Shown here one piece after another: positions 1 to 64,000 of a DNA stretch of 64,000 nucleotides; within the stretch, counting starts at the first letter, position 1; every line of letters starts with the position of its first letter. This DNA is from Oscillospiraceae bacterium (GTDB lineage: Bacteria > Bacillota > Clostridia > Oscillospirales > Oscillospiraceae): NCBI GenBank assembly GCA_902778285.1, contig CACYXC010000017.1, positions 31,346 to 95,345 on the forward strand, written 5' to 3'. The notes beneath the pieces are model-generated. The model worked only from the letters and a program-made list of their open reading frames with translations. It was not told the DNA's origin and ran no database searches. The translations under genes were made by a program, and so were the position numbers.

Positions 1-1066
1 GAATTAAGTCCTTTATTTCATGCTCGCCCAACACTTTAATCTGATTCTCAGGTTCATATTTTTTGTTTTCAAATGAATACTCACATTTCTCAATTATCGA
101 AAGGACAATATTCGGAAGTATCCTGCGAGAGATTTCCAAGAACTTTTCGACAAGAAGCTTTTCGCCTCGTTCATCAAGCCGCACAAACGGATTCCATATC
201 TGTGGAGAATATCTACAAAGCGATGCCATTCCAAACAATGCCACATACATGTAAATCCATTGCGGCAAGATGATATCCTTGTTTCTGTTTCTATGCCCCG
301 CAAGTAGAAAAGACTGTCCGGTGATTGAGGTGTAGTGTATTGGATCCTGCAGGTATTTATGTCGTAGAACAGCTATTGTCATTCCATCCTGTTCTGAAAT
401 AGAAGGATTCAAGTAGCTTTTTGTAAAATTAGGCACGCGGGATAACTGATCAAGTACATTCTCTCGAGATGTGCGCCCTATAGATACTCTTTCAAGGTTG
501 CCGTCTTCAGTGAGTACGGTCTCTAGTGGGATACAGTAGTTTTCATCTTCACCGTAGCACTGAACGGCTTCCAAGTTAATTTCGGGAATAGAGAGAAGGA
601 TTTCTTTTATGCATAGGTCATCGAGATCAGTTAAAGAGAGACCATCGGCTTCAATCTTCTGGTTGAAGACATTTATACCGCCGTTGTTTGGCGAAACAAA
701 ATGAATCTTTGTTTTGCCTATCTCGGATGAGGCTTTTTCCGGGAGGGCTTTCATACCATGGCTCTCAATATCCAGCGGCTCACCAGACAGCAATGTACTT
801 GCCGCTAAAAACAGATTGACCGTCCCATAGTACAAAAGCAAGGGTGCGGTATGGAGCGTTGCTTTTTGGGACAAGGAATAGTACTCGTTGGCCTGCAATA
901 ATGACCCTATTATTGTTTCACAAAGAGCATCTTCTTTCCCATGTGTATTAATCCCGTTGTTTGAAAAGTACCTTTGTACTCTTGCCTTATATGAGTACTG
1001 TAGGAGTTTTTTCCAGAGCTCATCTTCCGGGTTTTCTGTATAAACAGTTATTCTTTCTTTTGCCAT
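1..1066 (-). CDS. YaaC-like protein, 3' end outside window
   Basis: An open frame runs from an ATG at 1066-1064 to the left edge without a stop (355 codons visible), so the C-terminus is missing. The protein starts MAKERITVYTENPED. Features that recall the YaaC family are a central PLLLYYGTVNLFLAAS segment, HYTSITGQSFLL, and a late FGMASLCRYSPQIWNPF block. YaaC-like proteins are cytosolic with no established reaction; some occur near defence or restriction genes, as here. Codon use is AT-rich like the rest of 1-5400. It is the last visible gene of a minus-strand run, 31 bp after the preceding stop. The frame is sure; the family is a recalled resemblance. Confidence 0.65.
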   Translation of the reverse strand, partial: MAKERITVYTENPEDELWKKLLQYSYKARVQRYFSNNGINTHGKEDALCETIIGSLLQANEYYSLSQKATLHTAPLLLYYGTVNLFLAASTLLSGEPLDIESHGMKALPEKASSEIGKTKIHFVSPNNGGINVFNQKIEADGLSLTDLDDLCIKEILLSIPEINLEAVQCYGEDENYCIPLETVLTEDGNLERVSIGRTSRENVLDQLSRVPNFTKSYLNPSISEQDGMTIAVLRHKYLQDPIHYTSITGQSFLLAGHRNRNKDIILPQWIYMYVALFGMASLCRYSPQIWNPFVRLDERGEKLLVEKFLEISRRILPNIVLSIIEKCEYSFENKKYEPENQIKVLGEHEIKDLI

Positions 1067-1097
1067 AGTGCCACCAACTACCATTTCCAGTCGTTTC

Positions 1098-1442
1098 TCA
1101 TTTTATCGGCTTGATTGTAGATTCGATAAACGCTGCCTCGTCAGCGGATAACTGCTCCTGTGTTTTAATTCCCTTCTGGAGCAAAACAGAGATTCCTTTC
1201 AGCCGCAGGAACGTCTCTGCGTTGATATAGGATTGCTGCGCTGTCGTCGGCATGGTTTGATGCGTAGTATTCCATGCCAGCGTTTCGATAAGGTACTTCG
1301 TTGTCAAAGACTGGATGTGCTGCTGCATGGCGTCGTATTGCCGCGTACTGTAGTACAGCCGCAGCTTTTTTACTTCGTCGATCAGATCGGCGATTTCCTT
1401 GATGTCTTTATACTGTTCAAATGTGTTCAGGTAATCATTCAT
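1098..1442 (-). CDS. Small unknown protein ending in an FIESTIKP motif
   Basis: A 114-residue soluble, mostly helical-looking protein starting MNDYLNTFEQYKDIKE. It begins 5 bp after the stop of the methylase fragment at 1448, so it is probably co-transcribed and perhaps translationally coupled. Its last residues (LSADEAAFIESTIKPIK) closely match the last residues of that fragment (LTPDEIAFIEATIKPME), which is the usual C-terminal signature of Eco57I-like restriction-methylase subunits. The rest shows no domain I recognise. It may be a small accessory subunit sharing a docking tail with the large one, or a duplicated tail attached to unrelated sequence. Confidence 0.6.
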   Translation of the reverse strand: MNDYLNTFEQYKDIKEIADLIDEVKKLRLYYSTRQYDAMQQHIQSLTTKYLIETLAWNTTHQTMPTTAQQSYINAETFLRLKGISVLLQKGIKTQEQLSADEAAFIESTIKPIK

Positions 1443-1447
1443 ATTCG

Positions 1448-1980
1448 TTACTCCATCGGCTTTATCGTCGCTTCAATAAACGCAATCTCATCGGGCGTCA
1501 GATGATATTTTGCATACAGTTCCGTGTCTGTCCACGGCTTTGAAAAATCTTGAAGCGGAACGAATCTATAGGTTTTGTTTGGCAAGTCCTGTGAAATCCT
1601 ACATGCCAAAACCAGTATCCTAAAGAATTTCGTCTTCAAATAGGTTATAAAACTATGGGCCTCAATTTCATTCTTGAACGGGGCGTAAAGATATGTCTGT
1701 GAACATACAGAGTTATTTCCCGCGAATTCAGGTTGACCGACTATTTGATGGGGGAAATCTTCTCCTGCGCCATACGCCTTCGGTATAAGAACCTTGCATT
1801 TCTCGATATCCTGAGCATTTTTCGAAATATCAGTTTTTCTTACATATGCAGTTTTTCTAACAGCCCTATCAAGATAGAAGAGTTTTACGTCGTGGCCTGC
1901 TGCTTTTCTATTAAAGATTGTAATTGGATTCTTTTTACTTGTCGCCGGATTGGTTGGGATTCCAAACGGAGTAGAGCAGA
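1448..1980 (-). pseudogene. C-terminal fragment of Eco57I-type restriction methylase
   Basis: One minus-strand frame is open from about 1980 to the stop at 1450-1448 but has no start of its own. It reads STPFGIPTN, then IEKCKVLIPKAYG, then TYLYAPFKNEIEAHSFITY, FFRILVL, FVPLQDFSKPWTD and ends AFIEATIKPME. These are the successive landmarks of the C-terminal third of Eco57I-type methylase/restriction proteins that normally follow a 'subunit M' and helicase gene. The methylase domain itself (NPPY motif) is absent. The fragment starts inside the 3' end of the helicase ORF in another frame, so the two genes have been joined by a deletion of what should be several kilobases. A TTG at about 1639 could still start a short peptide, but no Shine-Dalgarno supports it. 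Confidence 0.72.
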
Positions 1981-3237
1981 AAACGCAAAAGACACGCCGC
2001 TATCGCGCAGCTCTTTCAGCCGATGACGAGAAGATTCATTTGGATTAAAAGCAAAACGGATCATCTGGGGGAATCCATAATATGGGTTCTCCCATTCTTC
2101 TTTTGGCTCGTCTGCGGTGTTGTTCTCTTTGATCCATGCCTCCTGGTCTTTAACGATGTCGGTAAACTGGTAGAAAGCGATAATGTCATCCTTGGAAAAT
2201 TCGCTGCCCATTAAAATGCGGTAAGGTGTGCCAGAGAGATGAAGCCTTATGCGGGCATCAAGGAATTTCATTTGCTCTTCTGCTTCGGCAGCTTCAACGA
2301 AGTCATCCACATCGCCACCATGCTGTTTGCCTGCCGCGCGCAGAACGCGTCCATACTTCTCGGCTCGGGCGCCAAAATGCGTCTCGTCTACGATCAGAAG
2401 GTCAATTTCACGGCCAAAGATTTCCCGATGTTTCTCTTTGATCGTGTCTCCCTGCAAATCCTGTAAGGTCAGAAAAACAACAACTCTTCTGCCTGAATCA
2501 AGTATATCCTTGATTATACTTTCGCTTGAAAGCAGCTGTTCGCCTGTAAGAAAAGCATAATCAGCAAATCTTACATGGCTTTCAACAGTCTTTTTCCACT
2601 CTTCTTTTACATCGGCTTTTGCGGATACAATCACCACGATGCCGGCATTCATTTCAGTGGCACAGTACATGGACGTGAAGGATTTACCGAACCGCATGAC
2701 AGCATACATCAGTAGATTTGTTCTCCCAGCGTCTACAGCTGCCTTGAACTGTCGTATGGTTTTGTCTTGGTTGGGACGCGGAGGATAGGTCTCTGTGCGT
2801 TCATATGTATGAGTTTCCGGCAAACCGGTTTCTGCGCTGTAAAACTGGTATTTGCCAGTGTTTTCATCGAAATCCTGTTGAATATCCTCAACGGCCTCAG
2901 CAATGTCAAGCGCTGACGCTTCCTTGAAAAACTCTCTGGAATAGTAAATTCCCTGTTCTATATTGGCGGGAAGCAATCTGGTACGATGTCGCTCTCCCTC
3001 TAGGAAACTGTGCACGGCAAAATCGCGGAAGTAAACATCGTCACTTACTTTCGCAATTTGATCGTATTCCTTTTGAAGATCCGGAAAATGCTCACGCCAC
3101 TCCTGCAACCGAACAGCCACAGGACGGTAGGTGTCACCGACTTTGAGATAATTCGGAATGGTGTTCGTGGTAAATGCGTAGATGTGAGGATCGACTCTGC
3201 CGGTAATCAATTGATCCAATACGGTTAAATCTCTCAT
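1885..3237 (-). pseudogene. GIY-YIG/DEAD-box restriction helicase, C-terminally truncated
   Basis: The ATG at 3237 overlaps the upstream stop by 4 bp (ATGA) and has a GGAG-type ribosome site; an in-frame ATG at 3309 lies inside the upstream gene and is less likely. The 450-residue product starts with a GIY-YIG-like domain (HIYAFTTNT, KVGDT; residues about 15-60). A superfamily 2 helicase motor follows, with a Walker A variant (RFGKS) near 200, DETH near 290 and LSGTP near 345. The second RecA-like domain is missing. After about 1975 the frame runs into foreign sequence (LLRLESQPIRR onward), while the neighbouring frame becomes the methylase C-terminus. In intact systems this would be the translocating subunit of the restriction complex; here it is very likely dead. 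Confidence 0.75.
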
Positions 3238-4220
3238 ATCCTCGCTCCGTTCTTCAGCAGTGAGACGAACTTCACCTTTTTGTTCTCTTTCCAGTCCATG
3301 ATCATGCAATAGATTCCTGTGTGTAACAGGGGATCATTCTTTGCACACCCCTCACAAGGACGTTTTTCCGGCTCGTCATCGAAGAGCTGAAGCTGCCCGC
3401 TGTCCGTATCCTTACAGCTGTCGGGAATCACGTACTTAAGCCCATCCATCTGCCAAATGTTCCACGACAATATCTCTGCTATACTGCGCAGATCATCCGT
3501 ATCCGGTTCTTTTTTAAAGCGCGCAATATAATAATCAACATAGGACAGCAGCAGATTCTCTCTGGCAAGCAGCACATTATCCCCCTGCCAATCAAAGCCA
3601 TATACGCTCTGGAATGCGATAGTTGCCCATTCACGCCACGTCTCTTCTGTTTCGGCGTTCTCCATGACAACTCGCATTTTGCGATCCAGCAGACCGATCC
3701 GCTGGGCAAGATCTATGGTATCCCCTGTGACCGTATCATAGCGGCTTACCAAATAAGGCGCTTCCCCACATGTGATCTCCAGGCGGACATCTCGAACATA
3801 GTCCTCCCACGTTTTTCCGTCGGGCGTTGGAAATGCAATTTTGCCCTCCGTGGCAGTCCAACGCTTTTCGTGTTCTGTGTTAAACACATTTTCTGCGCCA
3901 AACCACGCATTATCAACCAGATTGTTCTGTTTGTTGCAAACCCATGAGGGCGTAAAGACTTCCGCTTTTTGCTTGATGCGTTCAACCTGCTCTTTTTTTG
4001 ACTTCTCCACTCGAGGCTTTACAACATTGCCGTTATAGCCGATGACGGACAACACTTCTATATAATCATGCCACTGAAAGCCGACTCCTTTATGGGCATA
4101 GTTATCCGTCGCCCAGATAATGTTTTTGCCTGATGAATGATCCTTCAGTAGAATCGCAAGCAACTCATGATCGCGGCGAAATAGATAGTTTTCTTTTATA
4201 TCAATTTGATTCTTGTCCAT
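3234..4220 (-). CDS. Restriction-modification 'subunit M'-like protein (AEVFTP type)
   Basis: 328 residues. The ATG at 4220 shares a base with the ATPase stop (TGATG) and has AGGGA upstream, indicating translational coupling; the ATG 21 bp further up is poorer. The motif KAEVFTPSWVCNKQNNLVD, then ITCGEAPYLVSRYD, RIGLLDRKMRVV and ILSWNIWQMDGLKYVIP, match a conserved family annotated as restriction endonuclease subunit M in gut bacteria. There is no NPPY methylase motif, so catalysis presumably depended on the partner now reduced to the fragment at 1448. A CxxC...C cluster near the C-terminus (CEGCAKNDPLLHTGIYC) may bind zinc. The reading frame is intact, although its partners are broken. Confidence 0.75.
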   Translation of the reverse strand: MDKNQIDIKENYLFRRDHELLAILLKDHSSGKNIIWATDNYAHKGVGFQWHDYIEVLSVIGYNGNVVKPRVEKSKKEQVERIKQKAEVFTPSWVCNKQNNLVDNAWFGAENVFNTEHEKRWTATEGKIAFPTPDGKTWEDYVRDVRLEITCGEAPYLVSRYDTVTGDTIDLAQRIGLLDRKMRVVMENAETEETWREWATIAFQSVYGFDWQGDNVLLARENLLLSYVDYYIARFKKEPDTDDLRSIAEILSWNIWQMDGLKYVIPDSCKDTDSGQLQLFDDEPEKRPCEGCAKNDPLLHTGIYCMIMDWKENKKVKFVSLLKNGARI

Positions 4221-5416
4221 CACATTCCCTTTAACAGCCAATCGGCTACATCTACGACCTGAACGCCCTCATATTGGTATGCCTCCTGGCGGGTGCGCGT
4301 GAGAATCATTTTCGGGTAGGCGTCCTTAATCTTCAATAGCGGATCTACCTCGCGCTGGAATGTATCGGGATCATCAATGCTGCTGGCAACCTGAATATAT
4401 AGCTTTTCATTGCGCTTGATGGCAACAAAGTCTATTTCTTTCTTATACAGCACACCTGCATACAGCTCGTAGCCGCGGCGCAACAACTCGATGGCCACGA
4501 TGTTTTCAATCATTCGGCCATAGTCTGCGTTCTTCGTCCCTAGCTTGGCATACTTGAAAGAGTGATCGCTGAGATAGTATTTATCGTTAGAGGCAAGATA
4601 GCGTTTGCCCTGAATATCATATCTTCTGACCTTATAGAAAGCAAAGGCGTTACAAAGGTACTTGATATAGGCGCTGATCGTGCGGTCGTTTGTCTTGACT
4701 TGCTCGCTGGTAAAGGCCGCCGCCACGCTGCGGGTGGAGGTCAGATTGGAAATGTTGTCGATCAGGAAATCGCAGAGGCGCTCCATCAGTGGCATGTTGC
4801 GGATCTTATATTTTTTCTGGATATCCCGGACGATCAGCGTGTTGAACACGTCGGAAATATAGTCATACTTCGCTTCGGGCGTCTTATAAAGGTAGGAGCC
4901 GGACATGCCGCCCTCTTGAATATAGCGAGTGAATGCTGCGTACTGATCTGTCAGCTCATAGTACTGCATGAACTCGCCGAACGAGAAAGGATAAACTTCA
5001 ATCTCAAAGGTGCGCCCGGTAAACAGCGTTGCCAGGTCACTGCTCAGTAGGAAAGCGTTGGAGCCGGTGATATAGATATCATATTTCTCGGAGGCGTGCA
5101 GACTATTGATTGCCTTCTCAAAGCCCTCACACATCTGGACTTCGTCAATGAAAACAAAGTTGTTTTTGCCGGCGATATACGCGCTCTCAATATAGTGGTT
5201 CAACGCATGATACTCCGCCAGGCTCTCATATGAATTCAGGTTGAAATTGATGTGGATGATATTTGCGTCAGGATCATTCGCCCGCACATAGGTCATAAAG
5301 GATTCCAACAGCTTGGACTTGCCGCTACGTCGGACGCCTGTAATGACCTTGATATCCGGGGTACCCATTACTTCTTTCAGCTTGTTCAAATAGAAGTCTC
5401 GTTCGATAAGTCGCAC
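4220..5416 (-). CDS. AAA-type ATPase with DUF4143 domain
   Basis: 398 residues with a GTG start at 5416 preceded by GAGGTGAG. Walker A is GVRRSGKS near residue 27, Walker B is FVFIDEVQ near 92, and a sensor-like YITGSN follows near 115; this is the AAA_14 arrangement. The C-terminal half (from about 200) fits DUF4143, which carries a restriction-nuclease-like fold: IENIVAIELLRRGY and EIDFVAIKRN resemble its E...D...xxK-type core. Such proteins are common, scattered and often horizontally acquired; their cellular role is unclear. It heads the tight minus-strand cluster with the restriction genes but may be an independent passenger. Composition is AT-rich. Confidence 0.85.
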   Translation of the reverse strand: MRLIERDFYLNKLKEVMGTPDIKVITGVRRSGKSKLLESFMTYVRANDPDANIIHINFNLNSYESLAEYHALNHYIESAYIAGKNNFVFIDEVQMCEGFEKAINSLHASEKYDIYITGSNAFLLSSDLATLFTGRTFEIEVYPFSFGEFMQYYELTDQYAAFTRYIQEGGMSGSYLYKTPEAKYDYISDVFNTLIVRDIQKKYKIRNMPLMERLCDFLIDNISNLTSTRSVAAAFTSEQVKTNDRTISAYIKYLCNAFAFYKVRRYDIQGKRYLASNDKYYLSDHSFKYAKLGTKNADYGRMIENIVAIELLRRGYELYAGVLYKKEIDFVAIKRNEKLYIQVASSIDDPDTFQREVDPLLKIKDAYPKMILTRTRQEAYQYEGVQVVDVADWLLKGM

Positions 5417-5594
5417 AGAATCTCACCTCGTTGGTATTCTACCATATCTATTTCGCAAAATCAAGAATTAAACAAAATTGCGAAACAGCGCGATTAAGAA
5501 AGCATTTGTAAATAAAAGAGAAAGGTATGATCCCATTCTTTCGAAAAAAGAAACAACTTGCACTCCGCTTAGCATTTTTACTATGTCAAAGACA

Positions 5595-5634
5595 AAGAAG
5601 CAAACTTGTACTGTAAAGTGCAAGTTTGCTTCTT
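5595..5634. repeat. 14-bp inverted repeat between ATPase and dfrA
   Basis: Arms 5595-5608 and 5621-5634 (AAGAAGCAAACTTG and its complement) are perfect, with a 12-nt loop. No T-run follows on the plus strand. It lies in the 5417-5777 spacer, about 180 bp upstream of the ATPase start, and could be an operator, a transcript-end hairpin or a border of the acquired island. The rest of the spacer holds no credible gene; near 5707 is a GC-rich CCCCTCCCCTAC stretch like half of the palindrome at 33575-33601. Confidence 0.5.
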
Positions 5635-5777
5635 CAAAATCCAATCCTGTCAGACAGCTACCAAATCTTTTTGGCTTCAAAACTCTCTTATGGGTGTTGG
5701 CACAAGCCCCTCCCCTACGCTGTGAGAGCGGCGTTTCTGCGCGTATCTGCGCCGTTCCTCTCCCGGGGGGTACCGGA

Positions 5778-6275
5778 TCAGCCTGCCGCCGACGCCCGCT
5801 CATAGGTGCAGAAGCAATAGCGCAGGCCGTTTTCCTCCAGCCAGCCGCCCTGCTCGGTGCAGACCCAGTCGGGCAGCGTGTCCAGATCGGGGAAGAAACT
5901 GTCCGAGTGGGGAGCGAGATCAATTTTTGTGATGTATACCTTCGCCAGGTGGGGGAAGAACTGCCTGTAAACGCTGGCGCCGCCGATGACCAGGCAGCGC
6001 TCCTGCCGCGCCGCGGCCGCCAGCGCCTCCTCGGTGGAGTGCACCACCTCGGCGCCCTCGATCTCGAGCGCCTGCCGGGTGACGACGATGTTGTGCCGCC
6101 CCTTGAGGGGCCTGCCGCCGGGAAAGTCCTCCATCGTGCGGCGGCCGACGATCACCGCCGCGTCCCGGGTCACTTCGCGGAAATGCGCCCGGTCGGCCCG
6201 GAGCACCACGGGCTGGGTGCCGCCGGCGCCGATGCCCCAGTCGGCGTATACCGCCACGATCGCTTCCAGTTCCAT
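5778..6275 (-). CDS. dfrA: Dihydrofolate reductase
   Basis: 165 residues; reduces dihydrofolate to tetrahydrofolate with NADPH in the cytosol. Start ATG at 6275 with GAGGTGAAG just upstream; the longer open frame to 6449 is read-through into thyA. Diagnostic pieces are the N-terminal AIVAVYADWGIG (substrate and Met20 loop), VIVGRRTMEDFPGGRPLKGRHNIVVTR in the NADPH region, and CLVIGGASVYRQFFP. The gene follows thyA by 10 bp on the same strand, the usual pairing, because thymidylate synthase produces the dihydrofolate that this enzyme recycles. Confidence 0.94.
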   Translation of the reverse strand: MELEAIVAVYADWGIGAGGTQPVVLRADRAHFREVTRDAAVIVGRRTMEDFPGGRPLKGRHNIVVTRQALEIEGAEVVHSTEEALAAAARQERCLVIGGASVYRQFFPHLAKVYITKIDLAPHSDSFFPDLDTLPDWVCTEQGGWLEENGLRYCFCTYERASAAG

Positions 6276-6285
6276 GCTCTTCACC

Positions 6286-7116
6286 TCATACCGCCACGGG
6301 GATCGTGTGCCTGAATTCGGAGTACTCATAACCCTCCATGCGGAAGCTGTCGCGCGTGAAGGCATAGAAGTCCCGGACCTCCGGGTCGATGAGGAATTTC
6401 GGCGCGGGCTTCGGCGGATTGGCGATGATCTCCTCGATCGCCGGCACATGGCGGTCGTAGATGTGCGCGTCCGCGATCACGTGCACGAATTCGCCCGGCT
6501 CGAAGCCGGAGACCTGCGCCATCATCATCGTCAGCACCGCGTACTGCACCACGTTCCAGTTGTTGGCGGCCAGCATGTCCTGGCTGCGCTGGTTCAAAAT
6601 GGCGTTGAGTCTGTTGCCCGAGACGTTGAAGGTCATCGAGTAGGCGCAGGGGTAGAGCGCCATCTCGCTGAGGTCGGCGAAGGTGTAGATATTGGTCATG
6701 ATGCGGCGGGAGGCGGGGTTGTTCTTCAGATCCCACAGCACCTTGTCCACCTGGTCCATGTCGCCCTGAGGATAGTGGTGCTTCACGCCGAGCTGGTAGC
6801 CGTAAGCCTTGCCGATGGAGCCGTTCTCGTCCGCCCAGGCGTCCCACACGCGGGTGCGCAGATCGTGCACGTTGTTGCTCTTCTTCTGCCAGATCCACAG
6901 CAGCTCGTCGATGGCGGACTTCCAGTAGGTGCGGCGGATGGTCAGGATCGGGAATTCCTCCGAAAGGTCGTAGCGGTTGACGATGCCGAATTTCTTGACC
7001 GTATGGGCCGGGGCGCCGTCCTCCCAGCGGGGGCGCACCTCCCGGTCGGTGTCCCAGACGCCGTTGTCCAGAATATCCCGGCAGTTTTGGATAAAGATCT
7101 CGTCTGCTCTGCTCAT
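6286..7116 (-). CDS. thyA: Thymidylate synthase
   Basis: 276 residues; methylates dUMP to dTMP with methylenetetrahydrofolate. ATG at 7116 has GGAGG 9 bp upstream. Conserved parts include the N-terminal DREVRPRWEDGAPAHT, the catalytic cysteine in LYPCAYSMTF (about residue 153), the following RSQDMLAANNWNVVQYA, and HVIADAHIYDRHV. The residue after the catalytic Pro-Cys is Ala rather than the His usual in E. coli-type enzymes, a variant I associate with clostridial ThyA. A TACAAT-like -10 lies at about 7152-7157 on the minus strand. It is divergent from dpaA, with 94 bp between starts, and forms an operon with dfrA. Confidence 0.95.
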   Translation of the reverse strand: MSRADEIFIQNCRDILDNGVWDTDREVRPRWEDGAPAHTVKKFGIVNRYDLSEEFPILTIRRTYWKSAIDELLWIWQKKSNNVHDLRTRVWDAWADENGSIGKAYGYQLGVKHHYPQGDMDQVDKVLWDLKNNPASRRIMTNIYTFADLSEMALYPCAYSMTFNVSGNRLNAILNQRSQDMLAANNWNVVQYAVLTMMMAQVSGFEPGEFVHVIADAHIYDRHVPAIEEIIANPPKPAPKFLIDPEVRDFYAFTRDSFRMEGYEYSEFRHTIPVAV

Positions 7117-7210
7117 GTGCGGCGAGCCTCCCTCTGTTTGTTGTCCTTCCGTATTGTACCACAGGCACCGCCCCGCGCGCAATAGAATAGAATGACCCGG
7201 AGGTGGTGCT

Positions 7211-8071
7211 ATGCGATATGCCGTTGTCGGCGGGGACCGGCGCTCGGCCCTGCTGGCGGAAATGCTGCAGCGGGAAGGGCACCGGGTGCACAGCTTTGCG
7301 CTGGAAAAGGCGGAGCTGCCCGCCGGGATAGCGCGGGACAGCACGCTGCAGGCCTGCACATACGGGGCCGACTGTGTGCTCCTGCCCACGCCCGCCGAGA
7401 GAGGCGGGCTTTTGTATGCGCCGCTGGGCCTTGCCGCTCCGCCCATGGACGAGGTGATCGGCGCGCTCTGGCCGGGCGCGCTGGTGATCGGCGGGGGCTT
7501 TGCCGCCGCGACGGTCGAGCGGGCGCTGCGGGAAAAGCTCCGCATCGAGGATCTGATGCGGCGGGCGGATTTCCTGCAGGCGAATGCCGCCATCACGGCC
7601 GAGGGCGCGATCGGCGTCCTGCTGCGCGAGAGCGAGAAGACCCTTCTCGGCAGCCGATGCCTCGTCGCGGGCTGGGGGCGGATCGGCAAGCTGCTGACCC
7701 TGCGCCTGTCCGCGCTGGGCGCGTATGTCACGGCCGCCGCCCGCAGGCGGGCGGACCGCGCGGAGGCCGAGGCGCTGGGGCTGCGCGCGCTGGATTACGG
7801 GCAGCTGGAGAGCATCGCCGGAGAGCTGGATTTCGTGGTCAACACCGTCCCCGCACGGGTGCTGAGCGACGCGCTGCTCTGCTGCCTGCCGGGGGATGCG
7901 CTGCTGCTGGAGCTGGCCTCCCCGCCGGGCGGCTTCGATCCGCTGCTGGCGCAGAACATAGGCCTGCGCGCGCTCACGGCGCCGGGGCTGCCGGGAAAGA
8001 GCGCGCCGGCCTCGGCGGCCGCCCTGCTCAAGCGCACGGCGGCGCAGATCATGCAGGAACAGGAGGAATAA
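7211..8071 (+). CDS. dpaA: Dipicolinate synthase subunit A
   Basis: 286 residues. With DpaB it makes dipicolinic acid from a lysine-pathway intermediate in the mother cell; the product is loaded into the forespore core. ATG at 7211 has GGAGGTGG 6 bp before it. The N-terminus AVVGGDRRSALLAEML is a Rossmann-type start specific to DpaA, and a second nucleotide-binding loop, VAGWGRIGKLL, lies near residue 155. DpaB starts 1 bp after the stop, so the two are co-translated. Expression is expected under sporulation sigma K, but I could not confirm such a promoter by eye. Confidence 0.92.
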   Translation: MRYAVVGGDRRSALLAEMLQREGHRVHSFALEKAELPAGIARDSTLQACTYGADCVLLPTPAERGGLLYAPLGLAAPPMDEVIGALWPGALVIGGGFAAATVERALREKLRIEDLMRRADFLQANAAITAEGAIGVLLRESEKTLLGSRCLVAGWGRIGKLLTLRLSALGAYVTAAARRRADRAEAEALGLRALDYGQLESIAGELDFVVNTVPARVLSDALLCCLPGDALLLELASPPGGFDPLLAQNIGLRALTAPGLPGKSAPASAAALLKRTAAQIMQEQEE

Positions 8072-8072
8072 C

Positions 8073-8648
8073 ATGGAGAAGAAACGGCTGGGGGTCGCGC
8101 TCTGCGGCTCCTACTGCACCTATGAAAAGCTCTTCGCGGGCCTGCCCGCGCTCGCGGAGCGCTACGAGCTCGTCCCCATCATGAGCGACACCGCCGCCGA
8201 GACGGATACGCGCTTCGGCTCGGCGGCGGGGAACATCCGGCGGCTCATGGAGCTGACGGGCAGGCCCGTGATCACGACGATCGCCGAGGCGGAGCCGATC
8301 GGCCCGAAGGCGCAGCTCGACGCGCTGCTGATCGCGCCCTGCACGGGCAACACCCTCGCAAAGCTCGCCCACGGTGTCAGCGACAGCGCCGTGACCATGG
8401 CGGCCAAGGCGCATCTGCGAAACGGCAGGCCCGTCGTGATCGCCTTTTCCACCAACGACGGGCTCTCCGGCTCGGCGGAAAACATCGGGCGGCTCCTGAA
8501 TCGGAAAAACTATTATTTTGTCCCCTTCGGGCAGGACGACGCGGAGAAGAAGCCCTGCTCCCTGCAGGCGGACTTCACGCTGCTCGCCGACACGGTGGAG
8601 GCCGCCCTGTCGGGCAGGCAGCTCCAGCCCGTGCTCAGGGAGTATTGA
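8073..8648 (+). CDS. dpaB: Dipicolinate synthase subunit B (flavoprotein)
   Basis: 191 residues. A flavoprotein of the decarboxylase-like (UbiX/Dfp) superfamily that is the second subunit of dipicolinate synthase. The N-terminal GVALCGSYCTYEKL and later LIAPCTGNTLAKLAHGVSDSAVTMAAKAHLR are the phosphate- and flavin-binding segments typical of DpaB. It is coupled to dpaA by 1-bp spacing. The gene ends 477 bp before the convergent rluD stop; that gap contains palindromes and one copy of the terminator-duplicating element. Confidence 0.93.
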   Translation: MEKKRLGVALCGSYCTYEKLFAGLPALAERYELVPIMSDTAAETDTRFGSAAGNIRRLMELTGRPVITTIAEAEPIGPKAQLDALLIAPCTGNTLAKLAHGVSDSAVTMAAKAHLRNGRPVVIAFSTNDGLSGSAENIGRLLNRKNYYFVPFGQDDAEKKPCSLQADFTLLADTVEAALSGRQLQPVLREY

Positions 8649-8865
8649 GAACGCAGCATTAAGCCTCGGCGTTTGGGAGGCGGAGAAGGCGTTTCACGCG
8701 CTCTCAGGACGATGCGGCGGGTCCGCAGGCATCTGCGGATTCGCCGTTTGTTTTTGATATATGAAAACCCGTACCGCGCGGGCGGCTGATAGCCGCCCGC
8801 AGACAGAGGGAAACGAATCACGCGCGAAAAAGCAGACAACAGAGACCGCCGGAAGCGGCAAAACA
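8649..8865. other. Non-coding spacer after dpaB with GC-rich hairpins
   Basis: No credible gene. A hairpin around 8716-8750 (GGCGGGTCCGCAGG and complement-like sequence) and GCGGGCGGCTGATAGCCGCCCGC at about 8778-8800 are visible. The second palindrome is shared with 44362-44390 near the aldolase gene, so it is a dispersed repeat. Confidence 0.5.
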
Positions 8866-9065
8866 GGCAGGGAGCTTTATGCTCCCTGCCCCAAGCTGTC
8901 GACAAAGTGTCGACAGCTTGAGCGGCAAAAATGGGAACTTCTGAAAAAGCTCCCATTTTTGCACAGATTGTACCGCGAAAGGGGATTACCTCTCCCCATG
9001 CGAGTCCGACTTGTTCTGTATGGGTTTGTCTACAGTCTGAGGCAGGGAGCTTTATGCTCCCTGCC
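8866..9065 (+). mobile_element. Terminator-duplicating element, copy T1
   Basis: Two identical 25-nt hairpins (8866-8890 and 9041-9065; GGCAGGGAGC...GCTCCCTGCC) flank a 150-bp core. The core opens with CAAGCTGTCGACAAAGTGTC, itself a GTCGAC palindrome, carries an internal hairpin of the AAAATGGGAAC/GCTCCCATTTTT type, and closes with GGGTTTGTCTACAGTCTGA. The outer ends pair as imperfect terminal inverted repeats (TCAAGCTGTCGACAAAG against TCAGACTGTAGACAAAC, 13 of 17). It sits between the convergent genes dpaB and rluD, where a terminator is expected. No protein is encoded. Confidence 0.75.
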
Positions 9066-9125
9066 CGTCAGCTTGTCAAAAAAGTCCTTGCAGTCTTTTA
9101 CCACCCGCAGACCGAAAACTGAAAA

Positions 9126-10052
9126 CTATATCTCCGGGCCGAGGCGGGCGAGCACATCCTCGAAGTACGCGGGCAGCGGGCTTGACAGCTCGATCGCCTC
9201 GCCGCTGCGGGGATGGATGAATTTCAGCCGCCGCGCGTGCAGGCACTGGCCCTCCAGCCCCTTCTCGGGCGAGGGCGCGCCGTAGGTGAAGTCCCCGAGC
9301 AGGGGGTGGCCGATGCTCGCCATGTGGACGCGGATCTGGTGGGTGCGCCCGGTCTCGAGCACGCAGCGGATGTGCGTGTAGCCCTGATAGCGCGCGAGCA
9401 CCTCCCAGTGCGTCACGGCGGGGCGGGCGTTTTTCTCGGTCACGGCCATGCGCTTGCGGTCCGTCGGGTGCCGCCCGATCGGCCGGTCCACGGTCCCGGC
9501 GTCCTCCCGGAAGCTGCCGCGGGCCACCGCCTCATAGACGCGGGAGAGGCTGCGGTCGCTGAGCTGCTCCGAGAGCGCCCGATGCGCGAAGTCGTTCTTT
9601 GCGGCGATCAGCAGGCCGGAGGTGTCCTTGTCGATGCGGTGGACGATGCCGGGCCGCTTCTCCCCGCCGACGCCGGAGAGGCTGCCCCCGCAGTGGAAGA
9701 GCAGGGCGTTGACCAGCGTGCCGTCCGGATGGCCGGGGGCCGGGTGCACCACCAGGCCGCGCGGCTTGTTGACGACGATCACGTCCTGATCCTCGTAGAC
9801 CACATCGAGCGGGATGTCCTGCGCGATCAGCGGCATGTCGTCCGGCTCCGGCAGCAGGACCGTGAAGCGATCCCCCGCGGCGCATCTGTAGTTCTTCTTC
9901 ACCGGCCTGCCGCCGAGCAGGACCATGCCGCGCTCCAGCAGACGCTGGGCGGCGCTGCGGGTCAGCTCCTCCGCCTGACGCGCGAGGAGAGCGTCGATCC
10001 GATCGCCGCTCTCCTCTGCCGTGATGATGAGGATGGAATCCTTATCGTCCAT
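9126..10052 (-). CDS. rluD: Ribosomal large subunit pseudouridine synthase, RluD family
   Basis: 308 residues; isomerises uridines in 23S rRNA. ATG at 10052 was chosen because it starts the S4-like segment (SGDRIDALLARQAEELTRSAAQRLLERG); GAAAGGA lies about 12 bp upstream, and the upstream codons are poorly placed. The catalytic domain has GLVVHPAPGHPDGTLVNALL and the signature HRIDKDTSGLLI with the catalytic Asp near residue 140, then RTHQIRVHMASIGHPLLGDFTYG. It lies downstream of lspA on the same strand, the usual Firmicutes pairing. RluA/C/D cannot be separated by eye; the S4 domain favours RluD. Confidence 0.9.
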   Translation of the reverse strand: MDDKDSILIITAEESGDRIDALLARQAEELTRSAAQRLLERGMVLLGGRPVKKNYRCAAGDRFTVLLPEPDDMPLIAQDIPLDVVYEDQDVIVVNKPRGLVVHPAPGHPDGTLVNALLFHCGGSLSGVGGEKRPGIVHRIDKDTSGLLIAAKNDFAHRALSEQLSDRSLSRVYEAVARGSFREDAGTVDRPIGRHPTDRKRMAVTEKNARPAVTHWEVLARYQGYTHIRCVLETGRTHQIRVHMASIGHPLLGDFTYGAPSPEKGLEGQCLHARRLKFIHPRSGEAIELSSPLPAYFEDVLARLGPEI

Positions 10053-10198
10053 ATTTATGACCATTCCTTTCGCCTTTGGGCCAAGACACAATATGTCCCG
10101 ATGAAGGAATGGTCATAATGTGCCATGTTTTTCGGCTGCCGCGCCAGCGGCGAGAAAAACGGAGTTCAATCCAGGAGGATGAAACTCGTTTTATCCTC

Positions 10199-11215
10199 TT
10201 ACTTGAATTCCGCCAGGATGTCTTCCAGAGAGAACTCCTCGCTGGAGACCTCCGCCTTGGGCGCGGGGGCCGGTGCGGGCTTGGCCGCGGGAGCCGGTGC
10301 GGGCTTGGGCGCGGGGGCCGGTGCGGGCCGCTGGGCAGGCTGGGCAGGGCGCTGTGCCGCGCTCTGTACCGGCCGGCGGGCGGGCTGTGCCGCCGGGCGC
10401 TGCGCCGCGCTGCGCTCGCTGCTCTCCTGCGACCGGACGCGCGCGTTGGCGCGCTCCCACTCGGCGAAGGGGTCCGCCTCCGCCTCGGCAGCCTTGGCCG
10501 GGCGCTGCGCGGGCCGCTGAGCCGGCCGCTGGGCGGACGCCCTGCTCTGGCTCTGCTGGCGCTGACGGGCGGCGCGCTGCTCCCTGTACTCTTCGTACTC
10601 GTCGTCCTCGCGGTCGCGGCGGGCCTTGCGGCTGGCCTTTTCCTCGGCGGCGTCACGCTTGGCGGCCACGCGGGCGGCGCGCTTCTCCTTCGCGGAGGGG
10701 CGGCGGGGCAGATCTTCCTCATCGTCCTCGTCGTAGAGATCGTCAAGCTCCTCGACGTCTTCGCTTTCGCGCTCAAAGAGGATCGCCAGCACGAAGATCA
10801 GGCAGAAGACCGTGATGAAAACATCCGCCAGGTTGAAGACCGGGAAGTTGATGAAGTCGGTCTTGAACATATCCTGCACGTAGCCGTTCATGACCCGGTC
10901 GATGCAGTTGGACAGGCCGCCGGCAGCGACCAGCACGATGCTCCAGCGCGCGAGGCGGCCGGAGATAAAGTTTGTCGCCAGGGCGATGATGACCGCCAGA
11001 ACGAACACGCCGGTCAGAATGATAAAGTAGATCCGGGCTCCGCCGCCGCTGAGGAAGCTGAAGGCGGCGCCGTCGTTATGGACGTTGACCAGGCTTAGGA
11101 TGCCGGGGATGAGCTCTTTCGTGCCGCCGTTTGCGAGCACGGGATTGCTCTGCACCCCGAACTTGACCCACTGATCGGCGATGATGACCAATACGGCAAC
11201 AATAGCGTACAGCAT
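10199..11215 (-). CDS. lspA: Signal peptidase II with long charged C-terminal tail
   Basis: 338 residues. The first ~150 are a normal LspA: four membrane helices and the two catalytic aspartates in SNCIDR (about 108) and FNLADVF (about 130). This part cleaves signal peptides from lipidated prolipoproteins. The rest is unusual: about 190 residues of cytoplasmic tail with an acidic stretch (ESEDVEELDDLYDEDDEED), a basic helix-like stretch rich in KRAARVAAK, then Pro/Ala/Gln/Arg-rich repeats (QRPAQRPAQRPA; APAPKPAPAPAAKP). It ends in a compact motif, SSEEFSLEDILAEFK. Typical LspA is about 150-170 residues. The frame is open without breaks, so the tail is probably expressed. It lies between ileS and rluD. 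Confidence 0.93.
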   Translation of the reverse strand: MLYAIVAVLVIIADQWVKFGVQSNPVLANGGTKELIPGILSLVNVHNDGAAFSFLSGGGARIYFIILTGVFVLAVIIALATNFISGRLARWSIVLVAAGGLSNCIDRVMNGYVQDMFKTDFINFPVFNLADVFITVFCLIFVLAILFERESEDVEELDDLYDEDDEEDLPRRPSAKEKRAARVAAKRDAAEEKASRKARRDREDDEYEEYREQRAARQRQQSQSRASAQRPAQRPAQRPAKAAEAEADPFAEWERANARVRSQESSERSAAQRPAAQPARRPVQSAAQRPAQPAQRPAPAPAPKPAPAPAAKPAPAPAPKAEVSSEEFSLEDILAEFK

Positions 11216-11296
11216 ATCTTTCTCCTATCCGCCCCGGGGACCGGGGCCGCAGATTTGCAGGGACGGGCAGATTCTCTGACTATTATAAACAATATT

Positions 11297-14098
11297 TCAG
11301 AGTTTTGCAACAACAGATGCGCAGCGCGGGCAAAGTCCCGTCTCGGGGTCGGCGGCGGCAGAGTGCCTCCAGCAGCGCGGACACTTGGCGCCGGGGGCTT
11401 CGATCACGGAGATGGAGAGACCGGGGCTGCGGCTGCCCGTACCGACGGCCGCATTCTCATCCGCGGCTCCGTCTTCCGCGATCAGGCACTCGGACACGAT
11501 GAAGAGATCGGCCAGATCCATGTCGGACAGGCGCGCCAGCGCTTCCTTCGCATCCGCGTCGGCGGCGCGCAGGGTGACGGCGGCCTCCAGCGGCTTGCCG
11601 ATGCGCTTGGCGGCGCGGGCGGTCTCGATGACGCCGTTGACATCGTTGCGCAGGGCGATCAGCTCCTCCCAGCGCTCCATGGCGGCCTCGTCCAGCGAGT
11701 ACTCCGAGAAGGGCCCGTTCATCCGGTTGAGCAGCACGTTGCGCGCGTCGTCGCCCGCTCTGTGCGGCATGGCCAGCCAGATCTCATCGCAGGTAAAGGC
11801 CAGGATCGGCGCGAACATCTTGGTCAGCGTGTCCAGGATCAGGAACAGCGCGGTCTGGGCGCTGCGGCGCTTCAGCCCGTTCTTCTCCTCGCAGTAGAGG
11901 CGGTCCTTGATGATGTCCAGATAGAAGCTGGACAGCTCCACCACGCAGAAGTCGTTGATCGCGTGGGAGATCACGTGGAACTCGTAGTCCCTGTACGCCG
12001 CCTCGGCCTTTTCGATCAGCGCGTTGAGCCTGGTGACGGCCCAGCGGTCCAGCTCCAGCATGTCCTCGGGCGCGACCAGATCGTCGGCGTCAAAGCCGTC
12101 GAGGTTGCCGAGGCAGTAGCGGGCGGTGTTGCGGAACTTGAGGTAGTTCTGGCTCAGCTGTCTGAAGATCTCCTTCGAGCAGCGCACGTCCACATGGTAG
12201 TCGGCGGAGCCGGCCCAGAGGCGGATCATGTCGGCGCCGAACTCCTTGATGATGTCGGCGGGGTCCACGCCGTTGCCGAGGGATTTGTGCATGGCCTTGC
12301 CCTCGCCGTCCACGGTCCAGCCGTGGGTCAGGCATTCCTTATAGGGCGCGCCCTGACCGAGAGCGCCGACGGCTACCAGCAGGGAGGACTGGAACCAGCC
12401 GCGGTACTGGTCGCCGCCCTCCATGTACATCGAGGAGGGCCAGAAACCCTGATCGCGCTTCATGGCGGCGTAGTGGGTGGAGCCGGAGTCAAACCAGCCG
12501 TCGAGCGTGTCGGTCTCCTGGGTGAAGTGTTTGCCGCCGCAGTGGGGGCAGGTGAAGCCCTCGGGCAGGATCTCGGACGCCGGGCGGTCGAACCAGGCGT
12601 TGCTGCCTTCCTTCTCGAAGAGCGAGGCCACGGCCTCGATGCTCTCCTCGGTGCAGACGGGCTTTTTGCAGTCGTCGCAGTAGAACACGGGGATGGGCAG
12701 ACCCCAGCGGCGCTGACGGGAGATGCACCAGTCGGCCCGCTCACGGATCATGGCGGCCATGCGCTCCTTGCCCCAGGCGGGCAGCCAGCGCACGTCCTCG
12801 CAGGCGGCAATGGCCTCCTCCTTGAAGGAGTCGACCGAGCAGAACCACTGGGGCGTTGCGCGGAAGATGATGGGCTTCTTGCAGCGCCAGCAGTGGGGAT
12901 AGCTGTGCATGATGTCCTCGCTCGCAAAGAGCATGCCGCTCTCCTTCATGTCGGCGAGGATGACGGGGTTGGACTCCTCCGTCCCGAGCCCGGCATACTT
13001 GCCGGCGTACTCGGTATGGCGGCCCTGATCGTCCACGGGCACCACCATATCGGTGCCGTAGCGCATGCAGGTGACGTAGTCGTCGGCGCCGAAGCCGGGG
13101 GCGGTGTGCACGCAGCCGGTGCCGGAGTCCATGGTGACGTAGTCGGCCAGCATCAGCAGGCTCGTCTTCGGCAGGAAGGGGTGGTCGGCCAGCATGTACT
13201 CGAAGAAGGAGCCCTCGTGGGTCTCCACGATCTCATAGCTTTCGACCCTGCCCGCCTTCATGACGGCGGGAACGAGCGCCTCGGCGATGACGTACATCTC
13301 GCCGTTGGGGACCTTGACGATGGCGTAGCTGTCGCCCGGGGAGAGGGTGATGCCGAGGTTGCCGGGCAGGGTCCAGATCGTGGTGGTCCAGATCAGGAAG
13401 AAGAGCTTCGACTTGTCCAGATGGCCCAGCTTGCCCTTGTCGTCGTGGATGGGGAACTTGACATAGACCGTGGTGACCGGATCGTCCTGATACTCGATCT
13501 CGGCCTCGGCCAGAGCGGTCTCGTCATGGGCGCACCAGTAGACGGGCTTGAGGCCCTTGTAGATGTGCCCGTTCTGATACATCTTGCCGAAGATGCGCAC
13601 TTCGTCGGACTCAAAGCCCTTGTTCATCGTGGTGTAGGGATGCTCCCAGTCGCCGATGACGCCCAGGCGCTTGAAGCCCTCGCGCTGCCGGTCGATGTAC
13701 TTGTTGGCGTAGGCCTCGCAGGCGGAGCGGAAATCCGCCACGCTCATCGCCTTGTGGTTGAGCTTCTGCTCCTTGATGATGGCGGACTCGATGGGCATGC
13801 CGTGGTTGTCCCAGCCGGGGATGTAAGGCACGTGGTAGCCGCGCATCATGTAGCTGCGGTTGATGAAGTCCTTGATGGACTTGTTGAGGGCGTGGCCCAT
13901 GTGGATGTCGCCGTTGGAGAAGGGAGGGCCGTCATGCAGATTGAAGAGGGGCAGGCCCTCGCTCTTTTTCAGATGCTCATTGTAGATATCCAGCTCTTCC
14001 CAGTGCCTGAGCATGTCGGGCTCCCGCTTGGGCAGGCCCGCGCGCATGGGAAAGTCGGTTTTCGGCAGGTTCAGCGTGGCGTTAAAATCCTTAGTCAT
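11297..14098 (-). CDS. ileS: Isoleucine-tRNA ligase
   Basis: 933 residues; charges tRNA-Ile in the cytosol. ATG at 14098 has GGAGAT 7-10 bp upstream; the open frame to 14380 is spacer. The class I HIGH-type motif is NGDIHMGHA (about residue 60), the editing domain follows, the KMSKS equivalent is GKAMHKSLGNG (about 600), and the C-terminus carries a zinc ribbon (CPRCWR...CPRC). The length fits bacterial-type IleRS. No T-box leader sequence is visible upstream, which is mildly unexpected in Firmicutes. Order divIVA-ileS-lspA-rluD is conserved in this group. Confidence 0.97.
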   Translation of the reverse strand: MTKDFNATLNLPKTDFPMRAGLPKREPDMLRHWEELDIYNEHLKKSEGLPLFNLHDGPPFSNGDIHMGHALNKSIKDFINRSYMMRGYHVPYIPGWDNHGMPIESAIIKEQKLNHKAMSVADFRSACEAYANKYIDRQREGFKRLGVIGDWEHPYTTMNKGFESDEVRIFGKMYQNGHIYKGLKPVYWCAHDETALAEAEIEYQDDPVTTVYVKFPIHDDKGKLGHLDKSKLFFLIWTTTIWTLPGNLGITLSPGDSYAIVKVPNGEMYVIAEALVPAVMKAGRVESYEIVETHEGSFFEYMLADHPFLPKTSLLMLADYVTMDSGTGCVHTAPGFGADDYVTCMRYGTDMVVPVDDQGRHTEYAGKYAGLGTEESNPVILADMKESGMLFASEDIMHSYPHCWRCKKPIIFRATPQWFCSVDSFKEEAIAACEDVRWLPAWGKERMAAMIRERADWCISRQRRWGLPIPVFYCDDCKKPVCTEESIEAVASLFEKEGSNAWFDRPASEILPEGFTCPHCGGKHFTQETDTLDGWFDSGSTHYAAMKRDQGFWPSSMYMEGGDQYRGWFQSSLLVAVGALGQGAPYKECLTHGWTVDGEGKAMHKSLGNGVDPADIIKEFGADMIRLWAGSADYHVDVRCSKEIFRQLSQNYLKFRNTARYCLGNLDGFDADDLVAPEDMLELDRWAVTRLNALIEKAEAAYRDYEFHVISHAINDFCVVELSSFYLDIIKDRLYCEEKNGLKRRSAQTALFLILDTLTKMFAPILAFTCDEIWLAMPHRAGDDARNVLLNRMNGPFSEYSLDEAAMERWEELIALRNDVNGVIETARAAKRIGKPLEAAVTLRAADADAKEALARLSDMDLADLFIVSECLIAEDGAADENAAVGTGSRSPGLSISVIEAPGAKCPRCWRHSAAADPETGLCPRCASVVAKL

Positions 14099-14200
14099 AG
14101 AGATATCTCCTGTAAAAGTAAAATCGGGAAGGCAGATCGCCGGCAGCGATACAAGGAAAGTCGAAACAGGCCTGTATTCCGTCCCAAAAGAATTCAAATC

Positions 14201-14340
14201 GTTTTTGACGGGGCTTTGCCTCGGCAAAAACTCCTCAAGGCGAGCAGTGCGAGCCCTCGCTTCGACCAAACGAGCCTTCTCCCGAAAGGCGAGTGCGATA
14301 AAAGCGAGTATCTCAATTGTAAAACATCGTTTTACAATTG
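14201..14340 (-). repeat. Two-hairpin element, copy D1
   Basis: Between ileS and divIVA. Reading the minus strand: hairpin 1 (14340-14314, CAATTG...CAATTG with a TAAAAC/GTTTTA stem), an ~80-bp core, then hairpin 2 (14231-14201, GTTTTTGCC...GGCAAAAAC type). The core recurs at 37618-37700 and 47495-47576 with shared blocks such as CTCGC..TTATCGC and the GGTCG..CGAGG segment. The copies agree in core and layout but differ in hairpin sequence. Confidence 0.6.
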
Positions 14341-14396
14341 AATGAAAGGGCGCGCGCCTTTCGGCGCCCGCCCCGTACAATGCAGATGGCAGAGGC

Positions 14397-15026
14397 TCAG
14401 ACGGTGAAGGGCTGGGTGCTCTCCAGGCTGACCTCGGCTTCAGGCTCCTCGGCGGGGCCGAGATCGAGGGAGAAGTTCATCTCCGGCTGAATGTTGGAGG
14501 CGGAGTCCTCGATGCTGCGCACGGCGTCCTCCACGTCGGCGGCGCCGGCGGCCTCATCGACCTCCGGCTGCGGTATGTAGTCCCGGCTGATGGTGTCGAG
14601 CTGGCTGAGCTGGCCCTCACACAGAGCGCGGACATCGTCAAAATACTTGGCGGTAGCGGCCTTCGCCTCCTCCAGGCGGCGCTCGTACAGGCGGGTCTCG
14701 TCCTCAATGGAGCCAACGCGGGCCTTGACCTTCTCCTCGGCCTCGGCGAGCATGCCGGCTGCGCGCTTGCGCGCGTCGTTCTCGATCTGGGCGGCCAGCT
14801 TCTGCGCCTGGAGAATGGCGGAGCTGAGCGTCTCCTCCCCGGCGCGGTACTCTTCGATCTTGTCGACGAGGACCTTCATCTTACTCTTGAGAACGGTGTT
14901 CTCCTTCTGGGCGGCGCCGATGCTCTCGGCAAGCTCGTCCAGAAAATCATCCACCGCGGCCATGTCGTAGCCGCCGATGCGGGCTTTCTCAAAGGTTTTT
15001 TCACGAATGTCCTGAGCGGTAATCAT
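14397..15026 (-). CDS. divIVA: DivIVA-family cell division/polarity protein
   Basis: 209 residues. A cytoplasmic coiled-coil protein that recognises curved membrane at septa and poles. The N-terminal DIREKTFEKARIGGYDMAAVDDFLDELAESI matches the DivIVA lipid-binding domain, with RIGGYD in place of the usual RGYD, and a long coiled coil covers about residues 30-135. The acidic C-terminal tail is variable. The start is ATG 15026, 8 bp after GAAAGGTGG; the GTG at 15038 overlaps that ribosome site and is unlikely. It lies 37 bp after sepF. Confidence 0.92.
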   Translation of the reverse strand: MITAQDIREKTFEKARIGGYDMAAVDDFLDELAESIGAAQKENTVLKSKMKVLVDKIEEYRAGEETLSSAILQAQKLAAQIENDARKRAAGMLAEAEEKVKARVGSIEDETRLYERRLEEAKAATAKYFDDVRALCEGQLSQLDTISRDYIPQPEVDEAAGAADVEDAVRSIEDSASNIQPEMNFSLDLGPAEEPEAEVSLESTQPFTV

Positions 15027-15063
15027 ATCTGTATCCACCTTTCAAAGATTTCTATATTTCCGG

Positions 15064-15657
15064 TCAAAAGGTCTGGCCCGCGCTCTCGGCCTGCTCGGGC
15101 TGCGCCCCGAGCACGTCCACATTCTGGGGGGTGACGAAATAGGTCTTCGCGGAGATCGGGGTGATCCTGCCGTGCATCGCGAAGGTGATGCCCGACAGAA
15201 AGTCCAGCAGGCGGCGGGCAAAGTCCGTCTGCACGCCCTCGAGCGTCATGACGACGGAGCGGCCCTGCTCCAGATGCGCGACCAGCTCCCCGGCTTCGTC
15301 GAAGCTCTTGGGGCTGAAGAGGATCACCTGCTGCTCCTGACCGCCGAACTCCACGAGGCGCTCGCGCCGGGCCTTGCCGCCCTTCTTGAAGCCGAAACCG
15401 CCGAAGAGGCCGCCGCCCGAAGAGCCCTGCCCGCCTGCGGCGGGCTGGACGGCGGGCTTGGCAGGCTCCTCCTTCGGCGCGTCCTCCGGCTCGATCTTTA
15501 CGCCGGAATCCTCGCCGAACGCACTCTCAAACTGTATCTGCGCGGCGCTGGGCTGCTGCTGGGACGAAGGCCTCAGGTTGGTCTCGGCGCCGTCAAAAAA
15601 ATCGTCTTCATCGTCGTAAGGTTGGGTGAGCTTGCGCAGTTCATCGAAGAAACCCAT
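15064..15657 (-). CDS. sepF: Cell division protein SepF
   Basis: 197 residues. SepF bundles FtsZ filaments and tethers the Z-ring to the membrane. The N-terminus MGFFDELRKLTQPYDDEDDFF is the amphipathic anchor plus acidic linker. A Gly/Pro-rich low-complexity linker covers about 30-95. The C-terminal SepF fold includes VILFSPKSFDEAGELVAHLEQGRSVVMTLEGV, ARRLLDFLSGITFAMHG and KTYFVTPQNVDV. It sits between yggS and divIVA, the standard division cluster order. Confidence 0.94.
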   Translation of the reverse strand: MGFFDELRKLTQPYDDEDDFFDGAETNLRPSSQQQPSAAQIQFESAFGEDSGVKIEPEDAPKEEPAKPAVQPAAGGQGSSGGGLFGGFGFKKGGKARRERLVEFGGQEQQVILFSPKSFDEAGELVAHLEQGRSVVMTLEGVQTDFARRLLDFLSGITFAMHGRITPISAKTYFVTPQNVDVLGAQPEQAESAGQTF

Positions 15658-15678
15658 GGTCCTGCCTCCGGGATTGCG

Positions 15679-16383
15679 TTATGTTTGTTTATGATAATCT
15701 CGGGGCCCGAAGATCGCCGTGCCCACGCGGACCATGTTGGCCCCGCAGGCGATCGCCTCGGCAAAATCGCCGGACATGCCCATAGACAAAAAATCCATGG
15801 ATACATTATCGTATTTTTTTCTGCCATTGTCAACAAAAAGCTTCCTCATTGCGAGAAAAAAGGGCCGGTTTTCGTCGGGACTTGTGCAAATGGGGGGAAT
15901 TGCCATCAGCCCGCGCACGAAAATCCCGCCAAATCCGGCAGCCTCTTCCAGCGCGGCGGGGATCTCCTCCGGGGCGAAGCCGGACTTGGACGGCTCCGCG
16001 CCGATGTTGACCTCCAGCAGCACATCCTGCCGGATGCCGCGCTTGCACGCCTCGCGGGAGATGGCCTCCAGCAGGGCGATGCTGTCCGCCCCGTGGATCA
16101 GGGACGCCAGCCCGACCACCTGCCGGACCTTGTTTTTCTGCAGATGGCCGATGAAATGCAGCGGCGCGCCCTCGTAGGCGCCCTGCGCGTTCTTCTCCAG
16201 CATCTCCTGCACGCGGTTTTCGCCGCAGATATCCACGCCCGCGGCAATGGCCTCGCGGACGCGGTCGGCGCTGTTCGTTTTCGTGGCGGCCACCAGCAGG
16301 ATCTCCGCCGCTTCCCGCCCGGCGGCGGCCGCGGCGGCGCTGATCTCGGCGCGCACGCGCGCCACGTTTTCCGCAATACTCAT
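15679..16383 (-). CDS. yggS: YggS-family PLP homeostasis protein
   Basis: 234 residues. A TIM-barrel, PLP-binding protein (COG0325) with no known substrate that keeps free pyridoxal phosphate balanced. LLVAATKT carries the PLP lysine near residue 35; GENRVQEMLEK, HFIGHLQKNK, VLLEVNIGAEPSKSGF and the C-terminal SMGMSGDFAEAIACGANMVRVGTAIFG are all family signatures. It lies immediately upstream of sepF, as in many Firmicutes (ylmE position). Confidence 0.94.
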   Translation of the reverse strand: MSIAENVARVRAEISAAAAAAGREAAEILLVAATKTNSADRVREAIAAGVDICGENRVQEMLEKNAQGAYEGAPLHFIGHLQKNKVRQVVGLASLIHGADSIALLEAISREACKRGIRQDVLLEVNIGAEPSKSGFAPEEIPAALEEAAGFGGIFVRGLMAIPPICTSPDENRPFFLAMRKLFVDNGRKKYDNVSMDFLSMGMSGDFAEAIACGANMVRVGTAIFGPRDYHKQT

Positions 16384-16384
16384 G

Positions 16385-16987
16385 TTATCCGCCTCTTTCT
16401 ATCTCCGCTTCGATCCAGCGGATCTTCAGATACTCGCCGCCCTCGTTCAGGCGAAAGAGCAGCAGCCGTCCCGCCTCCGTCTCCCGGATCTCGAGCAGCC
16501 GGGCCGGGACGGGGCGCGCAAAGCCCGCAAAGCGCAGGCGGCAGGGCCCCGGCTCCGGGCTGCCGCCGGGCGCGGCCTCCGCCAGAAAGAACCATACGGC
16601 GTCCTCCACCAGCCTGGCCTGCCCCGGGATATCCGGCGGCGCGTCACGCAGGGCGGAGAGCGTTTCCTGCCCGAGCGCGTCCAGCGCGTCCGGCCCCAGG
16701 CTCTCGTAGCCGTCGCAGGAGGAGAAGTACACGCCCGGCCCCTCCGCCGTCCGGATCCGCTCTCCCTCCGGCGCGCCGGGGATCGGGGCGATCACCCGCT
16801 CGTGACGGACGGCGAGGCCGGTAAGCTGCGCCTCCGCCCGCTCGAAGACGGGCAGCCGCGCCGCGGCAAGCCCGCCCAGGGCCGTATACAGGAAGGCCCC
16901 CGCATAGGCGCAGGCGGCCAGAAACAGCACGGCCGCGGCCGCCGCCAGAAGCCTGCTGTCCCGCCCCTTACGGATCGACGGCTTCAA
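16385..16987 (-). CDS. Short HlyD-like single-pass membrane protein
   Basis: 200 residues. One N-terminal membrane helix ([24 protein letters not shown]) follows a basic start, and the remainder would be extracytoplasmic. [17 protein letters not shown] near 85-100, a VWFFLAEA strand near 130, and [22 protein letters not shown] at the C-terminus resemble the end of the HlyD-type adaptor encoded between hfq and yggS in related spore-formers; the coiled-coil hairpin of a full adaptor is missing. The start overlaps the 3' end of hfq by 20 bp and the stop is 1 bp from yggS, so it is tightly coupled. The function is unknown. Confidence 0.6.
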
Positions 16988-17198
16988 AGCACAGCGGCCG
17001 GGGCGGCACGATGGTGGAGATGGCGTGCTTGTAGATGAGCTGCTGCCTGCCCTCGGAGTCGAGCACGACGGTGAAGCCGTCGAAGCCCTTGACGACGCCG
17101 TGCAGCTGGAAGCCGTTCATCAAAAACATGGTGACGTTGAGCCGGTCGCGCCGGGCCTGATTGAGAAATGCGTCCTGGAGATTGATCGTTTTCTGCAT
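16968..17198 (-). CDS. hfq: RNA chaperone Hfq
   Basis: 76 residues; forms a hexameric Sm-like ring that binds sRNAs and A/U-rich [45 protein letters not shown] covers the Sm1 motif, and [14 protein letters not shown] is the Sm2 YKHA(I)ST segment. It lies 72 bp downstream of miaA, the common miaA-hfq order. Confidence 0.96.
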
Positions 17199-17270
17199 GG
17201 TATATGTACTCCTTCTATCTTGAAATGTCCGCCGAAGGCGGTCACTCCATGATAGCGCGGAGAGATGCCA

Positions 17271-18209
17271 TTATTCTGTCGAAAGCAGGCGGGCGATCTC
17301 CGAGAGCGCCGCGCCGAAATCGGGCGTATGCTCCCAGCGGATCCAGTGGGCGGCTTCGTTGCGCCCGAACCAGGTGAGCTGCCGCTTGGCGTAGCGGCGG
17401 CTGCTCTGCTTGATGAGGGCGGCGGCCTCCTCACGGCTCAGCTCGCCGCGCAGGGCCAGCACCGCCTCCTTGTAGCCGATGGCCTGCATGGCTGTGCACT
17501 CGGCGCTCAGGCCCTCCGCCAGCAGACTCTCCACCTCGGCGAAGAGCCCCTGAGCGAGCATCTCGTCCACGCGGCTGTCGATGCGCGCGTAGAGATCGGC
17601 CCGGTCGCGGTAGCTCAGGGCGACGGTGAAGGCGCGGTAGCGCGGCGGGCGGGCGCGGGTCTCGGCGTCGTGCGCGGTGATGGTTTTGCCGGTCAGGCGG
17701 TAGATCTCCACGGCGCGTACGATGCGGCGCCTGTCCGCGGGGTGGAGCCTCTGCGCGCGCTCCGGGTCGAAGGCGCGCAGGCGCTCGAGCATGGCCTCGC
17801 CGCCGATCTCGTCGTATTCCGCGGCGATGGCGGCGCGCAGGCTTTCGTCCGCCTCCGCCCGTTCGGCGAAGTCCCGCCCCGCGAGCAGGGAGTCGATATA
17901 CAGCCCCGTGCCGCCCACGAGCACGGGCGTTTTCCCCTCGGCGAGCAGCCCGTCGCAGACCGCGCCGGCCTCCCGCACGTAGCGGGAGACGGAGTAGTCC
18001 TCCGTGGGCTCCGCCACGTCGAGCATGTGGTGCGGCACCAGGGCGCGCTCCTCGGGCGTGGCCTTGGCGGTGCCGATGTCCATGCGGCGGTAGACCTGCA
18101 TGGAGTCGGCCGAGACGATCTCGCCGTTGTATTTCTCGGCGAGGGCGATGCCGAGGCGGGTCTTGCCCGTGGCCGTCGGCCCGCAGACAACGATGATTTG
18201 TGGCTTCAT
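17271..18209 (-). CDS. miaA: tRNA dimethylallyltransferase
   Basis: 312 residues; adds a dimethylallyl group to A37 of tRNAs reading UNN codons. The P-loop GPTATGKT begins at residue 10; DSMQVYRRMDIGTAK, HHMLDV and VGGTGLYIDSLL follow. The start is ATG 18209; the open frame to 18287 is untranslated spacer. Its product is the substrate of MiaB, encoded divergently at 21048 across mutL. Confidence 0.95.
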   Translation of the reverse strand: MKPQIIVVCGPTATGKTRLGIALAEKYNGEIVSADSMQVYRRMDIGTAKATPEERALVPHHMLDVAEPTEDYSVSRYVREAGAVCDGLLAEGKTPVLVGGTGLYIDSLLAGRDFAERAEADESLRAAIAAEYDEIGGEAMLERLRAFDPERAQRLHPADRRRIVRAVEIYRLTGKTITAHDAETRARPPRYRAFTVALSYRDRADLYARIDSRVDEMLAQGLFAEVESLLAEGLSAECTAMQAIGYKEAVLALRGELSREEAAALIKQSSRRYAKRQLTWFGRNEAAHWIRWEHTPDFGAALSEIARLLSTE

Positions 18210-18551
18210 AGTTGATGTGTCATGTATACGTTTTCGGAATGCGAGCGTTCGCGTACTTGTGCGGCTCCCCTTACACAGGGGAGGCAAAAATCGTCCTCCG
18301 CCCGGCGAGCCAGCGGCCGCACGTTCGGGCGACAGCGCGCGACTCGTACCATGTCGGCCGGGGTAACGCCCAGCTCATGTCTCAGGGCGACTATAGAGGC
18401 ATGCAGGTCACCCATTATGCCGAGGGGTCAAGGGGATTCTTCCCCTTGTGTCTTTCTTTGGCATCAAAAACCGTTTCTTTCCACACGGAAAGAAATGGGT
18501 TTTGCTACGCGCAGCTTACGTCTTGTGAACAGGCGGGAGCATACCGTCCTG
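18210..18551. other. Spacer between mutL and miaA with hairpins
   Basis: 342 bp. Visible structures are CCCCTTACACAGGGG at about 18269-18283, CAAGGGGATTCTTCCCCTTG at about 18429-18448, and a TTTCTTTCC...GGAAAGAAA hairpin at about 18475-18496. The last two lie just after mutL in its direction of transcription and are terminator candidates. I see no convincing gene. Confidence 0.45.
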
Positions 18552-20462
18552 TCAGACGATCCGCTTGAACATTTTATCCAGATCTCTCCGCGTCAAAACC
18601 GCGGAGACGGGGCGGCCGTGGGGGCAGTATCTGACGCGGCCGGAGAGCACCTCGCGTACGATGCGCTCGCGCTCGGCGGGACTGGTGTCCCAGCCGGCCT
18701 TGATCGCGGCCTTGCAGGCCACGGTGTGCAAAATCTCGTCGCGGGCGCTCTGCCTGTCCGGCGCTTTGCCGCGGCGCAGCTTCTCGAGGATCTCCTCCAC
18801 GGCGGGCACGGCGTCGGAGGCGAGGATGTCCGCGGGGACGGCGCGGATCACGTAGTCCGTCTCCCCAAAGGGCTCAATCTCGAAGCCGAGCTCCGAGAGC
18901 AGCTCGCCGTTTTGCTCCAGCAGCTCCGCATCCCCCGCGTCCAGCTTCAGCGGCGCGGGCGTCAGCAGGGTCTGGGACAGGATCTGCCGGTCCATGGCGC
19001 GCAGCCGGTCGAAGTTCATGCGCTCGTGGGCGGCGTGCTTGTCGATGAGCAGCAGCTCCTCGCCGACTTCGACTAAAATGTAGGTCTTCATGGTCTCCCC
19101 CAGGATCTTGTAGTCCGGAAGAGCCGGTTTTTCCACATTCTGAACAGGTTTCTCCACAGACTCGGCGGCTTTTTCCGTCGAATCCGGTACTTTTTTCTCG
19201 AATTTCTCGATCTTTTGAACAGGCGACAGATCCAGGCGGGTCTGTTCGAGCGGCGAAGAGGCGTGCAGGGAGGCGAAGGCCGCGGAAAAATCGGGCCGTT
19301 TTTCGGCCGCGGGCGGCGTCTGCGGCCTCGCGGGCGCGCTCTGCGCGGCGCGGGGCCTGTCCACGGAATAGCCGTTCTGGCGGAAGCTCTCCGCGCTCAT
19401 GCTGCGGTAGAAATCCGCCTTGGGCTCGATCGCTTTTTTCGTCGAGGGCGAGAGCTCCACCGCGGCGCTGCGCTTCTCCCCCTCCAGCGAGAGCTGCACC
19501 GCGTGATAGACCAGGTCGAAAACCTTTTTCTCGTAGGAGAATTTGACCTCCGTCTTGGCCGGGTGGACGTTTACGTCGACGCTTGCGCAGCTGAGGTCCA
19601 GATACAGCACGCAGGCGGGGTAGCGCCCGGTCAGCAGCGTGTTTTTATAGGCCTGCTCCAGCGCCGCCTGCAAAAGCTGGGAGCGGATAAAGCGCCCGTT
19701 GCAGAAGAAATACTGGGCGCTGCGGTTTCCGCGCCCGGCGGCGGGGGAGGAGACGAAGCCCGTGACCTTCAGCCCCTCGTCCTCGCTGACGCAGCGCAGC
19801 ATCGAGGAGGCCAACTCCCGCCCCAGCAGGGTGTAGACGCAGGAGTCCTCGCGCCCGTCGCCGGGGGAGAAGAACTCCTCCTTCCCGTCGCGCAGCATCC
19901 GCACGGAGATCTCCGGCCTGCCCAGGGCGCAGCGCAGCGCACTCTGCACGCAGGCGGCGGCCTCGGCCCGGTCGGATTTGAGGAACTTCAGGCGCGCGGG
20001 CGTGTTGTAGAACAGATCGCGCACGATCATGGTCGTGCCCTCCGGGCAGCCGGCGGGGCCCATGTCCTGGATGTCCCCGGCGCTGAGCGTCACGCGGGTG
20101 CCGCTCGCGCTCCCCTTCTCGCGGGTCAGGAGCTCTATATGGGACACGGCGGAGATGGCGGCCAGCGCCTCACCGCGAAAGCCCATCGTGGCGATGGCCT
20201 CCAGCCCGCGCTCGTCGCGCAGCTTCGAGGTGGCGTGCCGCAGGAAGGCGACGCCCGCGTCCTCCGGAGCCATGCCGCAGCCGTCGTCGCTGACGCGGAT
20301 ATAGGGCGCGCCGCCGCCGCGGATCTCCACGGTCACGTTTTGGGCCCCGGCGTCGAAGGCGTTTTCCAGCAGCTCCTTGACGACGGAGGCCGGGCGCTCC
20401 ACCACCTCGCCGGCGGCGATCATGTCAGCCACGTGGGGGGAGAGGATATTGATGACTGACAT
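18552..20462 (-). CDS. mutL: DNA mismatch repair protein MutL
   Basis: 636 residues. The N-terminal GHKL ATPase is clear: ERPASVVKELLENAFDAGA, DDGCGM and TMGFRGEALAAI. A Pro/Val/Glu-rich linker covers about 330-440. The C-terminal nuclease domain has DKHAAHERMNFDRL, ACKAAIKAGW and CPHGRP, which fit the metal-binding motifs of endonucleolytic MutL as expected in bacteria lacking MutH. Start ATG 20462 with GGAAG upstream. MutS is encoded on the other strand at 23080, past miaB. Confidence 0.96.
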   Translation of the reverse strand: MSVINILSPHVADMIAAGEVVERPASVVKELLENAFDAGAQNVTVEIRGGGAPYIRVSDDGCGMAPEDAGVAFLRHATSKLRDERGLEAIATMGFRGEALAAISAVSHIELLTREKGSASGTRVTLSAGDIQDMGPAGCPEGTTMIVRDLFYNTPARLKFLKSDRAEAAACVQSALRCALGRPEISVRMLRDGKEEFFSPGDGREDSCVYTLLGRELASSMLRCVSEDEGLKVTGFVSSPAAGRGNRSAQYFFCNGRFIRSQLLQAALEQAYKNTLLTGRYPACVLYLDLSCASVDVNVHPAKTEVKFSYEKKVFDLVYHAVQLSLEGEKRSAAVELSPSTKKAIEPKADFYRSMSAESFRQNGYSVDRPRAAQSAPARPQTPPAAEKRPDFSAAFASLHASSPLEQTRLDLSPVQKIEKFEKKVPDSTEKAAESVEKPVQNVEKPALPDYKILGETMKTYILVEVGEELLLIDKHAAHERMNFDRLRAMDRQILSQTLLTPAPLKLDAGDAELLEQNGELLSELGFEIEPFGETDYVIRAVPADILASDAVPAVEEILEKLRRGKAPDRQSARDEILHTVACKAAIKAGWDTSPAERERIVREVLSGRVRYCPHGRPVSAVLTRRDLDKMFKRIV

Positions 20463-20684
20463 TACAATCACTTCCTTGGTGAGAGAATGAATAATGAACA
20501 ATGAATAGTGAATAATTGCGGTGCCGCTGCGCGGCGATCACAACAGTTTTGAGTTGTGAGTTTTGAGGAGAAACGGGGAACGCGGTCGTAGGGGCCGGCG
20601 CCCTCGACGGCCCGTGGCTGGGCCTGTGGATCAAGCACCCGGCGCTGTAGGGGCGATTCGCCTCGCGGTCGCCTGCAAGAAAAA

Positions 20685-20745
20685 CCCTCATCCGCCCCAA
20701 TGTGAGCACTGGGGCACCTTCTCCCAAAGGGAGAAGGACAGCTCC
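20685..20745 (-). repeat. Diverged copy of the CTTCTCC/CCGGGG palindromic repeat
   Basis: On the minus strand this reads CTTCTCCC..GGGAGAAGG, then GTGCCCCAGTGCTCAC and GGGGCGGATGAGG. This is a diverged relative of the 99-bp direct repeats flanking the DUF559 gene at 22462-23030, but here no gene is attached. The adjacent 20463-20684 spacer holds nothing else I recognise. Confidence 0.6.
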
Positions 20746-20772
20746 GTAAAGACGGCGCTCTTGATTTGCCGC

Positions 20773-20901
20773 TCAGTAGCTCGAGTCCAGAGCCTGAACG
20801 AGCTCCGTCAGGTCCCCTCCGTCCTTCAAGATCTGCTTCGCGTCTGGAAGGAACTCCGGGTACTCCGTCTCAATCCTCTTCATCGCTTCTTCCCGACTCA
20901 T
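20773..20901 (-). CDS. 42-residue hypothetical protein
   Basis: A small frame from ATG 20901 with GGAGGAG 8 bp upstream reads MSREEAMKRIETEYPEFLPD and ends LTELVQALDSSY. It is acidic, helical-looking and free of membrane segments. A TATAAT-type -10 at 20969-20964 on the minus strand lies just upstream and back-to-back with the miaB promoter. The strong ribosome site, promoter and protein-like composition support a real gene. I do not recognise the product. Confidence 0.55.
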   Translation of the reverse strand: MSREEAMKRIETEYPEFLPDAKQILKDGGDLTELVQALDSSY

Positions 20902-20980
20902 TATCTGTCTCCTCCGGTCCGATAGTTCCGTTGGCATCAGCAACGTCTATTTGCTAAGAACTCATTATATCGGATTTTTG

Positions 20981-21010
20981 TTGAAAGTTCCATACCTTTT
21001 GTGTTAAAAT
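20981..21010 (+). promoter_or_regulatory. Predicted sigma-A promoter of miaB
   Basis: TTGAAA at 20981-20986 and TAAAAT at 21005-21010 with 18-bp spacing, 38 bp before the miaB ATG. Confidence 0.55.
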
Positions 21011-21047
21011 CATTTGAATACTCAAAGCGAGCAGAGGACTGTCATTT

Positions 21048-22460
21048 ATGCCTTACGAGAGAAAAGAGATCACGCCCGAACAGATCCGGGAGCAGGAGGA
21101 GGTCTGTCACCGCATTTTTGACCGCGTCACCGCCGACGGGCGGCGGCCCCTCGCCATGGTGGACACCTACGGCTGCCAGCAGAACGAGGCCGACAGCGAG
21201 AAGCTGCGCGGATACCTGGCCGAGATGGGCTACGGCTTCACACAGGACGAGTTCCAGGCGGACGTGATCGTCATCAATACCTGCGCCGTGCGCGAGCATG
21301 CGGAGATGCGCGTGCTGGGAAACGTCGGCGCGCTCAATCACTCCAAGAAGGCCCGCCCCGGCCAGCTCATCGCCGTCTGCGGCTGCATGGTGCAGCAGGA
21401 GCACATGGCGCGGAAGATCAAGATGTCCTACCCGGTGGTGGACCTGGTCTTCGGCCCGCACGAGCTCTGGCGCTTTCCGGAGCTGCTGGAGCGCGTGATG
21501 CTAAGCGGCCGGCGCGTCTTCGCCGCCGAAAAGGACCCCGGCTCCGTGGCCGAGGGCATCCCCCAGCAGCGGGACGGCAGCGTGAAGGCCTGGCTCTCCA
21601 TCATGTACGGCTGCAACAATTTCTGCACCTACTGCGTCGTGCCCTACGTGCGCGGACGGGAGCGCTCCCGCCGGCCGGAGGACGTGCTGCGCGAGGCGCG
21701 ACAGCTTGTGGAAGCGGGCTATAAGGACATCACCCTGCTCGGGCAGAACGTGAACTCCTACGGGAAGGACCTCGACTGCGGGGTGGACTTCGCCGACCTC
21801 ATCCGCATGGTCAACGCCATCCCCGGCGATTTTCGCATCCGCTTCATGACGAGCCACCCCAAGGACGCGACCGAGAAGCTGTTTCAGACCATGGCTGCAT
21901 GCGAAAAGTGTACCCACCAGCTGCACCTGCCGGTGCAGGCGGGCAGCGACCGCATTTTAAAGGCCATGAACCGCAGCTACACGCGGGAAAAGTATCTGGA
22001 GCAGGTGCGGCTTGCCCGGCGGTACATGCCCGATCTGGTGCTGACGACGGACATCATCGTGGGCTTTCCCGGCGAGACCGACGAGGAATTTGCCGAGACG
22101 CTCTCCCTCGTCGAGCAAGTGCGCTTCGACGCGATGTTCACCTTCATTTACTCCAAGCGCGTCGGCACGCCCGCGGCCTCCATGCCCGACCCCTATACCC
22201 GCGCCGACAAGCAGAAGCATTTCGACGCGCTCACCGAGCTTGCCAATCGCATCTCCGGCGAGAAGCACAGAGAGTACGAGGGCAGGACCCTTCGCGTGCT
22301 CATCGACGGGGAGACCGGCCGGGAGGAATACAATCTCTCCAGCCGTACCGACGGCGGCCGCCTCGTGCATCTGCACGGCGACCCTGCGCTGATCGGACAG
22401 TTTGCGGACGTGAAGATCACATCCGGCAACACCTGGGCGCTGTACGGCGAGATAGTATAA
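21048..22460 (+). CDS. miaB: tRNA-2-methylthio-N6-dimethylallyladenosine synthase
   Basis: 470 residues; a radical-SAM methylthiotransferase that converts i6A37 (made by MiaA) to ms2i6A37. The N-terminal domain binds an auxiliary 4Fe-4S cluster with Cys in DTYGCQQNEAD, NTCAVREHA and CGCMVQQ. The radical-SAM motif is YGCNNFCTYC (about residue 190), followed by VPYVRGRERSR; a TRAM domain ends the protein (EGRTLRVLIDGE onward). It heads the plus-strand group with mutS. Confidence 0.96.
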   Translation: MPYERKEITPEQIREQEEVCHRIFDRVTADGRRPLAMVDTYGCQQNEADSEKLRGYLAEMGYGFTQDEFQADVIVINTCAVREHAEMRVLGNVGALNHSKKARPGQLIAVCGCMVQQEHMARKIKMSYPVVDLVFGPHELWRFPELLERVMLSGRRVFAAEKDPGSVAEGIPQQRDGSVKAWLSIMYGCNNFCTYCVVPYVRGRERSRRPEDVLREARQLVEAGYKDITLLGQNVNSYGKDLDCGVDFADLIRMVNAIPGDFRIRFMTSHPKDATEKLFQTMAACEKCTHQLHLPVQAGSDRILKAMNRSYTREKYLEQVRLARRYMPDLVLTTDIIVGFPGETDEEFAETLSLVEQVRFDAMFTFIYSKRVGTPAASMPDPYTRADKQKHFDALTELANRISGEKHREYEGRTLRVLIDGETGREEYNLSSRTDGGRLVHLHGDPALIGQFADVKITSGNTWALYGEIV

Positions 22461-22461
22461 T

Positions 22462-22560
22462 AAGCCTTCTCCGCGCACGGAGAAGGTGCCCCGGTGCTCA
22501 CACCGGGGCGGATGAGGTCTCCTGAAAGAATATGAACAGCGAAGGAGCAGGACCTCATCA
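22462..22560 (+). repeat. 99-bp direct repeat, left copy
   Basis: Identical base for base to 22932-23030. It contains a CTTCTCC..GGAGAAG hairpin, a CCCCGGTG..CACCGGGG hairpin, and a 49-bp imperfect palindrome bounded by GATGAGGTC and GACCTCATC. With its partner it brackets the DUF559 gene. Confidence 0.9.
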
Positions 22561-22579
22561 AAGCCAAAATGGGACGCTT

Positions 22580-23005
22580 ATGAAACACTATGCACCGCAT
22601 TTGAGGCAAAACGCGCGGGAACTGCGAAAAAACATGACAAAGCAGGAGCGAAAGCTCTGGTATGACTTTTTAAAACAGCTGCCCGTAACAGTTAAGCGTC
22701 AGGAACTGATAGGCCATTATATCGCGGACTTCTATATTCCCTCGGTAAAGATCGCAATTGAGCTGGACGGCTCGCAGCACTTTGAAGAGCAGGGCCTGGC
22801 CTATGATAAAGCCCGGGACGACTTTTTCTCCGAGCAGGGAATCACGGTGCTGAGATACCCCAACAACGAAGTTTCGCAGAATTTTACCGGCGTCTGCGAA
22901 CATATTCTGCAAACCATCAAAACGAGAAAAGAAGCCTTCTCCGCGCACGGAGAAGGTGCCCCGGTGCTCACACCGGGGCGGATGAGGTCTCCTGAAAGAA
23001 TATGA
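22580..23005 (+). CDS. DUF559 / Vsr-like endonuclease-domain protein
   Basis: 141 residues. LRKNMTKQERKLWYDFLKQLP, then RQELIGHYIADFYIPSVKIAIELDGSQH and ITVLRYPNNEV match DUF559. This restriction-nuclease-like fold is related to very-short-patch repair enzymes: Asp in IADFYIP and Glu-x-Asp in IELDGSQH are the likely metal ligands. The start ATG 22580 gives the family-like N-terminus MKHYAPHLR; an ATG at 22532 inside the left repeat would add 16 residues. The last ~25 residues are encoded by the right-hand repeat. It lies between miaB and mutS with no functional tie obvious beyond possible nicking activity. Confidence 0.82.
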   Translation: MKHYAPHLRQNARELRKNMTKQERKLWYDFLKQLPVTVKRQELIGHYIADFYIPSVKIAIELDGSQHFEEQGLAYDKARDDFFSEQGITVLRYPNNEVSQNFTGVCEHILQTIKTRKEAFSAHGEGAPVLTPGRMRSPERI

Positions 23006-23030
23006 ACAGCGAAGGAGCAGGACCTCATCA
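22932..23030 (+). repeat. 99-bp direct repeat, right copy
   Basis: Perfect copy of 22462-22560. It overlaps the 3' end of the DUF559 gene and supplies its stop codon, and it ends 49 bp before the mutS start. Confidence 0.9.
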
Positions 23031-23079
23031 CTCCGTGCGCGGGGAAGCCTTGATCGAAACAGAGAAACGGAGAGACACT

Positions 23080-25677
23080 ATGGCGGAACTGACGCCCATG
23101 AAGCGGCAATATCTGGACATCAAGCAGCAGCATCAGGACTGCCTGCTCTTCTTCCGCCTGGGCGATTTCTATGAGATGTTCGACGAGGACGCGAAAGTGG
23201 CCTCGCGCGAGCTGGACCTGGCGCTGACCACCCGCGACCGCAATGTCGAGGACCCGGAGGCGCGCACGCCCATGTGCGGCGTCCCCTACCACAGCGCCGA
23301 GGCCTACATCGCGCGGCTCATCGCCAAGGGCTACAAGGTGGCCATCTGCGAGCAGACCGAGGACCCTGCCCTGGCCAAGGGCCTCGTCTCGCGCGAGGTC
23401 ATCCGCATCATCACCCCCGGCACCGTGACCGAGAGCTCCATGCTCGAGGAGGGGCGCAGCAACTATATCTGCGCCGTCCATCTGGCAAACGGCCGGGGCG
23501 GCGCCGCCTTCTGCGACATCTCCACCGGCGAATTCTGCTGCGCCGCCTTCGAGAGCGACCCCGTCTCCCACATCCTCAACGAGCTGGGGCGCTTCGCCCC
23601 GCGGGAGGCCGTGCTCTCCGCCGCCGCACTGGACGAGGAGGAGATCCCCTCCTTCCTCAAACAGAAGCTCAACGCCCTGCTGGAGTTCGGCGGCACGATG
23701 TTCGAGTACATGCCCGCGGCCGCGCGCGTATGCGAGCGCTTCGGCTACGCGGATATCGACCAGAGCGGCCTCGGCGACGCGCCGGAGGCGGTCTGCGCCG
23801 CGGGGGCGCTGCTGCAGTACATTCAGGAGACGCAGAAATTCGACCTCAGCCACATCCGGCAGATGGACGTGTTCGCGGGCGGGCGCTACATGGAGCTCGA
23901 CTGGACCACGCGCCGCTCTCTCGAGCTGACCGAGTCCCTGCGCAGCGGGGAAAAGCGCGGCTCCCTGCTGTGGGTGCTGGACAAGACGAAGACCCCCATG
24001 GGCGGGCGCCTGCTGAGAGCCTGGGTCGAGCGGCCGCTGCTGTCGGTCGTCGCGATCAAGCGCCGCCTCGCCGCGGTGGGCGAGCTTGCGAAAGACCATG
24101 TGGCCCGAAGCGAGCTGATGCTCGCCCTCCGGGAGATCAGCGACATGCAGCGCCTGGTCGGCCGCTGCGTCTACGGGACCGCCGGCGGCCGCGACCTGCG
24201 CACGCTTGCCAACTGCGCGGCGGTGCTGCCGCGCCTGAAAGAGCTGACGGCCCCCTTCACCGGCGCGGAGCTGCGGGATATCTGCGGCATGGACGCGCTG
24301 GAGGACATGCGTGCGGAGATCGACCGCGCCGTCTGCGACGAGCCGCCCTTCTCCGTCCGCGAGGGCGGCATCCTGCGCGCGGGCTACTCCGAGGAGCTGG
24401 ACCGGCTCCGGAACGTCCGCGACAACGGCGCCCAGATGGTCACGGAGCTTGAGGCGCGCGAGCGGGAGCGCACCGGCATCAAGAAGCTGAAGGTCGGATA
24501 CAACAAGGTCTTCGGCTATTACATCGACGTGCCGCGCTCCGCGGGGCTCGAGAATGTGCCCGAGGACTACATCCGCAAGCAGACGCTGGTCTCGAACGAG
24601 CGCTATTTCACCCAGGAGCTCAAGGAGCTGGAGAACACGCTCCTGACCGCCCGGGAGCGCATCAACGAGCTGGAATATCAGTACTTCTGCGAGCTGCGCG
24701 ACAGCGTGGCGGCAAAGGTCGGGCGCATCCAGGCGAGCTCCGACGCCGTGGCGCGGCTGGACGCGCTCTGTTCCCTGGCAGAGGTCGCCGTGCGCAACAA
24801 CTACACCTGCCCGGAGGTGGACGCCTCCCGCGAGCTGCACATCCTGGAGGGCCGCCATCCGGTGGTGGAGCAGACGCTCAAGGAAGTGCTCTTCGTCCCG
24901 AACGACACCTATCTGAACGACGCGGACGACCGCGTCGCCATCGTGACCGGCCCGAACATGGCGGGCAAATCCACCTACATGCGCCAGACCGCGCTCATTG
25001 TGCTGATGGCGCAGATGGGCTCCTTCGTCCCGGCGCGCTCGGCCACGATCGGCGTGGTCGACCGGGTCTTCACCCGCATCGGCGCCTCGGACGATCTGGC
25101 CTCCGGCCAGTCCACCTTCATGGTGGAGATGAACGAGATGGCGGCGATCCTGAAGCACGCCACCGCCGCCTCCCTGCTGATCCTCGACGAGATCGGCCGC
25201 GGCACCTCCACCTTCGACGGCATGGCCATCGCCCGCGCGGTGCTCGAATACTGCGCGGACAGGCGAAAGCTCGGCGCGAAGACCATGTTCGCCACGCACT
25301 ACCACGAGCTGTCCGCCCTCGAGGGGGAGATTTCCGGCGTGCGCAACTACAACATCACGGCCAAGAAGCAGGGCGGGACCCTGGTCTTCCTGCGCAAGAT
25401 CATCCGCGGCGCGGCCGACGACAGCTACGGCATCGAGGTGGCAAAGCTCGCGGGGCTCCCCGAGTCCGTGATCCGCAAGGCCAAGGAATACCTGAAGGAG
25501 CTGGAGACCGAGGGCGTGGCCGCGCCCCCGGCGGGAGCGGACGAGGACCAGATCAGCTTCTCCGACGTCGGCGCCGATGAGGTGCGCCGCGCCCTGCTGG
25601 AGATCGACCTGAACACGCTCACGCCCATCGAGGGCATGAACCTGCTCTTCGAGCTGCAGCGGAAAGCGAGGGCCTGA
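23080..25677 (+). CDS. mutS: DNA mismatch repair protein MutS
   Basis: 865 residues. The mismatch-contact motif GDFYEMF lies near residue 30. The ATPase has Walker A TGPNMAGKSTYMRQ near 622, LILDEIGRGTSTFDG as Walker B/signature, and ATHYHEL as the switch histidine. ATG 23080 follows CGGAGAG; the upstream open frame is inside the 99-bp repeat. The stop overlaps the next start by one base (TGATG). Confidence 0.97.
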   Translation: MAELTPMKRQYLDIKQQHQDCLLFFRLGDFYEMFDEDAKVASRELDLALTTRDRNVEDPEARTPMCGVPYHSAEAYIARLIAKGYKVAICEQTEDPALAKGLVSREVIRIITPGTVTESSMLEEGRSNYICAVHLANGRGGAAFCDISTGEFCCAAFESDPVSHILNELGRFAPREAVLSAAALDEEEIPSFLKQKLNALLEFGGTMFEYMPAAARVCERFGYADIDQSGLGDAPEAVCAAGALLQYIQETQKFDLSHIRQMDVFAGGRYMELDWTTRRSLELTESLRSGEKRGSLLWVLDKTKTPMGGRLLRAWVERPLLSVVAIKRRLAAVGELAKDHVARSELMLALREISDMQRLVGRCVYGTAGGRDLRTLANCAAVLPRLKELTAPFTGAELRDICGMDALEDMRAEIDRAVCDEPPFSVREGGILRAGYSEELDRLRNVRDNGAQMVTELEARERERTGIKKLKVGYNKVFGYYIDVPRSAGLENVPEDYIRKQTLVSNERYFTQELKELENTLLTARERINELEYQYFCELRDSVAAKVGRIQASSDAVARLDALCSLAEVAVRNNYTCPEVDASRELHILEGRHPVVEQTLKEVLFVPNDTYLNDADDRVAIVTGPNMAGKSTYMRQTALIVLMAQMGSFVPARSATIGVVDRVFTRIGASDDLASGQSTFMVEMNEMAAILKHATAASLLILDEIGRGTSTFDGMAIARAVLEYCADRRKLGAKTMFATHYHELSALEGEISGVRNYNITAKKQGGTLVFLRKIIRGAADDSYGIEVAKLAGLPESVIRKAKEYLKELETEGVAAPPAGADEDQISFSDVGADEVRRALLEIDLNTLTPIEGMNLLFELQRKARA

Positions 25678-26378
25678 TGATAAGACGCGACATCCCCTTT
25701 ACCAGCCGCTTGAGCACCCCCGCGGCGGCGCTGGTGCTGCTGTGGCTGCCGGTGCATATCCTCGGCCTGCCCTGGCTGCTGTACCGCGTCTTCGGCGTGA
25801 CGGACGAGATCCGGCTCAACTTCCTGACCTACGGGATCGGCGCGGTCTACATGCTGATCGTTGGCTTTCGCTTCCTGCGGCGGGACTTCGACGCCCTCTG
25901 GGAGCATCCGGGCCGGATCTTTTTTCAGGTGATCGGCTGCTATGCCGCGATGCTGCTGATGAACATGGCGTTCTCCGGTCTGCTGAGCCTCTTCGTAGAC
26001 GCGGCGGAGAACCCCAACAACGAGGCCGTCATGGACATGGTGGGCAGCGAGTACGGCAAAATGAGCGCCACCGCCGTCTTTCTGGCCCCCGTCGTGGAGG
26101 AGATGATCTTTCGCGCGGCCATCTTCGGCCTGCTGCGCCGCCGCAGCCGCCTGCTCGCCTATGTGCTGAGCATCGCGCTCTTCTCGATCTACCACGTCTG
26201 GGGCTACGCCCTGTCCGACCCCATGAGCTGGTTCTATCTGCTGCAGTATCTCCCGGCGGCTTATCTGCTCTGCCGCTGCTACGAGTACTGCGACAGCATC
26301 TGGGGCAGCCTGTTTTTCCACATGCTGACAAACTACGTCTCGATCCGGGCCTTGAGCCTGCTGGAGGAGCTGCTGTGA
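25677..26378 (+). CDS. CPBP-family intramembrane metalloprotease
   Basis: 233 residues with about six membrane helices. CPBP (Abi) signatures are EEMIFRAAIFGLLRRR near 142 and the histidine in SIYHVWGY near 170. Family members include CAAX-type proteases and bacteriocin self-immunity proteins; the substrate here is unknown. The start is coupled to the mutS stop by TGATG, and trmO begins at its own stop, so it sits inside a DNA-repair/tRNA operon without an obvious functional link. Confidence 0.85.
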   Translation: MIRRDIPFTSRLSTPAAALVLLWLPVHILGLPWLLYRVFGVTDEIRLNFLTYGIGAVYMLIVGFRFLRRDFDALWEHPGRIFFQVIGCYAAMLLMNMAFSGLLSLFVDAAENPNNEAVMDMVGSEYGKMSATAVFLAPVVEEMIFRAAIFGLLRRRSRLLAYVLSIALFSIYHVWGYALSDPMSWFYLLQYLPAAYLLCRCYEYCDSIWGSLFFHMLTNYVSIRALSLLEELL

Positions 26379-27064
26379 GCGAAGGATTTGCGATCCGCCC
26401 CATCGCCCGGATGGAGAGCGATCTGCCGGAGAAGTTCGGCGTGCCCCGCCAGGCTGGGATCGTGGAAGCGCTGGAGGGCCGGATCGTCTTCGAGCCGGAA
26501 TTCCGGAACCCCGACGCCCTGCGCGGGATCGAGGGCTTCTCCCACCTCTGGCTGATCTGGCAGTTTTCCAAAGCGCTGCGGGAGGACTTCTCGCCCACGG
26601 TGCGCCCGCCGCGCCTGGGCGGCAACGAGCGCATGGGCGTCTTCGCCACGCGCTCGCCCTTTCGGCCGAACTCCCTGGGCCTGAGCTGTGTGCGTCTGCT
26701 GCGCGTGGAGCGGGACGGAGAGCGCGGCCCGGTGCTGATCGTCGGCGGCGCGGACCTGCTCGACGGCACCCCGATCTTCGACATCAAGCCCTACCTCCCC
26801 TATGCCGACTGCCGGCCGGAGGCCCTCTCGGGTTTTGCGCCGGACCCGGGGGCGACGCTGAGGGTCGAATTTCCGCCGGGGACGGAGGAGCGCCTCCCGC
26901 CCGAAAAGCGCGCGGCCCTGCGCGGCGTGCTCGAAAACGACCCGCGCCCGCGCTATCAGGACGACCCCGAGCGCGTCTACGGGCTGGACTTCGCGGGGAG
27001 GAACGTGAAATTCCGTGTGGAGGGCGATACGCTCACCGTGATCGCAGTGGAGGAAGAGAAGTAA
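26375..27064 (+). CDS. trmO: tRNA (t6A37) N6-methyltransferase TrmO-like
   Basis: 229 residues. The TrmO/TsaA family uses SAM to methylate t6A37 in some tRNAs. FAIRPIARMESDLPEKFGVPRQAG at the start, GIEGFSHLWLIW, GVFATRSPFRPNSLGLSCVRL and LDGTPIFDIKPYLPYAD are the family landmarks, and the C-terminal extension is the usual TsaA-C region. The start is GTG 26375, which overlaps the CPBP stop and has GGAGGAG upstream. Confidence 0.92.
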   Translation: MSEGFAIRPIARMESDLPEKFGVPRQAGIVEALEGRIVFEPEFRNPDALRGIEGFSHLWLIWQFSKALREDFSPTVRPPRLGGNERMGVFATRSPFRPNSLGLSCVRLLRVERDGERGPVLIVGGADLLDGTPIFDIKPYLPYADCRPEALSGFAPDPGATLRVEFPPGTEERLPPEKRAALRGVLENDPRPRYQDDPERVYGLDFAGRNVKFRVEGDTLTVIAVEEEK

Positions 27065-27068
27065 AAAG

Positions 27069-27205
27069 AAACGGATTGCCGCGCCGGTGTGCGTACTGGC
27101 TCGCAATGACAGACATAAGGTTTGCGGCATCGTGACGACATGGTACCATGTTAAACCTTGTCATTGCGAACCAGTGACCGATGTCACTGGTGTGGCAATC
27201 CGTTT
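27069..27205. repeat. Inverted pair of CGGATTGCC...CTCGCAATGACA repeats
   Basis: One copy runs forward at 27069-27111 and one reversed at about 27160-27205, forming a long imperfect palindrome between trmO and the convergent M28 gene. The same unit occurs as a pair at 46333-46376 and 46429-46470. It is probably a dispersed REP-like sequence; no gene lies within it. Confidence 0.65.
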
Positions 27206-27231
27206 TCTCTTTTTGCCGATGTCTCGTCTCG

Positions 27232-28149
27232 TTACAGCAGCGAGACCAGCTTCCTTGCCCCGTCGGCGAGAAAGGCGATGTTCTCCTCCTGCAGCACGGT
27301 GTCCCTTGCCGTGTGGATGCGCCCCATGTACAGGCCGAGCAGAGGCTTTTTCCGCATGGCCGCCGCGCCGACGGCGACGGGGAAGTTCATCTGGTCGGAG
27401 GGGTAAAAGGCCGAGAGCGTGCTCTCAAAGTACAGCGTCTTGCCCTCGACGGCCGGGAAAGCTGCCTTCAGCGCATCCTCATAGCCCTTACGCGCCCTGC
27501 GGGACTGGACAAAGAGCAGGTGATCCCCGTCCGAGACGCAGTCGAAATTCACGAGCAGCTTGTCCTTCATGGCCTTTTTATGCCGCGAGGCGAAGAAGGC
27601 CGAGCCGAAGAGTCCGCTCTCCTCGTGGTCGAAGAAGACGAAGGCACAGTTCGCCCGCTCCTCCTCGCTCATGCGGCGGATGGTCTCCACCAGCGTCAGC
27701 ACGCCCGAGGTGTTGTCGTTGACCGTGTGGGGGTTGGCCGGGCCCAGCAGGAACACATAGAGCATGGCGCCGAAGCCGATCAGCACGCCCAGCGTCAATC
27801 CCGCGACGCCGATGCGCGGCGCGAGCAGCCAGGTCACGGCGGCCATCAGCGCCAGGAAGGGGAGCGCGATCAGCACGTTATAGAGCAGATAGATCAGAAA
27901 GTTCTTCGGCGTAATGAAATTGGGGAAGGGCAGCCGGGCACAGGTGTCATAGTGGGCGGTAAAGACCACCTTAGCCGTGTCCGGATCCCCGAGCACCAGG
28001 TTGCGGCAGCGGAGCAGGCCGCCCTCCTCGACGCGCAGACCGGGGAGGCGGCTCTGCATCATCTCGATGAAGGCCAGCTTCTGCCGCTTCGTCTTGCGGA
28101 CCTGCCAGTTCTGCAGGATCTCGTACGACAGTCCGTCCACCGTGCTCAC
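27232..28149 (-). CDS. M28-family metallopeptidase with membrane insertion
   Basis: About 305 residues. The zinc-peptidase motifs are TAHYDT (near 70), HTVNDNTSG (near 140), FDHEESGLFGS (near 170), NFDCVSDGD (near 195) and the late LGLYMGRIHTARDT. Between the first and second metal motifs lie two hydrophobic segments (IYLLYNVLIALPFLALM and GVLIGFGAMLYVFLLG), so the catalytic domain appears split around a membrane hairpin. The start is taken as GTG 28149, overlapping the upstream stop (GTGA); GTG 28140 is an alternative with better spacing from AGGTGAG. The substrate is unknown. Confidence 0.82.
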   Translation of the reverse strand: MSTVDGLSYEILQNWQVRKTKRQKLAFIEMMQSRLPGLRVEEGGLLRCRNLVLGDPDTAKVVFTAHYDTCARLPFPNFITPKNFLIYLLYNVLIALPFLALMAAVTWLLAPRIGVAGLTLGVLIGFGAMLYVFLLGPANPHTVNDNTSGVLTLVETIRRMSEEERANCAFVFFDHEESGLFGSAFFASRHKKAMKDKLLVNFDCVSDGDHLLFVQSRRARKGYEDALKAAFPAVEGKTLYFESTLSAFYPSDQMNFPVAVGAAAMRKKPLLGLYMGRIHTARDTVLQEENIAFLADGARKLVSLL

Positions 28150-28883
28150 CTGCTTACCGTGAGCGTGCCGCCGCACTCGATCACCGGGATATACTCCCCG
28201 CCGTAGGTGCCGCCCCAGTGCCACTCGGCCTGCAGGTCCAGATCGCGCGAGCCGCCCGCGGGCAGCTGCACCGTAAAGGACTGGGAGCCGAGCTCCGTGG
28301 TCAGCAGCGCAGTGTTGCTGTCATAGGAGATGGCCGGGGAGTCGAGCGAGACATACTGGCCGTTGAGACCGATGTTGACGCAGTTCGGCAGGGCGTTGAC
28401 ATAGATGCTGTAGGAGTTGAGATAGACCGTGACGCGCACGCTGATGTCGGTATCGCCGGAGACGCGGGCCTCCCAGTCGGCGCGGATGTCGATATGCGCG
28501 CCGGTGTGGGAGCTGAAGCTGCCGCTGCCGAGGAGCTTGCCCATGTCGGCGACGCCGCCGGGCGCGGGCATCGCGTCCGCCGCGGGCATGGGCGTCTCCA
28601 TCACGGCTGCCGCGGGTCTGGGCGTCGGCACGGGCGTGGCGGGCGCGGCCGTCACGGGCGTGCTCTGGCCCTGCGCCTCGCCGGGCAGGGCTGCCGCCTG
28701 CTGCGGCTGCGGGGTCACGGGCGCGGGCGTCGGCGTGTTCTCGGTCACGACCACCTCGTTGCCGGCGGGCTGGGCGGCCTCCGCCTCCCGGCGCCGGTCG
28801 AGGCTGGTCAGGAAGGTGAAGACGACCGCCACCACCAGCAGGAATACAAGAATAAACAGCACAGCTGTGATTTTCCCTTTCAC
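28146..28883 (-). CDS. Membrane-anchored protein with Pro/Thr-rich stalk
   Basis: 245 residues. A single membrane helix (ITAVLFILVFLLVVAVVFTFL) anchors it. A Pro/Thr/Ala-rich stalk covers about 45-110, and a beta-rich outer domain has no cysteines beyond one or two. The domain is not recognised; ISVRVTVYLNSYSIYV and VQLPAGGSRDLDLQAEWHWGG suggest a beta sandwich. GTG 28883 is preferred (AAGGAGG 10 bp upstream) over TTG 28889. It is coupled by overlap to the M28 peptidase, so it may be its substrate, partner or targeting factor. Confidence 0.65.
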   Translation of the reverse strand: MKGKITAVLFILVFLLVVAVVFTFLTSLDRRREAEAAQPAGNEVVVTENTPTPAPVTPQPQQAAALPGEAQGQSTPVTAAPATPVPTPRPAAAVMETPMPAADAMPAPGGVADMGKLLGSGSFSSHTGAHIDIRADWEARVSGDTDISVRVTVYLNSYSIYVNALPNCVNIGLNGQYVSLDSPAISYDSNTALLTTELGSQSFTVQLPAGGSRDLDLQAEWHWGGTYGGEYIPVIECGGTLTVSR

Positions 28884-29043
28884 GGGCAAGTAACCTCCTT
28901 TTTATCCTCCCGCCCGGGCCGCCGCATCGCGGAGGCCGGGCAAGTGGTTTCAAAAAGTTACAAACAGTATACAACAAATGTCGAAAAATGTCTACTGCTT
29001 CCGTGCAATTCTTTGGAAAGTTTCAGATTTCCGCAGATCCCTC

Positions 29044-29081
29044 TTGACAGGCCTATATTACTGCGATATCATTTTGATATC
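29044..29081 (+). promoter_or_regulatory. Promoter with palindromic operator before SPFH operon
   Basis: TTGACA at 29044-29049 and TATCAT at 29067-29072 with 17-bp spacing. A perfect 17-bp inverted repeat, GATATC-ATTTT-GATATC (29065-29081), covers the -10 box, an ideal place for a repressor. The operon encodes a ribbon-helix-helix protein that could bind such a site. Confidence 0.65.
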
Positions 29082-29098
29082 AAAAGGAGGTGCTTTCC

Positions 29099-30133
29099 AT
29101 GAAAGAGAAAGTATTGAACAACAAGAAGAACGGTATGGCCATGCTGCTGCTGTTCGCTCTGCTGCATCTGGCCGCCATCGGCCTTGTGATCTTCGCCGGC
29201 GTGAAGCTGGACGACGGGCGCATGGGCTTTCTGCCCCTGCTGCTGCTCGGCGTGCTCTGGCTCATGGTGGGCTGGGTCCCCTTCTGCGGGCTGAAGGTCC
29301 TCAAGCCGCAGGAGGCGCTGGTGCTCACGCTCTTCGGCAAGTACATCGGCACGCTGAAGGAGGACGGCTTCTACTTCGTCAATCCCTTCTGTGTCGCGGT
29401 CAACCCCGCCGCCCGCACCAAGCTCAACCAGAGCGGCGACGTGGACGCCGGCGCGAACAACGCCCTGCTGAACGTGGCCCTGGGTAAGAACGCGGACGCT
29501 GCCGCGGCGGAGATGCCCAGCAAGAAGATCTCCCTCAAGGCCATGACCCTCTCCAACTCCCGCCAGAAGATCAACGACTGCCTGGGCAATCCCGTGGAGA
29601 TCGGCATCGCCGTCATCTGGAAGGTCACCGACACCGCCAAGGCCGTTTTCAATGTGGACAACTACAAGGAGTATCTCTCCCTGCAGTGCGACAGCGCGGT
29701 GCGCAACATCGTGCGCATCTACCCCTACGACGTGGCCCCCGGCGTGGACACCACCGGCGACGGCGTGGCGGACGAGGGGAGCCTGCGCGGCTCCAGCGAG
29801 CTGGTGGCCCAGCGCATCAGGGACGAGATCCAGCAGAAGGTGCACGAGGCCGGCATCGAGATCCTCGAGGCCCGCATCACCTATCTGGCCTACGCCCCCG
29901 AGATCGCGGCGGTCATGCTGCAGCGTCAGCAGGCCAGCGCCATCATCGACGCGCGCAAGATGATCGTCGACGGCGCCGTGGGCATGGTGGAGATGGCGCT
30001 GGAGCGGCTGAGCGAGAACCACACGGTGGAGCTGGACGAGGAGCGCAAGGCCGCCATGGTCTCGAACCTTCTGGTCGTGCTGTGCGGCAACCGCGACGCG
30101 CAGCCCGTCGTCAACTCCGGCAGCCTGTATTAA
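29099..30133 (+). CDS. SPFH (band 7/stomatin-like) domain membrane protein
   Basis: 344 residues. Two adjacent hydrophobic segments (residues about 14-60) form a hairpin anchor. The SPFH domain follows ([69 protein letters not shown]), then a helical region ending [26 protein letters not shown]. Such proteins organise membrane microdomains and protease complexes. ATG 29099 has AAGGAGG 8 bp upstream. A small ribbon-helix-helix gene and two DUF1648 proteins follow closely. Confidence 0.9.
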
Positions 30134-30142
30134 GGAGCAAGC

Positions 30143-30346
30143 ATGGCAGACAACGCGAAAAAACAGGTGCCGCTGCGCCTGTCCCCCAAGCTCTATGACG
30201 CGCTTGTCCGCTGGGCGGAGGACGACTTCCGCTCTCTCAACGGGCAGATCGAGTATCTGCTCACGGAGTGCGTCAGGCAGCGGAAAAAGAACGGAAAATA
30301 CGTGGGCGAGGAGATCGACAAGCCCATCGAGCTGGACATCGAATAA
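30143..30346 (+). CDS. Arc-like ribbon-helix-helix protein
   Basis: 67 residues. [37 protein letters not shown] is an Arc/MetJ-type ribbon-helix-helix: a short strand, then two helices. It is 9 bp after the SPFH gene. It may autorepress the operon through the palindrome at 29065-29081, or act as an adaptor to the SPFH protein. I see no toxin partner. Confidence 0.85.
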
Positions 30347-30358
30347 GGAGGAAACGTT

Positions 30359-30829
30359 ATGGCAAAAACGATCATCCGTATCATTCTGCTCCTGCTGAGC
30401 TTCCTCGTCCTGCTGGGCGCGACCCTGTTCATCGTTCTCCGCTGGGACAGCATCCCGGCGGAGGTGCCCACCGAGTTTGGCGGCGCGGGACGCCCCGAGG
30501 ACTACCAGACGAAAAGCAGCCTCTGGGGCATGCTGATCGTGGGCTGGCTGTTCTCCGCCGCGCTGGCGGTGATCGGCCGCGTGCCCGCCCTGTGGAAGAA
30601 AAACGGCGGCTTTGTCCGGGTCTCGAGGCTGCGCATCGGCGGCGTGACCATTGGGCCCAACTGGCTGAACATGGACCTGATGAGCCTCCTGGTCGCGCTG
30701 CTGTTTTCGTATCTGAGCATCTGCAGCGCGCTCTGCCGCCCGCTGGGCGCCTGGTTTTTGCCGGTGTTCTTCGGCGTGCTGCTGTTCTCGTTCCTCGTGC
30801 CGAGCCTGCTGCTCGGGAGTGAGGAATAA
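30359..30829 (+). CDS. DUF1648-type membrane protein
   Basis: 156 residues, about four helices. The N-terminal helix followed by WDSIPAEVPTEFGGAGRPEDY is a DUF1648 signature. The family's function is unknown; related SdpI proteins give immunity to a cannibalism peptide. GGAGG lies 10 bp before ATG 30359. It is in the same transcript as the SPFH gene. Confidence 0.78.
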   Translation: MAKTIIRIILLLLSFLVLLGATLFIVLRWDSIPAEVPTEFGGAGRPEDYQTKSSLWGMLIVGWLFSAALAVIGRVPALWKKNGGFVRVSRLRIGGVTIGPNWLNMDLMSLLVALLFSYLSICSALCRPLGAWFLPVFFGVLLFSFLVPSLLLGSEE

Positions 30830-30841
30830 GGGGGTGCCGTC

Positions 30842-31282
30842 ATGCGTCCCAGACTCTGGCATCATATCCTGACCGGGATCTCCGGCCTCTCCCTGCTGGG
30901 CGTGACGGTCTATACCGTCATCCGCTACGGCTCCCTCGACAGGATCCCCACGCACTTTGACGGTGCGGGCGTGGCCGACGCCTACGGCCACAAGAGCTCG
31001 CTCGTGATGCTCATCTTCCTTGCCTGGATGCTCTTCGGCGTTTTGAGCGCGGTCGCCTTCCTGCCTCCCGACGCCTGGAGCGTTCCGAATCGCAATCCCC
31101 GCACACTGGCTGCCGCGGCGGACATGCTCGCGGTGATGAAGCTTGTGACGGTGCTGATGTTCTGCTGGATGATCCTCTGCTCCGTGCAGGGCTGGAATCT
31201 GGGCAGGTGGTTCCTGCCCGCGACCATGGTGGGCATGTTCGCCCCGCTGGTGCACCTGATCATCGCCTCCGTGCGGAAGTAA
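30842..31282 (+). CDS. DUF1648-type membrane protein, second copy
   Basis: 146 residues, about four helices. After the first helix, YGSLDRIPTHFDGAGVADAYGHKSSL is the DUF1648 core, and the layout parallels the preceding gene, indicating an old tandem duplication. It is 12 bp after that gene and ends the SPFH operon. A bare copy of the TCATTCTGAGCG.AGCGAAGAATCT repeat follows at about 31297-31321. Confidence 0.78.
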   Translation: MRPRLWHHILTGISGLSLLGVTVYTVIRYGSLDRIPTHFDGAGVADAYGHKSSLVMLIFLAWMLFGVLSAVAFLPPDAWSVPNRNPRTLAAAADMLAVMKLVTVLMFCWMILCSVQGWNLGRWFLPATMVGMFAPLVHLIIASVRK

Positions 31283-31361
31283 CATTGCCCTGATTGTCAT
31301 TCTGAGCGCAGCGAAGAATCTCATCTGTTTCCCGCTGCCGTTCTGTCGGGAGGAATATCGA

Positions 31362-32237
31362 ATGAAAAACAAACAGCTTTCGACCTATCTGCTCTGGGCC
31401 TTTCTGCTGGCCTGGGCGCTGCAGGCCGTCGCCGTCGGCTTTGCCTGGAACGGCCAGACCCATTATTTCCAGCTCGTGATGCTCGCCTCCATGTACGCGC
31501 CCTTTGCCGCCGTGCTGCTGGCCAAGGCGCCGCGGGACATGGGCTGGCGGCTGAAGCTGCGCGGCAAAGGGAAATGGGTGCTCGCCGCCTGGTTCGGCTT
31601 CGCCGTGCTCGCGGCCCTCGGCGCGGGGCTCTACTATCTGCTCTTCCCCGCGGCTCTGGACCTGAGCGGCGGCTTCCTGGCCGCCCAACTCGGCGAGGAG
31701 GGCATGCGGCAGATGGAGGCGCAGGGGCTGACGCTCAAGACCCTGATGCTGATCCGGCTGGCCGAGGCGCTGAGCTACGCCCCGCTCATCAACACCTTCG
31801 CCGCTCTCGGCGAGGAGGTGGGCTGGCGCGGCTTCCTGTATCCCCGGCTCAAGGAGCGCTTCGGCGCCGCGAAGGGGCGGCTGCTCGGCGGCCTGATCTG
31901 GGGCGTCTGGCACTGGCCGGTCATGATCTTCGCCGGGTATAATTACGGCACGGCCTACTGGGGCGCGCCGGTGCTCGGCCCGCTGCTCTTCTGCGTGGTC
32001 TGCACCGCTATCGGCGTGCTGATCGACTATCTCTACGAGAAGACGGAGTGCATCTGGATCCCGGCTCTGGCCCACGGCTCCTTCAACGCCGCCGGCGGGC
32101 TCGGCATGCTGGTGCTGAACCCCGCCTTTGCCGACCGGACGACCCTCGGCCCCATGCCGATCGGCCTGATCGGCGGGCTGCCGATGTTCCTGCTGGCCGC
32201 CCTGCTGATCGGCAAAAGCGGCCGCGAAAGCGCATGA
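31362..32237 (+). CDS. CPBP-family intramembrane metalloprotease
   Basis: 291 residues, about eight helices. Motif 1 is GEEVGWRGFLYPRL (near 148), motif 2 is HWPVM (near 186), and HGSFNAAGGLG (near 236) supplies the last metal ligands; together they are the complete CPBP (CAAX protease/bacteriocin-processing) signature. GGGAGGAAT precedes ATG 31362. It is independent of the CPBP gene at 25677 and of a larger family subgroup. Confidence 0.88.
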   Translation: MKNKQLSTYLLWAFLLAWALQAVAVGFAWNGQTHYFQLVMLASMYAPFAAVLLAKAPRDMGWRLKLRGKGKWVLAAWFGFAVLAALGAGLYYLLFPAALDLSGGFLAAQLGEEGMRQMEAQGLTLKTLMLIRLAEALSYAPLINTFAALGEEVGWRGFLYPRLKERFGAAKGRLLGGLIWGVWHWPVMIFAGYNYGTAYWGAPVLGPLLFCVVCTAIGVLIDYLYEKTECIWIPALAHGSFNAAGGLGMLVLNPAFADRTTLGPMPIGLIGGLPMFLLAALLIGKSGRESA

Positions 32238-32295
32238 AGCGAAAGACCCTGCCATGACGGGGATGCAAATAACGGGCGGATTCAAAGCGCCGTCC

Positions 32296-32396
32296 GTTCC
32301 GTCATCCTGAGGAGCGGAGCGACGAAGGATCTCTTCTTGGAAGACTTCTGCGGAACTCTGCGGAGAGATTCTTCGCTTCGCTCAGAATGACAGAGC
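32296..32396. repeat. Inverted pair of TCATTCTGAGCG-type repeats
   Basis: The left arm is GTCATCCTGAGGAGCGGAGC (about 32301-32320) and the right arm is a reversed copy ending GCTCAGAATGACAGA (to about 32395). It lies between the CPBP gene and the tRNA promoter, where a terminator is needed. This is a widespread dispersed repeat type. Confidence 0.6.
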
Positions 32397-32427
32397 ATTT
32401 TCCTGCAGCGTCTTTTGAAAAAAGGTG

Positions 32428-32456
32428 TTGACAAACGGGAAGGAGTCTGTTATTCT
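32428..32456 (+). promoter_or_regulatory. Promoter of the tRNA operon
   Basis: Perfect TTGACA at 32428-32433, 17-bp spacer and TATTCT at 32451-32456, 16 bp before tRNA-Asp. Confidence 0.75.
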
Positions 32457-32472
32457 TACAAGGCTGATGGAT

Positions 32473-32549
32473 GGCCACGTAGTTCAGTCGGTTAGAACGC
32501 CGGCCTGTCACGCCGGAGGTCGAGGGTTCAAGTCCCTTCGTGGTCGCCA
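32473..32549 (+). tRNA. tRNA-Asp (GTC)
   Basis: 77 nt including encoded CCA. The acceptor arms GGCCACG/CGTGGTC pair with one G-U; the anticodon arm CCGGC-CTGTCAC-GCCGG shows GTC; the T arm is GAGGG-TTCAAGT-CCCTT. Confidence 0.95.
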
Positions 32550-32581
32550 GGTAAGCCCCTTGAAAAAGGGGCTTACAATTT

Positions 32582-32657
<76 letters not shown>

Positions 32658-32659
32658 AA

Positions 32660-32692
32660 AAAGCAGATACCCATTTGGGTATCTGCTTTTTT
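32660..32692 (+). terminator. Intrinsic terminator of tRNA operon
   Basis: AGCAGATACCC-ATTT-GGGTATCTGCT followed by a run of T residues, directly after the tRNA-Thr CCA. Confidence 0.85.
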
Positions 32693-32699
32693 GCGTGTA

Positions 32700-33078
32700 T
32701 TTCGAGATCGAACTGCCGACCTCCCATTGAGCGAGCGCAGCGAGCGGAAAAGGCATCACAGCACACAGCGCGCCAGCGCTATGCGCTGTGGCAGTTCGAA
32801 TACTGCCCGGCAGCTCCGCGAGCGTAGCGCCGACCATTGGTCGGCGTTCTTTTACTGCCGAATGCTCGGCGGAGGGGAAGGCGTGTGCGGAGATCCAAGA
32901 AAAGTGTAAGCGGACGATCCTTCCTTTCTTTTGCTTGTCCAAAAGAAAGGAAGCAAAGAAAACGACACGCAGGAGGGGAAGATTTCGTTTTCTTCCCCTC
33001 CTGCGAACCTCCCCAATTGAAACGACCAAAGGGGGCCTGCGGGCCCCCTTTGGATTTCCCCCGAAGAAAGGGACGGGG
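32700..33078. other. Remnants of an integrated element next to tRNA-Thr
   Basis: No intact gene. GAACTGCCGACCTC (about 32710-32723) is a reversed piece of the tRNA-Thr T arm/variable region. 32790-32817 resembles the tRNA-Thr 3' end with one inserted base. Strong hairpins follow: CCTTCCTTTCTTTT/AAAAGAAAGGAAG (about 32928-32954), GAGGGGAAGA/TCTTCCCCTC (about 32974-33001) and a GGGGGCC/GGCCCCC hairpin (about 33029-33051). Confidence 0.5.
32776..32801 (+). repeat. 26-bp direct repeat (att-like), left
   Basis: AGCGCTATGCGCTGTGGCAGTTCGAA; the same 26 bases occur at 33287-33312, both running into tRNA-Thr T-arm sequence. Together they bracket the integrase remnant. Confidence 0.7.
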
Positions 33079-33223
33079 CCTTGGGCGTCTTATGGGACAC
33101 AGCACCCTGAAAATGACGAAGCATTACTGCTCGATTTACGATGCGGACATTGCGAAAAACTATGACAGGGTCAGCCCCCTCGCTCAAATCCAGAAGCCGC
33201 GGGAGACGATTAAGAACAATTAG
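33079..33223 (+). pseudogene. Tyrosine integrase C-terminal remnant
   Basis: About 48 codons in frame read LMGHSTLKMTKHYCSIYDADIA, split by nothing, then KNYDRVSPLAQIQKP to a TAG-type stop. The MGH...T..HY arrangement is the C-terminal active-site region of phage/transposon tyrosine recombinases, with the likely nucleophile Tyr in KHYC. The N-terminal ~300 residues are absent, and sequence upstream in the frame is unrelated hairpin DNA. It lies between two tRNA-Thr-like fragments, so it is the residue of an element excised or decayed at this att site. Confidence 0.72.
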
Positions 33224-33282
33224 GAACATCTTTTAACATCTATGGAACATCTATGAATGTCTGCGAACATCTATGGAACACT
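33224..33282 (+). repeat. Short direct repeats (GGAACATCTATG-like)
   Basis: At least three copies of the GAACATCT(A/T)TG-like unit within 60 bp directly after the integrase stop, spaced about 11-24 bp. Their position matches integrase arm-binding sites next to an attachment core; that is inference. Confidence 0.45.
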
Positions 33283-33286
33283 TTTT

Positions 33287-33353
33287 AGCGCTATGCGCTG
33301 TGGCAGTTCGAATCTGCCCAGCAGCGCAGGACCTCATCCTTACCAAGGATGCG
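33287..33353 (+). repeat. Right att-like region with tRNA-Thr fragments
   Basis: 33287-33312 is the direct repeat of 32776-32801. 33302-33324 equals the tRNA-Thr T arm and acceptor strand (GGCAGTTCGAATCTGCCCAG then CAGC). 33331-33353 is the anticodon arm of the same tRNA in reverse orientation (ACCTCATCCTTACCAAGG...). Such mixed pieces suggest repeated integration and rearrangement. Confidence 0.65.
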
Positions 33354-33382
33354 TTCGGAGCTCACACGGCCTCAGGCGGTTT

Positions 33383-33719
33383 TATTCGTTGTAATAGCGA
33401 TCCTCCGCCCATCTCACGGGATTGTTCTCTATGTATTCCCAAATCTGAAGGTAGTCCTGCTCGTTTCGTATGATGTGCTCGTAATATCCGCGCTGCCATA
33501 GGAGCTCGCCGTCCAGATAAGGCGTCGACAAACGCGCCGACATGGATTTGAGCACACGAACTGCATCAAAAAGCGTAGGGGAGGGGCAAGCCCCTCCCCT
33601 ACGGCGAGTTCCGACAGGAGGCAGCGCCGGCCATGCGTGCAGACGGTGACGAAATACGCGCCGGGCGCGGAATAATCGTATTCCGGCAGGCGCATCGCTT
33701 TTCGCTTCGGCAGATCCAT
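33383..33719 (-). pseudogene. REP-associated tyrosine transposase (RAYT), internally deleted
   Basis: The start (ATG 33719) reads MDLPKRKAMRLPEYDYSAPG then AYFVTVCTHGRRCLLSE, the usual N-terminus of Y1-type RAYT transposases. The end in another frame reads LLWQRGYYEHIIRNEQDYL then WEYIENNPVRWAEDRYYNE, the usual C-terminus. The middle, which should contain the HxH motif (PNHIH type), is missing. In its place is a GTAGGGGAGGGG/CCCCTCCCCTAC palindrome (about 33575-33601), the kind of REP hairpin such enzymes act on. Inactive. The 33720-33803 spacer shows nothing else. Confidence 0.8.
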
Positions 33720-33803
33720 CGCACAATCCTCCGTTTCCCCGTGGGGGCCCGTTTACGAAAGGCCTACCCTGTTTCCTGCGGCGGTTTTCTGCCCTGCTGT
33801 GCT

Positions 33804-34376
33804 TCACGCGACCGCGGCCCTGCCCGCCTCGTAGGCTTTCAGGTTCAGCTCCACGAATTTCGCGGGGACGGTCTCGCGGATCACCTGCTCCCAGTCGATG
33901 TCGTCGAGGCCCAGCACCTTCGTCATGGCGCCGAAGAGCACCACGTTCATGCATTTGGGATTGCCGAGGGACTGCGCGATGGACGCGGCGTCCAGCACGT
34001 GGCAGCGGAAGGCCGCCTGCATGGCCTCGACGCAGCCTTCCGGGTACTCGCAGAGGCCCGCGGCGGTGGCGGAGCTCTCCATGGCGTAGTCGTTGATGAC
34101 CGCGACGCCGTCCGGCTTGAGGAATTCCGCATAGCGCACGGCCTCCATCTTCTCAAAGGCCACCATGATATCCGCCTCGCCTCTGCCGATCACCGGGGCG
34201 TAGACCTTGTCGCCGAAATGCACCTGCGTGGAGACGCTGCCGCCGCGCTGGCTCATGCCGTGCACCTCGGACATCTTCACGTCATAGCCCTTTTGGATCA
34301 GGCCGCCCACCAGGATCTTCGCCGTCAGGATCGCGCCCTGACCGCCCACGCCGACGAGAATCACACTTTTCTTCAT
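33804..34376 (-). CDS. iorB: Indolepyruvate ferredoxin oxidoreductase, beta subunit
   Basis: 190 residues. The gamma-type domain of 2-oxoacid:ferredoxin oxidoreductases: VILVGVGGQGAILTAKILVGGLIQKGYDVKMSEVHGMSQRGGSVSTQVHFG is diagnostic. With IorA it oxidatively decarboxylates aryl pyruvates from Trp, Phe and Tyr to aryl-acetyl-CoA and reduces ferredoxin. It is separated from iorA by 3 bp. Confidence 0.93.
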   Translation of the reverse strand: MKKSVILVGVGGQGAILTAKILVGGLIQKGYDVKMSEVHGMSQRGGSVSTQVHFGDKVYAPVIGRGEADIMVAFEKMEAVRYAEFLKPDGVAVINDYAMESSATAAGLCEYPEGCVEAMQAAFRCHVLDAASIAQSLGNPKCMNVVLFGAMTKVLGLDDIDWEQVIRETVPAKFVELNLKAYEAGRAAVA

Positions 34377-34379
34377 GGC

Positions 34380-36128
34380 TCAGTCCTCCTTCCGGCTGAT
34401 GGCGCCCACGGGGCAGACCTGCGCGCAGAGCGTGCAGCCCACGCAGAGCGACGGGTCGATGCGGGACTTTTTGTCCCGCACGCTCACGGCGGGGCAGCCC
34501 ACGGACAGGCATTTTCTACAGCCGATGCATTTTGCCGCGTCCACCGTGCACAGGCCGATATCGTGCTTGATGCGCTTGATGAGCAGGCAGGGCCGGCGGC
34601 AGATGATGGCGGCCGGGACCTCGGAGGCCTCGGCGGCGTCCACCGCCTCCTGCATGGCTGTCAGATCCTGCGGATCGACGATGAGGATCTTCTGATAGCC
34701 GACGGCCTCGAGCACGTCCTCGATCCTGACGGCGGAGGCGACCTCCCCCTGTAGGGTGAAGCCGCTGCCCGGGTTGTCCTGGTGGCCGGTCATGCCGGTG
34801 ATGTGGTTGTCGAGCACGACGGGGATCATGTTCGCCTTGTTGTAGAGGATCTCCACGGCGCCGGTCATGCCGCTGTGGAAGAAGGTGGAGTCACCCACGA
34901 CGCCGTAGACCTTTTTCTTCTGACCCGCGAGCTCGAAGGCGTGCGCCATGCCCGCGCCGACCGAGAGGCCGCCGCCCATGCACACGCAGGTGTCCATCGC
35001 GCTCAGCGGGGGCACCGCGCCGAGCGTGTAGCAGCCGATGTCGCCGGCGATGACGGTATCCTTCTTCTTGGACATGACGTAGAAGAAGCCGCGGTGCGGG
35101 CAGCCGGGGCAGAGCGTGGGCGGACGGGGAACGGGCCTGACCGGCAGCTCTCTGATCTCCGGCTCGGTGCCGAAGAGCATCCGGCGCAGGCGCTCGGGGT
35201 TGAGCTCATACTCGTTGCTGACCAGCTCCTTGCCGACGCATTCGATGCCGGCGGCGCGGATCTGCTCCTCCATGAAGCCCTCCAGCTCCTCGATGACGTA
35301 GAGCTTTTTGACCTTCGCGGCGAAATCGCGGATCAGGTCCATGGGCAGGGGGTATGTCAGGCCCAGCTTGAGGAAGGACGTGCCCTCCGGAAAGACCTCC
35401 TTCGCGTATTGATAGGCGATGGAGGCGGTGATGACGCCGACCTCGCCGTCGCCCATCTCGAGTTTGTTGATCGGGCAGGTCCTGCCGTATTCGCGCAGCG
35501 CGTCCAGCATCTGCTCGACCTTGACGCGGTGGCGGTAGGCGTTGGCGGGGGCGCAGTTGTTTTTGGGCAGATCCCGCGTATAGGGACGCGGCTCGACCTC
35601 CGTGCGCTCGCCGAGCTCGACGAGGCTCTTGGAGTGGGAGATGCGCGTGGTGGTGCGAAACAGCACGGGCATGTCGAAGCGCTCGGAGATCTTGTAGGCC
35701 TCGCGCATGAAGTCCTTGCACTCCTGCGAGTCGGAGGGCTCGATCAGCGCGATCTTGGCCGCGCGGGCGTAATTGCGGTTGTCCTGCTCGTTCTGGGAGG
35801 AGTGCATGCTCGGGTCGTCGGCGGTGACGATGACGAAGCCGCCGTTGACGCCGTTGTAGGACGCGGTGAACATCGGGTCGGCCGCGACGTTGAGCCCCAC
35901 GTGCTTCATCGCGGTCAGGCTCCGCAGCCCTGCGATGGCCGCGCCGTAGGCGACCTCCGTCGCCACCTTTTCGTTGGGCGCCCACTCGCAGTAGAGGACG
36001 TCCTTGAATTTGGGAAGCTCTTCAAAGATTTCCGTGCTGGGGGTGCCGGGGTACGCGGCACAGACCCGGACGCCCGCCTCGTAGGCGCCGCGGGCGATGG
36101 CCTCGTTGCCGGACAGCAGTACTTTCAT
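34380..36128 (-). CDS. iorA: Indolepyruvate ferredoxin oxidoreductase, alpha subunit
   Basis: 582 residues. ATG 36128 has GGAGG 5 bp upstream. The N-terminal pyrimidine-binding domain starts LLSGNEAIARGAYEAGVRVCAAYPGTPSTEI; LCPGCPHRG and GDIGCYTLGAVPP with CMGGGLSVGAGMAHA mark the thiamine-diphosphate region (about 355-410), and GDSTFFHSG the metal site. Two 4Fe-4S motifs close the protein (CIGCRKC..GCP and CVGCTLCAQVCP). It ferments aromatic amino acids in anaerobes. Transcribed with iorB. Confidence 0.96.
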   Translation of the reverse strand: MKVLLSGNEAIARGAYEAGVRVCAAYPGTPSTEIFEELPKFKDVLYCEWAPNEKVATEVAYGAAIAGLRSLTAMKHVGLNVAADPMFTASYNGVNGGFVIVTADDPSMHSSQNEQDNRNYARAAKIALIEPSDSQECKDFMREAYKISERFDMPVLFRTTTRISHSKSLVELGERTEVEPRPYTRDLPKNNCAPANAYRHRVKVEQMLDALREYGRTCPINKLEMGDGEVGVITASIAYQYAKEVFPEGTSFLKLGLTYPLPMDLIRDFAAKVKKLYVIEELEGFMEEQIRAAGIECVGKELVSNEYELNPERLRRMLFGTEPEIRELPVRPVPRPPTLCPGCPHRGFFYVMSKKKDTVIAGDIGCYTLGAVPPLSAMDTCVCMGGGLSVGAGMAHAFELAGQKKKVYGVVGDSTFFHSGMTGAVEILYNKANMIPVVLDNHITGMTGHQDNPGSGFTLQGEVASAVRIEDVLEAVGYQKILIVDPQDLTAMQEAVDAAEASEVPAAIICRRPCLLIKRIKHDIGLCTVDAAKCIGCRKCLSVGCPAVSVRDKKSRIDPSLCVGCTLCAQVCPVGAISRKED

Positions 36129-36212
36129 GTCTGACCTCCGAAGATGATGATTTGCCGAGGGAGTTGCTGTGTCTATTATCGGACAGCGGCCGCGTGCTGT
36201 CAAGCGCTTTCA

Positions 36213-36247
36213 CAAAAAAACGCCGGGCCTCTTCGGCCCGTTTTGTG
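36213..36247. terminator. Hairpin terminator upstream of iorA
   Basis: ACAAAA...GGGCC-TCTTC-GGCCC...TTTTGT: symmetric A and T runs around a GC stem, usable in both directions. It lies upstream of iorA and before the cobalamin leader, so it may insulate the two. Confidence 0.5.
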
Positions 36248-36318
36248 CAAAATCTCCATTTTCTCCCATGAAAGCCCCCCCGCGCGGCGCGGCGCGGGCG
36301 TTTTACGGTCTGTATCGC

Positions 36319-36347
36319 TTGCATGCGCAGGCGCGGCGTGGTAGAAT
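36319..36347 (+). promoter_or_regulatory. Predicted promoter of the cobalamin-riboswitch transcript
   Basis: TTGCAT at 36319-36324, 17-bp spacer, TAGAAT at 36342-36347, starting transcription some 30 bp before the riboswitch. Confidence 0.55.
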
Positions 36348-36384
36348 ACGCGCAGCGGCGAAAGGCCGCGATCGGACCGGGATC

Positions 36385-36500
36385 GATTCTTTGCAATCGT
36401 CAACAGGGGAATCTGGGTGCAAATCCCTCGCGAGGCCGTCACTGTGAAGCGGCCCGCCGACGTCAGCGGCGGGCCCGAAGTCAGAAAACCTGCCCGGACA
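36385..36500 (+). ncRNA. Cobalamin riboswitch
   Basis: The core blocks of the B12 riboswitch occur in order: AGGGGAATCTGGGTGCAAAT (P3/P4 side), GCCGTCACTGTGAAGC (the GCCACTG-type B12 box region), a variable GC hairpin (GGCCCGCCGAC/GTCAGCGGCGGGCC), then GAAGTCAGAAAACCTGCC. The arrangement suggests a full-size adenosylcobalamin-type aptamer. It lies 174 bp before the DUF4430 gene and presumably shuts the downstream transport genes off when B12 is plentiful. Confidence 0.93.
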
Positions 36501-36673
36501 GTATCAGGGCGGCGGTGCTGCGCATCCGCCGCACATACAGTGCTGTGTTGTACAGAGAACCGCGGAACCCGGTCAAAGTGCAGCGGGCACGGCGTCAGCC
36601 TGCCCTCCTCTCTTTTTCTCTGTGCGATTTCCGAAGGCTCAGAGAGCCAAACAAAGAAAGGAGAGCATTTTTC

Positions 36674-37072
36674 ATGTCCAGAAAAACCAGAAACATCATC
36701 ATCGCGGTGTGCCTGCTGGTCGTGCTGGCCGTCGGCGCTGTGCTGATCTACAACGCCTGTAAGCCCGCGGCGCAGACCGGCGACAAAAACATCACCGTCG
36801 TCGTCGTCCACAAGGACGAGAGCAAAAAGGAATTCAAGCTCAACACCAGCGCCGAGACCCTGCGCGCCGCCTGCGAGGAACAGAATCTGATCGCCGGCGA
36901 CGAGAGCGAGTACGGCCTGTACGTCAAGACCGTGGACGGCGAGACCGCCGACGACGGCGCCCAGGAGTGGTGGTGCCTCACCAAGGGCGGCGAGATGTCC
37001 ATGACCGGCGTCGACGACACCATGATCGCGGACGGTGAGCAGTATGAGTTCACCTTCACAGTCGGCTGGTAA
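36674..37072 (+). CDS. DUF4430 (transcobalamin-like) membrane-anchored protein
   Basis: 132 residues. An N-terminal helix (IIIAVCLLVVLAVGAVLIYNAC, possibly a lipobox cysteine near 29) precedes an outer domain. NITVVVVHKDESKKEFKLNTSAETLRAACEEQNLI and YGLYVKTVDGETADDGAQEWWCLTKGGEMSMTGVDDTMIADGEQYEFTF match DUF4430, the fold found at the C-terminus of transcobalamin and intrinsic factor. Control by the cobalamin riboswitch and overlap with an ECF S component suggest a surface cobamide-binding protein handing substrate to the transporter. Confidence 0.85.
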   Translation: MSRKTRNIIIAVCLLVVLAVGAVLIYNACKPAAQTGDKNITVVVVHKDESKKEFKLNTSAETLRAACEEQNLIAGDESEYGLYVKTVDGETADDGAQEWWCLTKGGEMSMTGVDDTMIADGEQYEFTFTVGW

Positions 37073-37577
37073 GCTGAGCGCAAGGGAGCTCTGCGTGCTC
37101 GCCCTGATGGCGGCGCTGATCTTCGCCTCCAAGGTTGCGCTGGCAAGCCTGCCGAACATCAATATCAACTCCGTGCTCATCATACTGACGGTGGTGTTCT
37201 TCGGATGGAAGGCGCTGTATACGGTCTACGTCTACGTGCTGCTGGAGGGGCTGGTCTTCGGCTTTTCCGTCTGGTGGTACGGCTATCTCTACGTCTGGGC
37301 GCTGCTGGTCGCGGCGGCGATGCTGCTGCGCAAAAACGACTCGGCGCTGATCTGGGCGGTGGTGGCCGGCGTCTTCGGCCTCGTGTTCGGGCCGCTGATG
37401 TACCTGGAGTGGTTTGCCATCAACGGCGGCTGGGAGGGCTTTTTCGCCATGTGGGTGGCGGGCATTCCCTATGACCTGAGCCACTGCATCGGCAATTTCT
37501 TCTTCACACTGGTGCTGTACAGGCCCCTGTACCGGGTGATGGACGCGATACTCAACAGGAAAGCTCTCGGGGAGTGA
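37044..37577 (+). CDS. ECF transporter S component, predicted cobamide uptake
   Basis: 177 residues from ATG 37044 (GTG 37035 is possible); the start lies inside the preceding gene, so the two are coupled. Six helices are visible, beginning ELCVLALMAALIFASKVALASLPNINI, a typical S-component helix 1 with the Ala-rich face that contacts the T subunit. No A, A' or T genes are nearby, so it probably shares an energising module (group II). The substrate is inferred from the riboswitch and the DUF4430 partner. Confidence 0.85.
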   Translation: MSSPSQSAGKLSARELCVLALMAALIFASKVALASLPNININSVLIILTVVFFGWKALYTVYVYVLLEGLVFGFSVWWYGYLYVWALLVAAAMLLRKNDSALIWAVVAGVFGLVFGPLMYLEWFAINGGWEGFFAMWVAGIPYDLSHCIGNFFFTLVLYRPLYRVMDAILNRKALGE

Positions 37578-37582
37578 TCCCT

Positions 37583-37731
37583 TCAACAAAGACCCGCTGC
37601 GCCGGGCTCTTCGTTGAGGAAACTCGCGCTCATCGCGCTCGGCCTGCGGGGGAACGCCTCGCCTGGTCGGCGCGAGGACTCGCGGAGCTCGTCTGAAAGA
37701 GTTTTTGCCGCGGCAAAGCTGCGGCAAAAAC
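37583..37731 (+). repeat. Two-hairpin element, copy D2
   Basis: Hairpin 1 is 37583-37617 (TCAACAAAGACCC...GTTGA), an ~83-bp core follows, and hairpin 2 is 37701-37731 (GTTTTTGCCGC...GCGGCAAAAAC). The core (ACTCGCGCTCATCGCGCTCGG onward, then GGTCGGCGCGAGGACTCGC) is nearly the same as copy D3 at 47460. It follows the ECF S gene and abuts terminator-duplicating copy T2. Confidence 0.65.
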
Positions 37732-37781
37732 AGAGGGTATTGTTTTGTAAAAAAGCCTCATCAAGCACATCTGCAGTTCAG

Positions 37782-38008
37782 GCTCTCAGGGATCACTCCC
37801 TGAGAGCTTGAAAACTGTAGACAACCCTACACCCTGCGCGGCTATCTTGGATACGCATGGGGAGAGCGCGAGAGGGGATTGGTTATTCCCTCTCGCAGTT
37901 CAATTTCGGCGAAAACAGGAACACTTTCGAATGTTTCTGTTTTCGCCTTTCAAGCAGTCGACACTTTGTCGACTGCTTGAAAGCTCTCAGGGATCACTCC
38001 CTGAGAGC
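37782..38008 (-). mobile_element. Terminator-duplicating element, copy T2 (reverse)
   Basis: Identical 26-nt hairpins at 37782-37807 and 37983-38008 (GCTCTCAGGGATC...CCCTGAGAGC) flank a 175-bp core in reverse orientation: it begins TTGAAAACTGTAGACAACCC and ends with the AGTCGAC..GTCGACT palindrome. Internal hairpins are GCGAGAGGGGATT/TTCCCTCTCGC and GGCGAAAACAGG/CTGTTTTCGCC. Confidence 0.75.
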
Positions 38009-38046
38009 TTGTTCGTTCTGCGGTTTTCAGCCGGCAAGATGCCGGG

Positions 38047-39969
38047 TCACCAGGTCGCGTCGATGAAGTAATAGGCGGGCTCGTCGTAGGGATAGCCCTC
38101 ATCCAGCAGCAGCACCAGGAAGTAGTCCCCCGGTTCGTCAAAACGAACGGTGCCGCTCATGAACACGAAGTCATCCTCGGAATCCGGCTCCAGGGCCTGG
38201 ATGACCTCCGTATCTCCGTTGTCGGTAAGGCGTACGACGCCGCACAGAAGGTAGTCCATATCCTCAATGTAGCCGGGAGCGACGATGAAGTCGATATCGC
38301 CGGGCTTGTCCAGCGTGAAAACGAACCAGTCCATATCGCCGACGTATGAGACCTCGCCGGCGAGCAGCCTGCCGTTTTCGAGCCGGTCCGCGAGCAGGAA
38401 AACATCGTTCGACTCCTCCTCGGCGTAGTCCGCGACGTCGTAGAAGCCCTCCTCGGAGCCGCTCGGCTCATCGGGGTAGCCGTTCGGATACTGGATCTCG
38501 CAGACCTCGGCTAGGCTGAGCGCCAGGGAGCGATCGACCTTCGTGAGCTCGCGGATATCGATGGCGAAGTTGAGGTTCTGGCCCTCGATATAGGCCATCG
38601 CGTTGATGCCGACGACCTCGCCGAAGACGTTGACCAGCGGGCCGCCGCTGTTGCCGTGGGAGATGGGAGCGGTGATCTGGATATAGCTGACATCCTCGAT
38701 CACACGGGAGGCGGCGGAGACGTTGCCCGAAGAGAAGGTGCTCGTCAGACCCTCGGAGCTGCCCAGCGCATAGATCGTCTCGCCGGTGCTCACGCCGCCG
38801 TCCGCAAGCGTCAGATAGGGATTGCCGCTGATGTCGGCCTTCAAAACGGCGATGTCGAGCGCCGGGTCGTAGCCGAGCACGGACAGGACGGCGCAGACGC
38901 TGCCGTCCGTGAGGGAGACCTGACCGGAGACGGTCCCGTCGATCACGTGGTAGTTCGTGATCAGCGTGCCCTGATCGTCGATAAAGAAGCCGGAGCCGAG
39001 GCTGTAGTAGACGCCGTTTGCCTCGTCGGCCTGGATCTCCACGACGGCGGGCGCGATCTTGCTGAAGACCTCCTCGGAGCGCAGCTCCACGGCTTTCCAT
39101 TCCGCGGTATAGACCGCGTCCCCGCTGACGGGATCCAGCTCGCGATCCCAGCCGGAAAAGGCGTAATTGCTGCGCTTGAGCTCAGGCGGCTCGGGGTACT
39201 CTCCCTCCGCGACGAGCTGTTCGGTCTCTCCGCTGAGGATCTCGCCGCCGGCGGCGTCAAAGCGGACGCTGTACAGATGCTTCCACATGGCGGCCGCGAC
39301 GAGGTTGCTGTGCACATCGCGGACGTTTTCGTTCCAGCCGTCGAAGGCATAGCCCTCACGCTTGACCTCGGGGGCCTCGGCGGCCGCGCCCTCCTCGACC
39401 TGCTGCAGGAGCCTGCCGGAGACCAGCTCGCCGCCGTTGAGCTCGAAGCGGACCTCATAGATCGCGGGCGCGGGACTGGGCTCGGGCTCGCGGACCCACT
39501 TCGCGGCGGTGATCAGATTGCCGGAGACCGCGGAGAAATCCTCGCTCCAGCCGTCAAAGACATAGCCCTCGCGCTTGATCTCGGGGGCCTCGGCGGCCGC
39601 GCCCTCCTCGACCCGCTGCAGGAGGGCGCCGGAGACCAGCTCGCCGCCGCAGAGCTCGAAGCGGACCTCATAGACCGCGGGTTCGGGACTGGGCTCGGGC
39701 TCGCGGACCCACTTCGCGGCGGCGACCATGTCGGCCGATACCGCGGAGAAATCCTCGCTCCAGCCGTCAAAGACATAGCCCTCGCGCTTGACCTCGGGCG
39801 CCTCGGCGGCCGCGCCCTTTGCTACGACCTGCAGCAGCGCGCCGGAGACGAGCTCGCCGCCGTTGAGCTCGAAGCGGACCTCGAAGGCGCCCGCGCCGCA
39901 GGCTGTGAGCGACAGCGCCAGGGCGAGCACGAGAAGAACCGAGAGGAGACGCTTTTTCACGATCCTCAC
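38047..39969 (-). CDS. Trypsin-like serine protease lipoprotein with B-repeats
   Basis: 640 residues. The signal peptide ends in a lipobox (LTAC, Cys24), so it is anchored outside. Four Listeria-Bacteroides-type repeats of about 60 residues follow to about 290; the first three are near-identical (VRFELNGGELVSGALLQ ... GYVFDGWSEDFS), the fourth is diverged. A DegP/HtrA-like S1C protease domain has the triad in TNYHVI, DPALDIAVLK and ISHGNSGGPL. A C-terminal pre-peptidase-like domain (DMDWFVFTLDKPGDIDF) ends it. No PDZ domain is visible. A surface-anchored stalked protease is likely. Confidence 0.88.
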   Translation of the reverse strand: MRIVKKRLLSVLLVLALALSLTACGAGAFEVRFELNGGELVSGALLQVVAKGAAAEAPEVKREGYVFDGWSEDFSAVSADMVAAAKWVREPEPSPEPAVYEVRFELCGGELVSGALLQRVEEGAAAEAPEIKREGYVFDGWSEDFSAVSGNLITAAKWVREPEPSPAPAIYEVRFELNGGELVSGRLLQQVEEGAAAEAPEVKREGYAFDGWNENVRDVHSNLVAAAMWKHLYSVRFDAAGGEILSGETEQLVAEGEYPEPPELKRSNYAFSGWDRELDPVSGDAVYTAEWKAVELRSEEVFSKIAPAVVEIQADEANGVYYSLGSGFFIDDQGTLITNYHVIDGTVSGQVSLTDGSVCAVLSVLGYDPALDIAVLKADISGNPYLTLADGGVSTGETIYALGSSEGLTSTFSSGNVSAASRVIEDVSYIQITAPISHGNSGGPLVNVFGEVVGINAMAYIEGQNLNFAIDIRELTKVDRSLALSLAEVCEIQYPNGYPDEPSGSEEGFYDVADYAEEESNDVFLLADRLENGRLLAGEVSYVGDMDWFVFTLDKPGDIDFIVAPGYIEDMDYLLCGVVRLTDNGDTEVIQALEPDSEDDFVFMSGTVRFDEPGDYFLVLLLDEGYPYDEPAYYFIDATW

Positions 39970-40114
39970 TCCTTAATCTTTTTTCTGTCAAAATAATACG
40001 CTCCGCGCCTTTTTCTGTCAATGATAAGCGAAGATAAGCGGCGGACCGGCAGCGGATGGCGCGGGCCCGATCCCGCGCCCGGCTTTGGGCAGATCCGCCG
40101 GGCATCAGGCGGCA

Positions 40115-40146
40115 GAAATCCCGGTTCCGAAAGAAACCGGGATTTC
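40115..40146. terminator. Intrinsic terminator after PAP2 gene
   Basis: GAAATCCCGGTT-CCGAAAG-AACCGGGATTTC, a 12-bp stem immediately downstream of the PAP2 stop on the minus strand. Confidence 0.6.
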
Positions 40147-40148
40147 AT

Positions 40149-40817
40149 TTATTTCTTCTCTTTTTTGCGAAAGCAGATGAGGTAGCCGATCAGGCTGAGA
40201 GGGAGGGCGGCAAGGGCGTCCAGCACCGAATGCTGCTTGATGAGGGCGACCGAGGCGCAGATCAGAAGGCCCAGCGTGACCAGGGGGATCGCGGCGGCAG
40301 GCCGGGAGAGCCGCCTGCAGTGCAGGACGGTGAAAATGAGGCCCAGCGCCACGAGGACATGATCGGAGGGACAGGCGTTCGAGCTGTCGTCGACGGAGTA
40401 GATGAAAGCGACGAGCCGGGTGAAGACATTGTCCCGGGGAAAAAGCTCCGGCCGGAGCTGTACGCGGTTGGGGAAGAAGGTATACACGAGCAGCGAAATG
40501 CCGCAGCAGAGGACCGTGTAGTGCATCAGCTTCTTATATACCGCGATATCATAGCGGAGCGTATAGGCGATCATGCCGAACCAGAAGGGGAACCAGAGCA
40601 CATAGGGGATCACGAAGAGCTCGCAAAAGGGGATCTTCTGATCCCAGGCGCAGGTGATGACGGCATAGGCCTCGCTCGGATAGACGCGCTCCAGCACGAA
40701 GAACGCGAGGGCCTGGAAGGGCAGATAGAGCAGCAGGAGCAGATGCCGGTAGCGCGGGCTGCGTATGTCCCCGGGCTTCACTCTCGCGTATTCTTTCCAG
40801 TTGATTTCATTCGTCAT
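40149..40817 (-). CDS. PAP2-family phosphatase
   Basis: 222 residues with about six helices. The acid phosphatase motifs are NACPSDHVLVAL (the PSGH-like motif, His near 150) and IKQHSVLDALAALP (the SR...H...D-like motif 3, His near 193). The first motif (KX6RP) is not clear. This layout resembles the inositol phosphorylceramide synthase-like PAP2 branch. Substrates are probably lipid phosphates, such as undecaprenyl or phosphatidyl phosphates. Confidence 0.82.
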   Translation of the reverse strand: MTNEINWKEYARVKPGDIRSPRYRHLLLLLYLPFQALAFFVLERVYPSEAYAVITCAWDQKIPFCELFVIPYVLWFPFWFGMIAYTLRYDIAVYKKLMHYTVLCCGISLLVYTFFPNRVQLRPELFPRDNVFTRLVAFIYSVDDSSNACPSDHVLVALGLIFTVLHCRRLSRPAAAIPLVTLGLLICASVALIKQHSVLDALAALPLSLIGYLICFRKKEKK

Positions 40818-40855
40818 GGGGTTTTCCTCCGGATCATACGGATCTCGAAAAAAAG

Positions 40856-40894
40856 GAATAAGGTGAGATACCCGCGGAGCATCTCACCTTATTC
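40856..40894 (-). terminator. Intrinsic terminator of rny
   Basis: GAATAAGGTGAGAT/ATCTCACCTTATTC stem (13-14 bp) with an 11-nt loop; on the minus strand it runs into a stretch of T residues (complement of GAAAAAAAAGG). Confidence 0.85.
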
Positions 40895-40956
40895 TTCTGT
40901 TCTTCCGACACGCAGCGCACGCGGCGCCTGCCGGGGAAGAGGAGTATGCGGATCGT

Positions 40957-42495
40957 TTACTTCGCGTAGTCGACGACCTTGGTCTCACGCAGCATGTGCA
41001 CCTTGATCTGACCGGGGTAGGTGAGCTCCTCCTCGATCTTCTTGGCGATGTCGCGCGCGAGCAGGACCATCTGATCCTCGCTGACCTTCTCGGGCTCGAC
41101 CATGATGCGGATCTCGCGGCCGGCCTGGATGGCGTAGGAGCTGGCGATGCCGGGGAAGCTCTTGGAGACCTCCTCCAGCTTTTCCAGACGCTTGACGTAG
41201 TTCTCGATGTTCTCGCGCCGGGCGCCGGGGCGGGCGGCGGAGATCGCGTCGGCCGCCTGGACCAGGCAGGCGACGAGGGTCTGCGGCTCCACGTCGTTGT
41301 GGTGCGCCTCGATGGCGTGGATCACGGCGTCGGACTCATGATACTTGCGGGCGATGTCCACGCCGATGGAGACGTGGCTGCCCTCCACCTCGTGGTCGAT
41401 GGCCTTGCCGATATCGTGCAGCAGGCCCGCGCGCTTGGCGGTGGTCACGTCGGCGCCCAGTTCGGCGGCCAGGAGACCGGCGATGTGGGACACCTCGATG
41501 GAGTGGTTGAGCACGTTCTGCCCGTAGCTGGTGCGGTAGCGCATGCGGCCCAGGAGCTTGATCAGCTCCGGGTTCAGGCCGTGGATATTGGTCTCGAACA
41601 CGGCGCGCTCGCCCTCGGCCTTGATGGTGGCGTTGACCTCCTTCTGGGCCTTGGCGACCATTTCCTCGATGCGGGCGGGGTGGATGCGTCCGTCGGCGAT
41701 CAGCTTTTCGAGCGCGAGCCTCGCCACCTCGCGGCGGACGGGGTCGAAGCTGGAGACCGTGATGGCCTCGGGCGTGTCGTCGATAATGAGGTCGCAGCCC
41801 GTCAGCGTCTCGATGCTGCGGATGTTGCGGCCCTCGCGGCCGATGATGCGGCCCTTCATCTCGTCGTTGGGGAGAGGTACGACGGAGACGGTGATCTCGC
41901 TGGTGTGGTCGGCGGCGCAGCGCTGGATCGCGGTGGTGATGATCCTTCTGGCGCGCTCGTCCGCCTCTTCCTTGGCCTGCGCCTCGATCTCCTTGATCTT
42001 CATCGCCATCTCGTGGGTCACGTCGTCCCGCACGTTGGCGATGATGTAGGCCTTGGCCTCCTCCACGGAGAAGCCGGAGATCCTCTCGAGCATCTCGAGC
42101 TGGCTCTTCTTGATCTGCGCGATCTCGGCCTGCTGGGCCTCGGCCTGGGCGATCCTGTTGGACAGGGTCTCGCTCTTTTTCTCTACCGCGTCGGTCTTGC
42201 GGTCGAGGGTCTCCTCCTTCTGCTGAAGGCGGCGCTCCTGTTTCTGCAGCTCGGCACGGCGAGCCTTTTCTTCCCGCTCATATTCGGAGCGGCGTTTGTG
42301 TATTTCTTCCTTTGCCTCTACGAGAGCTTCTCTCTTCTTGCTCTCTGCGCTCTTGATTGCGTCATTGACTATCTGTCTGGCCTGCTCTTCGGCGTTGGCG
42401 ATCTGCTTTTCCGCCTTCTTCTCACGCATGATGAAAAGGGCGGCGGTCGCTGCGGCGCCGACGACAAGGCCGATCAAGATCCATAGAAACGGCAT
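40957..42495 (-). CDS. rny: Ribonuclease Y
   Basis: 512 residues; the membrane-bound endoribonuclease that starts mRNA decay in Firmicutes. The N-terminal helix [20 protein letters not shown] is followed by a long coiled coil (about 30-200), a KH domain ([31 protein letters not shown]) and an HD domain ([24 protein letters not shown]). ATG 42495 (MPFLWIL) matches family N-termini; ATG 42516 contains the ribosome site GGAGGTG itself, so it is less likely. Confidence 0.95.
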
Positions 42496-42546
42496 AGTAA
42501 GTAAACACACCTCCATTCTGTCAGAATTTTGCGGTGGTTACTTTAG

Positions 42547-42677
42547 TCAATTGCGAAACGCGGTTTCGCAATTGAAGACTTGAACTGATCGCAGCGGGCA
42601 AGCCCGCTTTGGTCGGTTCAAGGCTCCGCACAGCTCCGCTCAGGGTGCTTTTGAGGCGGCAGAGCTGCCTCAAAAGC
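42547..42677 (+). repeat. Two-hairpin element, copy D4 (diverged)
   Basis: Hairpin 1 at 42547-42575 (TCAATTGCGAAAC..GTTTCGCAATTGA), an ~71-bp core with GGTCGGTTCAAGGCTCCGCA and CAGCTCCGCTC, and hairpin 2 at 42647-42677 (GCTTTTGAGGCGGC...GCCTCAAAAGC). The layout and part of the core match D2 and D3; the rest is diverged. It lies upstream of rny. Confidence 0.5.
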
Positions 42678-43271
42678 GATTTAAACTACCACTGGGACGG
42701 ATGCTTCCTGCTTCCCGAGACTTTCGCAATCGACTAGGTTGGTTACTTGATTGTGATACTATTGGTCAATAGTATGAGATCTAAGGCAAGATGAGCCATC
42801 AAGCGAAGGGGTGGCAGAGTCGAGCCGCGACCGCCCCACAGCGGCCCTTTTCGGCGCTTTTTGATTTGTCCTCCTCGCCTTGCGTCAGCAAGGCTTCGTC
42901 GTCCGCAGAAAAAATCGCTCGAAAAGTACTCGCGGTGGGGTGCTGCGCAGTTTTCACGTAGCAGATTTGGGCTGAGGCGAGGCGCAGGCCGCAGGGAATA
43001 CTCTCGTATTTCCAAGGGCTGCAACGATGTTTCAGAACAAATCTGCCGTGAAAACCGGCCGGGGCTCGGCTCCGCCACCCCTACTCATCCGAAGTTGAAA
43101 AGAATATCATCAGGGCCTCCCCACGGCCCCTTTAATATTATATCCAAGTTATTTTAGCCTTTTATCGGTGTTATGTCAAGTGAAAATGCCCGACAAAATA
43201 GTATTCAGCTTTCAGTTTTCAGTTCTGAGGGGACGGAAGCGGGCTTGCGCTGTGCGTTTTATGGAGATTTC
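42678..43271. other. Long spacer with a large imperfect stem-loop
   Basis: No credible gene. 42950-42975 (GTTTTCACGTAGCAGATTTG..CTGA) pairs with 43032-43055 (TCAG..CAAATCTGCCGTG then AAAAC), and a nested GGAATACT/AGTATTCC-like hairpin lies near 42994-43012. The whole could fold as a ~106-nt RNA. A CCTTGCGTCAGCAAGG hairpin is at about 42879-42894. Confidence 0.5.
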
Positions 43272-44294
43272 TCACAGCAGCGCCCTGAGCGCCTCGATAT
43301 CCTCCGGCCGGGTGGCCCAGCTCGTCACAAAGCGCACGGCAAAGCGCCCGTCTGGCAGGGGCGCCCAGACGTTGAAGGCCGCATCCTTTTCCAGGCGCTC
43401 TTTCTGCTCCTTCGTCAGGATCACGAACTGCTGGTTGGTGGGTGAATCGGCATAGAGCGGATAGCCCTTCTTGACGAACGCGGCCTTGAGCGCCATGGCG
43501 AGCTCTACGGCCTCGCGGGAGATACGCCAGTAGAGATCGTCGGTAAAGAGCGCGTCGAACTGCAGACCGAGCAGCCGACCCTTGGCGAGCATCGCCCCCT
43601 GCTGCTTGGTCATGGTCACGAAGCCGCGCGGCGTCACGCCCCTGCGGAAGACCACGGCCTCCCCGCACAGGGCGCCGACCTTGGTGCCGCCGATGTAAAA
43701 CACGTCGGTCAGCGCCGCGACGTCGCGGATCGTCAGGTCGCTCGCGGGGCTCATGAGCCCGTAGCCCAGCCGCGCCCCGTCGAGAAACAGCGGCAGCTCC
43801 CGGCGGCGGCAGACCTCGTACAGGGCGGTGAGCTCCGCCTTCGAGTAGAGCGTGCCCAGCTCCGTGGGGTGCGAGATGTAGACCATGCCGGGGAAGGGCA
43901 TGTGCTCATGGGTGGCGTCGGCGTAAAAGGCGGCCATATAGGCGTCCAGCTCCCCGGCGTCCAGCTTCCCCTCATGGGAGGGCAGCGCGATCACCTTGTG
44001 GCCCGTATACTCGATCGCCCCGGCCTCGTGGACGTTGATGTGCCCGGTCTCGGCGGCGACGACGGCCTCGTGCCGGCGCAGCAGGGAGGAGATCACCACG
44101 AGATTGGCCTGCGTGCCGCCGGTGAGGAAGTACACGTCCTCCTCCGTGCCGCAGAGGGCGCGGATTTTATCGGCGGCCCGGCGGCACCAGAGGTCCTCGC
44201 CGTAGCCCGGCTGGGAGATGAGATTCGTTTCCGTGAGAGCCTCCAACACCTTGGGGTGGCAGCCCTCGGTATAATCGCTTAAGAAGTATAACAC
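43272..44294 (-). CDS. Low-specificity L-threonine aldolase-like enzyme
   Basis: 340 residues; fold-type I PLP enzyme that splits beta-hydroxy amino acids such as threonine or allo-threonine to glycine and an aldehyde. GTG 44294 starts LYFLSDYTEGCHPKVLEAL with GGAGG 7 bp upstream. PLP site: FLTGGTQANLVVISSLLRR, HPTELGTLYSK, LFLDGARLGYGLMSP (Asp/Ala/Arg) and YIGGTKVGALCGEAVV, where the Lys of GGTK is the Schiff-base lysine. It lies downstream of the MocR gene; a GCGGGCGGCTG/CAGCCGCCC palindrome separates them. Confidence 0.9.
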   Translation of the reverse strand: MLYFLSDYTEGCHPKVLEALTETNLISQPGYGEDLWCRRAADKIRALCGTEEDVYFLTGGTQANLVVISSLLRRHEAVVAAETGHINVHEAGAIEYTGHKVIALPSHEGKLDAGELDAYMAAFYADATHEHMPFPGMVYISHPTELGTLYSKAELTALYEVCRRRELPLFLDGARLGYGLMSPASDLTIRDVAALTDVFYIGGTKVGALCGEAVVFRRGVTPRGFVTMTKQQGAMLAKGRLLGLQFDALFTDDLYWRISREAVELAMALKAAFVKKGYPLYADSPTNQQFVILTKEQKERLEKDAAFNVWAPLPDGRFAVRFVTSWATRPEDIEALRALL

Positions 44295-44324
44295 AATGAT
44301 TCCTCCGGTTCTGACCTTTCTCCG

Positions 44325-44390
44325 TAGGGGCGGCTGCCAGCCGCCCGCTGCCTTTTCTCCGTTGCGGGCGGCTGATAGCCGCCCCTGCAT
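44325..44390. repeat. GGGCGGCTG...CAGCCGCCC palindromic repeat pair
   Basis: Two GGGCGGCTG(C/A)(C/T)AGCCGCCC hairpins in 66 bp between the MocR gene and the aldolase gene; the same unit occurs at about 8778-8800. Confidence 0.55.
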
Positions 44391-45461
44391 TTATTTTTTC
44401 AGAAGCTTCCGTTTTCTTCGGCTGATGTATCGCTCCAGATGGCCCTGTGAGATGAACTCGGCAAGCACGAGCTGGTCGAAGACCGGCACCGTGCAGGAGT
44501 AGAAGCCCAGTTCCTCCCGGTATTGCGGCAGCAGCGCCTCCGGCAGGACCAGAAAGCCGGTGCGCATGGAGGGCGCCAGGATCTTGGAGAAGGTGTTGAT
44601 ATAGAGCACCCGCTCCGGCGCCAGCGAGCAGATTGTCTCGATCTGCCGATGAAGGGACGCAAACTCCGCGTCGTAGTCGTCCTCCACGATGAAGGCGCCC
44701 CGGCTCTGTGCCCAGAGGGCGTATTCGTGCCGCCTGGCGGCGGAGGCGGTGACGCCGCTGGGGTAGCTGTGAAAGGGCGTCACATGCAGGACGCCCGCGC
44801 CGCAGCGCTGCAGCGCCTCGCTGCGGATGCCGTCCTCCCCCATGGGCAGGCCCTCGCAGCGGGCGCCGTTGGCCTCGTAGACCCGGCGGATCTTTTCGTA
44901 GCCCGGCTCCTCCAGCGCGTAGCTCCGCTCCCGTCCCAGCAGCTGCACGACCAGCCCGTAGAGGTATTCCGCGCCCGCGCCGACGACGATGCGCTCCGGA
45001 CTGACGGCGAGGCCGCGGCTGCGTTCCAGGTAGCCCGCCAGCGCCTGCCGCAGCTCCGCACAGCCGAAGCTCGGCGAACGGGCCAGGATGCGGCGGTCGT
45101 AGTCCGTGAGCACGCCGCGCATGGTGCGCGCCCAGACGGAGAAGGGGAAGTCCTCCGGGGCCCCGTCGCCTGCCGTCATGTCCTCCAGCGCGGCCCGCGG
45201 CAGGGCGGGCGGCGCGCTGCCGCCGCCGAAGGCCGCGTAATAGCCGCTGCGGGGCCGGGCCTCGGCATAGCCCTCGTCGCACAAAAGGGCCAGCGCGTGC
45301 TCCACGGTGATGAGGCTCAGCCCCGTCTCGGCGGCGAGGCTGCGCTTGGAGGGCAGGCGGCTCCCCACGCCGAGCGCGCCGGAGACAATGTCGCCCCGAA
45401 GCTGCCTGTACAGCTGCAGATAGGCGCTCTCACCGCAGCTCCTGTCAATGGAAAACGGCAG
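44391..45461 (-). CDS. MocR-type (GntR/aminotransferase) transcription regulator
   Basis: About 356 residues. An N-terminal GntR winged helix (SAYLQLYRQLRGDIVSGALGVGSRLPSKRSLAAETGLSLITVEHAL as consecutive segments) is fused to a PLP aminotransferase-like domain. ERIVVGAGAEYLYGLVVQLL, VTPFHSYPSG, FIVEDDYDAEF and YINTFSKILAPSMRTGF, with the PLP lysine in FSK, are clear. The best start is CTG 45461, 7 bp after GGAGGAGGGG; the in-frame region has no ATG, and GTG 45368 would cut the DNA-binding domain. It is divergent from an ECF S component, which it probably controls together with itself. Confidence 0.88.
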   Translation of the reverse strand: MPFSIDRSCGESAYLQLYRQLRGDIVSGALGVGSRLPSKRSLAAETGLSLITVEHALALLCDEGYAEARPRSGYYAAFGGGSAPPALPRAALEDMTAGDGAPEDFPFSVWARTMRGVLTDYDRRILARSPSFGCAELRQALAGYLERSRGLAVSPERIVVGAGAEYLYGLVVQLLGRERSYALEEPGYEKIRRVYEANGARCEGLPMGEDGIRSEALQRCGAGVLHVTPFHSYPSGVTASAARRHEYALWAQSRGAFIVEDDYDAEFASLHRQIETICSLAPERVLYINTFSKILAPSMRTGFLVLPEALLPQYREELGFYSCTVPVFDQLVLAEFISQGHLERYISRRKRKLLKK

Positions 45462-45485
45462 ACGCCATCCCCTCCTCCCGCCAAT

Positions 45486-45531
45486 CTGGCCTTATAAAAA
45501 AGAATTCATCTGGCAATATGCATATAGCCAG
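45486..45531. promoter_or_regulatory. Three CTGGC(C/A/T)-TATA half-sites in divergent spacer
   Basis: CTGGCCTTATA at 45486-45496, CTGGCAATATG at 45510-45520 (direct, 24 bp apart) and the inverted CATATAGCCAG at 45521-45531. The last two form an almost perfect palindrome. Two direct and one inverted half-site is the layout reported for PdxR-type MocR regulators. A TATACT -10 for the rightward gene lies at 45540-45545. Confidence 0.6.
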
Positions 45532-45578
45532 TTTTCAATTATACTGAGTTTACACAAATTGTCAAGGGGGCGCATTCC

Positions 45579-46106
45579 ATGCGTGATCATCAGCTCTCCA
45601 CCCGCATTATCACCGTGACTGCGGTGTTGATGGCAATGAACATCATCATGAGCACCAGCGTGCTGTCGGTTCCTGTTCCGGGCGGACATATGTATTTGAA
45701 CGATGTGATCATCGTAACGGCCGCCGTGCTGCTCGAACCCTTCTATGCCTTTCTGGTGGGCGGCGTGGGCGCCTTCATCGGCGATATGCTCTTTTATCCC
45801 ACGCCGATGTTCGTATCTCTGGCTGTGCACGGGCTGCAGGCCGTGGTCATCTCCCTCTTCGTCCATCGCTGGATGAAGAGCAGGCCGGTTCCCGCTTCTC
45901 TGGTCGGGGCTGTCGTGGGCTGGGTCATCACCTTCACGGGCTATACCCTCGGCCGCGCCTTTATCTACAGCACGCCCGCCTACGCCGTGGCGAAGTTCCC
46001 CTTCCAGGTGCTGCAGACCGCCGTGGGCTCCGCACTGGCGCTGCTGTTGTGCTGGAAGTGCGGCGTGGTGAAGCTGTACAAAAAGCAGTTCGGCGAGGAA
46101 GCGTAA
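45579..46106 (+). CDS. ECF transporter S component, predicted vitamin (B6-type) uptake
   Basis: 175 residues, about six helices. The first helix TRIITVTAVLMAMNIIMSTSVLSVPVPGGHMYLNDVIIVTAAVLLEPFYAFLVGGVGAFIGDMLF contains the conserved loop 1 and the Ala-motif region of S components. The protein resembles HmpT/ThiW/PdxU2-like members for hydroxymethylpyrimidine or pyridoxine. Its divergent MocR neighbour and PdxR-like half-sites favour pyridoxine/pyridoxal. GGGGG lies about 9 bp before ATG 45579. No ATPase genes are adjacent. Confidence 0.82.
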   Translation: MRDHQLSTRIITVTAVLMAMNIIMSTSVLSVPVPGGHMYLNDVIIVTAAVLLEPFYAFLVGGVGAFIGDMLFYPTPMFVSLAVHGLQAVVISLFVHRWMKSRPVPASLVGAVVGWVITFTGYTLGRAFIYSTPAYAVAKFPFQVLQTAVGSALALLLCWKCGVVKLYKKQFGEEA

Positions 46107-46130
46107 GAGCATACGTGCCGCTTGCGCAAA

Positions 46131-46302
46131 AGCCGGGACGCCCGTCCCGGCTCAAGCTGTCGACAAAGTGTCGACAGCTTGACAATCAAAAATGAGAACT
46201 CCCCAAAAAGTTCTCATTTTTGAGTATATCAATCGCGAGAGGGAATAACCTTCGGCAGCATGGGTTTGTCTACAGTCTGAGCCGGGACGCCCGTCCCGGC
46301 TC
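46131..46302 (+). mobile_element. Terminator-duplicating element, copy T3
   Basis: 23-nt hairpins at 46131-46153 and 46280-46302 (AGCCGGGACGCCCGTCCCGGCTC) are identical. The 126-bp core begins AAGCTGTCGACAAAGTGTCG, has the AATGAGAACT/AGTTCTCATT hairpin, then GCGAGAGGGAATAACC and closes with GGGTTTGTCTACAGTCTG. It follows the ECF S gene stop by 25 bp, the position of its terminator. Confidence 0.78.
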
Positions 46303-46332
46303 CTGACTGCAGGCAAAGACCCGTATCTGTTA

Positions 46333-46470
46333 TCGCGAACCAGTGACCGACGTCACTGGTGTGGCGATCCGTTTCTTTCCTTCTCAAAAACCATGGAAAA
46401 AGCAAGTGTTTTGCTGGCCGCAGGGAGCAGCGGATTGCCACGCCAGCGTGCGCGCTGGCTCGCAATGACA
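46333..46470. repeat. Inverted pair of CGGATTGCC...GCAATGACA repeats
   Basis: Reverse copy at 46333-46376 (GCGAACCAGTGACCG...) and forward copy at 46429-46470 (GCGGATTGCCACGCC...GCAATGACA). Same family as 27069-27205. Confidence 0.65.
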
Positions 46471-46496
46471 TGCTTTGAGGCTTGTCGACCGCTTGA

Positions 46497-46679
46497 AAGC
46501 CGGGACGGGAGTCCCGGCTTCAGCGTGTCGACAAAGTGCCGACACGCTGAAGCGGCCGATTTTAAAACCTTGGATCGGTTTAAAAATCGGCTCAGATTGA
46601 ACGTGAAGAGGGGATAACAGACCAAGCTGCTGCGCATAGGTTTGTCTACAGTCTGAAGCCGGGACGGGAGTCCCGGCTT
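46497..46679 (+). mobile_element. Terminator-duplicating element, copy T4
   Basis: 24-nt hairpins at 46497-46520 and 46656-46679 (AAGCCGGGACGGGAGTCCCG then GCTT) are identical. The 135-bp core opens with CGTGTCGACAAAGTGCCGAC and closes with AGGTTTGTCTACAGTCTG; the internal hairpin is GCCGATTTTAAAACC/GGTTTAAAAATCGGC. It lies 195 bp after T3 with a different hairpin. Confidence 0.78.
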
Positions 46680-46684
46680 TTGCG

Positions 46685-46713
46685 TTGACGGGGCTTTCCT
46701 TTGGCGCTATAAT
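46685..46713 (+). promoter_or_regulatory. Promoter of the 46754 lipoprotein gene
   Basis: TTGACG at 46685-46690, 17-bp spacer, TATAAT at 46708-46713, starting 5 bp after the right hairpin of T4. Confidence 0.75.
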
Positions 46714-46753
46714 ACGTTTATTCAAACATATGCGCGGAGAACGTGATGCCGAC

Positions 46754-47371
46754 ATGAAAAGGATCCTTTGTCTGATTTTGATACTGTCCCTCTGCCTTTC
46801 CCTGTGCGCCTGCGGGAAGAAAGAAGAGGAGGCGCCCGCCCCGGCCGCGCCGGAGCCGGCGGAGACCGTGACCCCGGTGCAGATGCGCAGCTACCGCAGC
46901 TATGAGATCAACGCCGAAAACTGGAACATGTTCTTCGAGATCGCGGAGATCCCGCTCTACATCCTGACCAGCACCGAGATCATCTCCGAGGTCTGCCAGA
47001 CCTACTGCGTGGTGCTCAAGGACGAGTACCTGCCCTATCTGAACCCGGAGGGGGACTACAGCGTCCGCTTCGAGCTGAGCTTCGACCTCTACTGCGAGAC
47101 GCTGGAGATCGACACGGCGCACTTCACCTACCGCCATACGGACGACATGCTCTACGCGGGCAACGCGACCAAGAGCGCGATCTTCGACCGCAGCGCGCTG
47201 CCGAAGTCCGCGTACGGGAGCGACTACAATGCGCGCGTCGGCTATGCCAACGCCTTCTTCAGCGGCTGGGCTGTGATGCAGCCCGAGTCCAAGGCCTGGG
47301 CGGGCTTTTATATCGACCTTTCCTCGGTGCAGATGCTCAGCGCGAGCGGCACGATCGAGCTGGCGGTATGA
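46754..47371 (+). CDS. Predicted lipoprotein of unknown function
   Basis: 205 residues. A short signal peptide ends in a lipobox with Cys20 (LCAC), and a charged Glu/Pro/Ala-rich linker follows to about 45. The rest looks beta-rich (SYEINAENWNMFFEIAEIPLYIL, DYSVRFELSFDLYCETLEID). I do not recognise the fold. ATG 46754 is the only start giving a signal peptide. A strong terminator follows at 47401. Confidence 0.72.
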   Translation: MKRILCLILILSLCLSLCACGKKEEEAPAPAAPEPAETVTPVQMRSYRSYEINAENWNMFFEIAEIPLYILTSTEIISEVCQTYCVVLKDEYLPYLNPEGDYSVRFELSFDLYCETLEIDTAHFTYRHTDDMLYAGNATKSAIFDRSALPKSAYGSDYNARVGYANAFFSGWAVMQPESKAWAGFYIDLSSVQMLSASGTIELAV

Positions 47372-47400
47372 CGCCGCCGGAAGCAGGCGCGTCTTCCAAA

Positions 47401-47430
47401 GGCGGACCCGGATGCTTTTCCGGGTCCGCC
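47401..47430 (+). terminator. GC-rich hairpin terminator
   Basis: GGCGGACCCGGATGCTTTTC then CGGGTCCGCC, a 10-bp stem 29 bp after the lipoprotein stop. Directly behind it, 47433-47460 (GCGTGTCGGCAAAGTGCCGA then CACGCTT) equals the left end of the terminator-duplicating family, but no right end follows. Confidence 0.6.
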
Positions 47431-47432
47431 TG

Positions 47433-47460
47433 AGCGTGTCGGCAAAGTGCCGACACGCTT
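47433..47460 (+). mobile_element. Truncated terminator-duplicating element (left end only)
   Basis: AGCGTGTCGGCAAAGTGCCG.. palindrome, like the left end of T4, after a terminator hairpin at 47401-47430. The sequence continues into two-hairpin element D3 instead of the rest of the core, and no second hairpin copy is seen. Confidence 0.5.
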
Positions 47461-47609
47461 CAACGGAGACCCGCTGCGCTGGGCTCTCCGTTGAGGAACT
47501 CGCGCTTATCGCCCTCGGCTTGCGCGGGAAAAGCCTCGGTTGGTCGGCGCGAGGACTCGCTGAGCTCGTCTTATGGTGTTTTTGACGCGGCGAAGCTGCG
47601 CCAAAAACA
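47460..47609 (+). repeat. Two-hairpin element, copy D3
   Basis: Hairpin 1 is 47460-47494 (TCAACGGAGACCC...GTTGA), the core is 47495-47576, and hairpin 2 is 47577-47609 (TGTTTTTGACGCGGC...CCAAAAACA). The core shares long blocks with D2 (GAACTCGCGC, TCGCCCTCGGC, GGTCGGCGCGAGGACTCGC). It ends 58 bp before the MATE gene. Confidence 0.65.
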
Positions 47610-47666
47610 GATCGAAATCTCCTTTATCTGTTTTATTGCTCCCCGTGCTGGCCTTGTCCGCACGCT

Positions 47667-49067
47667 ATGCCGAATATGGAAAAAACACGAAAAAACAGCA
47701 TATTCGCATGGCCCCTGCTGCCGGCGGTGATCTCCCTGGCCTGGCCGACCATGCTCGAGCAGCTGATGCAGACGGCCGTGCAGTACATCGACACGGCCAT
47801 GGTCGGCTCCCTCGGCACCGGCGCCACCGCCGCCGTGGGCAGCACGGTCACGGTCAACTGGCTCATCGGCAGCACGACCATGGCCTTCGGGATCGGCTTT
47901 CTGTCCTATATCTCGCAGGCGATCGGGGCGGGAGAGCCGGCGCGGGCCAGGCGCGCCGCGGCGCAGGCGGTGCTGATGGTGCTGGCGGTCGGCTCCGTTT
48001 TTACGGCGCTGACGGTCGGCCTGAGCCGGCGCGTACCGGTCTGGATGCAGGTCGCGCCCTCGCTGCGCGCGGCGGCCTCCCGCTATTTCTTCGTGCTCTA
48101 TCTCGCCATGCTGCCCCGGACGGCCAGCATCATCTTCGGCACGGTCCTGCGCGCCGCGGGCGATACGAGGACGCCCATGCGCATCGGCATCGGCGTGAAT
48201 CTCATCAACGTCGCACTGAACTTTCTGCTGATCTACGACACGCGCGCCCTCAGCGTTTTCGGCCGAAGGCTCACGGTCTGGGGCGCGGGCTGGGGCGTGA
48301 CCGGCGCGGCGGCGGCCAGCGCCGTCTCCTTCCTCTGCGGCGGCGCGGCCGTCACGCTGGCTCTGTTCCGCCATCCGCGGATCTCGCCGCGCGGCTGTCC
48401 TCTGCGGCCCGACAGGGCGGTCCTGGCGCCCTGCCTGCGCGTGGCCCTTCCGAACATGCTGCAGCGCTTCGGCAGCTCGCTGGGCTATGTGGCCTTTGCC
48501 GCGATGATCAACGCCCTCGGCGAGACCGCCACCGCCGCCCACACCATCGCCAACACCGTGGAGTCCGCCTTCTACATCCCGGGCTACGGCATGCAGACCG
48601 CCGCCGCCACGCTCACCGGCAACGCCATCGGCGCCGGGGACCGGCAGCGCGTGCGGGACAACGCGCGGCTCATCTTCCTGGTCGAGGTGTCGCTGATGCT
48701 GCTGTCCGGCGCGCTGCTCTTCGCCTTTGCCCCGGCCATGGTGGGCCTCTTCAGCCGGGACGCCGCGGTCATCCTGCTCGGCGGCACCGTGCTGCGCATG
48801 GTGGCCTGCTCCGAGCCCTTCTACGGCGTCTCCATCGTGATCGAGGGCATGCTGCAGGGCGCGGGCAGGACGGCGATGCCCTTTGTCTTCAACATCGTCG
48901 GCATGTGGGGCGTGCGCATCGCGGGTACCTTCGTGTGCACAAGGCTGCTGGGGCTGGGGCTGGTCTCCGCTTGGGGCTGCATGATCGGGCACAACATGCT
49001 GCTCTTTGCCCTCTTCCTGTGGTACTTCCGCCGCGGGCGCTGGAACCCGCTGGATACGCGCCGCTGA
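47667..49067 (+). CDS. MATE-family efflux transporter
   Basis: 466 residues, 12 helices; an Na+ or H+ driven exporter of cationic drugs or metabolites. SLAWPTMLEQLMQTAVQYIDTAMVGSLG at the start, with the second-half repeat RVALPNMLQRFGSSLGYVAFAAMINALGETATAAHTIANTVESAFYIPGYGMQTAAATLTGNAIGAGD, is typical. The start ATG 47667 or 47676 has no good ribosome site. A 295-bp spacer with repeats precedes it and gives no clue to regulation. Confidence 0.9.
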   Translation: MPNMEKTRKNSIFAWPLLPAVISLAWPTMLEQLMQTAVQYIDTAMVGSLGTGATAAVGSTVTVNWLIGSTTMAFGIGFLSYISQAIGAGEPARARRAAAQAVLMVLAVGSVFTALTVGLSRRVPVWMQVAPSLRAAASRYFFVLYLAMLPRTASIIFGTVLRAAGDTRTPMRIGIGVNLINVALNFLLIYDTRALSVFGRRLTVWGAGWGVTGAAAASAVSFLCGGAAVTLALFRHPRISPRGCPLRPDRAVLAPCLRVALPNMLQRFGSSLGYVAFAAMINALGETATAAHTIANTVESAFYIPGYGMQTAAATLTGNAIGAGDRQRVRDNARLIFLVEVSLMLLSGALLFAFAPAMVGLFSRDAAVILLGGTVLRMVACSEPFYGVSIVIEGMLQGAGRTAMPFVFNIVGMWGVRIAGTFVCTRLLGLGLVSAWGCMIGHNMLLFALFLWYFRRGRWNPLDTRR

Positions 49068-49182
49068 CGCGGGCGGAGGAAAAAGAGAGCGGGAACGGAC
49101 AAAACAGGACTGGATTTGTTATAAAACTGTGATATAATCAAGCTGACAGCATACGGAAAAACTGCCCGAAGGAGGAAGCGAA

Positions 49183-49446
49183 ATGAAGATTACCAAGAAA
49201 AACGGGACCATCAGCGTTTTTGACGATGAGAAGATCGTCAACAGTATCCTGCGCGCCAACGCCGAGGTACCCGAGGAGGCGATCACGAGGGCCGAGGCCG
49301 CGGCGATCGCGGACGAGGTCTTTTCGCGGCTGACCGATGAAAGTGAAATCATCTCAACCGCGGATGTGCGCACATGCGTGGAGCGCCTCCTCTGCGAGCG
49401 GGGCCTGCAGGAGACGGCGCGGCACTATATGGAGTACCGCAAATAA
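49183..49446 (+). CDS. Stand-alone ATP-cone domain protein
   Basis: 87 residues. ITKKNGTISVFDDEKIVNSILRANAEVPEEAITRAEAAAIADEVFSRL is an ATP-cone, the nucleotide-sensing module normally at the N-terminus of ribonucleotide reductase or in NrdR, and the C-terminus completes the domain (RTCVERLLCERGLQETARHYMEYR). There is no reductase or zinc ribbon attached. GGAGG is 7-8 bp upstream and a TATAAT-like -10 lies near 49133. A regulator in trans of nucleotide metabolism is possible. Confidence 0.82.
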   Translation: MKITKKNGTISVFDDEKIVNSILRANAEVPEEAITRAEAAAIADEVFSRLTDESEIISTADVRTCVERLLCERGLQETARHYMEYRK

Positions 49447-49511
49447 GCGGCGCGGCGCTTGCGGGCGATACGGAGCAGCACCCTGAAGGGGGCGTAAAAA
49501 AGTCTGTACCG

Positions 49512-49665
49512 GGCCGTAGGGACGACCATCGGTCGTCCGCGCGGAGAGAATCCGATCATGGAAAACAGTCAGGCGAACTCGCACATTGTGACCGAGTTCG
49601 CCTGGCTTATTTTATTATTTCTGCATCTTTCTGCCGGACGAGCACTGCTCGTCCCTACGGGAAAG
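49512..49665. repeat. Palindromic repeats and terminator after ATP-cone gene
   Basis: CCGTAGGGACGACC..GGTCGTCC (about 49514-49539) and CGGACGAGCACTGCTCGTCC with CTACGG (about 49635-49661) form an inverted pair. Between them, 49570-49604 (CAGGCGAACTCG...CGAGTTCGCCTG) followed by a T/A-rich run is a terminator. A further GCTGCCGGC..GCCGGCGGC hairpin is at about 49822-49847. No gene lies in 49447-50154. Confidence 0.55.
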
Positions 49666-50010
49666 GACGTGGAAGCACGACTTTTTTCACAGACCTTTTT
49701 CCTATAATGATTATATTTTGTACTGGACAAAAAACAGCTCCCGCAAAACTGCTTTACACCGCAAAAGGGAGAATTTTGCGGCTGTCTTCTCCCTGATCTG
49801 CGCGCCGTTGGGCTGCTTTTCTGCTGCCGGCAAGGCGCCGGCGGCAGAAAAAGCGAAAACGGGAAGCTTCGAAGGACCTCCTGTTTTCGCGCGGCTCGAA
49901 CGCAAAGAGGAAGCGTTCCCTGCCTTGCAGGAGGAAACGGGAGAGCGGATTGAGCTGTCTTAAGCGGTGGCATATGGGCAAATTGTTAAAAAAACGGAAG
50001 TAAAAAACAG

Positions 50011-50040
50011 CGGGTTCGCTAATTGACGGCGAACCTTTTT
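50011..50040 (+). terminator. Hairpin with T-run upstream of LacI
   Basis: GGTTCGC..GCGAACC with TTTTT; it contains the -35 of the predicted lacI promoter, so it may instead be part of regulation. Confidence 0.4.
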
Positions 50041-50087
50041 CTGTGTAAAATGATTACGAAATCGTTTTAGGAAAGGTTTTTCGAAAA
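50023..50087 (+). promoter_or_regulatory. Promoter and operator-like palindromes of lacI-type gene
   Basis: TTGACG at 50023-50028, 17-bp spacer, TAAAAT at 50046-50051. ACGAAATCGT (50056-50065) and the perfect TTTTCGAAAA (50078-50087) are CG-centred palindromes typical of LacI-family operators, placed over the transcription start. Autoregulation is plausible. Confidence 0.55.
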
Positions 50088-50154
50088 GTTTCGCTCCTTT
50101 TTACGAAATCTTTCAAGTCTGGTCCGGCACGGTATCAGGGGAAGGGAGACGGAC

Positions 50155-51171
50155 GTGGCCACCATTCGACAGATCGCAGAGCACTGCGGCGTTTCCGTCT
50201 CCACCGTCAGCAAGGCGCTCAACGGCGCCGAGGACGTGAGCCAGGCGACCGTTCGCCGCATCCGCCTGGCGGCGGACGAGATGGGCTATATGCCGAACGC
50301 CGCTGCCCGGGCGCTCAAGACGCGCCGCTCCTTCAGCTTCGGCGTCCTCTTTGCGGCCGCCTCGGAGCAGGGGCTGACCCATGAGTTCTTTTCCCGCATC
50401 CTCAACAGCTTCAAGACCCGCGCCGGGGAGCTTGGCTACGACATCTGCTTTATCAGCGACCATCTGGGCAAGCGCCGGATCGGCTACGCCGAGCATGCGC
50501 GCTACCGCAACGTCGACGGCGTGCTGATCGTGGTCGGCACCGACCGGGATGAGGATTCGGTGCGGGAGCTTGCGGGCGCGGGCATCCCCATCGTCTGCAT
50601 CGACTCGGTCTACAGCGGCTGCGGAAGCGTTCTGTCCGACAACGACCAGGGCATGACGGCGCTGCTGGAGCATGTGATCGCGCTGGGCCACCGCCGCATC
50701 GCCTTCATCCACGGCGAGAACAGCTTTGTCACGCGCAGCCGCGTGGCCGCTTTCCGCCGCGTCTGCGCCGAAAAGGGGCTGACGATCCCGGAGGACTATA
50801 TCGTCGAGGGCCTGTATCACAAGCCCGAGTACGCTCAGCTGCTGACGCGCCGCCTTCTCGCCCTGCCCGCGCCGCCGAAGTGCATCCTCTACCCGGACGA
50901 CATTGCCATCCTGGGAGGACTGCAGGAGCTGGAGGCCGCCGGGCTCTCGGTCCCCCGCGACATGAGTGCCGCCGGCTATGACGGCACCGTCATCGGCCAG
51001 GCCTACCACCCGCGGCTGACCACCCTGCGGCAGAACGCGGAGGCTATGGGCAGCTGCGCCGCTGAAGAGCTCGCGCGTGCTGTGGAGGCCGGCGAACACT
51101 ATGACTGCCGCCGCGTCCTGATCCCCGGAACGCTGATCGAGGGCGAGACCGTGCGGCGCCTGGACTCGTAA
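50155..51171 (+). CDS. LacI-family transcription regulator
   Basis: 338 residues. The HTH is ATIRQIAEHCGVSVSTVSKALNGAEDVSQATVRRIRLAADEMGY at residues 2-45, followed by the hinge NAAARALKTRRS and a periplasmic-binding-protein-like sensor domain (IPIVCIDSVYSG, LGHRRIAFIHG, RLTTLRQNAEAMG). GTG 50155 with GGGAGA upstream. It opens the sugar locus and is expected to repress the transporter and glycosidase genes until a beta-linked sugar arrives. Confidence 0.93.
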   Translation: MATIRQIAEHCGVSVSTVSKALNGAEDVSQATVRRIRLAADEMGYMPNAAARALKTRRSFSFGVLFAAASEQGLTHEFFSRILNSFKTRAGELGYDICFISDHLGKRRIGYAEHARYRNVDGVLIVVGTDRDEDSVRELAGAGIPIVCIDSVYSGCGSVLSDNDQGMTALLEHVIALGHRRIAFIHGENSFVTRSRVAAFRRVCAEKGLTIPEDYIVEGLYHKPEYAQLLTRRLLALPAPPKCILYPDDIAILGGLQELEAAGLSVPRDMSAAGYDGTVIGQAYHPRLTTLRQNAEAMGSCAAEELARAVEAGEHYDCRRVLIPGTLIEGETVRRLDS

Positions 51172-51642
51172 GTACTGGCGAAAAGCCACTACTACCCCGA
51201 ATGGGATATCTACCAGACTGTGTTCACCAACCCCAACCAGACCGAGTACGCGATCTTCATGTGGTCTCCCGAGGCCGCTTCTCCCTCCAACCCCTGGACC
51301 CGTGTCAACCAGTTCCTGGGCAAGGACTATGTCGGCGTCGAGAACAACTGGAGCGGCAACTGGGGCCAGTACGTCAACGACGAGGCTGACGCTCTGATCA
51401 AGAAGATCCCCCTGACCACCGATGAGGAAGAGCTGAAGGCTCTCTACACCGAGCTGACCAAGATCTACCTGACCGAGGTTCCCAGCTTCTCCCTGATGTA
51501 TCGTCCTTCCCTGTTCCACGCTGTCAATGAGAGCGTCTGGACCAACTTCCCCGCCGGCGATGACGGCCGCGATATCCCGCCCGCCGACTGCACGGACGGC
51601 TACGGCATTGCCGCCCTGTACGACCTCGAGCTCGTCGGATAA
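51172..51642 (+). pseudogene. C-terminal fragment of a family-5 solute-binding protein
   Basis: The frame continues directly after the LacI stop, in the same phase: HYYPEWDIYQTVFTNPNQTE.. then NNWSGNWGQYVNDEADALI, VPSFSLMYRPSLFHAVNESV and DGRDIPPADCTDGYGIAALY. This is the last ~150 residues of an oligopeptide/oligosaccharide SBP (family 5). The signal peptide and the first ~400 residues are missing and no start or ribosome site precedes it (a GTG at 51220 is only a codon). Codon use is less GC-biased than in the neighbours. Not functional as a binding protein. Confidence 0.82.
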
Positions 51643-51717
51643 TCCCGTTGCTGAAAAGGCGGCCATGCTCCTTGCGGGGAGCATGGCCCCTTTCTTCTCA
51701 CGAAAGGGGAAAAGAAC

Positions 51718-53182
51718 ATGAAAGGCTACCGAAAGTATTTCGGCAAAAAGATCCTGTGGTTCCTCATCACTCTGGTCGCAGCAGTCATTCTGAATTTTAT
51801 CCTGCCGCGCCTGATGCCCGCCGACCCCGTCTCCGCCATTACCGGCAAGATGGCCTCCGGCATGACGGACGCCTCGGCCGTGCAGGCGATCTATAAACGC
51901 TATGAGGCTGAGTTCGGCACCAACAAGCCCTTGATCACGCAGTTTTTCATCTTCGTGAAGAACCTGTTCCACGGCGAACTCGGCACCTCCTTCAGCCAGT
52001 ATCCCCGCAAGGTCAGCGATATCATCTCCAGCGCCATCGGCTGGACCGTCTGCCTGCAGCTGCCGGCGATCCTGGTGGGCTGGCTGCTGGGCAACATCCT
52101 CGGCGCGCTGGCGGCCTACATCCGCAAGGGCTTCGACAAGGTGCTGCTGCCCGTGTCCCTGTTTCTGAGCAACGTCCCCGCCTTCGGCATGGCGGTGACG
52201 CTGCTGGTCCTTTTCGCCGTCAAGCTCAAGGTCGCGCCCATCGCGGGCGGCTACGCCTTCGATATGATACCGAACATGAGCTGGCGCTTTATCAAATCCG
52301 TCATCGAGCACTATCAGCTGCCCTTCTGGTCCATCGTCCTGGTCTCCATCGGCGGCCAGGCCATCGGCATGCGCTCCATGTCCATCTATGAGCTCAACGC
52401 CGACTACGTCAAGTATGCCCGCTTCCTCGGCATCATGGACATCGACGTGAGCGAGCTTGACGCCACCGACACGGACGCCCTGCTGGACCTCTGGTTCGAG
52501 CATTACGACGCCTCCGTCAAGCCCAAGGGCATGACCATGGCGCGCCGCAACTTCTTCAAGCGTCTGGACAAGTCCGTCCGCCAGATCCGCTCGGCCGACA
52601 CGCTCAAGGTCATGCATCCCGAGGAGGGCGAGCTGGTGGAGCGCAGCTCCATCACCAAGACGGACTATGTGAACGTCACGGACGTGGCCAACGTCAAGCT
52701 CCTGCCGCTGGGCACGGACAACTTCGGCCGCGACGTGCTCAAGGAGCTCGTCTCGGCGACCGGGACCTCAATCGTCATCGGCCTGATCGCGGGCGTCGTC
52801 GCCACGCTGATCGGCCTGACCTTCGGCCTGCTCGCGGGCTATGTGGGCGGCTTTGTCGACGACATCATGGTCATGTACGCCGGGCAGATCGTGGAGAAGG
52901 GCACGGCCAAAGAGATGGTCTTTGATCCGATCCACCCCTATTCCCACGGCCTGATGGGCTCCATCCTCGTGCCCGAGGAGGGCACCCGCGGCACGACGCT
53001 CACGGCCATCCCCGGCACGCCGCCCAACCTGAAAAAGCCGCCGCAGGGCTGCCGCTTCGCCGAGCGCTGCCGCTACGCGACCGACGAGTGCCGCTACCAC
53101 GCCGTTGCCGAGAAGCCCTTCGGCGAGGGCCGCAGCTACCGCTGCCTGCTGGGAGTCGACAAACTGCGGGAGGTGTACGAAC

Positions 53183-53190
<8 letters not shown>
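51718..53190 (+). pseudogene. In-frame fusion of permease and ATPase fragments (dppB'-dppC'-dppD')
   Basis: One 490-codon frame with a good start (AAAGGGG, ATG 51718) joins three different transporter genes. Residues 1-~240 are a DppB-type permease cut off after [17 protein letters not shown], before its last helices. Residues ~241-385 are the N-terminal part of a DppC-type permease (MDIDVSELD, then [17 protein letters not shown] and a membrane segment). Residues ~386-490 are the C-terminus of a DppD-type ATPase ([28 protein letters not shown]). No Walker motifs remain. Expression of a working protein is unlikely. It may be successive in-frame deletions or an assembly artefact. Confidence 0.85.
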
Positions 53191-54037
<847 letters not shown>

Positions 54038-54049
54038 AGGAGAAAGAAC

Positions 54050-56320
54050 ATGGACATCAAAGCCCTCATTGCACAGATGACGCTGGAGGAAAAGGCCGGG
54101 CTGTGCTCCGGTGCGGACTTCTGGCACACCAAGGCGGTGGAGCGCCTCGGCATACCCGCCACGATGGTCAGCGACGGCCCCCACGGCCTCAGAAAGCAGG
54201 ACGACAAGGTGGACCACCTCGGCGTCAACGACAGCATCAAGGCTGTCTGCTTCCCGGCGGCCTGCGCCACTGCGGCCTCCTTCGACCGCGCCCTGCTTAC
54301 CCGCATGGGCGAGGCCATCGGCGACTCCTGCCAGCACGAGAAGCTCTCCGTGGTGCTCGGCCCCGCGGTGAACATCAAGCGCTCGCCGCTGTGCGGCCGC
54401 AACTTCGAGTATTTCTCCGAGGATCCCTATCTGGCCGGCGAAATGGCCGCCGCCTTCATCCACGGCGTGCAGAGCCGCAGCGTCGGCACCAGCATCAAGC
54501 ACTTTGTCGCCAACTCCCAGGAGCACCGCCGCATGAGCTCCTCCGCCGAGGTCGACGAGCGCACGCTGCGCGAGATCTACTTCCCCGCCTTCGAGACCGC
54601 CGTCAAGCGCGAGCAGCCCTGGACGGTCATGTGCTCCTACAACCGCCTCAACGGCGTCTACGCCTCCGAGCACCCCTGGCTGCTGACCGAGGTGCTGCGC
54701 AACGAATGGGGCTTCGAGGGCTATGTGATGAGCGACTGGGGCGCCGTGGCCGACCGCGTGGCCGGCCTGGCCGCCGGGCTCGATCTGGAGATGCCTTCCT
54801 CCAACGGCTTCAACGACCGGAAGATCGTCGAGGCGGTGAAAAACGGGACGCTGGACGAGGCGCTTGTGGATCAGGCGGTGGAGCGCATTTTGAACATCGT
54901 CTTCCGCTACACGGAGAACGCGAAGCCCGACACCCCCTGGGACAAGGGGGCGCAGCACTTGCTCGCCGCAGATATCGCGGCCGAGTGCATGGTGCTCCTC
55001 AAGAACGAGGGCGGCGTCCTGCCCCTGTCGAAGGAGGAGAAGATCGCCTTCATCGGCGAGTTTGCCGAAAAGCCCCGCTTCCAGGGCGGCGGCAGCTCGC
55101 ACATCAACTGCTTCAAAACCACCAGCGCCCTGCAGGCGGCGGAGGGTTTGAAGGTGCGCTACGCCAGGGGCTACAGCGCGCAGGAGGACGCGACGAGCGA
55201 CGAGCTGATCGCCGAGGCCGTCGAGGCGGCAAAGGCGGCGAAGGTCGCCGTGGTCTTCGCGGGCCTGCCCGACGTGTACGAGTCCGAGGGCTATGACCGC
55301 AGCCACATGCGCATGCCCGACTGCCAGAACCGCCTGATCGAGGCCGTGGCGGCCGCCAACCCCAACACCGTGGTGGTGCTGCACAATGGCTCCCCGGTGG
55401 AGATGCCCTGGATCGACCGGGTCAAGGGCGTGCTGGAGGCCTACCTGGGCGGCCAGGCCGTGGGCGCCGCGACGGTGCGCGTGCTCTTCGGCGACGCAAA
55501 CCCCTGCGGCCGTCTGGCCGAGACCTTCCCCAAAAAGCTCTCCGACAACCCCTCCTACCTGACGTACGGCGGCGAGGGCAACACGGCCGTTTACAACGAG
55601 GGCGTCTTCGTGGGCTACCGCTATTACGACCGCAGGGAGGCCGAGGTGCTCTTCCCCTTCGGCTACGGCCTGAGCTATACGGACTTCGTGTTCTCCGACC
55701 TGCGCCTGAGCGCCGCGGAGATCACGGATCGGGACACGCTGAGGGCGACCGTCAAGGTGAAAAACACGGGCAGCCGCGCCGGCAAGACGGTCGTGCAGCT
55801 CTACGTCGGCGACGTGGAGAGCTCGGTGTTCCGCCCCGTGCGGGAGCTCAAGGGCTTTGAAAAGGTCGAGCTGCAGCCCGGCGAGGAGAAGGAGGTCTCC
55901 TTCACGCTCTCGAAGCGCGCCTTCGCCTACTGGAACACGCAGATTCACGACTGGCACGTCGAGAGCGGCGAGTTCCGCGTGGAGGTCGGCTACTCCTCCC
56001 GCGATATCGCCGCGAGCGCCGCGGTCCGGGTCGAATCCACGGTCCGCATCCCTCGGCACTACGACCTCAACAGCATTTTCCTGGACATTCTGGACGATCC
56101 CCGCGGCCGTGAGATCATCGCGCCGCTGCTGAAGACCATGCGGGAGGGCTTCGGCTCTTCCGAGGACGAGAAGAGCGACGCCGCCTCGGAGGCCATCACC
56201 GAGGAGATGAACCTGGCCATGCTCAACTACATGCCGCTGCGCACGATGCTGAGCTTCGCCGGCGAAAAGGCCGACCCCGCCGCGCTGGAGCAGATCCTGA
56301 ACAAGCTCAACGAAAGCTGA
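54050..56320 (+). CDS. Glycoside hydrolase family 3, beta-glucosidase-like
   Basis: 756 residues, no signal peptide, so cytoplasmic. The N-terminal TIM-barrel (IPATMVSDGPHGLRKQ, GPAVNIKRSPLCGRNFEYFSEDP, KHFVANSQE) has the nucleophile Asp in YVMSDWGAV near 228. An alpha/beta sandwich and a fibronectin-like C-terminal domain follow (KNTGSRAGKTVVQLYVGDVESSV, PGEEKEVSFTL). It hydrolyses beta-glucosides taken up by the cell. GGAGAAAG precedes ATG 54050, 12 bp after the ATPase gene. A terminator at 56336 closes this transcript. Confidence 0.94.
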   Translation: MDIKALIAQMTLEEKAGLCSGADFWHTKAVERLGIPATMVSDGPHGLRKQDDKVDHLGVNDSIKAVCFPAACATAASFDRALLTRMGEAIGDSCQHEKLSVVLGPAVNIKRSPLCGRNFEYFSEDPYLAGEMAAAFIHGVQSRSVGTSIKHFVANSQEHRRMSSSAEVDERTLREIYFPAFETAVKREQPWTVMCSYNRLNGVYASEHPWLLTEVLRNEWGFEGYVMSDWGAVADRVAGLAAGLDLEMPSSNGFNDRKIVEAVKNGTLDEALVDQAVERILNIVFRYTENAKPDTPWDKGAQHLLAADIAAECMVLLKNEGGVLPLSKEEKIAFIGEFAEKPRFQGGGSSHINCFKTTSALQAAEGLKVRYARGYSAQEDATSDELIAEAVEAAKAAKVAVVFAGLPDVYESEGYDRSHMRMPDCQNRLIEAVAAANPNTVVVLHNGSPVEMPWIDRVKGVLEAYLGGQAVGAATVRVLFGDANPCGRLAETFPKKLSDNPSYLTYGGEGNTAVYNEGVFVGYRYYDRREAEVLFPFGYGLSYTDFVFSDLRLSAAEITDRDTLRATVKVKNTGSRAGKTVVQLYVGDVESSVFRPVRELKGFEKVELQPGEEKEVSFTLSKRAFAYWNTQIHDWHVESGEFRVEVGYSSRDIAASAAVRVESTVRIPRHYDLNSIFLDILDDPRGREIIAPLLKTMREGFGSSEDEKSDAASEAITEEMNLAMLNYMPLRTMLSFAGEKADPAALEQILNKLNES

Positions 56321-56335
56321 GCTTCCGCCCGCAAA

Positions 56336-56370
56336 AAGGAAAGCCGCCCCTGCCGGTGGCGGCTTTCCTT
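56336..56370 (+). terminator. Intrinsic terminator between GH3 and GH1
   Basis: AAGGAAAGCCGCC-CCTGCCGGT-GGCGGCTTTCCTT, a 13-bp stem 16 bp after the GH3 stop; the T-run is short. Confidence 0.65.
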
Positions 56371-56379
56371 GCGCAATAA

Positions 56380-57774
<1,395 letters not shown>

Positions 57775-57816
57775 TCCCGCCGCCGCACGGCGGAAACATG
57801 CGCAAGTGAGGAAAAC

Positions 57817-59199
57817 ATGCCGGACACAAGACTACCTTCCGATCCGAACCGGGCCCTGTACGGGCGCATCGCCGCGCTGACCTGGCCCATCGTTCTGCAA
57901 AACCTTCTGAGCGCGGCGGTGACCTCCGCGGACGTCGTCATGCTCAACTTCGTCGGCCAGGCGCACATCTCCGCGGTGTCGCTCGCCGGACAGTACGCGA
58001 GCGTGCTGTTCATGGTCTACTACGGCCTCGGCACCGGCGCGACCATGCTCTGTTCCCAGTACTACGGCAAGGGCGACCTGCGCGCCATCGAGGTCGTGGA
58101 GGGCATCGCCCTGCGCTTCTCGCTGCTGATCTCGATCCTCGCGGCGGCCGCCGCCTTCACGATCCCGCGGCAGATGATGCGGCTCTTCACCCCGGACCCG
58201 GAGCTGATCGCCATCGGCGCGGACTATCTGCGGCTGGTGGGCGTGGCCTACCTCTGCTGGGGCGTGACGGAGATCTATCTGGCGGTGCTGCGCAGTGTGG
58301 GGCGCGTGGCGATCGCGACGGCGCTCAACACCGTCGCCTTCTCGCTCAACATCCTGCTCAACGCCGTCTTCATCTTCGGCCTCTTCGGTGCGCCGCGCAT
58401 GGGCGCGAAGGGCGTGGCGCTGGCGACCTCCATCAGCCGCGCGGTCGAACTGCTGCTGAGTCTGCTCGTCTCCGCGCGCAGCAGGGACGTCAGGCTCCGG
58501 CCGCGCTGCCTGTTTCTGCGCAGCAGGCCGCTCTTCCGCGATTTTCTGAAAATGGCCCTGCCCGCGCTGGTCAACGACGTGAGCTGGGGCCTGGCCTTCT
58601 CCATGTATTCGGTGATCATCGGGCAGTTTCTCGGCTCGGACATGGTGGCGGCCAACTCCTTCGTCTCTCAGGTGCGCAGCTTCGCCACGGTGCTCTGCTT
58701 CAGCCTCGCCAGCGGCGGCGGCATCCTGCTGGGGCACCTGATCGGCGACGACCGCATGGAGGAGGCGGACCGCGCGGCGAGCGCCGTCATGCGCCTGACT
58801 GTGCTCGCCGGCCTCATCGGCGGGGTGCTGATCCTGCTGACCATGCGCCCGGTGCTCTCCTTCGCACGCCTGACCGAAACCGGCAAGGGCTATCTGCGCG
58901 TCATGCTGCTCATCAATTCCTACTATGTGATGGGCGCGGCGGTGAACACCTCGCTGATCGCCGGGGTCTTCCGCGCCGGGGGCGACAGCCGCTTCGGCAT
59001 GATCTGCGACACGATCGACATGTGGTGCTACGCGGTGCCGCTGGGCTTTTTCGCCGCGGCCGTGCTGAAGCTGCCGCCGCTGTGGGTCTACTTCCTGCTG
59101 TGCACCGATGAATTCGTCAAGTGGCCCTGGGTCATCGGGCATTACAGGAGCAAGAAATGGCTGAAAAACATCACGCGGGACGATCTGCAGCTCGAATGA
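57817..59199 (+). CDS. MATE-family transporter in glycosidase locus
   Basis: 460 residues, 12 helices. ALTWPIVLQNLLSAAVTSADVVMLNFVGQAHISAVSLAGQYASVLFMVYYGLGTGATML at the start and the second-half repeat FLKMALPALVNDVSWGLAFSMYSVIIGQFLGSD fit MATE. GAGGAAAAC precedes ATG 57817. It sits between GH1 and GH2 in the same orientation; export of an aglycone released from plant beta-glycosides is one guess. Confidence 0.9.
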   Translation: MPDTRLPSDPNRALYGRIAALTWPIVLQNLLSAAVTSADVVMLNFVGQAHISAVSLAGQYASVLFMVYYGLGTGATMLCSQYYGKGDLRAIEVVEGIALRFSLLISILAAAAAFTIPRQMMRLFTPDPELIAIGADYLRLVGVAYLCWGVTEIYLAVLRSVGRVAIATALNTVAFSLNILLNAVFIFGLFGAPRMGAKGVALATSISRAVELLLSLLVSARSRDVRLRPRCLFLRSRPLFRDFLKMALPALVNDVSWGLAFSMYSVIIGQFLGSDMVAANSFVSQVRSFATVLCFSLASGGGILLGHLIGDDRMEEADRAASAVMRLTVLAGLIGGVLILLTMRPVLSFARLTETGKGYLRVMLLINSYYVMGAAVNTSLIAGVFRAGGDSRFGMICDTIDMWCYAVPLGFFAAAVLKLPPLWVYFLLCTDEFVKWPWVIGHYRSKKWLKNITRDDLQLE

Positions 59200-59217
59200 A
59201 GCTACTGGAGGAATACT

Positions 59218-61650
59218 ATGAAAACGATGTCACTCAACGGCGCATGGAGCCTTACCATCCCGGGGACGGACTTCGGGCTCGTCCCGGCGCAGGTGCCCGG
59301 CTCGGTCTATCACGACCTGCTCTCCGCCGGGCGCATCCCCGACCCCTTCTTCCGCGACAACGAAAACGAAGCGCTCAAGCTCATGGAGCACGACTTTCTC
59401 TATGCGCGCGGCTTTACCGCCGACGCCGCGCTGCTCGCCTGCGAAGCGGTGCTCCTGCGCTGCGAGGGGCTGGACACGCTGGCTGAGATCTCCCTCAACG
59501 GCGCGGCCGTCGGCCGGGCCGACAACATGCACCGCATCTGGGAGTACGACGTCAAGGCGCTGCTGCGCGAGGGGGAAAACCGGATCGAGATCCGCTTTTC
59601 CTCGCCGACAAAGTTTATCCGCGAGGCCTACGCCGAAAACCCGGCCGACGGCAGCTCCGACGCGATGGTCGGTTTCCCGCTTCTGCGCAAGGCCCACTGC
59701 ATGTTCGGCTGGGACTGGGGCCCGCGCCTGCCGGATGCCGGCATCTGGCGCGATATCTCGCTCATCGGCGTCGACACGGCCCGCATCCGGGACGTGCTGG
59801 TGCTGCAGGAGCACGAGGAGGGCCGCGTCACCCTGCGCGTGCAGACCCATGTGGCGCGCGTCTCTGCGGGCGGGACGGCGGTCAGCGTCGCCGTCACGGG
59901 GCCGGACGGGCGCGTCTTCACCGGCGCGGGCGAGGACTGCGAAATCGTCATCGACGCGCCGCAGCTCTGGTGGCCCGCGGGCTTCGGCGAGCAGCCGCTG
60001 TATACCGTCTCCGTCGGGCTCTCGGCGGGCGGGGCGGCGCTCGACGGCTGGAGCCGCCGCATCGGCCTGCGCACGATGACGGTCTCCCGCCGCAGGGACG
60101 ATTGGGGCGAGAGCTTCAGCCACTGCGTCAACGGCGTGGACGTCTTTGCCATGGGCGCCGACTATATCCCCGAGGACAATCTGCTGCCCCGCATGAACCC
60201 GGCTCGCACGCGAAGGCTCCTGGAGGACGCCAGGGCCGCCAACATGAACTGCATCCGCGTCTGGGGCGGCGGCTTCTACCCGGACGACTGGTTCTACGAC
60301 ATCTGTGACGAGCTTGGCCTGCTCGTCTGGCAGGACTTCATGTTCGCCTGCGCGGTCTACAACCTGACCGACGCCTTTGAGGAGAACATCTGCGCGGAGT
60401 TTCGCGACAACATCCGCCGCCTCCGGCACCACGCCTCGCTCGCGCTCTGGTGCGGCAACAACGAGATGGAGCAGTTCGTGGCCGTGGGCCAGTGGGTCGG
60501 CAGCAAACGGCAGGTGGCCGACTACATCAAGATGTACGAATACCTGCTGCCGAAGGTGCTGAAGACCGAGGACCCGCAGGCCTTCTACTGGCCCGCCAGC
60601 CCCTCGAGCGGCGGCAGCTTCGACGCGCCGCAGGACCCCGACCGCGGCGACGTGCACTACTGGGATGTGTGGCACGGGCTCAAGCCCTTCACCGACTACC
60701 GCAACTATCTCTTCCGCTATGTCTCCGAGTTCGGCTTCCAGTCCTTCCCCTGCATGGAGACCATCGAGAGCTTCACCCTGCCCGAGGACCGAAACGTCTT
60801 TTCCTACGTGATGGAAAAGCACCAGCGCAACGCCTCGGCCAACGGCCGCATCGTCGCGTATCTCTCACAGATGTATCTCTATCCGCACGATCTGGACCTG
60901 CTGGTCTACGCCTCGCAGCTGCTGCAGGCCCAGGCCATGCAGTACGGCGTGGAGCACTGGCGGCGGCGCCGCGGCCGCTGCATGGGCGCGGTGATCTGGC
61001 AGCTCAACGACTGCTGGCCGGTGGCCAGCTGGGCGAGCATCGACTACTACGGCCGCTGGAAGGCGCTGCATTACTACGCCAAACGCTTCTTTGCCCCGGT
61101 GCTGATCTCCTGCCACGAGGAGGGCGTGCTCTCCCAGGACACGAACGTCAACGCCGAGCCCTTCGCGCTGAAAAAGAGCGCGCGGCTGAACGTCAGCAAC
61201 GAGACGCGGCAGGACTTTCGCGGCACGGCGGAATGGAGCCTCCGCCGGAGCGACGCCTCCGTGATCGCGGAGGGGGCCTTCCCGGTCTCCGTCCCTGCCC
61301 TGAGCGCCTGCTGGCTCCCCGAGCAGGATTTCTCCGATCAGGATACCTACGGCTGCTATTTTGCCTATGCTCTGTACGATGAGGCAGGCAGGCAGGTGGG
61401 CGAGGGCAGCGTGCTCTTCTGCGCGCCCAAGCACTTCCGCTTTGCCGATCCCCGGCTGACGGTCCGCCTCGAGGGGGACGAGCTCGCGGTCAGGGCCGCG
61501 GCCTACGCCCGCTCGGTGGAGCTCCGCTGCGGCGCGGACGTGGTGCTGGAGGACAATTTCTTCGACATGAACGGCGGCGAGCGCCGCATCCGCGTCCTGC
61601 GCGGCACGCCGAAGGAGCCGACGGCCCGCAGTGTGTACGACATCCGCTGA
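59218..61650 (+). CDS. Glycoside hydrolase family 2, beta-mannosidase
   Basis: 810 residues, cytoplasmic. The sugar-binding domain begins MSLNGAWSLTIPGTDFGLVPAQVPGSVYHDLL; HCMFGWDWGPRLPDAGIWR is the typical WDWGPR block. The catalytic domain has IRVWGGGFYPDDWFYDICDELGLLVWQDFMFAC, the acid/base Glu in WCGNNEME (about 416) and the nucleophile in SEFGFQSFP (about 504). The WGGG..WQDF pattern distinguishes GH2 mannosidases from galactosidases. GGAGG is 9 bp upstream. It extends the locus to mannosides, such as manno-oligosaccharides or N-glycan cores. Confidence 0.94.
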   Translation: MKTMSLNGAWSLTIPGTDFGLVPAQVPGSVYHDLLSAGRIPDPFFRDNENEALKLMEHDFLYARGFTADAALLACEAVLLRCEGLDTLAEISLNGAAVGRADNMHRIWEYDVKALLREGENRIEIRFSSPTKFIREAYAENPADGSSDAMVGFPLLRKAHCMFGWDWGPRLPDAGIWRDISLIGVDTARIRDVLVLQEHEEGRVTLRVQTHVARVSAGGTAVSVAVTGPDGRVFTGAGEDCEIVIDAPQLWWPAGFGEQPLYTVSVGLSAGGAALDGWSRRIGLRTMTVSRRRDDWGESFSHCVNGVDVFAMGADYIPEDNLLPRMNPARTRRLLEDARAANMNCIRVWGGGFYPDDWFYDICDELGLLVWQDFMFACAVYNLTDAFEENICAEFRDNIRRLRHHASLALWCGNNEMEQFVAVGQWVGSKRQVADYIKMYEYLLPKVLKTEDPQAFYWPASPSSGGSFDAPQDPDRGDVHYWDVWHGLKPFTDYRNYLFRYVSEFGFQSFPCMETIESFTLPEDRNVFSYVMEKHQRNASANGRIVAYLSQMYLYPHDLDLLVYASQLLQAQAMQYGVEHWRRRRGRCMGAVIWQLNDCWPVASWASIDYYGRWKALHYYAKRFFAPVLISCHEEGVLSQDTNVNAEPFALKKSARLNVSNETRQDFRGTAEWSLRRSDASVIAEGAFPVSVPALSACWLPEQDFSDQDTYGCYFAYALYDEAGRQVGEGSVLFCAPKHFRFADPRLTVRLEGDELAVRAAAYARSVELRCGADVVLEDNFFDMNGGERRIRVLRGTPKEPTARSVYDIR

Positions 61651-61726
61651 GCAACAGCGGGTTGCTTGCCGGTTTCGAGGCGGGGTGCTAAGATACAGAC
61701 ATCCGAACGAAACGGGAGGGAAGACC

Positions 61727-62173
61727 ATGGAAAGTCGTGAGATCCTGAAAAATCTGCGTGAGCAGCATCATCTGACCCAGGAGCAGATGGCCGAGCGCCT
61801 GCTGGTGACGCGGCAGGCGGTCAGCCGCTGGGAGACCGGGGAAACACAGCCCGGCACCGACACGCTCAGGCTGCTGTCCAGAGAGTTCGGCGTGTCGATC
61901 AACACCCTGCTCGGCTCGCCGAGAACGCTCGTCTGCCAGTGCTGCGGCATGCCGCTGAGCGAGGACGGCATGATCAGCCGGGAGCCGGACGGGAGCTTCA
62001 ACGAGGATTACTGCATGTGGTGCTACACAGGAGGGCGCTTTGTCTATGAGACGAAGGATTCCCTGCTCGACTTTCTGGTGGCCCACACGCCGAATCCGCC
62101 AAACCAGTCCGAGGCGGAGCGCCGCCGCAGCTACGACGCCTATCTCTCCGGGCTCAGGCACTGGAAGGAGTAG
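61727..62173 (+). CDS. XRE-family regulator with C-terminal zinc ribbon
   Basis: 148 residues. An HTH_3 domain (LKNLREQHHLTQEQMAERLLVTRQAVSRWETGETQPGTDTL, residues 6-46) is fused to a putative zinc-ribbon domain (CQCCGMPLS ... DYCMWCYTGGRFVY; four Cys in CxxC-x-CxxC pattern) of the type also found alone. GGGAGGG precedes ATG 61727. It follows the beta-mannosidase by 76 bp but is probably a separate unit. The target is unknown. Confidence 0.88.
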   Translation: MESREILKNLREQHHLTQEQMAERLLVTRQAVSRWETGETQPGTDTLRLLSREFGVSINTLLGSPRTLVCQCCGMPLSEDGMISREPDGSFNEDYCMWCYTGGRFVYETKDSLLDFLVAHTPNPPNQSEAERRRSYDAYLSGLRHWKE

Positions 62174-62236
62174 AGAGAAGGCGGCGGTTCGCAGCCGCCC
62201 CTGCGATGATGGCAAGGCTGCCGACAGATAAGCAAA

Positions 62237-62465
62237 AAGAGCTGACGGATCTCCGATCTGTCAGCTCTTCAAGCTGTCGACAAAGTGTCGACAGCTTGAA
62301 GATCAAAAAATGAGAACTCCCCAAAAAGTTCTCATTTTTGAGTATATCAAACGCGAGAGGGAATAACCTATCCCCTCTCGCGCTCTCCCCATGCGTGTCA
62401 AACTTCGGCAGCATGGGTTTGCCTACAGTCTGAAGAGCTGACGGATCCCCGATCCGTCAGCTCTT
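62237..62465 (+). mobile_element. Terminator-duplicating element, copy T5
   Basis: 33-nt hairpins at 62237-62269 and 62433-62465 (AAGAGCTGACGGAT...CAGCTCTT) match except two bases in the stem. The 163-bp core starts CAAGCTGTCGACAAAGTGTC, has AATGAGAACT/AGTTCTCATT, a GCGAGAGGGAATAACCTATC then CCCTCTCGC hairpin, and ends TGGGTTTGCCTACAGTCTG. It lies between the convergent XRE and MmcQ genes. Confidence 0.78.
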
Positions 62466-62482
62466 TCGCGTTTGTATTCGAT

Positions 62483-63127
62483 TTACCGCCCGCCCGTCTT
62501 TGCGCGCAGCAGGGTGGCTGTCCGCGCGTCGACGCTCGCCTGAAACTGCTCATCCGTCATGGATGGGTCGCGGGTGGAGAGCCAGAGAGCGCAGGGGAGC
62601 TCCTCACATTCGGCGCAGGTGGCGAAGCGGTGCTTCCCGGAGCAGCAGGCATAGATGGGGCAGGCCTTCCCCGCCGGGGCGTGGAACACCTTCCCGCAGC
62701 TCTCATTGCAGCCGCCGCAGGGGTTTCCGTAAAGCGGACAGGCTGCGCAGTCCGTCCCGCAGACGCTGAGACCGAGGAGCTCCCGCTGCGTCTTTTTGTT
62801 GAAGCCGCGCAGCACCAGCAGATACGAGCGATCCAGCCAGTGCCGCAGCAGCTCGTCCGGGATCGCCCCGTCCGCAAGGACGGAGTTCCAGTGTCGCTTG
62901 TTGCTGTAATAACCGGGGATGATGTCGGGGTACTGCTGCCGCATGAGCTCGCCCTCGAGCGGCTCGAGCTTGAGATTGATGTAGACGGGCTTGTCCTGCT
63001 CGTCGAGCAGGATCGCGGCGAACATCTTCCCGCCGACGTGGTAGCGGATCCAGTTCCACTCCGGCTGCAGATCCTTCGTCACGCCGCGCCTGGCCAGCAG
63101 ATACCCGTCGATCCAGGGGTATTTCAT
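62483..63127 (-). CDS. MmcQ/YjbR-like and DUF3795 fusion protein
   Basis: 214 residues. The N-terminal part (1-115) fits MmcQ/YjbR: DGYLLARRGVTKDLQPEWNWIRYHVGGKMFAAILLD and IIPGYYSNKRHWNSVLADGAIPDELLRHWLDRSYLLVLRGF. The rest is a DUF3795-like cysteine cluster (VCGTDCAACPLYGNPCGGCNESC, then CPIYACC and CAECEELPC). The two are usually separate genes. Function unknown; metal or DNA binding is plausible. It starts 1 bp after the next gene's stop (GyrI-like), so the two are co-transcribed. Confidence 0.85.
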   Translation of the reverse strand: MKYPWIDGYLLARRGVTKDLQPEWNWIRYHVGGKMFAAILLDEQDKPVYINLKLEPLEGELMRQQYPDIIPGYYSNKRHWNSVLADGAIPDELLRHWLDRSYLLVLRGFNKKTQRELLGLSVCGTDCAACPLYGNPCGGCNESCGKVFHAPAGKACPIYACCSGKHRFATCAECEELPCALWLSTRDPSMTDEQFQASVDARTATLLRAKTGGR

Positions 63128-63128
63128 C

Positions 63129-63773
63129 TCATTCTCCCTTCCCGTCGGCCGCGATCGGGAGACGGATCACGGTTTTCAGCTTCTCGGGGGCGGTCCTGCG
63201 CGGGTCGGACAGGTAGAGCTCGTGGTGCAATCGCTCGTCGCTGTAATCCATGCGATAGCCGGCGGCATGCGCATAGTCCGTCATCTGCCGGATCGTGGCG
63301 GGCTCGTCGTCATAGGGGCCGAGGTGCATGGCCTGTACGCACAGGCCCTCCCGCAGCGTGAAAAGCTCTGCGCCGGAGCAGTCCAGCCCTTTCTTTCGCA
63401 GGGCCTCCGCCTTGGCCCAATTCAGGGTCTCCGCCGTGACGAAGTCCGGCAGCCGGAGCATGGCGACCCATTGGAAGAGCTCCTTCCGGGAATAGTCGAT
63501 CCCCTGCGCGCCCTCCTGCCGCCAGAGCCCCTCGAGCGGCGGCACCACGAAATCGAAATAGCCCTCGGGCGTCTCGCCGCCCATTTTGCTCATCTTGATT
63601 GTGTAGGCCAGGGCGTAGAGCACCGCCAGCGCCCGCTTGTATTCGCCGTCCTCGGCGTTCGGGTCGCCCTGCCCGCGCACCGCGATGAAGCGCATCTCCG
63701 GGATCTCCACGAGCTGCGGCTGCCGCGGCGGGAGATAGAATTCCCGGTATTCTTTCTTGAAGTCAAAAGCCAT
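63129..63773 (-). CDS. GyrI-like small-molecule-binding domain protein
   Basis: 214 residues. The protein begins DFKKEYREFYLPPRQPQLVEIPEMRFIAVRG, an N-terminal segment common to stand-alone GyrI-like proteins, with YKRALAVLYALAYTIKM and LREGLCVQAMHLGPYDDEPATIRQMTDYAHAAGYRMD in the duplicated SHS2-type domain. Related proteins bind amphipathic ligands or hydrolyse toxic conjugates. ATG 63773 follows AAAGGGG; the frame beyond is spacer. Operon with the MmcQ-DUF3795 gene. Confidence 0.88.
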   Translation of the reverse strand: MAFDFKKEYREFYLPPRQPQLVEIPEMRFIAVRGQGDPNAEDGEYKRALAVLYALAYTIKMSKMGGETPEGYFDFVVPPLEGLWRQEGAQGIDYSRKELFQWVAMLRLPDFVTAETLNWAKAEALRKKGLDCSGAELFTLREGLCVQAMHLGPYDDEPATIRQMTDYAHAAGYRMDYSDERLHHELYLSDPRRTAPEKLKTVIRLPIAADGKGE

Positions 63774-63872
63774 GTATACGGCCCCTTTCCGGCTGATGAA
63801 GAGATTTTTCCATATCGTAACACAGCTTTTCCAACGGCGCAAGAGACGGCTTCCCGGCTGCCGGGCAAAAAA

Positions 63873-63903
63873 GAACTGACCGGTTCGCAGAACCGGTCAG
63901 TTC
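63873..63903. terminator. Symmetric hairpin terminator
   Basis: GAACTGACCGGTTC-GCA-GAACCGGTCAGTTC, a 13-14 bp stem near the right edge, followed directly by a second hairpin. Confidence 0.6.
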
Positions 63904-63942
63904 AAGGGGCCGTTGCAAAATGGAAGTTTTGCAGCGGCCCCT
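63904..63942 (+). terminator. Second intrinsic terminator at right edge
   Basis: AAGGGGCCGTTGCAAAA then TTTTGCAGCGGCCCCTTTTT; a long stem with one G-T style mismatch and a T-run on the plus strand. 63774-63872 has no gene. Confidence 0.7.
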
Positions 63943-64000
63943 TTTTCAGGCCTAAAAGTCGAAAGAAACCGAGGATCTGTGGAAAACCGGCCACAAATCT

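Follow-up and report, generated by a model that had tools for sequence, protein, structure and literature searches.

A probable IS1182 MITE family lying between duplicated terminator hairpins in an Oscillospiraceae genome

How does a small DNA element come to lie between two copies of one and the same hairpin, when the hairpin itself changes from one insertion to the next? The window considered here, meaning the whole analysed stretch of 64,000 nucleotides, is part of contig C17 of a host assembly of 2.43 Mb (76 contigs, 89% complete), and the initial annotation had claimed that five of its loci share a single design. This was borne out, as all five read as a small inverted-repeat element between two copies of a locus-specific hairpin (Table 1). 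The two-base difference described between the hairpin copies of locus 5 (62237-62465) was also recovered, but it is not the only one, since the copies at locus 2 differ as well, by one base. The right end of the locus 2 element (37780-38010, minus strand) has decayed. The genes ending nearby encode an S4-domain pseudouridine synthase (locus 1), a trypsin-like peptidase (locus 2) and the S component of a riboflavin ECF transporter (locus 3), and locus 5 is flanked by a convergent pair consisting of an HTH/zinc-ribbon gene and a YjbR gene. In a DNA fold prediction the full-length locus 5 forms two flanking and four internal hairpins (z = -14), and the left end of the element yields a 14-bp stem free of mismatches and a loop of 3 nt. 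Two tRNA genes are found elsewhere in the window (32473-32546 and 32582-32654), and Rfam at the gathering threshold returned nothing beyond them over the whole window.

Table 1. Elements and flanking hairpin copies at the five loci of the window.
Feature	Position	Strand	Remark
Locus 1, left hairpin copy, 27 bp	8865..8891		duplicated at 9040-9066 (L058)
Locus 1, element, MITE, CA...TG, probably assembly-shortened	8892..9039	+	sequence reading and length fit
Locus 1, right hairpin copy	9040..9066		sequence reading and palindrome analysis
Locus 2, hairpin copy, 30 bp	37780..37809		one mismatch against its partner
Locus 2, element, decayed right end	37810..37980	-	
Locus 2, second hairpin copy	37981..38010		
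Locus 3, left hairpin copy, 22 bp	46131..46152		
Locus 3, element, probably assembly-shortened	46153..46279	+	
Locus 3, right hairpin copy	46280..46301		identical to left copy
Locus 4, left hairpin copy, 24 bp	46497..46520		
Locus 4, element, divergent subfamily	46521..46655	+	poor fit to full-length copies
Locus 4, right hairpin copy	46656..46679		identical to left copy
Locus 5, left hairpin copy, 33 bp	62237..62269		two differences against its partner
Locus 5, element, full length, 163 bp between duplications	62270..62432	+	
Locus 5, right hairpin copy	62433..62465		

A search of the host genome with the element motif revealed a large family. The right-end motif GTTTGTCTACAGTCTGA, with at most three mismatches, has 148 matches genome-wide, compared with one for the reversed control pattern. 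The 120 own-genome loci analysed yielded 89 separate copies in which both ends are present, so that 89 of approximately 148 copies were examined; 23 additional right ends had no recognisable left end. The flanks match (score of at least 12) in 80 of the 89 copies, whereas none of 2000 re-paired flanks from different copies do (best score 7), meaning that the two flanks of a copy match each other and not those of other loci, as had been predicted. Among the 80 matching pairs 63 are identical, 14 have one difference, two have two (L024 and L274) and one has five (L003), the last of these amounting to a single inserted base. Mismatches between hairpin copies fall on 6 of 330 loop positions and on 17 of 1992 stem positions, five of the 17 coming from L003. 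The element family is real, abundant and mostly explained.

The core had originally been given a range of 126-175 bp, the lower end of which is probably not biological. Copies shorter than 158 bp number 58 of the 89 and, when fitted to a full-length copy, 56 of the 58 consist of an intact arm of 93-103 nt followed by a ragged second piece of 13-60 nt. Loci 1 and 3 of the window are among these 56, and locus 4, of the divergent subfamily, fits poorly. Contigs of the assembly start or stop approximately 94-99 nt inside the element, and in congeneric relatives 17 of the 18 element copies measure 163-171 bp. Taken together, the arm lengths, the similar contig breaks and the size in relatives suggest that the full element is about 164 bp long and that the short cores of the host genome, those of loci 1 and 3 included, are probably assembler joins; the breaks and the arms point to the assembler's word length. 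Interpretation of the length variants as deletion derivatives was rejected, given the single 93-103-nt arm in 56 of the 58 short copies and the contig breaks at a similar distance. The duplications stand despite the short cores, because the flanks still match.

The shape of the duplicated target was derived from single-copy sites reconstructed for the 80 copies. A palindrome is present in all 80 duplications, its axis coinciding exactly with the centre of the duplication in 64 and lying within 0.5 nt of it in 70. The duplications are 18-44 bp long (mean 29) and tend to be longer where the palindrome of the single-copy site extends further (correlation r = 0.63). With the best-fit boundaries the element reads CA...TG and the duplication usually A-[stem-loop]-T, beginning with A and ending with T in 67 of the 80 copies. 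The stem often runs past the repeat, by up to 11 bp, so the cut is not simply made at the stem base. Next to 50 of the 80 insertions lies an A tract (left side) or a T tract (right side) of at least four in six, compared with 104 of 1600 random positions. Such tracts occur on the left in 36 cases and on the right in 34. Only 22 of the 80 insertions have clearly one-sided tracts (13 with T on the right and nine with A on the left), so the element does not strongly favour one orientation towards the terminator. Matching flanks in 80 of 89 copies and dyad-centred duplications in 64 of 80 support the view that the element enters terminator hairpins and doubles them in full. The accompanying statement that all copies lie at terminators is broadly right, judging by these tracts, but one copy (L096) is located within a transporter-like gene.

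Among 36 congeneric genomes, the host left aside, 13 contain the MITE core, whereas none of the 23 genomes examined from elsewhere in the order does; 14 of the 18 congeneric copies display the same kind of hairpin duplication and four do not. The longer transposase-coding relatives that the initial annotation had proposed to look for do exist, and their products are DDE transposases of the IS1182 family, as judged from NF033551 (cut-off 270), which matches the proteins of four of five relatives at 311.7-389.7 bits and the fragment P0001 at 237 bits. At E 0.01 the transposase profile had no match among solved structures. Of 61 genomes of the genus, 21 contain a match to the IS1182 profile PF13751, the host being included in the 61 but lacking one, and some of the congeneric loci bearing PF13751 carry like ends at hairpins. 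The combined PF13751 and transposase search found no IS1182 transposase in the host assembly, which is 89% complete and in which repeats are prone to loss. A relative of the transposase of L238 occurs in 15 of the 102 genomes searched within the genus, and relatives of this transposase are also found in 360 plasmid records and 14 phage records.

From the scan of named genomes the best 80 of 301 relatives, mostly from Oscillospiraceae and other Clostridia, were used together with eight from viral contigs, and 78 of these 88 plus L136 were analysed for boundaries. Both ends could be located in 65 of these 79 IS1182 loci. Long direct repeats of 19-64 bp flank 44 of the 65 elements and are palindromic in 43; the 44 include two repeat records, as L136 is the L201 locus, and L227 and L228 are the same insertion. 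No repeat is seen at the other 21, three of which lack a flank, and several of which (L213, L222, L224, L226, L231, L236 and L246) have two different hairpins. The congeneric elements L258 and L259, whose contigs contain both ends, also carry a different hairpin on each side. A whole-hairpin repeat of 19-30 bp is present in nine of the 12 plasmid and phage loci fetched, namely those from Lactococcus, Sutcliffiella, Peribacillus, two streptococcal phages, a satellite phage, Cetobacterium, Acetoanaerobium and Enterococcus, and is absent in three. In the Cetobacterium relative (L331), after the left end comes an inverted copy of that end, resembling the terminal palindrome of the MITE. The transposase of L136 (approximately 500-1950) seems by eye to shift frame near its N-terminal part, and may be inactive or contain a sequencing error.

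The MITE ends are 5'-CAAGCTGTCGACAAAG on the left and, read inwards, 5'-CAGACTGTAGACAAAC on the right. The congeneric IS1182 elements L260, L261, L262 and L267 start with TCAGACTGTAGACAAAG, which agrees with the right end of the MITE at 16 of 17 positions and with the left end at 14; the left end fits congeneric IS1182 ends less well, at 14 of 17 to L260 or L138. The best-matching ends, TCAGCCTGTCGACAAAG and TCAGACTGTAGACAAAA, belong to L246 from a viral contig (15 of 17 on the left and 16 of 17 on the right), yet this element is among the 21 with no repeat. Another congeneric IS1182 group (L130, L133 and L134) has different ends (about GGnGnTGTCTCAAAA). As a MITE, then, the element is too short for a transposase gene, shares terminal inverted repeats with autonomous elements (L260-L262, L267 and L246) and has a like target duplication, in 80 of 89 copies compared with 44 of 65 for the autonomous elements.

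It had been proposed that an empty site would contain a single hairpin. This holds for two autonomous relatives, but no such site was found for the MITE itself. Streptococcus phage Javan90 equals Javan87 over the compared stretch except for 1564 missing bases, which correspond to the 1538 bases of an IS1182 element and one copy of the 26-bp hairpin AACCGCTCTCTTAATCGAGGGCGGTT; exactly one copy of this hairpin is kept in Javan90. In the Lactococcus plasmid pUCCL626B the IS lies between two copies of AAAGAACCTCTTGGTTCTTT, and five of the 386 plasmid records matching this region were read. One copy of the same sequence and no IS are found at the same place in pNs15sousui29 and pLLF27D, one hairpin copy with a one-base loop difference in pNZ4000 and pAH1-3, and in the fifth record (L339) the hairpin is cut off, with other sequence beyond. 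For a S. suis phage and an Enterococcus plasmid that were also used for such searches, no record with both flanks and without the IS was present among the matches listed. The flanks of locus 5 in the window were compared with 102 genomes of the genus, where flank matches are 69-79% identical; the 16 such matches listed, 330 bases each, contain neither the element nor a hairpin of the same sequence. The empty sites of the two autonomous relatives bear directly on the idea that the flanking hairpins are carried by the mobile unit and are not target duplications. It would agree with the hairpin found at both ends of almost all intact copies, but the hairpins are locus-specific, with 0 of 2000 cross-pairs matching, and a single hairpin pre-exists at the empty sites of the two IS1182 relatives. 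For the autonomous relatives the idea is refuted by their empty sites, and overall we find it hardly credible.

DDE transposases join the 3' ends of an element to both target strands, and the stretch separating the two joins becomes duplicated. The best explanation, to which we give a probability of roughly 0.86, is that the element is a non-autonomous MITE of approximately 164 bp belonging to a terminator-targeting branch of IS1182. An IS1182-type DDE transposase, supplied in trans, would recognise the MITE ends and insert the element at hairpin-forming palindromes, mostly intrinsic terminators, and gap filling would then leave a whole stem-loop on each side. The ends, the dyad-centred direct repeats of variable length, the transposase-coding relatives with like ends and duplications, and the empty sites of two of them are seen in the sequences; we infer that this transposase moves the MITE and that its target is an extruded cruciform. 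The earlier suggestion of an origin other than cut-and-paste, or of a recombinase, was not supported, as the relatives encode IS1182 DDE transposases and the pattern is that of an ordinary insertion with inverted and direct repeats, the stagger of which follows the fold of the target. It is plausible that the insertions do no harm, since a terminator stays at each end.

Insertion at single-stranded hairpins had also been suggested; it could take place on the lagging strand, for instance, and would resemble that of IS200/IS605, whose transposase is of the HUH type. Terminators do fold as hairpins in single strands and the element itself folds strongly (z = -14). Against this stand the conserved inverted ends, the true direct repeats of the target, the DDE rather than HUH transposases of the relatives and the absence of a clear orientation bias relative to the A/T tract. 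Dyad-centred true target duplications imply joining on both strands, which makes single-strand insertion less likely; the DDE relatives and the duplications largely refute it, and we regard it as improbable. An extruded cruciform would fit better than a single-stranded hairpin.

It may be that this branch of DDE transposases targets the four-way junction of an extruded cruciform, so that DNA structure rather than protein geometry determines the stagger, and we put the odds of this at about even. Alternatively, the transposase could act as a symmetric dimer on the duplex palindrome, the spacing of the cuts varying with a preferred A/T foot and no cruciform being formed. The duplications that begin with A and end with T (67 of 80) and the many stems extending past the cut would suit such a dimer, and so would L096, where the 6-bp AGTTCT lies at the axis of a short in-gene palindrome that is hard to extrude. 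However, a dimer would have to produce staggers of 6 to 64 bp that are still dyad-centred, and the length follows the extent of the palindrome; we consider it possible but rather unlikely. Stem beyond the repeat would be explicable either by an A-preferring cut with incomplete extrusion or by a duplex-binding dimer with variable spacing. The cruciform step would be the interesting part of the mechanism. If it is true, each insertion of the MITE or its IS1182 relatives would be a natural footprint recording the extent to which a terminator palindrome had been extruded in a living cell, and cruciform formation at terminators in vivo might be readable from such insertions.

Several known systems share parts of this behaviour. 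The IS1182 relatives described above (Oscillospiraceae, Lactococcus, Streptococcus phage and others) resemble the MITE in their ends (TCAGnCTGTnGACAAA in the closest), hairpin targets and whole-hairpin repeats, but are approximately 1.5-1.8 kb long with a DDE transposase, whereas the window element has approximately 164 bp and no transposase gene. REPIN/RAYT elements depend on a Y1 (HUH) transposase and make no target duplication, which sets them apart from a MITE with direct repeats and DDE-encoding relatives. IS1272 and TnSha1, members of the IS1182 family in staphylococci, similarly use hairpin targets, often terminators, with no primary sequence consensus, but they replace or partly delete the hairpin and make no target duplication, whereas the MITE doubles it. 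Stem-loop replacement of the IS1272 type does not describe the present sites, where the hairpin occurs twice at MITE copies and once at the empty sites of relatives. In the available excerpts of Furi et al. (2016; PMC4923244), TnSha1/IS1272 is described as targeting hairpins with partial deletion and without duplication, and Siguier et al. (2015) are cited for palindromic targets of IS1182. In the corresponding portion of Wan et al. (2017; PMC5678879) IS1272 was observed to replace the stem-loop, and beside this a pathway b was drawn (Figure 13), by which the whole stem-loop would be duplicated if the ends join the 5' feet of the cruciform. Pathway b is a drawn alternative in that portion of the paper (PMC5678879), whereas here the pattern is shared by a MITE family and by numerous IS1182 elements. 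ISPsy8, ISRm22 and other IS inserting into REP sequences also have palindromic targets, some at the symmetry axis, but according to the excerpts available they split the palindrome, with repeats of 2-6 bp or none (PMC1525189), whereas the MITE keeps it whole and doubled. The IS1182 family is not uniform, since ISCaa15 of Amoebophilus, also of this family, is listed with 4-bp direct repeats in two of three copies (table in PMC3196728). A large survey, as far as its available text goes, gives ten families as over-represented between convergent genes, IS1182 among them (PMC9208149), an excess that fits terminator targeting. No relevant report was found in the accessible parts of two further papers (PMC10969869 and PMC9296519). 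Among the matches listed in a search of titles and abstract openings of open-licence PMC articles, neither whole-hairpin duplication for IS1182 nor an IS1182 MITE was reported.

Palindrome targeting by IS1182 is thus known already, and what is new is a MITE family whose target duplication follows the shape of the target. A transposase family can usually be recognised by the near-fixed length of its target duplications. ISfinder reportedly lists a wide range of repeats for IS1182. Here the repeat length goes from 18 to 64 bp and tracks the palindrome, the cut points being symmetric about its axis. The hypothetical pathway of 2017 is in this way turned into a testable behaviour that several bacterial lineages display and for which both empty and filled sites are available.

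The nine of 89 copies with non-matching flanks comprise two with different hairpins, two with the same stem and different loops, one with a 6-bp repeat and four that are decayed or wrongly paired (L046, L104, L117 and L127). Two different complete hairpins each are found at L012 (C42 5585-5729) and L022 (C4 47248-47411). One flank of L012 is 97% identical to a flank of L057 over 100 bp, and the left hairpin of L022 is 93.5% identical to that of L019 over 31 nt, so these hybrid flanks would fit recombination between copies. Elements with two different hairpins in general (L012, L022, L213, L222, L224, L226, L231, L236, L246, L258 and L259) suggest recombination or chimeric assembly. The same stem with different loops on the two sides is seen at L103 (C35 41800-41919) and at one copy in L023 (C8 17828-17992).

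The copy with the short repeat lies inside a gene (L096 440-562; G000:C28 8139-8262), between repeats of AGTTCT only, and this hexamer is at the axis of the short palindrome GGAAGTTCTTCC. A 4-bp repeat considered for this copy was dropped once the boundaries were put at CA...TG. When the element is removed and one AGTTCT kept, a stretch of 250 amino acids reads through the site without a stop. Another frame likewise has no stop over 240 amino acids, as is common in GC-rich DNA. In the 250-residue frame the piece after the element matches PF00528 (transporter permease), and the profile search found no match for the 100-residue piece before it. This open frame would be the sole view of an empty site for the MITE.

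Finally, it may be asked whether the family is mobile at all, or is a terminator-associated repeat whose hairpins arose by tandem duplication or gene conversion. The hybrid flanks of L012 and L022, with the 97% match of L012 to L057, would be compatible with such a repeat, as would the tandem arrays of L023 (C8) and L098 (C32), in which elements alternate with copies of one hairpin. The L096 copy, however, interrupts a transporter-like gene with a 6-bp repeat, and IS relatives with similar ends carry transposases; a non-mobile repeat therefore appears very improbable. With insertion by a transposase as the preferred reading, the arrays are a case of target re-use, as every insertion turns one target into two. 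A route to the approximately 150 copies is suggested by the same arithmetic, since the terminator is doubled, one is left on each side and two new targets are made. A further case of re-use, in a congeneric genome (L142), runs from a degenerate IS1182 end through a hairpin and the MITE to a second copy of that hairpin.
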